A DNA stretch of 42,139 nucleotides from assembly GCA_024276995.1 (NCBI GenBank), contig JAJRWB010000039.1, positions 1 to 42,139 of the forward strand, read 5' to 3'. Shown in pieces: positions 1 to 42,139 of this stretch. This stretch comes from Candidatus Eiseniibacteriota bacterium. Its GTDB lineage: Bacteria > Orphanbacterota > Orphanbacteria > Orphanbacterales > Orphanbacteraceae. A program made the translations under genes and the position numbers. Within the stretch, counting starts at the first letter, position 1. Every line of letters starts with the position of its first letter. The notes beneath the pieces are model-generated. The model was not told the DNA's origin. It saw only the letters and a list, made by a program, of their open reading frames with translations, and did no database searches.

Positions 1-828
1 CCCGAGAATGTTCGTCGAGAACCATCCCGACAGCCCGAGGAGGCGCGCCTTGAACCCGGGGGCGAGAATCGTCTTGATCAGCGTCTGTCCCGTCTTGAAG
101 TCTTTCCCCATGATCGGCATGGAGTACTCCCTGGCCATCTCCACGATCGCCGGAAAGTCGACCGTCAGGTTCGGCGCGCCATTGGCGAAGGGAACTCCCG
201 ACTTGATCGCTGCGTATGCGTAGATCATGCTCGGTGAAATCCTCTCGTCGTTCTCCTTGAGTCCCTGCTCGAACGCCTTCATCGACTGGTGAACATCGCC
301 CTGTTCGATGAATACCTCGGTGGAGGCGCACCACACCATGACGAGACGGTCGGCACCGCTCTTCTCGCGGAACGCCTCGATGTCGTCGATCAGCGCCATC
401 GCCAGGTCGTAGCGGTTCGTCTCCTTCTTCACGTTCGGGCCGTGAAGATTCTTCACATATTGATTGTCGAATACCGCGGGCATCGGGGTGATCGCCTCGA
501 GCGCCGGCTTTACCTTTTCGAGAAGTGCAGGATCGAGTACGCCGGCGTTCATCGCGGCGGCGTGACAGTTCTCCTCGAAAATGTCCCACCCCCCGAAGAC
601 GAGGTCCTCGATCGGAGCGAGAGGGACGAAATCGCCGATTCTCGGTGTCCGGTTCTCCGTCCGTTTTCCGAGCCGGATCGTCCCCATTTGCGTCAGGGAA
701 CCGATCGGTTCCGAAATCCCCTGCCGGATCGCCTCTGTGCCGGCGAGAAAAGTCGTCGCCACCGCTCCCATGCCGGGAAGGAGAACGCCGAGTTTTCCCG
801 CGGGCTCTTTGATCGTCGCCTTCGCCAT
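1..828 (-). CDS. ino1: myo-inositol-1-phosphate synthase, 3' end cut by window edge
   Basis: The 276 visible N-terminal residues match myo-inositol-1-phosphate synthase, which converts glucose 6-phosphate to 1L-myo-inositol 1-phosphate using NAD, the first step towards inositol lipids. Seen: an N-terminal Rossmann entry (GVLLPGMGAVATTFLAG at about residues 14-30), an FGGWDIFEEN segment, and near the window edge the family hallmark GKDFKTGQT followed by a GLSGWFSTNILG segment. Bacterial and archaeal members run about 360-390 residues, so roughly the last quarter lies outside the window. The ATG at 828 is preceded by a short purine-rich stretch (AAAGGA). The gene is divergent from the LysR gene, with 126 bases between the two starts, so LysR control is possible but unproven. 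Confidence 0.9.
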   Translation of the reverse strand, partial: MAKATIKEPAGKLGVLLPGMGAVATTFLAGTEAIRQGISEPIGSLTQMGTIRLGKRTENRTPRIGDFVPLAPIEDLVFGGWDIFEENCHAAAMNAGVLDPALLEKVKPALEAITPMPAVFDNQYVKNLHGPNVKKETNRYDLAMALIDDIEAFREKSGADRLVMVWCASTEVFIEQGDVHQSMKAFEQGLKENDERISPSMIYAYAAIKSGVPFANGAPNLTVDFPAIVEMAREYSMPIMGKDFKTGQTLIKTILAPGFKARLLGLSGWFSTNILG

Positions 829-919
829 GATCGATCCTTTCGTTCGTGTGTCGAGTGCAAAGGGGTCGGTTGAATCGATGCAACGATACGCCGGCGCAGA
901 TCATAAATCGAATAAATAA

Positions 920-948
920 TTGTCATTCTTCCGATACACCGTTATTAT
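920..948 (+). promoter_or_regulatory. sigma70-type promoter of the LysR gene, implies leaderless mRNA
   Basis: TTGTCA (920-925) and TATTAT (943-948) are separated by exactly 17 bases. Transcription would begin about 7 bases after the -10 box, which is at or next to the ATG at 955. No Shine-Dalgarno sequence precedes that ATG, consistent with a leaderless transcript. The AT-rich stretch just upstream (about 900-920) is the likeliest place for regulator binding, but no clear operator could be assigned. Confidence 0.6.
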
Positions 949-954
949 ATCTCC

Positions 955-1857
955 ATGGAGTGGAGCTTTCTCGAGGCGTTCGTCGCGGTGGCGAGAAGCG
1001 GGAGCGTATCCGCCGCGGCGCGCAAAATCCATATCACCCAGCCGGCGGTATCGGTGCGGATCCGCCGGCTCGAAGAGCAGGTGGGCGAGCGGCTCTTCCA
1101 CCGGTCGGGGAGAGGCGTCGCGCTGACGGCGGCGGGCAGCCACCTTCTCCCCCGCGCGGAGGAGGCGCTCCTCGCGGCGAAAGCGTTCTCCACAGCGGCG
1201 GCCGACTACTCGGGGGTCCGGGGGGGTGAACTTCGCATCGGAACCACCGATGTGGCAAGCATCTACATCCTCCCCGGGGCGTACCGCCTCTTTCTTCGGC
1301 GCTTCAGCGAAGTCGAGCTTTCGGTGCGCGTCGAAGGGACGACGTCCCTTCTCGCGGCCCTCCGCGAGGGGGAGATCGAAATCGCCGTCGTCTCCCTCCC
1401 CGCCGAGGGGGACGATCTCGTGGTGACGAAGATCGCCTCCGACCCGCTCGTCGCCGTCCTCCCATCATCCCATCCCCTCGCGAAGCGTTCGCGCGTCGAT
1501 CTCGGGCAGCTCGTGGCGACGCCGATGATCACCTTCAAGCGTGATTCGGTGACCCGGCGCATGGTGGAGAGGGAGTTCGGCCTGCGCGGTCTCGAGCCGC
1601 GGATCGGCATGGAGATTTCGAGCCCCGAGGCGATTCGCAAGCTCGTCGAAGTGGGGCTCGGCTTTTCGTTCCTCCCGGCGCGGTCGGTGCGGCGGGAAGT
1701 GCGGGAAGGGCGTCTCGCGTCGCCGAAGATCACCGGCGTTCGTTTCGACAGGACGATCGGCGCGGTCATGCTCGAAGGAAGGTATCTCTCCCCCGCGGCC
1801 CAGGCGTTTCTCGATACGGTGAAGATCAGGGGCGAAGGGAAGAGGAAAGGTAGATGA
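955..1857 (+). CDS. LysR-family transcriptional regulator
   Basis: This 300-residue protein has the standard LysR length and layout. Residues 1-60 form the winged helix-turn-helix, including the signature of SGSVSAAARKIHITQPAVSVRIRR type, followed by a linker helix. A periplasmic-binding-protein-like effector domain spans about residues 90-295 (GELRIGTTDVASIYILP onwards). LysR proteins are usually tetramers that sense a small ligand and often regulate the divergent neighbour, here ino1, as well as themselves. The effector-domain style resembles the CysB/CysL/CbbR group, but the ligand cannot be read from sequence. The start is placed at ATG 955 because it fits both the HTH spacing and the promoter. 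The 3' end overlaps the convergent glycosyltransferase gene by 32 bases. Confidence 0.92.
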   Translation: MEWSFLEAFVAVARSGSVSAAARKIHITQPAVSVRIRRLEEQVGERLFHRSGRGVALTAAGSHLLPRAEEALLAAKAFSTAAADYSGVRGGELRIGTTDVASIYILPGAYRLFLRRFSEVELSVRVEGTTSLLAALREGEIEIAVVSLPAEGDDLVVTKIASDPLVAVLPSSHPLAKRSRVDLGQLVATPMITFKRDSVTRRMVEREFGLRGLEPRIGMEISSPEAIRKLVEVGLGFSFLPARSVRREVREGRLASPKITGVRFDRTIGAVMLEGRYLSPAAQAFLDTVKIRGEGKRKGR

Positions 1858-2584
1858 ACCGCCTGTCCTTCTTCAGGTCCCACCGGTGGAGGAGGAACGC
1901 TCCCGCCACACCGAGCGTCTCGAGGCCGTAACGGACGCTCGGCCAGAAACGGATCTCCGACGCTTCGTCGAAATAGCGACACGGAACGGGAACGTCGCCG
2001 ATGCGAAAATCGAAGGCCACCACCTGGGCGAGCACCTCCGAATCGAAGACGAAATTGTCCGAGTTCCGCTTGTACGGAATCGCGCGGAGAACATCGCTCC
2101 GGAACGCCCGGTAGCCGGTGTGGCACTCGGTCAGATTGATGCCGAACACGAGATTCTCGATGAGGGTGAGCGCGCGGTTGGCGATGTACTTGTGCCGCGG
2201 CATCCCCGACTCGAGCGCCTCCCGGCGCGTCCGGATCCTCGAGCCGAAGATCACATCGCACACATCGTCCCGGATGAAGCCGATTACATGGGGAAGAAGG
2301 CGCGAATCGTACTGGTAGTCGGGATGGACCATGACGACGATGTCCGCGCCCGACCGGAGCGCTTCGTCGTAGCACCGCTTCTGGTTCCCGCCGTATCCCG
2401 AGCGCTTTTCCAGTTCGATCGTGGTGAGTCCGATTTTTCTGGCGAGATCGGCCGTCCCGTCGGTCGAACGGTCATCGACGAGAATGATCTCATCCACCAC
2501 GCCGGATGGGATGTCGGCGACGGTCTTTTCGAGGGTCGTGCGGGCGTTGCGCGCGGGCATGACGACGATCACCTTCGAATCCAT
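1826..2584 (-). CDS. family 2 glycosyltransferase (dolichol-phosphate-mannose-synthase-like)
   Basis: This is a 252-residue GT-A fold glycosyltransferase without membrane segments. Seen: the N-terminal nucleotide-binding strand VIVVMPARNA, then EIILVDDRSTDGT (GT2 acidic motif), GYGGNQKRCYDEAL, a VMVHPDYQYD segment carrying the metal-binding DXD-like acids, and the acceptor-side HTGYRAF. This layout is typical of enzymes that move sugar from a nucleotide donor to a polyprenyl phosphate, or to another lipid or protein acceptor. The ATG at 2584 has an AGGAG upstream at good spacing. It is a single gene between the LysR gene (convergent, overlapping) and proC (divergent). Substrates cannot be read from sequence. 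Its product might supply the lipid-linked sugar used by the two GT39-like membrane transferases in this window, which is inference. Confidence 0.88.
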   Translation of the reverse strand: MDSKVIVVMPARNARTTLEKTVADIPSGVVDEIILVDDRSTDGTADLARKIGLTTIELEKRSGYGGNQKRCYDEALRSGADIVVMVHPDYQYDSRLLPHVIGFIRDDVCDVIFGSRIRTRREALESGMPRHKYIANRALTLIENLVFGINLTECHTGYRAFRSDVLRAIPYKRNSDNFVFDSEVLAQVVAFDFRIGDVPVPCRYFDEASEIRFWPSVRYGLETLGVAGAFLLHRWDLKKDRRFIYLSSSLRP

Positions 2585-2702
2585 CCTCGTCTCCTATTCC
2601 TGAGCCGGCCGTTCGGCATCCCGGCGGCGTGGCGTACGACAGCGCCGCGCGAGATCACCCGCTACCGCATCATTGTACCCGCACGCACCATGGAATGCAC
2701 GA

Positions 2703-2731
2703 TTGACTTCCCTTCCCACCGCCGGTAAAGT
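2703..2731 (+). promoter_or_regulatory. sigma70-type promoter of proC
   Basis: TTGACT (2703-2708) and TAAAGT (2726-2731) have a 17-base spacer. The expected start near 2738 leaves a leader of about 38 bases, which contains the AGGAGG ribosome-binding site just before the ATG at 2776. Confidence 0.6.
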
Positions 2732-2775
2732 CTATCGTCCTTCGTTCCCCATCTTTCGGCCAGAGGAGGTTACCG

Positions 2776-3597
2776 ATGAACGTCCGCCTTCCGATCGCCA
2801 TCCTCGGCGCGGGAAATATCGGCTGCGCCATCGCCAGGGGTCTCGCGCTGCACGGCGATCTGCCGGCGGGCGAAATCACCCTCTGCCGGCGGCGGGTCGA
2901 CCTCCTCGCCGGCGAGAAGGAGAACGGTTTTCGCGTCACCGATGACGGCGCCGCCGCGGTGCGTGACGCGGCGACGGTGATTCTCGCCGTCGGCCCGGGG
3001 CAGCTGTGCGACCTCCTCGACTCGGTGGCCGAAGCGATCGCCGCGAAGAAACCGTTCGTCATCTCGGTCGTCTCGGGGGTGAGTATCGCGCGGTGCAGGG
3101 AGCATCTCGGCGACGACGTTCCCCTGGTGCGCGCCATGCCGAACACGGCGGTCGACCGGGGGGAGTCGATGACGTGTCTCGCCGCGGAGACGCTCGACGC
3201 CCCCGGACTCGACGAAGCGGCATCCCTCTTCGACAGGGTCGGACGCACGCTGGTCATCCGCGAAAACCAGATGAGCGCCGCCACGTCGCTGTGCGCGTGC
3301 GGCGTCGCCTTCTTCCTGAGGGCTATCCGCGCGGCGTCCCAGGGAGGAATCGAGATCGGCTTTCATTCCGACGAGGCGTATCTCCTTGCCGGCCAGACGG
3401 CGCGGGGGGCCGCCACGCTCCTCCTCGGCACGGGAGGCCACCCGGAATCGGAGATCGACAGGGTCACCACGCCGGAGGGGTGCACCATCGCGGGGCTGAA
3501 TGAGATGGAACACAGGGGATTCAGCAGCGCGCTGATCAAGGGAATCGTGAAATCGGCCGGCAAAGCGGAAGGGCTTTTCGATAAGCCGAAGGAATGA
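2776..3597 (+). CDS. proC: pyrroline-5-carboxylate reductase
   Basis: This 273-residue protein has the usual length for the enzyme that reduces 1-pyrroline-5-carboxylate to L-proline with NAD(P)H. Residues 6-20 hold the dinucleotide-binding motif ILGAGNIGCAIARGL. Later blocks include VILAVGPGQL, ISVVSGVSI and the family-typical VRAMPNTAVDRGESMT, and the C-terminal dimerisation domain ends in the conserved TTPEGCTIAGLNEME region, recognisable as the proC signature. AGGAGG stands six bases before the ATG. The gene appears monocistronic with its own promoter, and is followed 49 bases later by signal peptidase I in the same direction. Read-through into that gene is possible. Confidence 0.93.
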   Translation: MNVRLPIAILGAGNIGCAIARGLALHGDLPAGEITLCRRRVDLLAGEKENGFRVTDDGAAAVRDAATVILAVGPGQLCDLLDSVAEAIAAKKPFVISVVSGVSIARCREHLGDDVPLVRAMPNTAVDRGESMTCLAAETLDAPGLDEAASLFDRVGRTLVIRENQMSAATSLCACGVAFFLRAIRAASQGGIEIGFHSDEAYLLAGQTARGAATLLLGTGGHPESEIDRVTTPEGCTIAGLNEMEHRGFSSALIKGIVKSAGKAEGLFDKPKE

Positions 3598-3649
3598 CAC
3601 CTCCGGCGGGGATGAAACTTTCCCCCGACGGCGGCGTATAAGGGAAGTG

Positions 3650-4318
3650 ATGAGCGAGGGAACTCACAATGTAACGGGCGGGTCCGTTCCGGGTGGAGAA
3701 ACGGTCCCGAGGGAATGTGCCGGCGCGTACCGCCCCTCAAGAGGGCGCCGCTTCTGGGAGAGGACGAAAGAGATCGTCTTCATGATCGTGGCGGTTCTGT
3801 TCCTCCGCACCTTCGTCGTGCAGGCGTACCAGATCCCTTCCGGTTCGATGGAGAACACCCTCTTGGTGGGCGATTTCCTGATCGCCAACAAGTTCATCTA
3901 CGGTCCCCCTATTCCCTTCACCGATTTCAAGATCCCCGGCAAGGAACCGAAGCGGGGGGACGTCGTCATCTTCCGCTCTCCCACCGACAACAAGGATTTC
4001 ATCAAGCGGTGCATCGCCCTGCCCGGAGAAGTGGTCGAGATCCGGGACAACCGTGTATACATCGACGGCACGTATCTGGAGGAGGATTACGTTTCGCTGA
4101 AAGGGTTCTCCCCTCCCGAGGCGAACTTCGGGCCGATCACCGTGCCCGAGGGTCATATCTTCGTACTCGGCGACAACCGGAACAGCAGTTTCGACAGCCG
4201 GTACTGGGGGGCGCTCGACGAACACCGTCTCAAGGGGAAGGCGGAAGTGATCCACTGGTCGTGGGACCGCCGGCACCATAGACCCCGCCTCGCCCGTGTG
4301 GGCGATTTGATCCGCTAG
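3650..4318 (+). CDS. lepB: signal peptidase I
   Basis: This type I signal peptidase cleaves signal peptides of proteins exported by Sec or Tat. The 222 residues contain one N-terminal membrane segment (about 42-55), the catalytic serine in QIPSGSMENTL (Ser66), the general-base lysine in FIKRCIALPGE (Lys119), and the C-terminal GDNRNSSFDSRYWG box. All catalytic residues are present. A short cytoplasmic N-tail of about 35 residues precedes the membrane segment. ATG 3650 is preferred; GTG 3647 is in frame and also possible. A TATAAG box ends only eight bases before the ATG and AAGGGA overlaps it, so either a very short leader or a proC read-through transcript may be used. The 3' end overlaps the convergent gene by four bases. 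Confidence 0.95.
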   Translation: MSEGTHNVTGGSVPGGETVPRECAGAYRPSRGRRFWERTKEIVFMIVAVLFLRTFVVQAYQIPSGSMENTLLVGDFLIANKFIYGPPIPFTDFKIPGKEPKRGDVVIFRSPTDNKDFIKRCIALPGEVVEIRDNRVYIDGTYLEEDYVSLKGFSPPEANFGPITVPEGHIFVLGDNRNSSFDSRYWGALDEHRLKGKAEVIHWSWDRRHHRPRLARVGDLIR

Positions 4319-6174
4319 CGACGATCCGCTTCTCCCCTATCCGGACGGGAAGATCCTTTCTCCAGAGCGCGCAAGTGCGCCATCACCGAACGCGCCTTCG
4401 CGCCGTCTTCGAGCGGACCGGTGTAGAGCCCCGCGAGGGCGCGCAGCGGTCTCGGGTCGGCGTCGTCGAGCGAGCCGGCGCGAAGGAATTCGCCTTCCGC
4501 TTCCCTCCAGCGACCGGTCTCGGCGAAGACGCGCCCGAGAAGAAGGTGGCTCAGCGACCGGCCGGGCTCGATACGGATCGCCTCGCGAAGCGCCTTCTCC
4601 GCGCCGGGCCACTCCCGAAGAGCCGTGAGAATCGTCCCGTAGTAACCCCACGTATTCCCGCTTTCGGGGAATCTCTCCAACTCCTGTTCGATCACGCGCC
4701 GCGCCCCTTTCAAGTCGCCCCGTTTTTCCATCTCCACCGCCAGGTTTTCGTAGTTCACCCGTTCATGGGGGGCGAGGCGGAGCGCCTCGGAATACAGCTC
4801 GAGGGCCTCATCGCTCTTCCCTTCCGATGAGCGGATCGAAGCGAGCTGCGTGAAGGGGGTCGCCCTCTCCCTTCCGGCGGGCCGATCGATCGCCGCGAGG
4901 ACGATGACGGCCGCGAGGACGAGCCCAGCGGAGAGCGTCCGGCGACGGGCGCGCACGAGCGCCTCCGCGCCGGCGAGAGCGTAGATCGCCGCCGGTGGAA
5001 GGAGGAGGAGCGAATAGCGCGTGCACGCGAAAAAAACGAGCGGCGTGAGAAGCACCAGCGCCGCGTAGAGATGAAGGGCTCCCGGAACGGCCCGGTCGGC
5101 GCGCCGACGCGACACCACGCCCGCCAGGGCGAGAATCCACAGAGGATAGTAGAGGAGGCGTAGCGCCCGGGGCGGCCCGCCGAAGCGGCGCCGTTCGAAT
5201 TCCTGGAACGCGCTGAGCGGAGTGAAATGCGCCGAGAAAACGATGCGCGCCTTCTTTCCTTCCAGCCGGAGCCATGCTTTCGGATCGGAGGCGATCCACT
5301 TCACCCCCCGAATAAACCAATAGCGCGACGCCCCGGCCGCGTCGAGCTTTCTTCCCGTTTCTCGCGAAGCGAAGGCGACCGACGTTCGCGCCATCGTCTC
5401 GATGTCGGCGTCGAGGCCGGGAATCGCTCCCATCGAACCCCCGGCGTTCCGGTTGTTCCCGTGGCAGAAGACCTCCCCACCGTTCGCCGCCACGGGGATG
5501 AACCCGCCGCCGTGAAGGAGATTCCACGCCGTCACAGGCGCGACGAAGAGCACGGCGGCGAGGAGGAAGCGCGCCGACGACGTACGTCCGGCGCGCGCGG
5601 CGCCGACGCCGTAGAGGACGACCAAGGCGAGGAGATTCGCCTTTGCGATCGACGCCAGCCCTGCGGCGGCACCTGCCGCGCCCCATCCACGCCCTGTGCG
5701 CCCGGCTCTTGCCGCGAGCAGGACGGCGAGAAGCGCCACGGGAAGAGCGAGCGGTTCGGGAACGAGCTTCTGTTCGAAATAGATCGGGTCAGGAAGAAGG
5801 CCGTAGAGGGTCGCCGCCGCGGCGGCGGCAAGGGGGGAGAGGAAGAGCCGCGCCAGGCGCCCGACGAGATAGACGGCTGCGCAGCCGAGAAGGAGCTGCG
5901 CGAGATAGACCGGAAGGAGCGAGCCGCCGGTGAGGCGGAGCACGCCGGCGAGGAAATGCGGGTAGAGGGGTGCCTGGTAGAACGGTTCCCGCCACGGTTC
6001 GCCCGAGGCGATCGCCGTCGCCCACCGAAAGTAGTGGTGGCTGTCGGAGAAGAGGCGCTGTGCGAAGGGATTCTCGGCGACATAGTGGCGGAGCGCCCAC
6101 ACTCTCAGGAGCGCGGCGGAAAGAACGGGCAAGAGGAGGAGAGACCCGTCCCCGGCGTGCGGCCTACCGGACAA
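4315..6174 (-). CDS. GT39/PMT-like membrane glycosyltransferase with C-terminal TPR repeats
   Basis: This is a 619-residue polytopic protein. Residues 1 to about 430 carry many hydrophobic segments and resemble the lipid-phosphate-sugar-dependent glycosyltransferases (GT39/GT83, ArnT/PMT type). The first large loop has acidic and aromatic residues (LFSDSHHYFRW, EPFYQAPLYPHFLAG) at the place where these enzymes keep their catalytic acid. Residues of about 440-610 are soluble and built of four or five tetratricopeptide repeats (for example SDEALELYSEALRLAPHE). The start is TTG 6174, overlapping the upstream phosphatase gene by 11 bases, with AGGTG nearby. It is the last gene of a coupled operon. 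Related in layout to the protein at 37959-40022. Acceptor and sugar are unknown. Confidence 0.8.
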   Translation of the reverse strand: MSGRPHAGDGSLLLLPVLSAALLRVWALRHYVAENPFAQRLFSDSHHYFRWATAIASGEPWREPFYQAPLYPHFLAGVLRLTGGSLLPVYLAQLLLGCAAVYLVGRLARLFLSPLAAAAAATLYGLLPDPIYFEQKLVPEPLALPVALLAVLLAARAGRTGRGWGAAGAAAGLASIAKANLLALVVLYGVGAARAGRTSSARFLLAAVLFVAPVTAWNLLHGGGFIPVAANGGEVFCHGNNRNAGGSMGAIPGLDADIETMARTSVAFASRETGRKLDAAGASRYWFIRGVKWIASDPKAWLRLEGKKARIVFSAHFTPLSAFQEFERRRFGGPPRALRLLYYPLWILALAGVVSRRRADRAVPGALHLYAALVLLTPLVFFACTRYSLLLLPPAAIYALAGAEALVRARRRTLSAGLVLAAVIVLAAIDRPAGRERATPFTQLASIRSSEGKSDEALELYSEALRLAPHERVNYENLAVEMEKRGDLKGARRVIEQELERFPESGNTWGYYGTILTALREWPGAEKALREAIRIEPGRSLSHLLLGRVFAETGRWREAEGEFLRAGSLDDADPRPLRALAGLYTGPLEDGAKARSVMAHLRALEKGSSRPDRGEADRR

Positions 6175-7489
6175 GTCGCACCTGGTCGAACATCTCGCCC
6201 GAATCGTCGATCGCCTGGATTAGGAACTGCCGGGAATCGAAGACGATCTGGGTGAAGTGGAATCTCTTCTTTCCGGCCGCGATCCACGGCGCCGAAAGAT
6301 CGGGAGAGGGGCGAAGCCGCTGCTTCCCTCCCCCTCCGCCCGACACGACGAAAAGGGTGCCCTCCTCATCGTCGAAGGAATGCCGTACGTTCCACACCCC
6401 CCCGCGGCGTCTGCGGCTTGCGGGATCGCCGACATCGTCCCGATCGGAAAGGAGGATCGGCCAGCTCCTCTGGTAATCGTGCTCGTGGCCGGAGAGGACG
6501 ACATCGATCTTCCTCCCGGAGAGCGACTCGGCGGTGCGCAGCGCGTCGAGAAGCCCGCAGCTCGGCTTGCGCCACGACGAAGTGAGCGGCGGGCGATGGA
6601 TCACGACGACGACCCAGCACTCCCCCGGGGCGCGTTCGAGGGCGCGAACGAACCAGCGAAACTGCGCGCAGTCCCTCTTCTCGAGGTTCGTCCCCTCCAC
6701 GCGGCGATATCGATCGCTCCGCCCCACACTTCGACTCTCTCCGCAAGAACTATCGATTTCTTTTTCTTTCACATTCGAATCGAGGGCGATGAAGAAGGCG
6801 TCCCCCCATCGGAACGAATAGTATCTCCCCCGGTGCGAAGGCTTCGTCGCACCGTACACGCCTCCGGGAAAACGAAAAACATCGAGGTAGGGCGCGCCAT
6901 CGTCGGTGCGGATATCGTGATTTCCCAGAACGGGGAAGAAAGGAGCGCGCCGGAGAAGATCGCGGTAGATGTCGAAGAAGCGCTCGTCGTACTCGCTCCT
7001 CGCCCCCGCCTCGTAGACGACATCCCCCGAGTGGAGGATGAAGTCGGCGTCCATCCGGTCCATCAACCGGGCGATTCTCTTTTGCGCGGAAGAACCGGTT
7101 CCGGAATCGCCGAAGAAGAGCGCCGTCGCCGATCCGGTTCGGGGCGCCGAGGTGAATGACAGCGCGCTTTTCGGAAGCTCCTTCCCGTCGGACCCGATGA
7201 ACACCGCCTCGATTCTCTCCCCCGGCGAGAGGTTCCCGATCTGTGCCTCCGACCGGGGCCGCCACGCCGATCCGATCAGCACCGAATCCCGCCGGGTCGA
7301 GACGGTTCCGGAAATACTCTCCCCTTCCAGTCGTAGAGAGATCCGGTTCGCATCGCGCCCCTCCCAGAGGATCACCGCACTGCTCCCGGTGACCGCCTGG
7401 ATGTACGGGCCGAATTCGGGAAGCGATGCGCCCGGTGTCGCGGCGGCGACGAAAAGGACGAGAAGGACGGCGGCGATCGATCGCCTCAT
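6164..7489 (-). CDS. secreted purple-acid-phosphatase-like metallophosphoesterase
   Basis: This is a 441-residue protein with a signal peptide (residues 1 to about 21, ending near TPGAS), a fibronectin-like N-terminal domain (about 25-125; GPYIQAVTGSSAVILWEG is typical of purple acid phosphatases), and a calcineurin-like phosphoesterase domain. All metal-binding blocks are visible in order: FFGDSGTGSS, HSGDVVYEAG, VLGNHDIRTD, VIHRPPLTSS and LSGHEHDYQRS. It should act outside the cytoplasmic membrane on phosphomonoesters or phosphodiesters. Its ATG overlaps the stop of the TPR lipoprotein (ATGA), so the two are translationally coupled. It overlaps the next gene by 11 bases. The physiological substrate cannot be read from sequence. 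Confidence 0.88.
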   Translation of the reverse strand: MRRSIAAVLLVLFVAAATPGASLPEFGPYIQAVTGSSAVILWEGRDANRISLRLEGESISGTVSTRRDSVLIGSAWRPRSEAQIGNLSPGERIEAVFIGSDGKELPKSALSFTSAPRTGSATALFFGDSGTGSSAQKRIARLMDRMDADFILHSGDVVYEAGARSEYDERFFDIYRDLLRRAPFFPVLGNHDIRTDDGAPYLDVFRFPGGVYGATKPSHRGRYYSFRWGDAFFIALDSNVKEKEIDSSCGESRSVGRSDRYRRVEGTNLEKRDCAQFRWFVRALERAPGECWVVVVIHRPPLTSSWRKPSCGLLDALRTAESLSGRKIDVVLSGHEHDYQRSWPILLSDRDDVGDPASRRRRGGVWNVRHSFDDEEGTLFVVSGGGGGKQRLRPSPDLSAPWIAAGKKRFHFTQIVFDSRQFLIQAIDDSGEMFDQVRLVR

Positions 7490-8487
7490 TCCGCTTCCTC
7501 TCCCATCGCCGCGAGGAGCTTCGCGGCCCTGCCGGCCACCGCCGCATCGTCGCCCACCGCCATCTCCCTCAACCGGTCGGCGAAGGTGAAAGGGCCGTCG
7601 GGGGAGGCGAGCTTCGCGGCGAGATCGTGAAAGAGACGCCCGTCGTCGCCCGTAAGGAGGACGGCGTACCGCCCGAGCTGGTCCGCCGCCTCCTCGTAGT
7701 CCTTCCGCCTAAGGGCGAGGAGCGCTAGGCCCCATCGTCCCTCGGCCGATCGGCGGTCGTGGCTCACCACCTCGCGGTAGAGCCGTTCCGCTTCGAGATC
7801 CTGCCCGAGATGAAGCCGGCAGTCGGCGAAGCGAAGGCGCGCACTGTTCCTCGCGGCGCGGGGAAAATCCTCTCGCTCCAGTTCGGCGAGAGCGTCCTCG
7901 TAACGGGAACGTGACCGGAGGAGATCGACGAGGGCGAGACGCACGTCGGTGTTGCCCGGTTCCTTGTCGAGAGATTTCCGGAAATACGTCTCCGCCTCCC
8001 ACGCCGCTTTCCGCCTCTCGGAAAGAAGCCCGAGCATGTAGAGTCCTTGCGCCGTCTCGCCCGCCCCGTATTTCTTCGCCAGGAGAATCTCCTCTTCCGC
8101 CTTCTCCATCTCACCCATGTCGTAGTGGAGCCGGCCGAGACCGAGATACGCCTCGCCGTAGGTCGAGTCGAGCGCGGCCGCCGCCTGGAACTCCTTTTGC
8201 GCTCCGTCGAGATAGCCGGTGGCGATGAATACCCTTCCGAGCCCATAGTGGGCGGGGGCGTACCGGGGATCGATATCGAGGGCATCGTTGAACGAACCCA
8301 TGGCGTGAGAGAAGCTGCCCTTCTCGAGAAGCTCGAATCCTTTCGCGGTGATCTCTTCGCAATCGGGCGCCTTGCGCCCTCCGAAAAGGGAGAAACAGCC
8401 CGGCAGGAGCGCGAGCAGAAGGGCGGCGAGAGTCGCTCGCCGACGGCCTCCTCGCCCGATTCGTTCCTGTTTCGTCGCGCCGCTCAT
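7486..8487 (-). CDS. TPR-repeat lipoprotein
   Basis: This is a 333-residue predicted lipoprotein. After a basic start (MSGATKQERIGRGGRRR), the hydrophobic run ends in LLALLPGCFSLFG, a lipobox with Cys at about residue 31. The rest is tetratricopeptide repeats (for example APAHYGLGRVFIATGYLDGA, GEAYLGLGRLHYDMGEMEKA), about seven or eight of them. TPR proteins are interaction scaffolds, and this one would face the periplasm. A longer frame reaches 8652, but the ATG at 8487 is chosen because it overlaps the preceding stop as ATGA and places the signal sequence at the N-terminus. Both junctions are 4-base overlaps, so it is coupled to genes on both sides. Confidence 0.85.
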   Translation of the reverse strand: MSGATKQERIGRGGRRRATLAALLLALLPGCFSLFGGRKAPDCEEITAKGFELLEKGSFSHAMGSFNDALDIDPRYAPAHYGLGRVFIATGYLDGAQKEFQAAAALDSTYGEAYLGLGRLHYDMGEMEKAEEEILLAKKYGAGETAQGLYMLGLLSERRKAAWEAETYFRKSLDKEPGNTDVRLALVDLLRSRSRYEDALAELEREDFPRAARNSARLRFADCRLHLGQDLEAERLYREVVSHDRRSAEGRWGLALLALRRKDYEEAADQLGRYAVLLTGDDGRLFHDLAAKLASPDGPFTFADRLREMAVGDDAAVAGRAAKLLAAMGEEAE

Positions 8488-8678
8488 CTCATGTACAGCC
8501 TCAGAAAGAAGAAGACCACCAGCAGCGCCACGATGATGAAGATCGCGCGGCCGCGACCGAAGCGGAAGGAACCGAGCGTACCGCGCCCCACCGGGAGGCG
8601 GTCGCCGCAGAAAATGCACCTCAGGTTCTCCTCGGGCGTCCGCCTGCCGCAATTCGGACAGATCTGGAAGTCGTTCAC
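8484..8678 (-). CDS. small zinc-ribbon membrane protein
   Basis: This 64-residue protein has two CxxC knuckles (CPNCGRR at about residues 7-13 and CIFCGDR at about 21-27), a short basic linker, and one C-terminal membrane segment (about 45-60, AIFIIVALLVVFFFL). This is a tail-anchored zinc-ribbon layout with the ribbon likely in the cytoplasm. The start is GTG 8678, with AAGGAG upstream. It is the first gene of a set of four overlapping genes (zinc ribbon, TPR lipoprotein, phosphatase, GT39-like transferase). No function is assigned; zinc-ribbon anchors of this size are common and uncharacterised. Confidence 0.8.
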   Translation of the reverse strand: MNDFQICPNCGRRTPEENLRCIFCGDRLPVGRGTLGSFRFGRGRAIFIIVALLVVFFFLRLYMR

Positions 8679-8718
8679 TTCCTTCGATCTCCTTTTTCGT
8701 CGCGCCGGCGAGAAAGAC

Positions 8719-10056
8719 CTACGCGGCTTCCGTACCGGTCATGATTTCGAACCGCCTTCCGATCGCAAGGGCGATGATGATCCATGCCGACACGAGAACG
8801 AGGTTCACCAGGGCGAAGTTCTTCGTGGTGAATGAAAGGAATGTCGTCCCCACGAAAACGAGAAGCGCCGAGAGGACATCGCCCGATCGGACGAAGAACG
8901 TGTCGATCGCCTGCTTCGCCTTGTATTTCTGCTCCCGCGTCGTCGGGAGGAAGAGCATGTTCCGAATCGTGTTGTTGAGCGAGTAGTCGGTGGCGTTCTC
9001 CGCCGTTTTCGCCCAGCGGACCGCGACGAGAACGGGGAAGAAGGCGAGGATCGCGTAGCCGAAGAATGCGATCACCGGAAGGACGAGAAGTGCCGCGCGC
9101 GCGCCCGCGTACTTGATGACCCGGGACACGAGGAAGAGCTGGGTCAGCAGGCTGATCGTATTCACCACGGCGAAGAAATCGGAGTAGAACTTTCCGATGA
9201 ACTCGCCCGCCGAGAGTCCTCCCGCGCTACCGCCGGCCACCGCGCGTTCCGCCGCCTCCTTGATCGTGGCCCCGAGGATGTACTCTCCCGTGGTGTTTAC
9301 CCAGTTGAGCATGAGAAGGAGCAACCCGATCAGGAGAAGATAACGGTTCGTCAAGACGAGCCGGAACGCGCCGGCGGAGCCGACCGGTTCGTCGGCCTCC
9401 GTCTTTTCTCCGGTGACGCGCCCGGCGCTCCGGGCGCGCTCCCGGGCGTCGATCACGTTGGTCAGGACGAGACTGAGAACGAGAAGCACCGCCGAAAGGA
9501 GGAGGAGTTGGTAGACACCGAGCGGACCGATCAGCCGGCCGGTGATGAAACTGCCGAATACGGCGCCCGACGACATGCCGAAGGCGATCACGGCGAAGAG
9601 GCGCTTCCCTTCTTCCGGTGTGTAGATATCGTTGGTAAACGACCAGAACTGGGCGACCACCATGAGATTGAAGATCCCGACCCAGAGGAAGAAGACGATG
9701 CCGAGGGGAACGTGGAGACGGGCGAGAAAGTAGAACGCCACGAGGCACGCCGCGAAGAAGAGGGTGACCGTGTTGATCAGCTTTTTCCTGGGCATCGCGC
9801 CCGCCAACTTCGCGTAGAGCGGCACCGCGCCGAGAAGAAGGATCGCCTGGCCCGCGGAGAGGTATGATTTCATCTCGGCGCCGCCGCCGGTGAGGATCAG
9901 CGCCTCGCGGACCGGCTTGATGATGTAGTACGTCGTCAGGAGAACGAAGACATTCAGGCAAAGGAGGAGAACGGTCGGCCCTTCGCCCGCATTCATTTCG
10001 GTGAACAGGCCGAGAAAGCGCTCGAGGAGACCTTTCGGTTGCGGTCGGTCGGCCAT
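8719..10056 (-). CDS. Npt1/Npt2-family (ATP/ADP translocase-like) nucleotide transporter
   Basis: This is a 445-residue integral membrane protein with about 11-12 hydrophobic segments. It resembles the bacterial Npt1/Npt2 (TLC/AAA nucleotide transporter) family. Supporting blocks are the N-terminal YYIIKPVREALILTGGG, which matches the family's conserved first-helix region of KPxREAL type, and WVGIFNLMVVAQFWSFTNDIYTPEEGKRLF. Characterised relatives exchange ATP for ADP or import nucleotides in obligate intracellular bacteria, while homologues in free-living lineages are mostly untested. AAGGAG precedes the ATG by four bases. It lies 40 bases upstream of the zinc-ribbon operon on the same strand and may share its transcript. 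Substrate is not known; calling it an ATP/ADP exchanger would be over-assignment. Confidence 0.82.
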   Translation of the reverse strand: MADRPQPKGLLERFLGLFTEMNAGEGPTVLLLCLNVFVLLTTYYIIKPVREALILTGGGAEMKSYLSAGQAILLLGAVPLYAKLAGAMPRKKLINTVTLFFAACLVAFYFLARLHVPLGIVFFLWVGIFNLMVVAQFWSFTNDIYTPEEGKRLFAVIAFGMSSGAVFGSFITGRLIGPLGVYQLLLLSAVLLVLSLVLTNVIDARERARSAGRVTGEKTEADEPVGSAGAFRLVLTNRYLLLIGLLLLMLNWVNTTGEYILGATIKEAAERAVAGGSAGGLSAGEFIGKFYSDFFAVVNTISLLTQLFLVSRVIKYAGARAALLVLPVIAFFGYAILAFFPVLVAVRWAKTAENATDYSLNNTIRNMLFLPTTREQKYKAKQAIDTFFVRSGDVLSALLVFVGTTFLSFTTKNFALVNLVLVSAWIIIALAIGRRFEIMTGTEAA

Positions 10057-10116
10057 TCTGCTCCTTCTTTGCGCTGCCGGACGTCGCCCGGACGGGACAC
10101 GAATCCCGGACGATCA

Positions 10117-10145
10117 AGGGTAGCCGATGGAAGGCTGCGGAGCAA
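10117..10145 (-). promoter_or_regulatory. possible promoter of the transporter gene
   Basis: On the minus strand TTGCTC (10145-10140) and TACCCT (10122-10117) are separated by 17 bases, followed by a leader of about 55 bases with AAGGAG before the ATG at 10056. Both boxes are weak, but the TAC---T form of the -10 box recurs at other promoters here. Confidence 0.35.
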
Positions 10146-10204
10146 TGGGAATGGCGGCAACATGCGCCCCTCTCTCCCGACAACGGAGGGAGCGCGCACG
10201 CGCC

Positions 10205-12406
10205 TCAGCGGATGAGGACGAGACGACGATTCGCCGCACCCGCCGCGGAACGGACCGACGCGAAGTAGACGCCGCTCGGTGCCGCCCTGCCGGAAGCATC
10301 CCGGCCGTCCCAGCGGACTTCCAAGGCACCCGCCGTGGTCCAGTCGTCGAAGAGGGTGCGCACGAGCCGCCCGGCAGGATTGTAAACGGCGACGATCGCA
10401 CGGCCTGTGCCGACCGCCGTTTCGAGAGTGGTCGCCGGGTTGAACGGGTTCGGGCGGGCGAGGAGCGTCGGTTCCGCCGGCGGGAGGCGATCGCCCCCGA
10501 GAGCGACGCCCACGGTCCCCTCCTCGCGCCAGGGAGCCGACCCGCCGAACGTAGCGGCGATCAGGCGGTCGGCGACGAAGGCGACATCCCTCGTGTCGGC
10601 AGGTGAAAGCCCGTTGGAAAGATCGCTCCACGACGCCGCGCCGTTCGTCGATTCGAAAATACCCCCGGCGGTCGAGGCGATCAGGTGGTTCCCGTCGAAA
10701 GGATCGATGGTGATCGCCCAAACACTCAGATCGCCGAGGCCGCTATTCTTCGAAACCCACGTGAGACCGCCGTCGGTCGACTTGTAGATCCCGCCGAGCC
10801 CGGAGTCCTGGTAATAGCCGCCGGCGTAGAAGACCGTGCTGTCGGTCGGATCGATGGCGGCGGCGCGGACGTACGGGTCGGGCAGCGGAAGGGAAGTCCA
10901 CGTGGCGCCGGAATCGGCCGACTTGTAGAAACCCTCGCCGTACGTGCCGGCGAGGAGGATCGACGGCGCGCCGGGAGACGAGGCGAGTCCCCACACTTTG
11001 CGCGAACCCATGCCGCTCCACGAGGAGTTCCATGTGACCCCGCCGTCGCTGCTCCGGTACACGCCGCCGTACGTGCCGACGACCACGAGGGAACTCGTGC
11101 CGGGCCGGAAACGGAGGGAGGTGACCGTCGCCGCCGAGCCGAGTCCCGAATTCGACGCCGACCACGACACGCCCCGGTCGGTGGAGCGCCAAACGCCGCC
11201 GTAGAACGCCCCGGCGAGAAGCTTCGCGCCGTTGTTCGGATCGACCGCCACGGCGCGGCAATCGAAGGCGCCGAGTCCGCTCGACGCGTCGCTCCACGAC
11301 CAGCCGGTATCGGAGGTCACCGAGATTCCGCCGTACGACGCGATCCAAGCTTCCCCCGGTGTGTCGCTCGACGGCGTCACCTCCCAGGCGAAGCGGTTCG
11401 ACAACCGATCGTTCCGCTCGATCCAGCCCGCCGCCGGGTCGGCGGAACCGTGGACGCCTCCCCAGTACGATCCGACGAACAGCGTATCCGCCATGGCGAG
11501 GAGCGACCCGGTCACCGTGTCGCCGAGCGCGCTGTTCCAGGCGACCCACGACGCACCGGCATCGGAACTGCCGAACACGCCCGACCGCGTCGCCGCCCTC
11601 AGCAGCGCGGACGATCCGGGGGCGAACGCGAGCTGCTCGACGTAGACCGGCCCCATGCCGTTGTTTCGCGCCGTCCAGCCGACGCCGCCGTCGGTGGTGC
11701 GATAGACACCCGATCCCGCGGTGGCGGCGTAGGCGATGACCGCGTTGGAAGGATCGACGATCACGTCGGTCACGATCGCTCCGCCGAGCCCCGCCGACCT
11801 CAGCGTCCATGACGCGCCGTCGTCGTCCGAACGGAACACGCCGTCGCCGGTGGCGGCATACCATCGCCCCGGCGACGAGGGGGCGCACGCCACCGAATGG
11901 ACGGTGAGATTCGTAAGACCCGCGTTCCCGCTCAGCCAGCTGCTCCCCCGGTCGTCGCTGTAATAGATACCGCCGCTCGCCGTCGCCGCGAGGAGTCGCC
12001 CCCCCGAGGAGGCGAAACGGATACGGTTCACCGTCAGGTCGCCGAGACCGCCGTTCACCGGGAACCAGCTTTCTCCCCGGTTCGCGCTCCGATAGACCCC
12101 TCCCCCCCCCGTGCCGGCGAGAAGGGTATCGGCGTTCGTCGGATCGGCGGCGAGGGAGAGCACATCTTCGAAGGTGAGGCCGTGGTTCGCCGCGGTCCAA
12201 CCGCCGCCGCTCCCGTCGGAGTGGAAGATCCCCCCCCGCTCGGTGCCGATGAAGATGTGCCGCGCCTCGTCGGGCATGGCGATGATCTCGTGGACCCTTC
12301 CGCCGTACGGCCCTCCTTCCGCGGTCCACATCGAGTAGCCGCAGGTGGCGGGGGCGGGCAGCGCCGCGAGGGCGAGGAACGGGATGAATAGGGCGATTCG
12401 CTTCAT
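10205..12406 (-). CDS. secreted BNR-repeat protein with FlgD-type C-terminal tail
   Basis: This is a 733-residue exported protein. The signal peptide ends near residue 22 (PAPATCG). Residues of about 25 to 630 consist of a dozen or more sialidase/BNR-type beta-propeller repeats, each with a GVYRSxDGGxSW-like turn (for example GGGVYRSANRGESW, GGVYRSSDGGVTWNSS). The C-terminal 80 residues form a FlgD-like Ig domain: RPNPFNPATT, VRWDGRDASGRAAPSGVYFASVRS and a final LVLIR. In FCB-group bacteria such tails mark exported or surface proteins. BNR propellers occur in glycosidases and in non-enzymatic surface proteins; no catalytic signature was found, so no enzyme activity is claimed. The gene stands alone; a terminator lies upstream at 12521-12491. 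Confidence 0.85.
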   Translation of the reverse strand: MKRIALFIPFLALAALPAPATCGYSMWTAEGGPYGGRVHEIIAMPDEARHIFIGTERGGIFHSDGSGGGWTAANHGLTFEDVLSLAADPTNADTLLAGTGGGGVYRSANRGESWFPVNGGLGDLTVNRIRFASSGGRLLAATASGGIYYSDDRGSSWLSGNAGLTNLTVHSVACAPSSPGRWYAATGDGVFRSDDDGASWTLRSAGLGGAIVTDVIVDPSNAVIAYAATAGSGVYRTTDGGVGWTARNNGMGPVYVEQLAFAPGSSALLRAATRSGVFGSSDAGASWVAWNSALGDTVTGSLLAMADTLFVGSYWGGVHGSADPAAGWIERNDRLSNRFAWEVTPSSDTPGEAWIASYGGISVTSDTGWSWSDASSGLGAFDCRAVAVDPNNGAKLLAGAFYGGVWRSTDRGVSWSASNSGLGSAATVTSLRFRPGTSSLVVVGTYGGVYRSSDGGVTWNSSWSGMGSRKVWGLASSPGAPSILLAGTYGEGFYKSADSGATWTSLPLPDPYVRAAAIDPTDSTVFYAGGYYQDSGLGGIYKSTDGGLTWVSKNSGLGDLSVWAITIDPFDGNHLIASTAGGIFESTNGAASWSDLSNGLSPADTRDVAFVADRLIAATFGGSAPWREEGTVGVALGGDRLPPAEPTLLARPNPFNPATTLETAVGTGRAIVAVYNPAGRLVRTLFDDWTTAGALEVRWDGRDASGRAAPSGVYFASVRSAAGAANRRLVLIR

Positions 12407-12490
12407 TCACTCGACCGTTTCGGGAAACGCCGGCGGGATGCGCGGCCTCGGGGGAGCACGTTCCTTATCAGCTATCCGCAATGGATTACG

Positions 12491-12521
12491 AAAAAGGGGA
12501 GGCCGGTCGCGGTCCCCCCTT
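12491..12521 (-). terminator. Rho-independent terminator of the small RiPP-like gene
   Basis: Read on the minus strand, AAGGGGGGACCG and CGGCCTCCCCTT form a 12-bp stem (one G-T pair, one A-C mismatch) around a CGAC tetraloop, followed directly by a T run. It lies 31 bases after the stop codon of the 39-codon gene and separates that gene from the BNR-repeat gene. Confidence 0.65.
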
Positions 12522-12552
12522 CTCGTCTATTCTATTCGCTGCCGGCTACGTC

Positions 12553-12672
12553 TCAGGAGCCCCCGCCTTGATCGTCATTCGGCGGCGTGAAAGAGGTCAA
12601 CGTGATCTCCTTCAGATTCCCGTGACGCGTAACCTCAGGTTTTTCATAGTCTTTACGGTTTTTCGCTTCCAT
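12553..12672 (-). CDS. putative RiPP precursor with lasso-peptide-type leader (39 aa)
   Basis: This very short gene has strong support. ATG 12672 follows GAGGAAGG by seven bases; a promoter lies at 12752-12724 and a hairpin terminator at 12521-12491. The 39-residue product carries the lasso-leader spacing YxxPxVxxxGxLxxxT: Tyr9, Pro12, Val14, Gly18, Leu20, Thr24. In known lasso precursors that Thr is the penultimate leader residue. Cleavage after Leu25 would release TSFTPPNDDQGGGS, with Asp at core positions 8 and 9, where the ring-closing acid sits in lasso peptides. The tail after the acid is short and has no bulky plug residue, so a threaded lasso is doubtful. No B (PqqD-like or protease) or C (cyclase) gene lies in the window. 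An alternative is a non-lasso RiPP using the same leader type. Confidence 0.7.
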   Translation of the reverse strand: MEAKNRKDYEKPEVTRHGNLKEITLTSFTPPNDDQGGGS

Positions 12673-12723
12673 CGGAGCACCTTCCTCGTTGCACAACTGA
12701 AAACCATATATCTTACGAAGTCA

Positions 12724-12752
12724 ATGGTATCATACCCGGTTCCGACGGTCAA
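12724..12752 (-). promoter_or_regulatory. promoter of the small RiPP-like gene
   Basis: On the minus strand TTGACC (12752-12747) and TACCAT (12729-12724) are separated by 17 bases. Transcription would start near 12717, leaving a leader of about 45 bases with a GAGGAAGG ribosome-binding site. Confidence 0.6.
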
Positions 12753-12766
12753 GCCGGAAGCGTGCG

Positions 12767-12782
12767 AAAAAGGGTCTCCCCT
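12767..12782 (-). terminator. possible weak terminator after the NEW3-repeat gene
   Basis: On the minus strand AGGG-GAGA-CCCT, a 4-bp stem with a GNRA-type loop, is followed by a run of T. It begins at the stop codon of the large secreted protein gene. The stem is very short, so this may only attenuate transcription. Confidence 0.35.
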
Positions 12783-15688
12783 CACCGTATGAGCACCATC
12801 CGCTTCGTCTCTTCGCGCCCGGCGCTCTTGAGGGAGTAGAAATAGATCCCCGAAGGTACATCCGCTCCACGATCATTCCGGCCGAACCACTCGAATTCAT
12901 GGTCCCCCGCGTTGAGATGTCCCGACCAGAGAGTGCGCACCATCTGCCCCGCCGCGTTGTGGATCACGAGACTCGTCTCGCCGTCCGACGGGAGACGGAA
13001 AGCGATCTTCGTGCGTGGATTGAACGGGTTCGGCACATTCTGACCGAGCCGGAAGAGCGCCGGGGCACCCGGTGCCTGAAGCTCGCTCGGATCGAGGAAC
13101 TCGGGATCGAGACGGATCTGGAGCGGCGTCGGACACGTGTCGGTGTACGCTACGTCGAACCAGACGTTGAAGCTCCCGCCCGGGTAGTTCGTCAGGTCGA
13201 ACCGGTACGTCGGGTTCGACGCGTCTCCCCAGCTCATGGCGCCATCGGGAAGATCGCCGTAGAACGCCGACGGGTCGGGAATGGTAAGCCACGAGATATT
13301 GTTATCCATTGTCGCGGTGATCGATCGCGCCTCCCCCGGTCCCGTGTTCTTCAGCTCCACCTGGACGTCCCAGAACGTGCCGTCGAAGGCGACCGTCTGA
13401 ACGCCGCCGAGCTTCAGCACCGGAGCGGCGATATCGCACGCCGTGGAGACGCGGGTGGTCAGGCTGTCACAGACCGGTTCGAGCGGGCGGGCGGCCTCTT
13501 TCGGAAACGGCCCGCAGCTTGCGCAGACTCGCACCTGGTCTTCATCGCCCTGCTGCGCGTCTGCCGGAATCACATGCTTCACGCCGACATCCTGGTGCTG
13601 GCTCGGTCCGAACGGCCCGACCTGCCCGGAGACGATGACCCAGCCGTGGGCGCTGGAGAAACTGACGAACGGGGTCGCTTCGCAGTTCCCCTCGTTGGTG
13701 ATCCGGAAGATGTACGACGCCGTGTCGCCCGGCGCTCCGATGAATTCGGCCGTCTGCGCCGCGATCGACCAGAGGCAGACCTCGTCCACACCGAGCGGAG
13801 CATCGCCGGTGTGGGCCACGAGCGTATCGCAAGAGACCGACTTGGCCGTCAGGTAGACGATCGCCTGCTGGGTGCAGAGTGCTTCGGCCGGAATGGTCAC
13901 GTCGACAAGGATCTGCTGCGTTCCCGTAAACGGCCCGACCGGGTTGCTTCCCTGGATCGATGCGGTCCAGCCGAGATCGGTTTCCGCCGAGAGGCTGAAC
14001 TGATCCGAAGCGCCGTTGTTGACCAGATCGAAGGTCACCGTCACTACCGCGCCCGGAAGACCGGACGCCGGATTCCCCGCCGCGGCCGCCACCGAGAAGT
14101 CGGGTGTGCAGTCCGCCTGGCGTACCGTGCTGGTCACGCAGTCGTCGGGCTCGGGTGGCGGGTTTCTCGACTTGTTCCCCGGAGGAGTTATAGAGAGGCA
14201 GAGACCATCGATATCGCCCGGCTGCGCGTCCGCCGGAATGATGTGCTTCCAGCAATACTCGACCGAATCGCCCGGATCGAGGGAGAAAATTTGCGCCTGT
14301 GTCGGGTCCTCGGACCACGCCGACGCGAACGCGACGGCGGTGAACGTTCCCCGGCAGTTCCCGGTATTCGTGATCGTCCAGCAGTACTCGAGGGAGTCGC
14401 CCGGATCACCGACCTGGTCGCCGGGTGAATCGACGCTGTAGCCGAAGACCTCCTGGACGCATTCATCGACGGTCGCCGAATCGGCGGCGCCGAAGAGCTG
14501 ACCGATCGCTTTCAGCTGCAGATTCGCCATATCGGTGCACAAAGCGCCCGCGGAGATCGTCAAGTCCACGGGAACTTGCACGGTATCCCCCGACACGCCG
14601 GACATGTTCACTCCGAGCGGCAGCGTCGCCGTCCAGCCGGGTTTATCCACCGTGGCTTCAAGGGTGAATATATCGTCGCACGCCCCGGTGTTCGTCACAT
14701 CGAAAAAGACCTGCTTCGTCGTCCCGGGAGTGCCGCAAACGCCGTTCAGCTGTGCGATGACCGTCACGCCGGACGGGAAGGCCACCGTGGTGGTCACGCT
14801 GTCGGAATCGGACACCGCCGGATCCCCCACCTTCGACGCCTTCAACTCGAGGATGTCCGTTACCGTGATAGGCAGCATGACCGGACAGGGCAAATCGGCG
14901 GGGACGATCAGCTTGACCGTGACGTCGACGCTGTCCGAGTCGGCGACCGCCACCGGGTTCGCCGAGGTCACCGTCGCGCTCCACCCGTTCGAGGAGGTGG
15001 ATACGAGATCGAAATCTTCCGCCACGTTGCCGGTGTTCTTCACCTTGAACACATAATCGATCGCCGTTCCGGGAACGACGGGCGACGGATCGGCCGGGGC
15101 GACCACGTCGACCCCTTCCACCGTGCTGACGCACTCGAAGGGAGGGCACGTCTCGCCCGGCGCGCTAAACACGCCTGAACTGAAACTCGTGAAGAAAACG
15201 CCGCTTTTCGCACCATCCATCACGAACCCGAGACAGCCGTCGGCGGCGGCGGCGAACTGGAACGTGCCGTGCTTCCCACCCGGGAAGGGGTTGGCGAACG
15301 AGAAGTCGGTCGCCTGCACGAGCCAGCAGTAGAGATTCGGGTAGGCCGCCGTCAGCGCGGGATCGATGTCGGTGGTCTTGAGCATCGGAGTATTGGTCCA
15401 CCCCCCCGGTGTTGCATATGTGTAACTCACCGAGTTGGTGTCCACCATCGACTTGTCCTGCACGCAGAACGTACAGTTCGCGGAGAAGACGGGCGCCATG
15501 TCATAGAAATAAAGATCGAATGACAGCGTATCCCCCGCCGCCACGGCGGCGATTCCCATATCGCTCGCCGATGTGCACCCGGGAACACCGTCATGCTCGA
15601 GACCGACGCTCTTCGCGAGAGCCGTTCCCGCGGGGAGAAAGAGAAGGGTAACGACCATGGCGATGACGCCGAACTTCGCTGTTTTCAT
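12782..15688 (-). CDS. large secreted protein with repeated NEW3/CARDB-like Ig domains and FlgD-type tail
   Basis: This is a 968-residue exported protein. A signal peptide (residues 1 to about 25, ending GTALA) is followed by a unique N-terminal region of about 190 residues with paired cysteines. Then come about five Ig-like domains of the NEW3/CARDB kind, each with a PG-x-x-x-Y-x-F/W-x-V-x-NTG core (for example DYVFKVKNTGNVAEDFDL, YCWTITNTGNCRGTF, FRITNEGNCEATPF). Several domains carry extra cysteines likely to form disulfides. The C-terminal 85 residues form the FlgD-like tail (NVPNPFNPRTKIAF, VPSGIYFYSLKS, MVLIR). The start is ATG 15688, with GGAGG five bases upstream. Probably a structural or adhesive surface protein; no catalytic motif is seen. 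Confidence 0.85.
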   Translation of the reverse strand: MKTAKFGVIAMVVTLLFLPAGTALAKSVGLEHDGVPGCTSASDMGIAAVAAGDTLSFDLYFYDMAPVFSANCTFCVQDKSMVDTNSVSYTYATPGGWTNTPMLKTTDIDPALTAAYPNLYCWLVQATDFSFANPFPGGKHGTFQFAAAADGCLGFVMDGAKSGVFFTSFSSGVFSAPGETCPPFECVSTVEGVDVVAPADPSPVVPGTAIDYVFKVKNTGNVAEDFDLVSTSSNGWSATVTSANPVAVADSDSVDVTVKLIVPADLPCPVMLPITVTDILELKASKVGDPAVSDSDSVTTTVAFPSGVTVIAQLNGVCGTPGTTKQVFFDVTNTGACDDIFTLEATVDKPGWTATLPLGVNMSGVSGDTVQVPVDLTISAGALCTDMANLQLKAIGQLFGAADSATVDECVQEVFGYSVDSPGDQVGDPGDSLEYCWTITNTGNCRGTFTAVAFASAWSEDPTQAQIFSLDPGDSVEYCWKHIIPADAQPGDIDGLCLSITPPGNKSRNPPPEPDDCVTSTVRQADCTPDFSVAAAAGNPASGLPGAVVTVTFDLVNNGASDQFSLSAETDLGWTASIQGSNPVGPFTGTQQILVDVTIPAEALCTQQAIVYLTAKSVSCDTLVAHTGDAPLGVDEVCLWSIAAQTAEFIGAPGDTASYIFRITNEGNCEATPFVSFSSAHGWVIVSGQVGPFGPSQHQDVGVKHVIPADAQQGDEDQVRVCASCGPFPKEAARPLEPVCDSLTTRVSTACDIAAPVLKLGGVQTVAFDGTFWDVQVELKNTGPGEARSITATMDNNISWLTIPDPSAFYGDLPDGAMSWGDASNPTYRFDLTNYPGGSFNVWFDVAYTDTCPTPLQIRLDPEFLDPSELQAPGAPALFRLGQNVPNPFNPRTKIAFRLPSDGETSLVIHNAAGQMVRTLWSGHLNAGDHEFEWFGRNDRGADVPSGIYFYSLKSAGREETKRMVLIR

Positions 15689-15736
15689 CCGAACCTCCGT
15701 GAAATGTGCTGATTGGCCTACCAATTAGGAGTATGC

Positions 15737-15745
15737 AGTATAGCA
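15737..15745 (-). promoter_or_regulatory. extended -10 element for the NEW3-repeat gene
   Basis: On the minus strand TGCTATACT is an extended -10 box (TGn plus TATACT). No convincing -35 box is present. The resulting leader of about 40 bases contains a 5-bp hairpin, ATTGG-loop-CCAAT, at 15712-15725. Confidence 0.45.
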
Positions 15746-15880
15746 CATAACTGCCGTGAAGTACAGTTCCGCCGCGCCGAGGAGACGCTCCCGGCGGCAT
15801 CGAAGCGACCTTCCCCCTTTCCGCACGATAAGAAAGCATGAACGGAAACCACTTACAAAAGTGAGAAGCTGATCCCCTTC

Positions 15881-15909
15881 TTGACGGTTCACGCACCGGG
15901 GCTTAGAGT
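15881..15909 (+). promoter_or_regulatory. promoter of the GT4/O-antigen-ligase gene pair
   Basis: TTGACG (15881-15886) and TAGAGT (15904-15909) are separated by 17 bases, with the predicted start near 15916. The rest of the intergenic region 15689-15974 shows only small inverted repeats (for example CACTT-ACAA-AAGTG near 15851) and no gene. Confidence 0.55.
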
Positions 15910-15974
15910 GCTCATTCCAACGGGGGGGATACGCGGGAACGGATCTCCTCCGCACCCGATTGGAGCCGCCCCCG

Positions 15975-17087
15975 ATGACCGACCGACCGCTCACGATTCT
16001 GCAGCTCACCCACCAGGGCGATATCGGGGGATCGACGAACTCGATCACGTGGCTCACCGGCGGGCTCGCCGACCGCGGCCACCGCGTCTATCTGGGCTGC
16101 AGGAAGGAATCGCTCCTCTTCCGGCGGTTTCGCGATCATCCGAGGGTAAAGCTCGTTCCTTTCGTCTTCGGGCGTTCTCCCCTCGCCTTCCACCGCGCCC
16201 GCGCGCTCGCCGGGATCGCCCGCCGCCTCGACGCCGATATCGTGAATTCCCATGCCTCGGTGGACCGGCACCTTACGATCCAGGCGAGGCGACTCTTCGG
16301 GGGACGTTTCCGGCTGATTCACACGAGAAGAAACGTTCCTCTTTCATCGGGCGGCACGATGCAGGGGCGGTACTACGCCTTCGGCACGGACAGGGTGATC
16401 GCCGTCAGCGGCGCCGTGGCGGACGGCATGGTGGCGGGAGGCGTCCCGCGCCGCCATATCTCGGTGGTCCACAACGGTCTTCCCCTGGAGAACTATCGCG
16501 CCGTGGACGAGGCCCGGGTGCGCGCCGCGCGGGAGGATCTCGGCATCGCGCCGGACGAACCGGTGATCGGCGTCGTCGCCCGGAGGAAGAGCCAAGGAGA
16601 GCTGATGCGCGCCCTCGCAAGGGTGAAACATCCGGCCACGCTCCTTCTCATGGGAATCGACAAGGATGAAGAGCTGGAGAAACTGAGAAGCGATCTCTCC
16701 CTGCCGAACCGCGTGATCTACGCCGGCTTCCGTCACGACATCATCCCCTACTACGAACTGATGACGATCTTCATCCTCCCGTCGGTGATCGAGGGGTTCT
16801 CACTTTCCATCCTCGAGGCGATGGCCCTCGGTCTGCCGGTGGTGTGCACCGCCGCCGGCGGAAACCCTGAGGCGATCGAAGAGGGGATAAACGGCTTCCT
16901 CTTCGATCCCGGCGATCGGGAAAAACTGGGCCGCTCGATCGATATTCTCCTCGCGGACGAGCGGATGCGCGGTCTTATTGGCGAACGGAACCGGGAAAAA
17001 GTGTTCGAGCGATTCCACGTTGCGAACACCGTCGAGAAAACCGAGGCGGTGTACCGTTCGCTGCTGGAAAAGAAAGAACGGCGTTGA
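15975..17087 (+). CDS. family 4 glycosyltransferase
   Basis: This is a 370-residue GT-B fold glycosyltransferase. Residues 1-170 are the N-terminal acceptor domain (ILQLTHQGDIGGSTNSITWL is the glycine-rich loop typical of GT4). Residues 180-365 hold the nucleotide-sugar-binding domain, with VVHNGLPLENY, VIGVVARR and the catalytic-site block SVIEGFSLSILEAMALGLPVV (the EGFSLSILE segment is the GT4 E-x7-E motif). It likely acts at the cytoplasmic membrane in exopolysaccharide or lipopolysaccharide assembly. ATG 15975 (GGAG nine bases upstream) is preferred over the in-frame TTG at 15960. The next gene starts inside its stop codon, so the two are coupled. Confidence 0.9.
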   Translation: MTDRPLTILQLTHQGDIGGSTNSITWLTGGLADRGHRVYLGCRKESLLFRRFRDHPRVKLVPFVFGRSPLAFHRARALAGIARRLDADIVNSHASVDRHLTIQARRLFGGRFRLIHTRRNVPLSSGGTMQGRYYAFGTDRVIAVSGAVADGMVAGGVPRRHISVVHNGLPLENYRAVDEARVRAAREDLGIAPDEPVIGVVARRKSQGELMRALARVKHPATLLLMGIDKDEELEKLRSDLSLPNRVIYAGFRHDIIPYYELMTIFILPSVIEGFSLSILEAMALGLPVVCTAAGGNPEAIEEGINGFLFDPGDREKLGRSIDILLADERMRGLIGERNREKVFERFHVANTVEKTEAVYRSLLEKKERR

Positions 17088-18259
17088 CTCTCGCGCGGCG
17101 CCTTCCCCTCATCGGCCTCGCCGGATTGATCGCGTTCATCCCCTTCGGCATTGCGGGAGAACAGCTCTCCATCGCCTTGTGCGTCGCGGCACTCCTCCTT
17201 ATTCCCGCCGAGAGGAAGAGAGCGATCCGCCTTTTCCAAATATCCCCCGCCCCGTGGGGAAAACTCCTTCCCCTCTCGATCGCCGTGTGGATCGGCGTCC
17301 TTCTCATTTCCCTCGCGTTGTCGGGACAGATCGGCGCCGGCGTTCGGGAATTGAGAAAAGTGCCGCTCCTCGTGGCACTTCTCCTCCCGGCGGCGGTGCT
17401 CCGCGACGGGAAAGGGGTGGAGCGGGCGGCGGGATGGCTTCTCTTCGCGGCGCTTGCCGCGGCCTGCGCCGGCTTCGTCGAACATGCCCGGGGACTCGGC
17501 CTGAATCCCGACCGGCTCGACGGGCCGATCGACTCGTACATGACCACGGCGGGGATTCTCCTGCAGCTCTCCCTCGTGGCGTCGGCGCTTCTCCTCGAAA
17601 GGCGCTACCTCCGGGGACTGGTCGTCGCGGCGTGGGTGGCGATCACCGCGGCGCTCTTCCTCACGTATACACGCGGCGCATGGATCGGCTGGGCGGCGGG
17701 CGGGGCGCTTCTCCTCGGCCGGCGCAGGCCGAAGGCGCTTCTCCCGGCGCTTCTCGTTACGGTCGCCCTCGTGGCGGCGCACCCCGCCCTTCGCGAGAGA
17801 GCGCTCACCATCGCCGACATCCGCTTTCCTACGAACAGCGAGAGACTCTCTCTGTGGAAGGCGGGGGGGAAGGCTTTTCTCGAGCGCCCGCTCTTCGGTC
17901 ACGGCCTGCACGATCTTCACATGCTAGTCGCACAGACCGCGCAGGGCGCTTCGTACGGAAAGCTCTCCCACTTCCACAGTGACATCGTCCAGACCGCCGT
18001 CGCGTCGGGCGCCGCCGGTCTTCTCGCCGTTGTGCTCGTGATGACCGCGTTCTTCCACGCCCTCTTCCGCATCGCGAAAAGGAGTCGCTCTCTTGCCGGC
18101 AGGGCGCTCGCCGAGGGCGCCGCCGCCGCGCTCGCCGGGTTTCTCGTCCACGGCCTGTTCGAATGGAACCTGGGCGATTCGGAAGTGATCACTTCCCTCT
18201 ACACGGTGATCGGCCTCGCTCTCGCGGCGGACATCCTTCCTCCGGAGACGAAGGGATGA
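17084..18259 (+). CDS. O-antigen ligase / polymerase-like membrane protein (Wzy/WaaL type)
   Basis: This is a 391-residue protein with ten or more hydrophobic segments and the layout of the O-antigen ligase superfamily. A long non-membrane loop lies around residues 240-300 and contains SLWKAGGKAFLERPLFGHGLHD, a region resembling the R/H-containing periplasmic loop of Wzy_C proteins. Before it stands FLTYTRGAWIGWAAG, the TRG(A/S)W block typical of the family. Such proteins join or polymerise lipid-linked glycans on the periplasmic face. The start is TTG 17084, overlapping the upstream stop (TTGA), consistent with coupling to the GT4. Ligase and polymerase cannot be told apart from sequence. 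Confidence 0.85.
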   Translation: MTLARRLPLIGLAGLIAFIPFGIAGEQLSIALCVAALLLIPAERKRAIRLFQISPAPWGKLLPLSIAVWIGVLLISLALSGQIGAGVRELRKVPLLVALLLPAAVLRDGKGVERAAGWLLFAALAAACAGFVEHARGLGLNPDRLDGPIDSYMTTAGILLQLSLVASALLLERRYLRGLVVAAWVAITAALFLTYTRGAWIGWAAGGALLLGRRRPKALLPALLVTVALVAAHPALRERALTIADIRFPTNSERLSLWKAGGKAFLERPLFGHGLHDLHMLVAQTAQGASYGKLSHFHSDIVQTAVASGAAGLLAVVLVMTAFFHALFRIAKRSRSLAGRALAEGAAAALAGFLVHGLFEWNLGDSEVITSLYTVIGLALAADILPPETKG

Positions 18260-18354
18260 TCTCGATCCGCCTTCCTGGCGTGATCGCCGGATCATTGACC
18301 CATGAAAGCACGGTGCCGGCGCACATATCGAGATCGACTAAGTGCCTCCGGCGC

Positions 18355-20985
18355 CTATTCACCCGCCGCCCGGAGACGGACGACCCGTCCCCGTTCCTCG
18401 ATACCCGCCGTGAGGAGACGATAGAAGTAGATACCCTGTGCGACATTTCTCCCGTTGCTGTTTCTCCCGTCCCATGTGACGACGTGCCGTCCGACGCCGA
18501 TGGAGGGACGGGAAAGGTCGGCCACGAGCCTTCCCGAAAGGTCGTACAGCAGGAACGAAAGACCGCCCGGCGAGGGCACTTCGAGAGTAAAGGAGATCGA
18601 GCCGATGAACGGGTTCGGCCCGGCGGAAAGGAGAACGGGCTTCTTCTCCTCCTCCCCACCACCCCGGCCCAGGAAGGTTACCCTTCCCGATACCGTCGTG
18701 CCGGCGGCGGCAAGATGGACGGTGTAGACGCCTGCGCCGAGAAGCGTCCCGTTGATGTCGCTCCCATCCCACGCGGAACCGTACTCCCCGGCGATGAGTG
18801 AGGTATCGAGCAGCACGGCCGCCTCCCTCCCGGCGGCGTCGAGAATCGCCAAGCGGATGTCGCTCTTCTTCGGAAGTGAGAAGCGGATCGTCGCTTCGTC
18901 GGAGAAGGGACTCGGGAAGATGCTCGTCAATGCGAGTTCCGGGCCGACCGGCACTTCGCCGACGGCGGTGGTATAGAAGGTGCCGGGCGCCCCCTCGGGC
19001 AAAACCGAGTACAGGTCGTTGGCGTCGGTAACATGGTAATAGAATTCCACCTTCTCCGTACCCTCCGGGACATCGATATCCACCGTGTAAAGGGACCCGT
19101 CCCCGTTCAGGTCGACGCTGTCCCGGGCCGCCGAATCGAACCGGTACACCACCCGCGCCGAGCGGACGGGATTCGCCGCATCGACGGTGACCGAACAGCG
19201 AAGTGCGGCGCCTTCCGCGAGAGCGGGAGGAGCCGCGGCGTCGGTGAGAAGGGGCGCTTTATCGCTTCCGGTGAGGATGCCGCGCCGATGAAAAACATCA
19301 TAGATGGCAAGGGCGTTCGCCCCGCCGGTGAGCGCCTCGTCCGCGGCGAGCACGGCGAGAGCGCCCTTTTCGAAACCGGAAGGAATGTCGACGAAGAAAT
19401 GGCTCTCGATGATCGTTCGGTCGGCGAGTTCCCCTCCCAGTTCGTTTCTCAGGTCCCACAGCGAAGCGGACCAGATCTCCCCGTCTGCGTGGATCTCCCC
19501 CGGATCGGATAGATCATCGGGATAAACCTTGTCGGTATCGACGCGCCTTCCGTTCCAGCACCCGTCCTGGGGACCGCGGTCCCAGTCGAACACCTGGCCG
19601 AGACCGTACGAGATACCGATGCGCGCCGTATGCGACTCCGCCCAGTAGTCGCCGAACCCTTCGCCCATGGCGCCCATCTCGCCTTCACCGGACCATCCCG
19701 GCACCTGGTCGTCCTGGATCGCGTGGCCGTATTCATGGACGATCACGTCGGCGTCCTCGGCGTCGTCGACGCAGCCGTCGCCGAAGGCGAGCCGCTTTTC
19801 GGAAGTGAAATAATGAGAATTGTCCTGTCCGGCTAAGCCGTGGGGGTCGACGTGAATCGAGAAGGCGACCACTCCCTTGTCGCCGGCGAAACCGAGCGAC
19901 TGGAGGTATCTTTGCAGCTTGTCGATGTGGTAATACACCATCACCGCCTCGAAGAGATCATCCTGGCGGGTGGTGCGAAAGCCGTCGGCCGACGCCGCGG
20001 AAGGAATACCGGAACGGGGGAATTCCTCATCGGAGATCTGCACCCACGGACCGGTGAGCCTGTAGAGACCGTCGCCCCCCGGCGCTTCGAGATCCCGAAG
20101 CGTCACGTCGATGTATGCGTCGTCGAACTCGGCGTTGTCGGCATCATTCCTGTCGAAAAGGTTTTTCGTTCGGAGAGAGTTGACCGGGTTCGGCGTCCAG
20201 ACCGTCCCGGTACCATTCACATTCCGCGCATTGTTCCGCCGGAGCACTTCGCCGCCGTTCGCCGCGTCGATCCACACTTCCCAGTCGCCGATCGGCTCTC
20301 CGGAGAAGAAGCGCACCCTCCAGGTGAGAAGAAGAGCGCCGCGCTCCTCGCGATAGACGAGATCGGAGCGCACCGACCCGGCGGTGGGACGCGCGCCGGC
20401 GAGAGCGAGCGCGCGGGCATCGTCGTCGCTCACCGTTCTCTTGCGGCGCGCCGGATCGAGAAGGGGGTCGAGAGTGACCCCGGTGAACAGGTGTCTCCCG
20501 TCGAGCCCCATGTGGACGGCCACCTCGCCCGGCACCACCGGGACACCGTCGATCACACGCCGCCAGGCGACATGGGCGCTGGCGATCCCCTCGCGCAGGC
20601 GGGTCGCTTCGAGCTCCCCCACGATCGATTCGATCCCGAGAACACCCGCATGCCGATGAAGGAACGAGGAGGCCGCCTTCCGAATCGAACCGTCCCGTTT
20701 CGAAAGACTCCCCCCTGCCGCGTCGTACCGATCACGTCCGGCGGGGACGAAACGACGCACGGTGCCACTCCGGCGGTCGAGCCATAGGCGGCCTTCGGCG
20801 ACACGAACCACATCGAAACGCTCCGGCGGCCGGGCGGATCGACCGCGGTTCGACGGGTCGTCGGCCAAGCCGAAGGCGACGGCGGGGAGGGCGCAAACGA
20901 GGGCGAAAACGAAAGCGGCGCGGCGGCGCAACGATCCGGATGCAAAGAAGTTCCGATGCGAACAAAAAGGAAAATGCACCCTCAT
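18355..20985 (-). CDS. secreted M36 (fungalysin-type) metallopeptidase with two FlgD-type Ig tails
   Basis: This 876-residue protein starts at ATG 20985, which overlaps the galT stop as ATGA. Signal peptide residues are about 17-42. An N-terminal propeptide (FTP/PepSY-like, to about residue 230) carries AHVAWRRVIDGVPVVPGEV. The peptidase domain has the zinc motif VIVHEYGHAIQDD near residue 417 and the downstream ligand block MGEGFGDYWAES near residue 440, so both the catalytic Glu and the third ligand are present. After an Ig-like domain come two FlgD-like tails (FPSPFSDEATIRFSL and GPNPFIGSISFTLEV). The second ends with WDGRNSNGRNVAQGIYFYR. Having two tails in tandem is unusual. Expected role: extracellular protein degradation. 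Confidence 0.87.
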   Translation of the reverse strand: MRVHFPFCSHRNFFASGSLRRRAAFVFALVCALPAVAFGLADDPSNRGRSARPPERFDVVRVAEGRLWLDRRSGTVRRFVPAGRDRYDAAGGSLSKRDGSIRKAASSFLHRHAGVLGIESIVGELEATRLREGIASAHVAWRRVIDGVPVVPGEVAVHMGLDGRHLFTGVTLDPLLDPARRKRTVSDDDARALALAGARPTAGSVRSDLVYREERGALLLTWRVRFFSGEPIGDWEVWIDAANGGEVLRRNNARNVNGTGTVWTPNPVNSLRTKNLFDRNDADNAEFDDAYIDVTLRDLEAPGGDGLYRLTGPWVQISDEEFPRSGIPSAASADGFRTTRQDDLFEAVMVYYHIDKLQRYLQSLGFAGDKGVVAFSIHVDPHGLAGQDNSHYFTSEKRLAFGDGCVDDAEDADVIVHEYGHAIQDDQVPGWSGEGEMGAMGEGFGDYWAESHTARIGISYGLGQVFDWDRGPQDGCWNGRRVDTDKVYPDDLSDPGEIHADGEIWSASLWDLRNELGGELADRTIIESHFFVDIPSGFEKGALAVLAADEALTGGANALAIYDVFHRRGILTGSDKAPLLTDAAAPPALAEGAALRCSVTVDAANPVRSARVVYRFDSAARDSVDLNGDGSLYTVDIDVPEGTEKVEFYYHVTDANDLYSVLPEGAPGTFYTTAVGEVPVGPELALTSIFPSPFSDEATIRFSLPKKSDIRLAILDAAGREAAVLLDTSLIAGEYGSAWDGSDINGTLLGAGVYTVHLAAAGTTVSGRVTFLGRGGGEEEKKPVLLSAGPNPFIGSISFTLEVPSPGGLSFLLYDLSGRLVADLSRPSIGVGRHVVTWDGRNSNGRNVAQGIYFYRLLTAGIEERGRVVRLRAAGE

Positions 20986-22061
20986 GCCCCTTCCTCGTCG
21001 GAGTCGCTCCCGCCGGGATCGATCCCCCTCAAATACTCGGCCGCTTCTTCCGGAGGAGTGGGATTGATGTAGAAACCGGTTCCCCACTCGAACCCGGCGG
21101 TCTGCGTCGTGCGTGGGACGATCTCGATGTGCCAGTGGTAATCGTGGCGAATCGTCGCCCAGTACGAAGGCCGGCGCGGTTTCGTCTCCGTATTCGGCGC
21201 GTTGTGGATCACATAGTTGTAGGGCGTCCCGTCGAGACCCGCACGGATCCGCCCGAGGAGATCCTTCATGATTTCGGCGAGTCCCCGAATGTCGTCCGGC
21301 GACGCCTCGGTGAGAGAATGTTGGTGGAAACGGGGAGCGACGAACAGTTCGAAAGGGGAACGGCTCGCGTAAGGGGCGAAGGCGATGAACCGGTCGGTCA
21401 TCGAGACGATCCGCTCTCCTCCCTCCGTCTCCTGGGCGATGATATCGCAAAAGAGGCATCGCTCTTTCCCCAGGTAGTGCAGGCGCGCCGAATTCAGCTC
21501 GGACGCCACCGTTTTCGGTGTCACCGGGGTCGCGATCACCTGGTGATGGGGATGGGGAAGGGTCGCCCCCGCGCTGGCGCCGTGATTCTTGAAGAGGAGT
21601 ACATACTTGAAGCGTTCGTCCCTCATGAGGTCGATCAACCGTTCCTGGAGGGTGCTGTAGATGAGGGAGCATTGTTCGAGGGAGAGTTCGTCCACGGTTC
21701 GCCCGTGATCGGGGCTCTCGATGAGAACCTCGTGAGCGCCCACCCCCGAGACCTGGTCGTACATGCCGACGCCCCGGCGGGTGAGTTCCCCCTCGATCCG
21801 CAATGCCGGATACTTGTTCGATACGACCCGCACCGACCAGCCGGGACCGTTCGGCTCGCCCCCTCCCTCCCGGAGGGCCACCACCTCCGGCGGCGTCATC
21901 TCCTCGTTCCCGGGACAGAAAGGGCAGGGGGCCGAATCCTCCTCGGCGCGCCCCGGCCGGGCGAAACCGTCGGGACGCCGGCTCCTGTCGGCGGCGATGA
22001 TCACCCATCTCTTCTGGATCGGGTCGTGCCTCAATTCCGATCGGCTGATGATGTTCGACAT
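20982..22061 (-). CDS. galT: galactose-1-phosphate uridylyltransferase family protein
   Basis: This is a 359-residue HIT-superfamily nucleotidyltransferase. It exchanges UMP between UDP-glucose and galactose 1-phosphate in the Leloir pathway, feeding UDP-galactose to glycan synthesis. Seen: the N-terminal RHDPIQKRWVIIAADRSRRP, a zinc knuckle CPFCPGNE, the lysine-rich FKNHGASAGATLPHPHHQV with the HPHxQ active-site motif (near residue 170), and the C-terminal HWHIEIVPR block. An in-frame upstream start at 22193 exists, but ATG 22061 has GGAGG five bases before it and gives the family length. Related enzymes acting on ADP-sugars share this fold, so the donor is likely but not certain. Its stop overlaps the M36 peptidase start. 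Confidence 0.85.
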   Translation of the reverse strand: MSNIISRSELRHDPIQKRWVIIAADRSRRPDGFARPGRAEEDSAPCPFCPGNEEMTPPEVVALREGGGEPNGPGWSVRVVSNKYPALRIEGELTRRGVGMYDQVSGVGAHEVLIESPDHGRTVDELSLEQCSLIYSTLQERLIDLMRDERFKYVLLFKNHGASAGATLPHPHHQVIATPVTPKTVASELNSARLHYLGKERCLFCDIIAQETEGGERIVSMTDRFIAFAPYASRSPFELFVAPRFHQHSLTEASPDDIRGLAEIMKDLLGRIRAGLDGTPYNYVIHNAPNTETKPRRPSYWATIRHDYHWHIEIVPRTTQTAGFEWGTGFYINPTPPEEAAEYLRGIDPGGSDSDEEGA

Positions 22062-22213
22062 TCCCCTCCCCCGGACCTCGTTGCGATCAGGTTTACGACT
22101 GTATGGGCGCGCGGCCCTTCGCGCAACCGGAAAAGAGGCCCCAACCTTTTCGGTACGCATGGACGCATCGTTGGGGTAATATAGTTCGATCATCCGAAAA
22201 GGGGATTCGAATC

Positions 22214-24247
22214 GTGCGCATTCTTCCGAGGGCGCTCGCGCTTCCGGCGGCGCTCGTTCTCATCGACCTCGTGATGCTGAACGGTGCGTTCGTCACCGCC
22301 CTGTTCCTCCGTTTCCACGCCTACTCGTTCCACGACTGGTGGAGAAATTCCGGCTATTCCTACGCCTATCTCTCCGCGGCGACGAACGGCATCTATCTCG
22401 CCCTTCTCCTCTATTTCAAGGAGGTTTCCTTCCCGAGAAGGTTCAAGCCGACCCACGTTCTGCCGCGTATCGCCAAGATCGTGCTGATTCTCATGCTCGC
22501 CACGGTGATGCTTCTTTTTCTCTCCCACGGCCTATCGAGAACCCGCCAGGTCTTCCATTTCTCCCGCCCCACGCTTCTCGCCTTCTGGGTGCTTACCTTT
22601 CTTTTCGTATCGGCGGGACGGTTCGTCGTCGGTATTCTCCAGCTCCTCCTTTTCGGAAAAGGCCTTCTTCAAAGGCGTGTTCTCCTCGTGGGCGAAGGGC
22701 CTTCCCTGGAAGACATGAAGCTGCGCATCCGTTTCAACCGATGGTTCGGCGTGAAGATCGTCGATACCGTGGCGGTCCGCCCTGCACCCGGAGATACGGC
22801 GGAAAGGATCGCCGTTCTTCACGGCGCCGAAGCGTTTCGGGAACGAATCGAATCTCTCGATGTGAAAGAAGTCCTTTTCGCGCCGCCTCCGCACGACCTC
22901 TTCCAAGTGTTCGCCGTGGTGGAGGGATGCCACGCGGCGGGCGTGAAGCTGCGCATGGTGCCGAGTCACCTGCAGCTCGTGATCAGCCATCTCCTCCTGT
23001 CCGAGACGGTGCCCGTCCAGGACAGAACGAAAGACGATCTCGTGCTGAAACTCTACCAGGTGGTCGATTCGCGATACTCCCTCGATCTGGCCACCGTGGC
23101 GATGATCGGCGCCAAGGGGATTCCGCCCACCTTCGGAGGGATCGAGCATCACGTGGCGCACCTGACGAGCCGCATGGCGCGAAGAGGTTTCCGTGTGGTG
23201 GTCTACTCGAGGCCGTACTACACCGGCACGGCGGACCGCTTCCAGGGAGTGGAGATCCTGAAGCTCCCCACGATCCGGACGAAGCATCTCGACGCGCTTA
23301 CCCACACGTTTCTCGCATCGCTTCACATCATTTTCCAGAGGGTCGATGTCGCCCACTACCACGCCCAGGGCCCGGCGGTCTGGTCGCTCCTTCCGAGGCT
23401 GTTCGGCATCCGCACGGTGGTCACGGTGCACGGAATCGACTGGAAGCGCGAGAAATGGGGCGCCATAGCGAGCCGCTGTCTCCAACTGGGCGAGCTGGCA
23501 TCCTCCCGCTTTCCCACGAGGACGATCACCGTCTCCCGAACGCTCAAGAGATACTACGCCGGCAAGTTCCGCAAGCCGGTGACGTACATTCCGAACGGTA
23601 TCGAGCTGAAGGAAATCCCGCCGGCCGATGAGATCGGAAAACTTTTCGGACTCGAACCGCGATCGTACATTCTTTTCGTGGGAAGACTCGTTCCCGAAAA
23701 AGGGTGTCACTACCTGATCGAGGCGTTCCGAAAAGTCGACACCGATCTGAAACTCGTGATCGCCGGGGGATCGAGTCACTCCGACGAGTACACCGATTCG
23801 CTCCGCGAGATGGCGAAAGGTGATGAGAGGGTGATCTTTCTCGGGTACGTGTACGGCGGAGCGCTTGACGAGCTTTATGCCCACAGCTATCTCTATGTCC
23901 ACCCTTCCGATCTCGAGGGGCTTTCCATCGCGCTCCTCGAGGCGCTCTCCTTCGGCGCGTGCGTGCTCGTGTCCGATATCGACGAGAACATCGAGGTGCT
24001 CTGCGACGAAGACACACCCGCGGACGCATGGAACCGCGTGCCGCCCGCGGAGGGAGCGCCCACCGGCTTTCGCTTCCGCAGGAGCGACCGGGAAGACCTC
24101 GCCGCCATGCTGACGCTGCTGATCGGCAATCCCGAGGGCGTGGAACGGATGCGGAAGAAAACGCGCCACTGGCTCCGTGACAGGTACGACTGGGACCGGG
24201 TGACCGACGAAACGACTCGGCTCTACTTGGAAATCATCCGGAAGTAG
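22214..24247 (+). CDS. fusion: polyprenyl-phosphate sugar transferase N-terminus + GT4 glycosyltransferase
   Basis: This is a 677-residue, two-part protein. Residues 1 to about 160 hold four membrane segments. Residues of about 160-290 form a Rossmann-like domain (RRVLLVGEGPSLEDMKLRI, then KEVLFAPPPHDLFQ and a GVKLRMVPSHLQL block), as in the N-terminal half of WbaP-type polyprenyl glycosylphosphotransferases. The catalytic bacterial-sugar-transferase domain expected next is absent. Instead, residues 297-677 are a complete GT4 enzyme (MIGAKGIPPTFGGIEHH, VTYIPNGIEL, LFVGRLVPEKG, DLEGLSIALLEALSFG). GTG 22214 is chosen because it follows AAGGGGA and a TAATATAGT -10-like box (22177-22185). The ATG at 22103 lies upstream of that box. 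Likely a membrane-anchored glycosyltransferase of envelope polysaccharide synthesis. Confidence 0.85.
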   Translation: MRILPRALALPAALVLIDLVMLNGAFVTALFLRFHAYSFHDWWRNSGYSYAYLSAATNGIYLALLLYFKEVSFPRRFKPTHVLPRIAKIVLILMLATVMLLFLSHGLSRTRQVFHFSRPTLLAFWVLTFLFVSAGRFVVGILQLLLFGKGLLQRRVLLVGEGPSLEDMKLRIRFNRWFGVKIVDTVAVRPAPGDTAERIAVLHGAEAFRERIESLDVKEVLFAPPPHDLFQVFAVVEGCHAAGVKLRMVPSHLQLVISHLLLSETVPVQDRTKDDLVLKLYQVVDSRYSLDLATVAMIGAKGIPPTFGGIEHHVAHLTSRMARRGFRVVVYSRPYYTGTADRFQGVEILKLPTIRTKHLDALTHTFLASLHIIFQRVDVAHYHAQGPAVWSLLPRLFGIRTVVTVHGIDWKREKWGAIASRCLQLGELASSRFPTRTITVSRTLKRYYAGKFRKPVTYIPNGIELKEIPPADEIGKLFGLEPRSYILFVGRLVPEKGCHYLIEAFRKVDTDLKLVIAGGSSHSDEYTDSLREMAKGDERVIFLGYVYGGALDELYAHSYLYVHPSDLEGLSIALLEALSFGACVLVSDIDENIEVLCDEDTPADAWNRVPPAEGAPTGFRFRRSDREDLAAMLTLLIGNPEGVERMRKKTRHWLRDRYDWDRVTDETTRLYLEIIRK

Positions 24248-24266
24248 GGGCGCGCACCGGTTCGAC

Positions 24267-25307
24267 TCAAGAACCGTTCCTGCGAACCGCCTGCGCGTAG
24301 TCGAGAGAGTAACGCTTTGTCAGTTCGGCGGCGGCGTGGACCGCCTCGTCCCACGTGGCGTAGTTGCCGACGAGAACCCTGTACCAGATCCCCTTCTCCG
24401 GCCCGAGATCGTGCTCCTCGATGGTGTACGGCTCACCCCTCTTCCTCCATCTCCGGTCGATCTCCTCCGATTTTTCGAGGTTCTTGAACGAGCTGACGTG
24501 CACCGCGAAGGGAAGGAGTTCGAAGGCGGCGCCGGTGAAACCGGTGTCGCCGTGGGGCGAAGGGAACGGTTCGCCGGGGATCTCCGGCATCGCAGCCACC
24601 GATGCGAGCGGATGGACGGAAGTGTCGGGAAGGGCGCGGATGATCTCGCCGACCGGGTCTTCCGGCGCGACGGCGACAGGTCTTCCCGCGCCGAGCGCCG
24701 CCGTGTCGATCCGCGCCGTGTCGACCCGCACGGCGGTCTCGAAAGCGAGCAGCTTCACCGGCGGTTCGATCGCCTCGGCGCCGGACGACCCGTCGGCTTC
24801 GGCCGGCGCGGCGGAAGAATCGTTCCTTGCGGGCAACGAAGTGTAAAGCGTATCGTAGCGGACCCGCCCCTGGAGGGAGATCACCTCTACCCCCTTCTCC
24901 GACGGCTCCACCGGGGCTTCGCTCACGGCGCCGGCGGGATCGGGAAGGGTGAAATCGCCGGCTGAACGTTTCTGGAACGATTTCTTCAGCGCCGCCAGGG
25001 AGAAGATGAACGAGATCGACGTCAATCCGATAATGAATTTCTCCCGGCTCGAGGCGTCCCAGTACGGAGTGGCGTCGCCCCCTTCGGCGTCGATCGCGCC
25101 GGCGCGGTCGTTGTAGAACTTCAGGTCGATAATGCTCGACGTGAGAAGGGCACCGTTCACGAGGGCGAACGCCCCCCAAAGAAGAGGGGTTCCCATGAAA
25201 TCGCTTCTTGTCTCGGCCCCGCCCGGTTCGGGTCGGTCCGAGGCAAAGGGATGCTCCGGCAGAAAAAGGAGAGCTGCGAGCAATAGGGCGATCAACTGCC
25301 TTCCCAT
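24267..25307 (-). CDS. SPOR-domain envelope protein
   Basis: This is a 346-residue exported or membrane protein. Residues 1-22 look like a signal sequence. Two further hydrophobic segments lie around residues 42-60 and 90-110, separated by a short loop. A long low-complexity Ala/Pro/Glu-rich region follows. The C-terminal 75 residues match the SPOR fold (FAVHVSSFKNLEKSEEIDRRW ... WYRVLVGNYATWDEAVHAAAEL). SPOR domains bind peptidoglycan with denuded glycan strands and often localise to division sites. ATG 25307 is selected because it directly precedes the signal sequence. It is divergent from trpS, and its 3' end is 19 bases from the convergent GT fusion gene. The exact role is unknown. Confidence 0.8.
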   Translation of the reverse strand: MGRQLIALLLAALLFLPEHPFASDRPEPGGAETRSDFMGTPLLWGAFALVNGALLTSSIIDLKFYNDRAGAIDAEGGDATPYWDASSREKFIIGLTSISFIFSLAALKKSFQKRSAGDFTLPDPAGAVSEAPVEPSEKGVEVISLQGRVRYDTLYTSLPARNDSSAAPAEADGSSGAEAIEPPVKLLAFETAVRVDTARIDTAALGAGRPVAVAPEDPVGEIIRALPDTSVHPLASVAAMPEIPGEPFPSPHGDTGFTGAAFELLPFAVHVSSFKNLEKSEEIDRRWRKRGEPYTIEEHDLGPEKGIWYRVLVGNYATWDEAVHAAAELTKRYSLDYAQAVRRNGS

Positions 25308-25346
25308 GTTCGTTCCCCCATGATCGAGTCGCTGCTCATCTGATCG

Positions 25347-25364
25347 GCCCCGCCCGGGCGGGGC
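25347..25364. promoter_or_regulatory. perfect 18-bp palindrome abutting the trpS -35 box
   Basis: The sequence GCCCCGCCCGGGCGGGGC equals its own reverse complement and directly abuts the TTGACA box. It lies between the divergent SPOR and trpS genes. It could be an operator or a strong DNA or RNA hairpin; no T tract follows on either strand, so it is not a classical terminator. Confidence 0.5.
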
Positions 25365-25394
25365 TTGACAGCGCCGCGAGAGCCTTGCTACGCT
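25365..25394 (+). promoter_or_regulatory. promoter of trpS
   Basis: A perfect TTGACA (25365-25370) is followed after 18 bases by TACGCT (25389-25394), which has a TG one base upstream (extended -10). The leader is about 50 bases with no clear Shine-Dalgarno sequence; no T-box or attenuator structure was recognised. Confidence 0.55.
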
Positions 25395-25451
25395 GCGGCA
25401 ATTCAAGAAGTCGTGTCACGTCGGTTCGCGAGCTGCGAAAGGGTCCGTTAT

Positions 25452-26426
25452 ATGAGCCGCATCTTCAGCGGGATCCAGCCGAGCGGCGAGCTGACTATCG
25501 GCAACTATCTCGGCGCCATCCGCAACTGGATCGCCTTGATCGAGAAATACGATTCCATTTTCTGCATCGTCGACCTCCACGCACTCACCATACAGTACGA
25601 CCCATCCCGGATGCAAAACCGCATCCGCGCCGCAGCCGCGGCGAACATCGCCGCCGGGCTCGATCCGGAAAAATGCGTTCTTTTCGTCCAGTCCCACGTG
25701 CCCGAGCACACGGAACTCACCTGGTATTTCAACACCGTGACTCCCATGGGGGATCTCGGGCGGATGACCCAGTTCAAGGAGAAATCGCGACAACACCGGG
25801 AAAACATCAACGTCGGTCTTTTCGGATACCCGGTTCTCCAGGCTGCGGACATTCTTCTCTACAAGGCGGACCACGTTCCCGTCGGAGCGGACCAGGTACA
25901 GCATATCGAGCTTTCGAGAGAGGTGGCGCGCAAGTTCAACTCCCGCTTCGGCGAGATCTTCCCCGAGCCGAAGGCGCTTCTTTCGCCGTCACCGCGCATC
26001 ATGGGACTGGACGGCAAGTCGAAGATGTCGAAATCGATGAACAACTATATCGGCCTCGTGGAGGAACCCGAATCGATCCGGAAGAAGCTCGCCACCGCCG
26101 TGACCGACGAAAACCGGAAGAGACGGACCGATCCGGGAAATCCCGAGATCTGCAATCTCTTCACGCTTCACAAGTCGTTTTCCGACGCGGCCGAGGTTGA
26201 GACGATCGACGGGGAATGCAGAAGCGCGGGTATCGGATGTGTGGAGTGCAAGAGAAGGCTCGCCGACAATATGCTGAAGGAACTCGATCCGATCCGGGAG
26301 CGGTACCACGATCTCGAGAAGCGACCCGATGATATCGCGGACATTCTTCGCAGCGGCGCCCGCCACTGCTCGGAGATCGCCGCGAAGACGATGGAAGAGG
26401 TTCGCGACGCCATGGGTCTCGTCTGA
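25452..26426 (+). CDS. trpS: tryptophanyl-tRNA synthetase
   Basis: This 324-residue class I aminoacyl-tRNA synthetase charges tRNA-Trp. The N-terminal nucleotide-binding signature is RIFSGIQPSGELTIGNYLGA (the TIGN form of the HIGH motif), and the second signature is GKSKMSKSMNNYI (KMSKS). Other typical blocks are YPVLQAADILLYKADHVPVGADQVQH and the anticodon-side C-terminus. Length is normal for bacterial TrpRS. ATG 25452 is chosen because it directly precedes the conserved N-terminus; the longer frame upstream covers the promoter. The 3' end adjoins or overlaps the following barrel gene, whose start is unclear. Confidence 0.96.
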   Translation: MSRIFSGIQPSGELTIGNYLGAIRNWIALIEKYDSIFCIVDLHALTIQYDPSRMQNRIRAAAAANIAAGLDPEKCVLFVQSHVPEHTELTWYFNTVTPMGDLGRMTQFKEKSRQHRENINVGLFGYPVLQAADILLYKADHVPVGADQVQHIELSREVARKFNSRFGEIFPEPKALLSPSPRIMGLDGKSKMSKSMNNYIGLVEEPESIRKKLATAVTDENRKRRTDPGNPEICNLFTLHKSFSDAAEVETIDGECRSAGIGCVECKRRLADNMLKELDPIRERYHDLEKRPDDIADILRSGARHCSEIAAKTMEEVRDAMGLV

Positions 26427-26445
26427 AGTACTCCTCCTCCTCCTC

Positions 26446-28479
26446 GTGCCGGCGCTCCTGCTTCCCGTCGCCGCGGCGGGTCGCCAGTCCCGCGTGCTGC
26501 ACACCCCTCCCCCGCCGGCCTCCCCGGGAGAACGGGTCACCATCACCTTCCGCGTCGATGGGGACGATCCGCCGCTGGCGGCCGACGTGCATGTGCGCGT
26601 CGCAGGCGCCGGAGAATATGACGTTCTCGAGGCGACCGCGCGGGGGGAGTTCTTCCGGGCGGAGCTGCCGGCGCTCTACTCGACGCCCCCCGGAATCGAG
26701 TACTGGATTTCCGTGCGCACCGAAAGCGGCGCCGAACTGACCGCGCCGGAACGGAGCGGGCCGGCGCAGCCGTACTTCATCACCGTTTCCGCGAAGGAGG
26801 CGCTCGAGCGGATCGTCATCCTTTCGCCCGAACCGGACGGCCTGGTCGATCCGTCGGAGAGTCCGATTCTCTCCGTCCTCTTCGACCCCCCCCTCGTTCC
26901 GCCCGCGACGGCGACGCTCTTTCTCGACGGAGTCGAGCTGACCGGCGCGGTGGAACTCACACCCGACTATATCCTCTACGAGATGACCGAACCGCTCCGA
27001 CCGGGCGTTCATGAGGCGCTGGTGGTGCTCCACGGTGAAGATCGATCGACCGTGGAAAAGCGCTGGTCGTTCCACTACGGCGAGATTTCACCGCAAGGCG
27101 CGCTCGACCTGTCGGGGAGGATGGAGGCGGGGTGGGCATCGGCCGTCACCGCCTCGGTCCGCGGGGAACCGTACGTGCCGTACGAGGAAACGTCGTCTCT
27201 TCGATTCGACCTGTATGCCGGGGGAGAATGGGCGAACCGTTCGATCTACATCGCCGCCTCCCGCGATCCGATCTACGACGAGGAGGTGCGCTTCACCGGC
27301 AGGATCAGCTCCGAGCGTTTCTCCCTCGAGGTGGGCGACATCTACCCGTCGTTCAGCGAACTCACCGTGTCGTGGCTCTCCGGCGAGGGGGCGATCCTCA
27401 CCACGGAGGGAGGCGCGCTGCGAAACGAGATCTTCGCCGTCCGCACGTTGAACGCCGATACGACGGGCGGCTTCGGTACGTATTCGCAGTTCATCGCCGG
27501 CGAGAGGCTCCGCTTCGAACGGGGACGATGGACCGCCGCCGCCCAAGGCGCATATTGATGGGAGAGGGAAGGGTCGGTGCCGGAGGATCTCCGGTTTCTC
27601 GTCCCGGTGCGCAACCTGGTGACCACCGTCTCGGCCGGGGCGGCGCTCGGGCGGGGGATGCGATTCGACATCGAAGGGGGGATGAACGACACGCAAGGAG
27701 ACGACACCACGCGAGCGGGCGGCTTCCGGGGGATCCTCACCCTCGCCGACCGCGCCGATCGGCGCCTCCTCCTCGAATACCACGCGTACGATCCCGACTT
27801 CTTCCCCGTCGGAAGCCCGACGGTGGACGGCGGGGAAAGGGGGGTGGTGATCGACGGGTCGATCCGTCCCGTGAAAGCGCTGCACCAGTCGGCGAAGCTG
27901 GAGGTCTATCGCGACGTGCAGTCGTCGCAGGATCTCGAAAGCGATTCGTACATCGTGCAGTTCTACGGCCGTACCGACGTGGAGGGGAAGGCGGGCGGCG
28001 CCTCGTGGAACCCCTACTTCCTCTTCCGGATCTACGACATACCGTACCAAATCGACCGGTACACCAGCCGATATGGTACGGCGGGACTCTTCGCCAGGCG
28101 CGGGGAACACACCCTGTCGCTGAGCGCCACCCGCTCGACGACCCGTTCTTCGAGCAACACCGACTCATGGACCGCCGCCGTCTACGCCACCGGGAGCGTC
28201 GGCGGAGGCCGATTCAGCTGGAAGGCGGGAGAACAGTACTCCCGCACCGTCGTCGAGGGGGAGACCGAGGTGGTGGCGGCCGATTCCGGCGCGGTTCTTG
28301 ATATGATAGAAGGCAGACTGTCGGAGGAAGAGCGATGGACGTTTTCGGCCGACCTGGCACTGAAGCTCTTCGGGTTCGAATGGCGGAGCGAGTACGAGAG
28401 AATCGACGAGGAGGACCGTGTGGAGAATACGCACTTCACACAGCATCTTCTATCGCTCGTCATGGGGGTGTATTTCTGA
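26446..28479 (+). pseudogene. outer-membrane beta-barrel protein gene interrupted by one in-frame TGA
   Basis: A continuous coding frame of about 678 codons is broken once, by TGA at 27556-27558. Before the stop: a hydrophobic leader, Ig-like domains (GERVTITFRVDGDDPP, PGIEYWISVRTES; about residues 20-210), then alternating hydrophobic/polar strands as in outer-membrane barrels. After the stop the same frame continues with more barrel strands (SAGAALGRGMRFDIEGG, TWTAAVYATGSVGGGRFSW-like segments) and ends VENTHFTQHLLSLVMGVYF, with a terminal Phe as is common in barrels. No ATG suits the start: GTG 26446 cuts into the hydrophobic leader, and ATG 26329 lies deep inside trpS. It may be a nonsense mutation, a sequencing error, or read-through. 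The last codon overlaps the next gene's start (TGATG). Confidence 0.7.
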
Positions 28480-29999
28480 TGGGCCGTATTCTTTCCACCG
28501 CGGCCATGGTGGTTCTCCTTGCCGGTGGGGTGAGCGGAGAAGGACCGCGACGCGTCGCGGTGACCCCATCCCGAGCGAACGTCGAGCCGGGCGGATCGAT
28601 CGCCTTCTCCGTTCGTTCCCCCGAAGGGGTGAGCGACGCCGGCACGCTTTTCGAATGGAGGGTGATCCCGGCCTGGCTCGGCTCGATCGACGGCGGTGGG
28701 CTGTTCATCGCCGGGGATCGTCCGGGGCGGGGAATCGTCCGCGTGACTATCACCGGCGGCGAAACGCCGTACGTGGGGCACGCTTTCATCCGGGTCGGTT
28801 CGGGGAACGGCTCCCTCCCGCGTCTTCGCATCGTTCCGGGAAGGGTCACCACCGCGACGGGTGAGACGGTGACCCTCCGCGCGCTCGTGGAAAACGGCGA
28901 TGAAAGCGCGCAGGTGAAGTGGACCGTCCGCCCGGCGTGGCTCGGAACGATCACCCCCGGCGGTCTTTTCCGCGCCGGGCAGCGGCCGGGGAACGGAACG
29001 ATCCTCGCCGTGCTCGATGACCGAAACGGGTCGGACGCCGGACACGCGCGCCTCACGGTGGTCGCTTCGCACGCCGGCCTCGAGCCCGCCGTGCGCCCCC
29101 GAACGGTGGAGATCCCGGCGGGAGAACGGGTCCGTTTCACCGTGGAGGGGATTCCCGCCGACACGCCGGTCGAATGGAGCGCTCAACCGGCCACCATCGG
29201 GACGATCACGCCCGACGGGCTGTTCACGGCGAACGAGGTGATCGCCGACGTGGCGAGCGGGGAACCGCTCGTCCGCGAGGGACGGGTCATCGCGTCGGCG
29301 AAATCCCCCTCCGGGCGATGGAGCGGCGCGGCGCGGGTGATCGTGGGGGGACGGGAGAGGTCGACCCGTCTCGTCATCGAGCCGCCTGCGCTTCTGGTGA
29401 CCCGGAGCGTGGACGGTCTCGGCGCGAACGCCGCATTCGGCGCTCTCCACGCCCGCACGGTGGGACCGAACGGCATCGACGCCCCGATCGTCCACTGGCG
29501 GATCGAAGGATCGCCCCTCCTACGAGTATTCCCGAAAACAGGAGCCTCCACGAGGGTGCTCCTCGATCTTCCCGGAAAGAGCGCCGCCGACGTGAAGCTC
29601 GAAGCGGTCGTGGTGGCGGAGATCATTCTCGAGAACGGCGCGAGAATCGGCGCGAAGGCACCGGTCCGGATCGTGGTCACCGGGCTCGGCATCGTCCTCG
29701 ACGTTTTTCCCCGGAAACTCGACCTCCGCGTGGGGGAAACAGCGCCTCTCGATCTGCGGGCGACCACTCTCGACGGCAGGCGGATCGGCGACGATCTGCT
29801 TCACGTGGAGAGCGGGTTCGACGGGAAGGCCCTCGGCGTCCTCGACCCCGCTTCGGGAGAGTTCCACGCCACCCGGGCGGGAAGAAACACGCTACGCATC
29901 CGCGCGGCGCTTAAGGGAGCCCCGTCGGTGCATGCGGAAACGTCGGTCGATATCGTCGTTCGACCGGGAAACACCGACATCGGCAACGAGCAACAATAG
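28479..29999 (+). CDS. secreted Ig-like (Big-type) repeat protein
   Basis: This is a 506-residue exported protein starting at ATG 28479, which overlaps the stop of the barrel gene (TGATG). The signal peptide spans residues 1 to about 21 (ending GGVSG). Three bacterial-Ig-like modules carry one recurring pattern: W-x(3)-PAWLG-S/T-I-x(3)-GLF-x-AG-x-x-PG-x-G (WRVIPAWLGSIDGGGLFIAG, WTVRPAWLGTITPGGLFRAG, WSAQPATIGTITPDGLFTAN). Two or three more divergent Ig-like modules follow (about residues 300-495). No membrane anchor and no FlgD tail are visible. Tight coupling to the barrel gene suggests that the two proteins form a periplasmic or surface assembly, which is inference. Confidence 0.8.
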   Translation: MGRILSTAAMVVLLAGGVSGEGPRRVAVTPSRANVEPGGSIAFSVRSPEGVSDAGTLFEWRVIPAWLGSIDGGGLFIAGDRPGRGIVRVTITGGETPYVGHAFIRVGSGNGSLPRLRIVPGRVTTATGETVTLRALVENGDESAQVKWTVRPAWLGTITPGGLFRAGQRPGNGTILAVLDDRNGSDAGHARLTVVASHAGLEPAVRPRTVEIPAGERVRFTVEGIPADTPVEWSAQPATIGTITPDGLFTANEVIADVASGEPLVREGRVIASAKSPSGRWSGAARVIVGGRERSTRLVIEPPALLVTRSVDGLGANAAFGALHARTVGPNGIDAPIVHWRIEGSPLLRVFPKTGASTRVLLDLPGKSAADVKLEAVVVAEIILENGARIGAKAPVRIVVTGLGIVLDVFPRKLDLRVGETAPLDLRATTLDGRRIGDDLLHVESGFDGKALGVLDPASGEFHATRAGRNTLRIRAALKGAPSVHAETSVDIVVRPGNTDIGNEQQ

Positions 30000-30011
30000 G
30001 GTCGGAGAAGC

Positions 30012-30350
30012 CTACTCGAAACTCGCCACCGCGTCCTCTTCGTGATAGTAGCTGTCTAACACGGTGAGCAGCTTCGTCACCATGAGGACGCTCTTCACTC
30101 GATCCTTCACGTTAAGAAGTTTCAGCGTTCCACCGGCGTTTCGAAACGAGGTGAATCCGCCTACCAGCAATCCCACACCGGTGGAATTCATCCAGGGAAC
30201 GCCGCTCAGGTCGAGAAGGAGTTTCCGGTGTCCTTTCTCGATCAGCTCGGCGATCTTATTCCGGAAAAGCTCCGCATCCGGCCCACCCTGCACATCCCCC
30301 GAGATCTCCAGAATCACCACGTCCCCGTTCATCCGTTCCTTCATCTTCAT
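30012..30350 (-). CDS. STAS-domain anti-sigma-factor antagonist
   Basis: This 112-residue single-domain protein belongs to the SpoIIAA/RsbV family. Hallmarks are VVILEISGDVQGGPDAELF at the N-terminus and LLLDLSGVPWMNSTGVGLLVGG, whose Ser56 is the residue normally phosphorylated by a partner kinase. The unphosphorylated form binds and neutralises an anti-sigma factor or acts as a phospho-switch. No anti-sigma kinase or sigma factor lies in the window. It sits 28 bases downstream of dsbD, probably the last gene of the ptsN-tnaA-M48-dsbD unit, and its 3' end is 12 bases from the convergent Ig-repeat gene. Confidence 0.9.
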   Translation of the reverse strand: MKMKERMNGDVVILEISGDVQGGPDAELFRNKIAELIEKGHRKLLLDLSGVPWMNSTGVGLLVGGFTSFRNAGGTLKLLNVKDRVKSVLMVTKLLTVLDSYYHEEDAVASFE

Positions 30351-30378
30351 CGGTATCGCTCCTCGTCGTCGAGGCCGT

Positions 30379-32238
30379 TCACCGCACGGCCCGCATGATC
30401 TCCAGATACGGCTCCGGTTCGATGAAACCGGTGACCGTCAAATCTTCCCTCACGTTCCCCGCCGAATCGATCCAGACGATCCACGGCAGGCCTCGGATCC
30501 CGTACTTCTCCTTCAACGCCTTGACGGCGTCGGTCGATCGCGTACAGTCGACCTGGATCGAAATGAAGCGCCGGCTTTCCTCGATCACCCGCGGCGCCGT
30601 GTATGTCTTGTGTTCGAGTTCCCGGCATGCGGCGCACCACTCGGCGCCGAAATCGATCATCACCGGTTTTCCCTCCTCCGCGGCGCGCGCCATGCCGGTG
30701 TCGTAATCGCGGATCCAATCGATCGCCGCGGCGGCGGCGGGCGCCGAGGATCGATTCGGCGCGACGGGAAGATGGAGGAGGGGAAGGACGACGGCGCCGA
30801 GGAAGAGGATCGCGCCGGCACCGCCCACGAGCGCGGCGATCGACTTGCGGATTCGGTGTGCGGCGGTCGCCCCGGGAGCGAGAGGATCAAATAGGCCGAG
30901 CGTGGTGGCGGCGGTGAACAGGAGAAGCAGACCGAGAACGGGCAGGAATATCCCTTCCGGAAGGAGAGGCCTCGCGAAATAGAGCGCCACGCCGAGGAGA
31001 AGCCAACCGAAGAATTTCTTCACGTTCTCCATCCACGTACCCGCCCCCGGGAGGGCCGTAAGAAGCCCGGAGAAAGTCCCGATCACCAGGAAAATCACGC
31101 CGATTCCCATGGCAAGGGTGAACAGGAGGGTGAAGCCGAACAGCTTCGACCCGGTCTGGGCGATGTAGACGAGAAGGCCGACGAGCACCGGCCCGACGCA
31201 CGGGGAGGCGACGAGTCCCGCGACGATGCCCATCAGGAAGATACCGATCCCCCCTCCTCCCCTGCCGCCGCCCACGCGGTTGAGGCGCGTCGCCACCGAC
31301 GAGGGAATCTGGAGCTCGTACGCCCCGAACATGCCGATGGCGAGGGTTACGAAGATCGCCACCAACGCGAGGATGAACGCTGTGCTCTGGAAAAGAGAAC
31401 CGAACAGGCTCCCCGTGCTCGCCGCGAAGAGACCGAGCACCGCGTAGGTGAGCGCCATGCCGATTACATAAAGGAGAGAGAGGAAGAATCCTCTCGCCGG
31501 GTTCTTCTCTCCCCTGGCACCGATCACCGAGAGGGTGATCGGGATCATCGGGAAGACGCACGGCGTGAACGAGAGGAGAATACCGGAGAAAAAGACGGCG
31601 ACGTAGGTGAGGAAGAGCCCCCGGGTGCGGATCCTCTCCGCCACGTCGAACGAGCCGCCCGACGCTCCCGGCGTCGCCGCGTCGATCCGCGCCGCGCTCT
31701 TCACGTCCTCCCCGGCGGGAGGGCTCCCCCCGGAGGCGATCGCCTCCCCCCTGCTCCAGGGCACCGATAGGCGTACTTCCTCGGGAAAATAGCAGAACTC
31801 CGAGGTGCATCCTTGGAACATCACCACCGCGCGGGCGCTGTCGGGGAGCGTCACACCCTCTTTCCGCTCGAGAAGGAGCGTGGCACTCATCGTGTGTTCG
31901 TAGATTTCCGTTTTCGTTTCGAGAAAAGGATCGAACTTCACTTTTCCCCCGGGAAGACGGATCTCTCCGATCGACAGCGCGAGGGTGTCCACGAGGGCGA
32001 AATCGATCTTGTCCTTGTATAGATAGTGGCCCGGCGGGACGTTGAAGGTCACCTCCAGGCGCGCGGCGCCTCCTTCATCGGCGACGGCGCGGAAATCGAG
32101 GGCGAAAGGACTCTCCTGCGCGGCCGCCGGAAGAGCGCCGAGAAACACCGCGGCAAGCACCGCCGGCGCGATGATACGGTTCCGTCTGATCGTCTCCGCT
32201 CCTTTCCTCCGGTTTCCCCCATTCACACCGGCGGCCAT
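30379..32238 (-). CDS. dsbD: thiol:disulfide interchange protein DsbD
   Basis: This is a 619-residue protein with the full three-part DsbD layout. A periplasmic alpha domain (about residues 40-170) has the pair CTSEFCYFPEEV. A transmembrane domain (about 200-480) has eight segments and the reactive cysteines in FTPCVFPMIP and ASPCVGPVLVG. A C-terminal thioredoxin domain has FGAEWCAACRELEH (CxxC) and GLPWIVWID (cis-Pro). It carries electrons from cytoplasmic thioredoxin to periplasmic partners. The annotated ATG at 32238 gives an unusually long 20-residue lead before the signal sequence. A strong AAAGGAG stands eight bases before an in-frame ATC that would give a classic signal peptide (RRNR then a hydrophobic run). 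Gap to the upstream M48 gene is 33 bases. Confidence 0.92.
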   Translation of the reverse strand: MAAGVNGGNRRKGAETIRRNRIIAPAVLAAVFLGALPAAAQESPFALDFRAVADEGGAARLEVTFNVPPGHYLYKDKIDFALVDTLALSIGEIRLPGGKVKFDPFLETKTEIYEHTMSATLLLERKEGVTLPDSARAVVMFQGCTSEFCYFPEEVRLSVPWSRGEAIASGGSPPAGEDVKSAARIDAATPGASGGSFDVAERIRTRGLFLTYVAVFFSGILLSFTPCVFPMIPITLSVIGARGEKNPARGFFLSLLYVIGMALTYAVLGLFAASTGSLFGSLFQSTAFILALVAIFVTLAIGMFGAYELQIPSSVATRLNRVGGGRGGGGIGIFLMGIVAGLVASPCVGPVLVGLLVYIAQTGSKLFGFTLLFTLAMGIGVIFLVIGTFSGLLTALPGAGTWMENVKKFFGWLLLGVALYFARPLLPEGIFLPVLGLLLLFTAATTLGLFDPLAPGATAAHRIRKSIAALVGGAGAILFLGAVVLPLLHLPVAPNRSSAPAAAAAIDWIRDYDTGMARAAEEGKPVMIDFGAEWCAACRELEHKTYTAPRVIEESRRFISIQVDCTRSTDAVKALKEKYGIRGLPWIVWIDSAGNVREDLTVTGFIEPEPYLEIMRAVR

Positions 32239-32271
32239 GATCCGTTCCCGTCGCGAGGAAATCCCGCTCCC

Positions 32272-33090
32272 TTACGAACCGCCCCTCAAGGGAGGAAGTC
32301 TCTTCCGGATCGCGTGGAACCGTTCGGAGTCTGTGGTGAGACCGGCTTTCGGCGGCAACCCTCCGGCGTAGCGGTTCGCGTTGTCGATCCGCTCTTTCGT
32401 CGGCGGGTGGGTGGAAAAGAACTGCTCCACACCGCTCGTTTCTCTCCCTCCCTCGAGTTCGAGGAGCTTGCCGAAGAAAGAGGCCATCCCGGACGGGTCG
32501 ATGCCGGCGCGGTACGTCTCATCGATGCCGAGCCGGTCCGCCTCGCGCTCCATGTCACGGCCGTACTTGAGCAGCGTTCCGGTGGCGACCAGGTTCGCCA
32601 CCATCTCGCTCACCATACCGGGATTCTCACCGAGCGCCATACCGAGCAGCGCGGAGAGACCGATCCGCCCCGTCATCTGCCGGGCGCCGTGCTTCCCCAC
32701 GATGTGACCGATCTCGTGACCCATCACCGCGGCGAGTTCCGCTTCGTTCTCCGCCGACAAGATCAATCCTCGATTCACATAGAGCCATCCCCCCGGCAGC
32801 GCGAAGGCGTTCACATCGTCGGTATCGACGACCTTCACATGGTATTCGATCTCCGTTCTGTCGGAGTGGGCCGCCAGGAGCTGGCCGAGAGAGTCGATGT
32901 ACGACTGCACCTCGACGTCATCGTACATCTTCATTTCCTTCTCCACTTCGCCCGAGAACTGCCTGCCCAGGGCGACCTCCTGCTCGGTGGAGATGATATT
33001 GATTTGCGACACCGCGGCGCAGTGAAGGGAGAAGAGGACCACGGGGAAGAGGAGCGCCCCGCCGCACCGGGATAACGGCAAACTAGCCAT
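32272..33090 (-). CDS. M48-family periplasmic metallopeptidase (BepA/LoiP-like)
   Basis: This is a 272-residue zinc peptidase. The N-terminal hydrophobic segment ends at LFSLHC24, which could be a poor lipobox or simply a signal peptide. Next is the family start block IISTEQEVALGRQFSGEVEKE. The catalytic motif is AVMGHEIGHIVGKHGARQ (HExxH), and the third ligand lies in KYGRDMEREADRLGIDETYRAG. The protein ends with the STHPPTKERIDNANRYA block usual in this family. Relatives clear misassembled outer-membrane proteins. It overlaps the tryptophanase gene by eight bases. Co-transcription with dsbD fits a periplasmic quality-control role. Confidence 0.9.
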   Translation of the reverse strand: MASLPLSRCGGALLFPVVLFSLHCAAVSQINIISTEQEVALGRQFSGEVEKEMKMYDDVEVQSYIDSLGQLLAAHSDRTEIEYHVKVVDTDDVNAFALPGGWLYVNRGLILSAENEAELAAVMGHEIGHIVGKHGARQMTGRIGLSALLGMALGENPGMVSEMVANLVATGTLLKYGRDMEREADRLGIDETYRAGIDPSGMASFFGKLLELEGGRETSGVEQFFSTHPPTKERIDNANRYAGGLPPKAGLTTDSERFHAIRKRLPPLRGGS

Positions 33091-34462
33091 CGATGGGTCT
33101 CATCCTCGCGGTGAAGTGCCGGAGCACGGGAGCTTCGTAGACGATTTCATATCCGCGGATCGCATCGCGATCCCGGAACACGGAACAGATCGTCTCGGCC
33201 ACGAACTCGATGTGGGCCGATGTGTAAACCCTCCTCGGAACGGCGAGCCGCACCATCTCCAGCTCGGGAAAGACCTCTTTCCCCGTGGCCGGATCCTTGT
33301 GGCCGAACATGAGTCCGCCGATCTCGACGCCCCGGATTCCCCCTTCGAGGTAAAGGGCGCATGCGAGCGCCTGGGCGGGGAACTGTTCCTGCGGAATATG
33401 GGGCAGGAAAGCGCGGGCGTCGAGATAGATCGCGTGCCCCCCGGGCGGCTTGAGGATCGGCACGCCCCGGCTGTCGAGTTCTTCGCCCAGGCAGCGGACC
33501 TGGCTGATCCTCGATTCGAGGTACCGTTCATCGAGGACCTCCTTCAGACCGATTGCGATCGCCTCGAGGTCGCGCCCTGCGAGCCCGCCATAGGTGGGGA
33601 AGCCCTCCACCAGGATGAGTAGGTTCGTGATCGATGTGGCGAGGTCGTGATTGTTGCTGCAGAGGAAACCGCCGATGTTGACGAGCCCGTCCTTCTTGGC
33701 GCTCATCGTGCACCCGTCGCCGTACGAAAAGATCTCCCGCGCGATGGAAAGCATGCTCCTGTTTTCGTAGCCCGCCTCGCGCTTTTTGATGAAGTAGCAG
33801 TTCTCCGCGAAACGACACGCATCGAAATAGAGCGGGATGTTGTACTGGTCGAGCAGCTTCCGGGTAGACTTGATATTCTCCATCGATACCGGCTGGCCGC
33901 CGCCCGAATTATTGGTGATCGTCATCAGACAAAGGGGAATGTTCTCAGCGCCCCTCTCGCGGATGAGCGCCTCGAGCTTGCGCAGATCCATATTCCCCTT
34001 GAACGGATGATCCGCAGTCGGATGAAGCGCTGCATCGATGACGCAGTCGACGGCGCGGCCGAAATTGTGCTCCACGTTGGCGCGGGTCGTGTCGAAGTGG
34101 ATGTTGTTCGGCACGAAACTCCCCTTCCCGACGACGGTGCTGAACAGGAGGTTTTCCGCCACCCGACCCTGGTGCGCGGGGATGACGTACTTGTATCCGA
34201 AGATCTCACGGACCGTTTCCTCGAAGTGGTAGTAGTTCCTGCTGCCGGCGTAGCTCTCATCGCCCACCATCAGCCCCGCCCACTGGCGGTCACTCATGGC
34301 GGAGGTGCCCGAGTCGGTGAGCAAGTCGATGGTCACCTTGTCGGCCGAAACGGCGAACAGGTTGAAACCCGCCTCTTCCAGGATCCTGCGCCGCTCATCG
34401 GGCGTCGTGTCGGCGATCGATTCGATCACCTTGATCCGGTAAGGCTCCATCGGGTATCTCAT
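33083..34462 (-). CDS. tnaA: tryptophanase
   Basis: This 459-residue PLP enzyme belongs to the tryptophanase / tyrosine phenol-lyase family. Tryptophanase cleaves L-tryptophan to indole, pyruvate and ammonia. Blocks seen: IDLLTDSGTSAMSDRQWAG, GDESYAGSRNYYH, the Schiff-base lysine in MSAKKDGLVNIGGF (near residue 256), and FPTYGGLAGRDLEA. Two specificity sites favour tryptophanase: FDTT (the Asp that E. coli TnaA uses, where tyrosine phenol-lyase has Thr) and VLRHFTAR (His, where tyrosine phenol-lyase has Phe). No TnaC-like leader peptide or tnaB permease was found. It starts one base after the EIIA-like gene's stop and overlaps the M48 gene, so it sits inside an operon. Some substrate uncertainty remains. 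Confidence 0.88.
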   Translation of the reverse strand: MRYPMEPYRIKVIESIADTTPDERRRILEEAGFNLFAVSADKVTIDLLTDSGTSAMSDRQWAGLMVGDESYAGSRNYYHFEETVREIFGYKYVIPAHQGRVAENLLFSTVVGKGSFVPNNIHFDTTRANVEHNFGRAVDCVIDAALHPTADHPFKGNMDLRKLEALIRERGAENIPLCLMTITNNSGGGQPVSMENIKSTRKLLDQYNIPLYFDACRFAENCYFIKKREAGYENRSMLSIAREIFSYGDGCTMSAKKDGLVNIGGFLCSNNHDLATSITNLLILVEGFPTYGGLAGRDLEAIAIGLKEVLDERYLESRISQVRCLGEELDSRGVPILKPPGGHAIYLDARAFLPHIPQEQFPAQALACALYLEGGIRGVEIGGLMFGHKDPATGKEVFPELEMVRLAVPRRVYTSAHIEFVAETICSVFRDRDAIRGYEIVYEAPVLRHFTARMRPIDG

Positions 34463-34463
34463 C

Positions 34464-34961
34464 TCAGCCGTCCCCTTCCTTTTCGCGAATGATTTTCACG
34501 ACCTCGGCCGGGGTGCCGGCGGACCAGATCCGCTTCGGCGCCGAACGGTCTCTCAGCACGGTCGAAAGCCTCGAAAGGATCTCGAGCCGCTCGTCTCGGC
34601 TCTGTTCGGAACAAACGAGCATGAAAAGGATCCGGACCGGCTCGTCGTCGATCGCCTCGAAATCGATCCCTTCCGGCGCGACGCCCACGACCGCCATCGG
34701 CTCGATGGGAATTTCGATCTCCGCGTGAGGAAGCGCCACACCCCTGCCGATGCCGGTGGACATCTCGCATTCCCGCTCCAGAACACCCTTCAGGACGACG
34801 CCGGCGAGGTCGGGCCTGCCGTGGCTGTCGGCGAGAAAACGGGCGAGTTCCTCGATCACCGCTTCCTTCCCGTCGCTGCAAACCGGAAGGAGCACACGGG
34901 AAGGCTCGAGCAGGTCCGAGAATTGTCTGGCCATTTTCCGCTGTCCCAACGCGTTGAACAT
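34464..34961 (-). CDS. ptsN: PTS EIIA(Ntr)-like phosphotransfer protein
   Basis: This 165-residue single-domain protein has the fructose/nitrogen EIIA fold. The phosphorylatable histidine lies in GIGRGVALPHAEIEIP, and the flanking VLERECEMSTGIGRG and FMLVCSEQSRDERLEILS blocks are typical. Such proteins relay phosphate from EI and HPr-like proteins, or regulate transport and metabolism. No EIIB/EIIC lies nearby, so a regulatory EIIA(Ntr) role is likelier than sugar uptake. ATG 34961 would leave a leader of only about 9 bases after the predicted promoter. The in-frame ATG at 34934 (MARQFSDLLEPSRV) gives about 36 bases and the usual family N-terminus, so it may be the real start. Confidence 0.85.
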   Translation of the reverse strand: MFNALGQRKMARQFSDLLEPSRVLLPVCSDGKEAVIEELARFLADSHGRPDLAGVVLKGVLERECEMSTGIGRGVALPHAEIEIPIEPMAVVGVAPEGIDFEAIDDEPVRILFMLVCSEQSRDERLEILSRLSTVLRDRSAPKRIWSAGTPAEVVKIIREKEGDG

Positions 34962-34976
34962 TCATCGACCCGGGTA

Positions 34977-35006
34977 ACGGTATCAGAGCGCTTTGCGCGG
35001 TGTCAA
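34977..35006 (-). promoter_or_regulatory. promoter of the ptsN-tnaA-M48-dsbD-STAS unit
   Basis: On the minus strand a perfect TTGACA (35006-35001) is followed after 18 bases by TACCGT (34982-34977) with a TG one base upstream. The spacer contains GCGC-AAA-GCGC, a perfect inverted repeat that could bind a regulator. The geometry is the same as for the trpS promoter. Confidence 0.55.
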
Positions 35007-35085
35007 AAAGATAAGGAAGTCCCCCGCCGCGCCCGGTCGCTTTTGGCCGGGATTTTTCGCCCCATCGCGTCTAAACTCGATTTCC

Positions 35086-37965
35086 ATGGATGCGTTCGTG
35101 CAAGACCTGCGATCGTCCCTCTCGTGCGAAGTGCTCGACGACGTGCTTTCCCGTGCTCTTTACGCCACCGACGCAGGAAACTACGAGATCACGCCTGTGG
35201 CGGTCGTCGTACCCCGTGCCGAAGAGGATGTGCGCGCCGCCGTGAAGATCGCCGCCGCGCACGGTGTCCCGATCATTCCGCGCGGCGGAGGAACGAGTCT
35301 CGGAGGACAGGTCGTCGGGCGCGCCCTGGTAATCGATTTCTCGAAAAGGATGAACCGGATTCTGTCGATCGACGAGGCGGCGCGCACCGTCCGCGTCGAG
35401 CCGGGAATCGTGCGGGATGAGCTGAACGCGGCGCTCGCCCCGCGCGGCCTCCACTTCGCGCCCGACCCCGCCACTTCCAGCCGCGCCAACGTGGGGGGGA
35501 TGGTCGGAAACAACTCTTCAGGAACGCGGTCGATCGTCTACGGGAAGACGGTGGATCACGTTCGAGCCGTGAGAGCGCTCCTCGCCTGTGGAGAGGAGAT
35601 CGAGTTCCGCGAATTTTCTTCCGGCGAATACGCCCGCCGCGCGGCGCCGCCCACGCGGGAGGGAGAGATTCTCTTTCGCTTCCGCGACGCGTTGCTCGCC
35701 TCGAAAGAGGAGATCGAGCGGCGCTTTCCGAAAGTGATGCGCCGTGCGGGGGGCTACAATCTCGACGAGTTCGTCCGCACAGATCGGTGGAACCTGGCGA
35801 AACTCCTCGCCGGGAGCGAGGGAACGCTTGCGCTCTCCCTCGAAATCGAGCTGAACCTCGAGCCGCTTCCATCAGGCACGGCGCTTTGCATCCCCCACTT
35901 CGCCGCCGTGTCCGACGCGATCCGCGCGGTGGCGTCGATCCTCGACCATCGACCGTCGGCGGTGGAGCTTCTTGACGGTGTGGTGATCGACATGGCGAGG
36001 ACGAACCGTGCGACGGCGCCGAAGGCGACTTTTCTCGAAGGGAATCCGGGGGCTGCGCTGATCGTCGAGTTCTTCGGTGAGAGCGACGGAGACGCGGAGC
36101 GAAAAGCCCGTTCCCTCGCCGCCCGGCTCGCCCGCGAAGGGATCTGCGCGGTGGCGCCCGTTCGACGGGATCGGGCGGGGCAGCGGGCCGTGTGGGACGT
36201 GAGGAAGAGCGGCCTCGGCCTGGTGCTCGCCGCGGGGGGCGGGAAGAAGCCGGTCCCCTTCATCGAAGACGCCGCGATTCCGGTGGAGGCGCTTCCCGAG
36301 TATATCGACGAGGTACTCGCCGTCTGTGCGGCGCAGGGGAGTCGCGCGGCGCTTTATGCCCACGCGAGTGTCGGCGTCCTTCACGTCCGCCCCTTCCTCG
36401 ACCTCACGAACAGGGCCGACGTGGAACGGATGAAGGTGATCGCCGAGCGGACGTTTCGTCTCGTTCGAAAGTACGGCGGTTCGTGGAGCGGAGAGCACGG
36501 AGACGGACTCGTGCGAAGCGCCTGGATGGAACGCTTCTACGGAAGGGAAATCTACGACCTCTTCCGGCGGGTGAAGCATCTCTTCGATCCTGAAGGATTG
36601 ATGAACCCGGGGAAAATCATCGACGCGCCTCCATTCGACACGGCTCTTCGCACCGGTGCACGCACCGCCGCCGGGCGGCGGACCGATTCGTTCTATCGAT
36701 ACGGCGATGAAGGAGGTTTCGACTCCGCGATCGACCGGTGCAACGGCGTTGGAGCGTGCCGCGCCACCGCCGGCGGCGTCATGTGCCCGAGCTATCGGGC
36801 GACACGCAATGAAATCGACTCCACCCGTGGGAGGGCGAACGCCCTGCGTGCGGCGATCACCGGGCGTCTCGGGGACGACGGCATGGCGTCCGACGACCTC
36901 CTGCGCGCTTTCGATCTTTGCCTTTCGTGCAAGGCGTGCCGGAGCGAGTGCCCCGTGAACGTCGATGCGGCGCGCTGGAAGGGGGAGGTGCTGCAACGCC
37001 GTCACGACCGCTGCGGCGCGCCGCTGAGCGCGAAGATCGTCGCGGCACTTCCCCGCGTGGCCGGTATATGCTCCGGACCGCTCGCACCGCTGGTGAACGC
37101 AGTGCAGGAGACGGCGCCGGCGAGAAGAATCCTGGAGCGGTTCGCGGGGATCGACGCCCGCCGCACGCTTCCCCGATTCGCCACCGAGAAATTCACCGCG
37201 CGGTACGAGCGCACCAGAAGCGGCCGACTCGCCGGCGGGAAGGACGGCCGGCGGGTGGCGCTTTTCGTCGACACGTACATGGAGAATTATGATGTCGCCG
37301 TGGGAATCGCCGCCGTCGAACTCCTCGAATCGTTCGGCTTCGAAGTGATCCTCGCCCGTGCCGGCTGCTGCCAGCGCCCTCGGATCTCCCACGGGTTTCT
37401 TCGCGACGCCGCCCGACAGGGCCGGAAGACGATCGGCCGCCTCGATCGATTCATACGCGAAGGGATTCCCGTGCTCGTGTGCGAACCGGGCTGTGCGTCG
37501 GCGCTGATCGACGATCTCCCGGCGCTGATCGACGACGGCGCCATTGGATCATCGGTCGCGGCGGGGGTGTTCTTCATCGACGCCTTCCTGGCGGAGCGGA
37601 TGAGGGAAGGCGATCTTGAAGGTCCCTTCCGGTCGGAGTATGGGAAACTGCTGATCCACGCCCACTGCCACCGCAAGGCACTCGGCGGCGCAGGCGACAT
37701 GAGCGAGATCCTCTCCCTCGTGGCCGGCCTCGAGGTGTAGGAGATCGACTCGGGGTGTTGCGGCATGGCCGGATCGTTCGGCTACGAAAAAGATCACTAC
37801 GATCTTTCCCTCGCCGTCGGTGAGGACCGCCTCTTCCCGGCGGTTCGCTCGCGCGCGGTGGGCACGGCGGTCGTGGCGTGCGGCTTCAGCTGCCGCCACC
37901 AGATCGCCCACGCCACCGGCGTCAGGCCGGTGCATTTCGTGGAGACGATCCGCGGCTGTCAATAG
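35086..37965 (+). pseudogene. FAD/Fe-S D-lactate-dehydrogenase-like oxidoreductase gene, interrupted by one in-frame TAG
   Basis: A 959-codon frame is broken once, by TAG at 37738-37740 (codon 885). Residues 1 to about 530 form an FAD-binding oxidase of the GlcD/DLD type (PIIPRGGGTSLGGQVVG, NVGGMVGNNSSGTRSIVYGKT, SGEHGDGLVRSAW). Then come Fe-S cysteines from Cys552 (CNGVGAC ... MCPSYRATR) and a CxxCxxCxxxC cluster at 612-622 (CLSCKACRSECPV). CCG-type domains follow (AGCCQRPRISHG, CEPGCAS). After the TAG the same frame continues with EIDSGCCGMAGSFGYE, the expected second CCG block, and VACGFSCRHQI. Related enzymes oxidise D-lactate or other 2-hydroxy acids and pass electrons to the respiratory chain. 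ATG 35086 has no Shine-Dalgarno and follows TAAACT closely. The 3' end overlaps the convergent gene by seven bases. Confidence 0.8.
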
Positions 37966-40022
37966 CCGAGCGCCGCGAGGCGATCGCGCGCCGCCTCGTT
38001 CGCCGGCTCGATTCGCACGACCCGCCGGAGCATTTCCGCGGCGCCTTGCCGATCACCCTTCCTGACAAGGGCGAGCGCCAGGTTCATCAGGCAACTCGTA
38101 TCGTTCGGATCGAGCGTCGCGGCGCGACGAAAGGACGAGACCGCCCCGTCGAAATCCCCGATGGAAAAAAGAGCGCTCCCCAGCTCGACATTGCAATCCA
38201 CCCTATCGACTCCGAGCCGAGCCGCGTCGCGAAGAAGAGGAATCGCCTCATCGACACGCCCCTCTGAAAAAAGGAGTTTTCCCAGGTTGAGGAGAGGAAC
38301 GGGATCACCGGGTAGGAGTTCTCCTCCATTCCGGAAGAGTTCTTCCGCCTCCGCCCTCTTTCCCTCCATCGCCAGGAGACCGCCGAAATTGATATACGTA
38401 TCCGGGAAATACGGATCGGCGGCGATTGCGTCGCGATAGGTCCTCTTCGCTTCCGCGGTTTCGCCGGTCGAGGCGAGGTCGAGGGCGAGCACATTTCGAA
38501 CCTTGGCGTTTCTCCGGTCGAGACGGATCGCCTCGACGAGTTCCTTTCGTCCCTCTTCACGGCGCCCTTCGCCGATAAGCACCACACCGAGATGATAGTG
38601 GGCGCCGGGAAAAGCGGGCATCTTCTCGATCGCCTTCTCATAGGCGGCGATCGCCTCCTTCGGCCGGCCGAGACGGGCGAGGAGATTTGCGCGCTGGAAC
38701 GAATCCTGGCCTTCCGTCGAATCGCGGCTCCCGAGGGGATCGGCCGAGAGGAGCGCAGTGCCCGCGAGAAGGAGAAGGGGGACCGCCAAGCTGGCGCCGC
38801 CCCTTCTCACCGCGCGGGCCGTCATCGTCAGCCCGGCGCCGGCGAACGGGAGAAGCGCGGGAACGAGGGGGACGCGGAATCTCGCGCAGACGAAGAAGAG
38901 GAGGATCGACACGGCGTACGCGGCGAGATAGAGAACGAGCACTTTTTCCTCCCCCCACCGCCGCCGGCGCGATAGGAAACCCGCCGCCGCGAGGGAGAGA
39001 ACGACCGCCCACCCGGGAAGGGGGAGTGAAAGGACGCCGTTGCCATCGCGGAAACGGTAGAGATCCCGGTTGTTCCCGATTTCGTATCCACCCAGGAGGT
39101 AGATCGATTTCTTCAGGAGGAGCCTAGCGAAATGCGCCGGGTCGGAGGCGATCGAGCGGGCCGCCTCGCCCGCCCAGTAGCGGGAGAGTTCCCCCTCCCC
39201 CGGCACGTGGCCGACGCGCCCGGCGGTGAGCCTGCGGATATCGTCATTGTTCCACGACGAGAGTCCTGGAAAGACGGCGTGCATCCCGTCGGCCGACGGG
39301 TGATTCCCGATGTAGAAGTTGAGCCCCCCCTGGGAGGCGAGGAAGATCCACTCCCCCGACGTGATCCTGTTGCGGAGGGTGACCGGAACGAGCGAGACGG
39401 CGATCACCGCGGTGAAGAGGATGGTGCTCCTCATCCTTCTGCGGGCGAGACCGGCGACGGCGAGGGGGAGGAAGAGAATCACGTTCGGCCTGAGGAGAAC
39501 GAAGAGCGCCGCCGAAAGGCCGGCGAGAAGGGCGCTCGTATCGTCTTTTCTTTCGCGTGCGGTGAGAAGAGTGTTGAAAAGGAGCGCGGCGGCAAGAGGA
39601 AGGATCGAGGCGATGAGCAATTCCCCCTCGAAATAGAGAGTCACCCAGTAGAGTGAGGCGAGGACGCCCGATACGACCGCCGCGTCGGCGTCGAACAGAC
39701 GTGACGTGAGACGGATGACCAGGTAGACGGTGAGCACGCCGAGAAGGAGTTGCACGAGACGGGCCGCCGCCGGGTCGGCCGAGAGCGCCGCGTAAACGGC
39801 GGCTAGGAAGAGGGGATAGCCGGGGGCACGGAAGGTCGACTCCCTCTCGTGCCAGTTCCCCTCTTCGATGGCGAGCGCCTGCGCATGGAACCACCGCCCG
39901 TCGAGCGACGGGGTGCGGAAATCGTCCCCCCTCGCGAGGGTGGCGAAATACGAGAGTCGCACGGTGAGCGCCAAGAGAAGCACCGCGCCGACGGCCCAGC
40001 GCCATTTCGTCGTTCCCGCCAA
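37959..40022 (-). CDS. second GT39/PMT-like membrane glycosyltransferase with C-terminal TPR repeats
   Basis: This 687-residue protein is built like that at 4315-6174. Ten or more membrane segments occupy residues 1 to about 420. The first periplasmic loop has an acidic residue and aromatics (TPSLDGRWFHAQALAIEEGNW) and a FRAPGYPLFLAAVYA block, where GT39/GT83 enzymes keep their catalytic acid. From about residue 440 there are six or seven tetratricopeptide repeats (for example PKEAIAAYEKAIEKMPAFPG, RVDEAIPLLRDAARLG). The start codon is TTG 40022, with AGGAG seven bases upstream. It is a single gene, divergent from the DUF362 gene. Probably uses polyprenyl-phosphate sugars; acceptor unknown. 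Confidence 0.8.
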   Translation of the reverse strand: MAGTTKWRWAVGAVLLLALTVRLSYFATLARGDDFRTPSLDGRWFHAQALAIEEGNWHERESTFRAPGYPLFLAAVYAALSADPAAARLVQLLLGVLTVYLVIRLTSRLFDADAAVVSGVLASLYWVTLYFEGELLIASILPLAAALLFNTLLTARERKDDTSALLAGLSAALFVLLRPNVILFLPLAVAGLARRRMRSTILFTAVIAVSLVPVTLRNRITSGEWIFLASQGGLNFYIGNHPSADGMHAVFPGLSSWNNDDIRRLTAGRVGHVPGEGELSRYWAGEAARSIASDPAHFARLLLKKSIYLLGGYEIGNNRDLYRFRDGNGVLSLPLPGWAVVLSLAAAGFLSRRRRWGEEKVLVLYLAAYAVSILLFFVCARFRVPLVPALLPFAGAGLTMTARAVRRGGASLAVPLLLLAGTALLSADPLGSRDSTEGQDSFQRANLLARLGRPKEAIAAYEKAIEKMPAFPGAHYHLGVVLIGEGRREEGRKELVEAIRLDRRNAKVRNVLALDLASTGETAEAKRTYRDAIAADPYFPDTYINFGGLLAMEGKRAEAEELFRNGGELLPGDPVPLLNLGKLLFSEGRVDEAIPLLRDAARLGVDRVDCNVELGSALFSIGDFDGAVSSFRRAATLDPNDTSCLMNLALALVRKGDRQGAAEMLRRVVRIEPANEAARDRLAALGY

Positions 40023-40034
40023 ACCGTTCTCCTG

Positions 40035-40063
40035 TTGCCTTCCTTCCGGTGTGCCGATAGAAT
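40035..40063 (+). promoter_or_regulatory. promoter of the DUF362 gene
   Basis: TTGCCT (40035-40040) and TAGAAT (40058-40063) are separated by 17 bases; the start would be near 40070. A GGGAGG ribosome-binding site precedes the ATG at 40123. Confidence 0.55.
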
Positions 40064-40122
40064 GACCTGCAACGCATATTGTAACGGATTCGAGGGTTCA
40101 TTCCATCGGGAGGCTCGGAAAG

Positions 40123-41256
40123 ATGTCCGACACGACGAATCTCGACCGCTCCTCCGCCGGGACGGCCGACGCGCCCGTCACCACCGCGAAGGTCGGCGTC
40201 CTCAAGGTGACCGCCGAAAACGTGCTCGAGCGATACAAGGAACTGCTCCGCTCTCTCGACTACACGAAGTATCTTCCCCGCGAGAACGACACGGCGCTGA
40301 AAATCAATATCTCATGGGCGAAGTTCTATCCCGCGTGCTCCACCACGCCGTGGCAGCTCGACGGCGTGATCCAATGTCTCCTCGAGGACGGCTACTCCAA
40401 GGAACTGATCCACGCGTGCCACAACAACACCGTGGTGGTGAGCGCCAAGGCCGGCGAGAGAAAGAACAAGCATATCCGTGTGGTCCGCAAGCACGGCATC
40501 CGGAACATTCATCTCTACGAAGGGGAGCCATGGGATCTCTACGAGCCGAAGGGAGAATTCCTCGTGCTCGATAAGGTCTTCCCCGAGGGGGTCCGCATCC
40601 CGCGCCGTTTTCACGGGGAGAACATCATCCACCTTCCCACGATGAAGACCCACGTGTTCACCACGATGACGGGGGCGATGAAGAACGCTTTCGGCGGCCT
40701 CCTCGACAGGAAGAGGCACTGGACTCATTCGGTGATCCACGAGACGCTTGTCGACCTTCTGATGATCCAAAAGGAAGTGCACGGCGGTCTTTTCGCCGTG
40801 ATGGACGGTTCGGTGGTAGGCGACGGTCCCGGGCCGCGCTGCATGGTGGTGAAACCGGGGGGATACATTCTCGCCTCGAACGACATGGTGGCGATCGATG
40901 CCGTGTCGGCGAGGATGATGGGTTTCAACCCGATGGATCTCAAGTTCATCCGTCTCGCCCATGAGAAGGGTCTCGGCGTCGGGGAGATGAAGGATATCGA
41001 GATCGTGGGCGATCCGATCGAGGGGGTGAACTTCCACTGCACCAAGGCGGACACCTTCGCGAGCCGGGGACAGCACGCCCTCTACCACGGGATTTTCAAG
41101 CCGATCGAGCGGCTTCTCACCCACACGCCCCTCGTGGTGCTGACATACATCGCCTCGTGGGCGTATCACGACTGGTATTGGTACCCGGCGATCGGATCGA
41201 AACGGGTGGCCGAGTACATGAACACCGAGTGGGGCAGGCTCTTCCGCCGGTACTGA
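40123..41256 (+). CDS. DUF362-domain protein
   Basis: This is a 377-residue protein of the DUF362 family. Typical blocks are ALKINISWAKFYPACSTTPW, IIHLPTMKTHVFTTMTGAMKNAFGGLLDRKRHW, FAVMDGSVVGDGPGPR and SNDMVAIDAVSARMMGFNP. The family is poorly characterised. Some members are fused to ferredoxin domains, but this one has no Fe-S cysteine motif. A hydrophobic segment near residues 335-355 is followed by an aromatic-rich end. It lies 46 bases upstream of a LarA-like racemase gene on the same strand, so the two are probably co-transcribed. No biochemical function is claimed. Confidence 0.85.
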   Translation: MSDTTNLDRSSAGTADAPVTTAKVGVLKVTAENVLERYKELLRSLDYTKYLPRENDTALKINISWAKFYPACSTTPWQLDGVIQCLLEDGYSKELIHACHNNTVVVSAKAGERKNKHIRVVRKHGIRNIHLYEGEPWDLYEPKGEFLVLDKVFPEGVRIPRRFHGENIIHLPTMKTHVFTTMTGAMKNAFGGLLDRKRHWTHSVIHETLVDLLMIQKEVHGGLFAVMDGSVVGDGPGPRCMVVKPGGYILASNDMVAIDAVSARMMGFNPMDLKFIRLAHEKGLGVGEMKDIEIVGDPIEGVNFHCTKADTFASRGQHALYHGIFKPIERLLTHTPLVVLTYIASWAYHDWYWYPAIGSKRVAEYMNTEWGRLFRRY

Positions 41257-41302
41257 GCGGCCGGCGGGAGCGTTCGGCCGCGCCGGGCGGAGCTGATTCT
41301 TC

Positions 41303-42139
41303 ATGAGCCCGTCGGTCGCCTTCGGCAGCAATTCCCTCCGCTTCACCCTTCCCCGGGGGGTCGGCGCACGACGACTCGAACCGCGTTATCCCCCTCCACT
41401 CGCCGACGCGCCCCTTGCAGCGGCGTGCGTCCTCGCCGAACCGATCGACACCCCGCCCCTTGCGGAGATCGCGAAGGGCCGCTCTTCGGCGGTGATCGTC
41501 GTCCCCGACGGCAGTCGGCCCCTCCCTCTTCCACCCATACTCGAGCCCCTTCTTTCCGTCACCGGCCGTTTTATACCGCTCGAGAAGACGACGATCCTCT
41601 TCGCAACGGGAATGCACCGCGCCGTTACGACCGACGAAGCGCGAAACCTCGCCGGACGGCGGATCGACCGGCGCGTGCGCCTTCTCTCGCACGACCCGGG
41701 GGATGTCGCCTTCGTGGGGGAGACCGCCCGCGGCGTGAAGGTCTCGCTGAACCGCACCTTTCTCGAAGCGGGTCTTCGCATCACCATCGGCCTCGTGGAA
41801 CCCCATCTCCTCGCCGGCTTCTCGGGAGGACGGAAGATGATCGCTCCCGGAATCATCGGCCGCGAGGCAATGCCGATTCTCCATGGATACGAGCTGATCG
41901 GCCACGCCGACTCGACGGCGGGCGTGCTCGAAGAGAACCCGTTTCACCGGGAGATCGAAGAGATCGCCCGCATGACCCGTGTCGACTTCGCATTGAACGT
42001 GACGATCTATTCGGCCCATCGGCCGACGGCGGTGTTCGGCGGATCGCTCACCGCATCCCATCGCGCCGCGGCGAGACGCTGCACGGAGCACTCCCTTCTT
42101 CGCGCCGGAAGGAGATGGCCCGTGGTGATCACTTCCGGC
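41303..42139 (+). CDS. LarA-like nickel-dependent lactate racemase family protein, cut by window edge
   Basis: The 279 visible residues match the LarA/DUF2088 family, whose best-known member racemises D- and L-lactate with a nickel-pincer nucleotide cofactor. Seen in order: VVPDGSRPLP (the D-x-(T/S)RP block), FATGMHRAVT (the G-x-HR-x-x-T block), SHDPGD, GLVEPHLLAGFSGGRKMIAPGI (the catalytic-region His plus the GGRK loop) and EENPFHREIEEIA. The C-terminal third is beyond the window. Many family members act on other 2-hydroxy acids, so lactate is only the default guess. Cofactor genes larB, larC and larE are not in the window. The start ATG 41303 follows the DUF362 gene by 46 bases. Confidence 0.85.
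   Translation, partial: MSPSVAFGSNSLRFTLPRGVGARRLEPRYPPPLADAPLAAACVLAEPIDTPPLAEIAKGRSSAVIVVPDGSRPLPLPPILEPLLSVTGRFIPLEKTTILFATGMHRAVTTDEARNLAGRRIDRRVRLLSHDPGDVAFVGETARGVKVSLNRTFLEAGLRITIGLVEPHLLAGFSGGRKMIAPGIIGREAMPILHGYELIGHADSTAGVLEENPFHREIEEIARMTRVDFALNVTIYSAHRPTAVFGGSLTASHRAAARRCTEHSLLRAGRRWPVVITSG

Follow-up and report, generated by a model that had tools for sequence, protein, structure and literature searches.

What a solitary lasso-type leader peptide does between two surface-protein genes, and which enzymes could mature it, was the question raised by a 39-codon open reading frame on the stretch of DNA analysed here, a contig of 42,139 nucleotides (JAJRWB010000039.1; hereafter, the window). 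The first-pass annotation had described the frame as an orphan RiPP precursor gene, and had proposed that its enzymes either act from another locus or that the leader type serves something new in this phylum. The features of the locus are as follows, all on the minus strand.

12782..15724, minus strand: upstream neighbour, a 980-aa repeat protein with an FlgD_ig tail
12724..12752, minus strand: sigma-70-like promoter, TTGACC-17-TACCAT, from the promoter scan
12680..12687, minus strand: ribosome-binding site GAGGAAGG, 7 nt ahead of the ATG, read from the sequence
12553..12672, minus strand: precursor gene, 39 codons, ATG start, stop codon included, encoding the peptide MEAKNRKDYEKPEVTRHGNLKEITLTSFTPPNDDQGGGS
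12601..12672, minus strand: leader through the conserved Thr24, MEAKNRKDYEKPEVTRHGNLKEIT; the NF033521 match spans residues 9-25
12592..12594, minus strand: Ser27, three residues past the leader Thr, a proposed phosphorylation site by inference from Ser3 of the Linear Polyphosphorylated Peptides (LPP)
12556..12597, minus strand: predicted core TSFTPPNDDQGGGS, assuming Thr at -2
12491..12520, minus strand: GC-rich hairpin followed by TTTTT, terminator-like on folding
10205..12406, minus strand: downstream neighbour, a 733-aa sortilin/BNR-repeat protein with an FlgD_ig tail

The precursor peptide scored 22.8 bits against the NCBIfam lasso_leader_L3 model NF033521, for which the curated cut-off is 19, with an E-value of 7.7e-4 in the search of its own genome. 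Matches to the leader model were confined to the precursor family in the 60 genomes searched. The exact Y-x2-P-x-V-x3-G-x-L-x3-T spacing reported by the first-pass annotation is present in the sequence, as is Asp at core positions 8/9 if Thr is at -2; the core gains one residue, starting at Leu25, if cleavage follows the Thr as in LPP. An alternative TTG start, giving 47 aa, was dropped in favor of the ATG because the latter lines up with the starts of the homologues.

The gene's signals were largely as first described. The 17-bp-spaced promoter was recovered in a scan that found two promoter-like sites in the region versus 0.1 expected, the ribosome-binding site lies where it had been placed, and both neighbours carry the FlgD tails attributed to them. 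The terminator was confirmed in part: folding gave the hairpin and its T-run, but a consensus terminator scan made no call at 12491..12520. The Rfam search of the window matched no RNA element. The reading as a monocistronic gene for a RiPP precursor whose leader is of the lasso type is supported.

Homologues of this precursor, called distal here for its separation from the enzyme cluster described below, were found in five of six related genomes (G001, with two copies, G002, G003, G004 and G006); with its own genome included, the distal precursor is present in 6/7 phylum genomes examined. In the five relatives the homologues adjoin homologues of the same two surface-protein genes (window 12782-15724 and 10205-12406). 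The remaining relative, G005 (82% complete), has the enzyme cluster, and no convincing precursor was found in it. Each of the seven distal genes, that of the window among them, is preceded by a sigma-70-like promoter, with the -35 element starting 55-85 bp before the start codon; a promoter of this kind occurs in 0.8-2.7% of shuffles. Folding revealed a comparable hairpin 3' of every homologue. Between homologues, the 20-codon leader region had a pS of about 0.4-1.0 and a pN of 0.04-0.3, a comparison for which the near-identical pair G003/G006 is uninformative. By this comparative evidence the 39-codon frame is a real gene under selection.

Several other features of the neighbourhood were observed. 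In G001 (contig C2, L048), the large surface-protein gene stands between two precursor genes, at 7646-7762 and 12388-12483. A homologue of TLC-type ATP/ADP transporters (PF03219) is encoded beside the surface-protein locus at window 8719-10056 and is kept there in G001, and the signal peptidase I gene at window 3647-4318 has counterparts close to the precursor in G002, G003 and G004.

Alignment of 11 precursors, those of the enzyme clusters among them, found Y9, P12, I23 and T24 unchanged throughout, and the Ser at T+3 (Ser27 in the window peptide) was likewise invariant. The leader His was retained in ten. The conserved Tyr, Pro, Gly and Thr that the first-pass annotation had asked of homologues were thus present except for the Gly, kept in only 8/11. 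Core sequence and length differ between genomes. Asp 8/9 of the core is not conserved; G003 and G006 have E10 and D10, respectively, and one of the two G001 peptides, G001b (MKKKTYEKPRVEKHGTLKEITLTSFQPPPPK), with the core TSFQPPPPK, has no Asp or Glu at all. The peptide from the window, G001a and the G004 peptide have a C-terminal Ser, while the C-terminal residue is Lys in G001b, Val in G003, Ala in G006 and Gly in G002, and the cluster precursors are also without a Ser at this position.

The window encodes no maturation enzyme, in keeping with the first-pass annotation. The lone B1 and B2 of the genome, a PqqD-like B1 (RRE) and a B2 (PF13471, NF033537), are both on contig C3. The gene order there is NUDIX, a second precursor, B1, HprK-like kinase, B2, NTP_transf_5, ABC ATPase, ABC permease and a sulfatase-family gene. 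The second precursor, MRHEKENYVKPELKRHENLKTITLVSDPKLHLERHELYVGDEL (L002 4617-4748, G000:C3, G000 being the genome of the window), has a similar leader in which the Gly is replaced by Glu. The order B1, kinase, B2, nucleotidyltransferase, ABC ATPase and permease, with exactly one B1 and one B2 each, was found in all seven phylum genomes. A B2 search of contigs matched four phylum members and, weakly, one other.

B2 keeps Cys89, His123 and Glu135, all of them invariant; Glu135 we take to be the third catalytic residue, judging by the spacing of 12 after the His in other B2 proteins. From these residues B2 is likely the leader peptidase. The HprK-like kinase retains the P-loop and DD motif and was assigned by Pfam/NCBIfam similarity; it scores far under every HprK-related NCBIfam cut-off, and for this reason its substrate is only inferred. 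The exporter consists of a separate ABC ATPase and a DrrB-like permease.

The separation of the precursor from these enzymes recurs in the relatives. Computed from coordinates, the NUDIX-B1 gap is roughly 490-760 bp in clusters holding a precursor, versus only about 120-160 bp, without a precursor ORF, in G001, G003, G005 and G006. The single precursor found in each of G003 and G006 is the distal one, and their clusters have no room for another. Because a cluster conserved in this way must have something to act on and there is no other candidate, the distal peptide would be the cluster substrate in these two genomes. In G001 and G004 the precursor and the cluster are on different large contigs, with hundreds of kilobases separating the precursor from the ends of its contig, and the two loci are therefore truly apart. 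The precursor inside the C3 cluster has a leader similar to the distal one, and the cluster would therefore handle this leader type. That the enzymes act on the distal precursor from another locus, one of the two possibilities originally offered, is well supported by the single conserved B1/B2 cluster and by the two genomes in which the distal peptide was the only precursor found.

We therefore favor, with a probability of about 0.7, the reading that the product of the 39-codon gene is processed in trans into a linear, lasso-leader RiPP, for which the steps of binding, phosphorylation, cleavage and export are all predicted from gene content. The leader, YxxPxVxxHGxLxEIT, would be bound by the genome's only RRE, that of B1, and the HprK-like kinase would phosphorylate the invariant Ser three residues past the leader Thr. 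NTP_transf_5 may attach a further group, for which the hexose on phosphate of pseudomycoidin is a precedent. The B2 cysteine peptidase would then cut off the leader and the ABC transporter export the peptide; no cyclase would act, and no lasso would form. The most economical prediction, modeled on one characterised LPP, is that Ser27 is the residue phosphorylated, because the T+3 Ser is invariant and matches LPP Ser3, and the C-terminal Ser is not conserved. The neighbourhood by itself suggests a role at the cell surface.

A true lasso could nonetheless be matured in trans by B1 and B2 of C3 together with a cyclase encoded elsewhere, such as an AsnB-like protein on contig C17, with the ring closed on Asp8 or Asp9. 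The leader, with a Thr near its end, fits the lasso model, B1 (RRE) and B2 exist, and Asp at 8/9 is found in the window precursor alone. However, none of the seven clusters was found to encode a lasso macrolactam cyclase or Asn_synthase, and the acidic acceptor is not conserved at core 7-9, shifting to position 10 in G003/G006 and disappearing in G001b. The C17 protein is the sole full-length AsnB-like protein of its genome and exceeds the general asparagine synthase cut-off, but its best model is the XrtA/PEP-CTERM amidotransferase TIGR03108 (574 bits versus a cut-off of 816.9), and with 278 bits it reaches about half the cut-off of 525 for the lasso cyclase NF033535. AsnB-like proteins occur in 7/7 genomes, and this classification covers the G000 protein only. 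Two weak Asn_synthase matches in the same genome were rejected as cyclases because their sequences, on inspection, look QueC-like (C4) and LarE-like (C80). The genome search suggested at the outset thus returned B1 and B2 but, for the cyclase, only a protein below the cut-off. Because the clusters are without a cyclase and no acidic acceptor is conserved, a lasso is unlikely and was set aside; the lasso core of the first-pass annotation was not supported, and its own doubt about a threaded lasso was justified. From the gene content, the product probably does not take on the lasso fold at any stage.

It is doubtful, too, that the kinase modifies the C-terminal Ser rather than Ser27. The kinases of paeninodin and pseudomycoidin do target a C-terminal Ser, and the peptides of the window, G001a and G004 end in one, but this residue is missing in G001b, G003, G006, G002 and the cluster precursors, whereas the T+3 Ser is found in every precursor. 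The distance of the enzymes and the short, variable core would also fit a leader gene that is still transcribed but whose peptide is no longer matured, serving as a decoy or regulator or persisting as a relic. We regard this as very unlikely, given the strong purifying selection on the leader, the retention in relatives of the gene's promoter, hairpin and neighbours, and the lack of any other precursor found in G003 and G006. A frame of just 39 codons in a GC-rich genome rich in spurious ORFs might even have arisen by chance, an explanation with a negligible probability that is refuted by the homologues at the same locus in five relatives and by a pN far below pS.

In a wider survey, B2 was above its cut-off in 35 of 386 genomes. 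Loci outside the phylum with B1, kinase and B2 and no cyclase nearby were L087, L088, L089, L092 and L094; the other loci counted as cyclase-less sit on short contigs, from which a cyclase may have been cut off. In the kinase tree, 16 cyclase-less kinases, all seven phylum kinases among them, were apart from the lasso-cluster kinases. This split had a support of 91/97, just under the tool's star, and three label changes versus 7.0 when shuffled (0/500). The B1 tree separated cyclase-less from lasso loci less clearly. The T+3 Ser is sometimes replaced in other cyclase-less lineages, by Thr in several and by Asp or Asn in G231. The latter genome has a cyclase-less B1-B2-kinase-NT cluster (L087, G231:C7) with two local precursors bearing a KPTLTKHKPLRDIT leader, and further precursor-like genes on other contigs, two on its C17 (L118, L119) and one on C5 (L120, a search match); G323 has one precursor-like gene on another contig. 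Weak distal leads (E 0.01-0.02) were seen in G193 (L111), G048 (L113) and G026 (L112), genomes with B2 present and no local precursor found. Their small ORFs have a leader-like F.EPxL....L.[DE][IV]TL and resemble one another in their C-terminal Phe-Phe stretches. We tentatively raise, at somewhat less than even odds, the broader possibility of a separate linear lasso-leader RiPP class, defined by B2 and an HprK-like kinase, that occurs in several lineages with scattered precursors missed by cluster mining and that in this phylum is a core trait of the envelope, linked to two surface-protein genes.

RiPP mining usually seeks precursors beside enzymes. Here, enzymes without an adjoining precursor and a precursor without adjoining enzymes belong together, and both halves would therefore be misfiled. 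Because it is in every phylum genome examined, at conserved places, the system appears to belong to basic cell biology and not to be a mobile weapon, as judged from its distribution. It places linear peptides related to the phosphorylated lasso peptides outside Bacillota as well, represents a cyclase-less design that retained the lasso peptidase, and offers a direct test of what such phosphopeptides do.

Among known systems, the phosphorylated (glycosylated) lasso peptides of the paeninodin/pseudomycoidin type have in common with the present one B1, B2, an HprK-like kinase, a nucleotidyltransferase and an ABC transporter. They differ in having a cyclase, a mostly WxxP leader and a phosphorylated C-terminal Ser, whereas the cluster here has no cyclase, the leader is YxxP and the conserved Ser is near the leader junction. 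The match to NF033521 (L3) is above the cut-off, but the model spans the leader only and implies no lasso core. In open-licence papers, a literature search for distal lasso precursors, HprK with PqqD, and cyclase-less B2 systems returned nothing beyond the paper on LPP. These Bacillota peptides are made with an RRE, an HprK-like kinase, an NTP transferase and an exporter, without a cyclase, from precursors with the motif YxxPxVLxHQxIxFETxxS (Popov et al. 2026, PMC13381572). The cut comes after the Thr, and Ser3, the sole phosphorylated residue, receives several phosphates from the kinase; LPP were described as Bacillota-restricted and patchy, with precursors inside the cluster (PMC13381572).

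The phylum system shares with LPP the absence of a cyclase from the cluster, a discrete RRE, the HprK-like kinase, the NTP transferase, an ABC exporter, and the spacing of Tyr, Pro, His, Thr and Ser, with the Ser three after the Thr. Within the motif YxxPx[VLI]xxH..[IL]xxxTxxS, the Y, P, T and S spacing is found in 11/11 precursors and the His in 10/11. Unlike in LPP, B2 sits in the cluster, where LPP use an archaeal/SipW-type signal peptidase (LppS). No SipW/archaeal-type signal peptidase (TIGR02228) was found in the seven genomes, in which control models did match, and the signal peptidase I of the window, considered as an LppS substitute, was rejected as the ordinary bacterial type (TIGR02227). 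The LPP exporter is MsbA-like and in one piece, as opposed to the two-part exporter here. The present cluster is also outside Bacillota, in every phylum genome examined (7/7), and has precursors at a distant surface-protein locus as well. The best fit is the suggestion of a new use for the leader type in this phylum, qualified by the related linear family known in Bacillota. Because both the SipW-type peptidase and the exporter type fail to match, we term the system LPP-like rather than LPP, with the Bacillota LPP family as its closest known kind.
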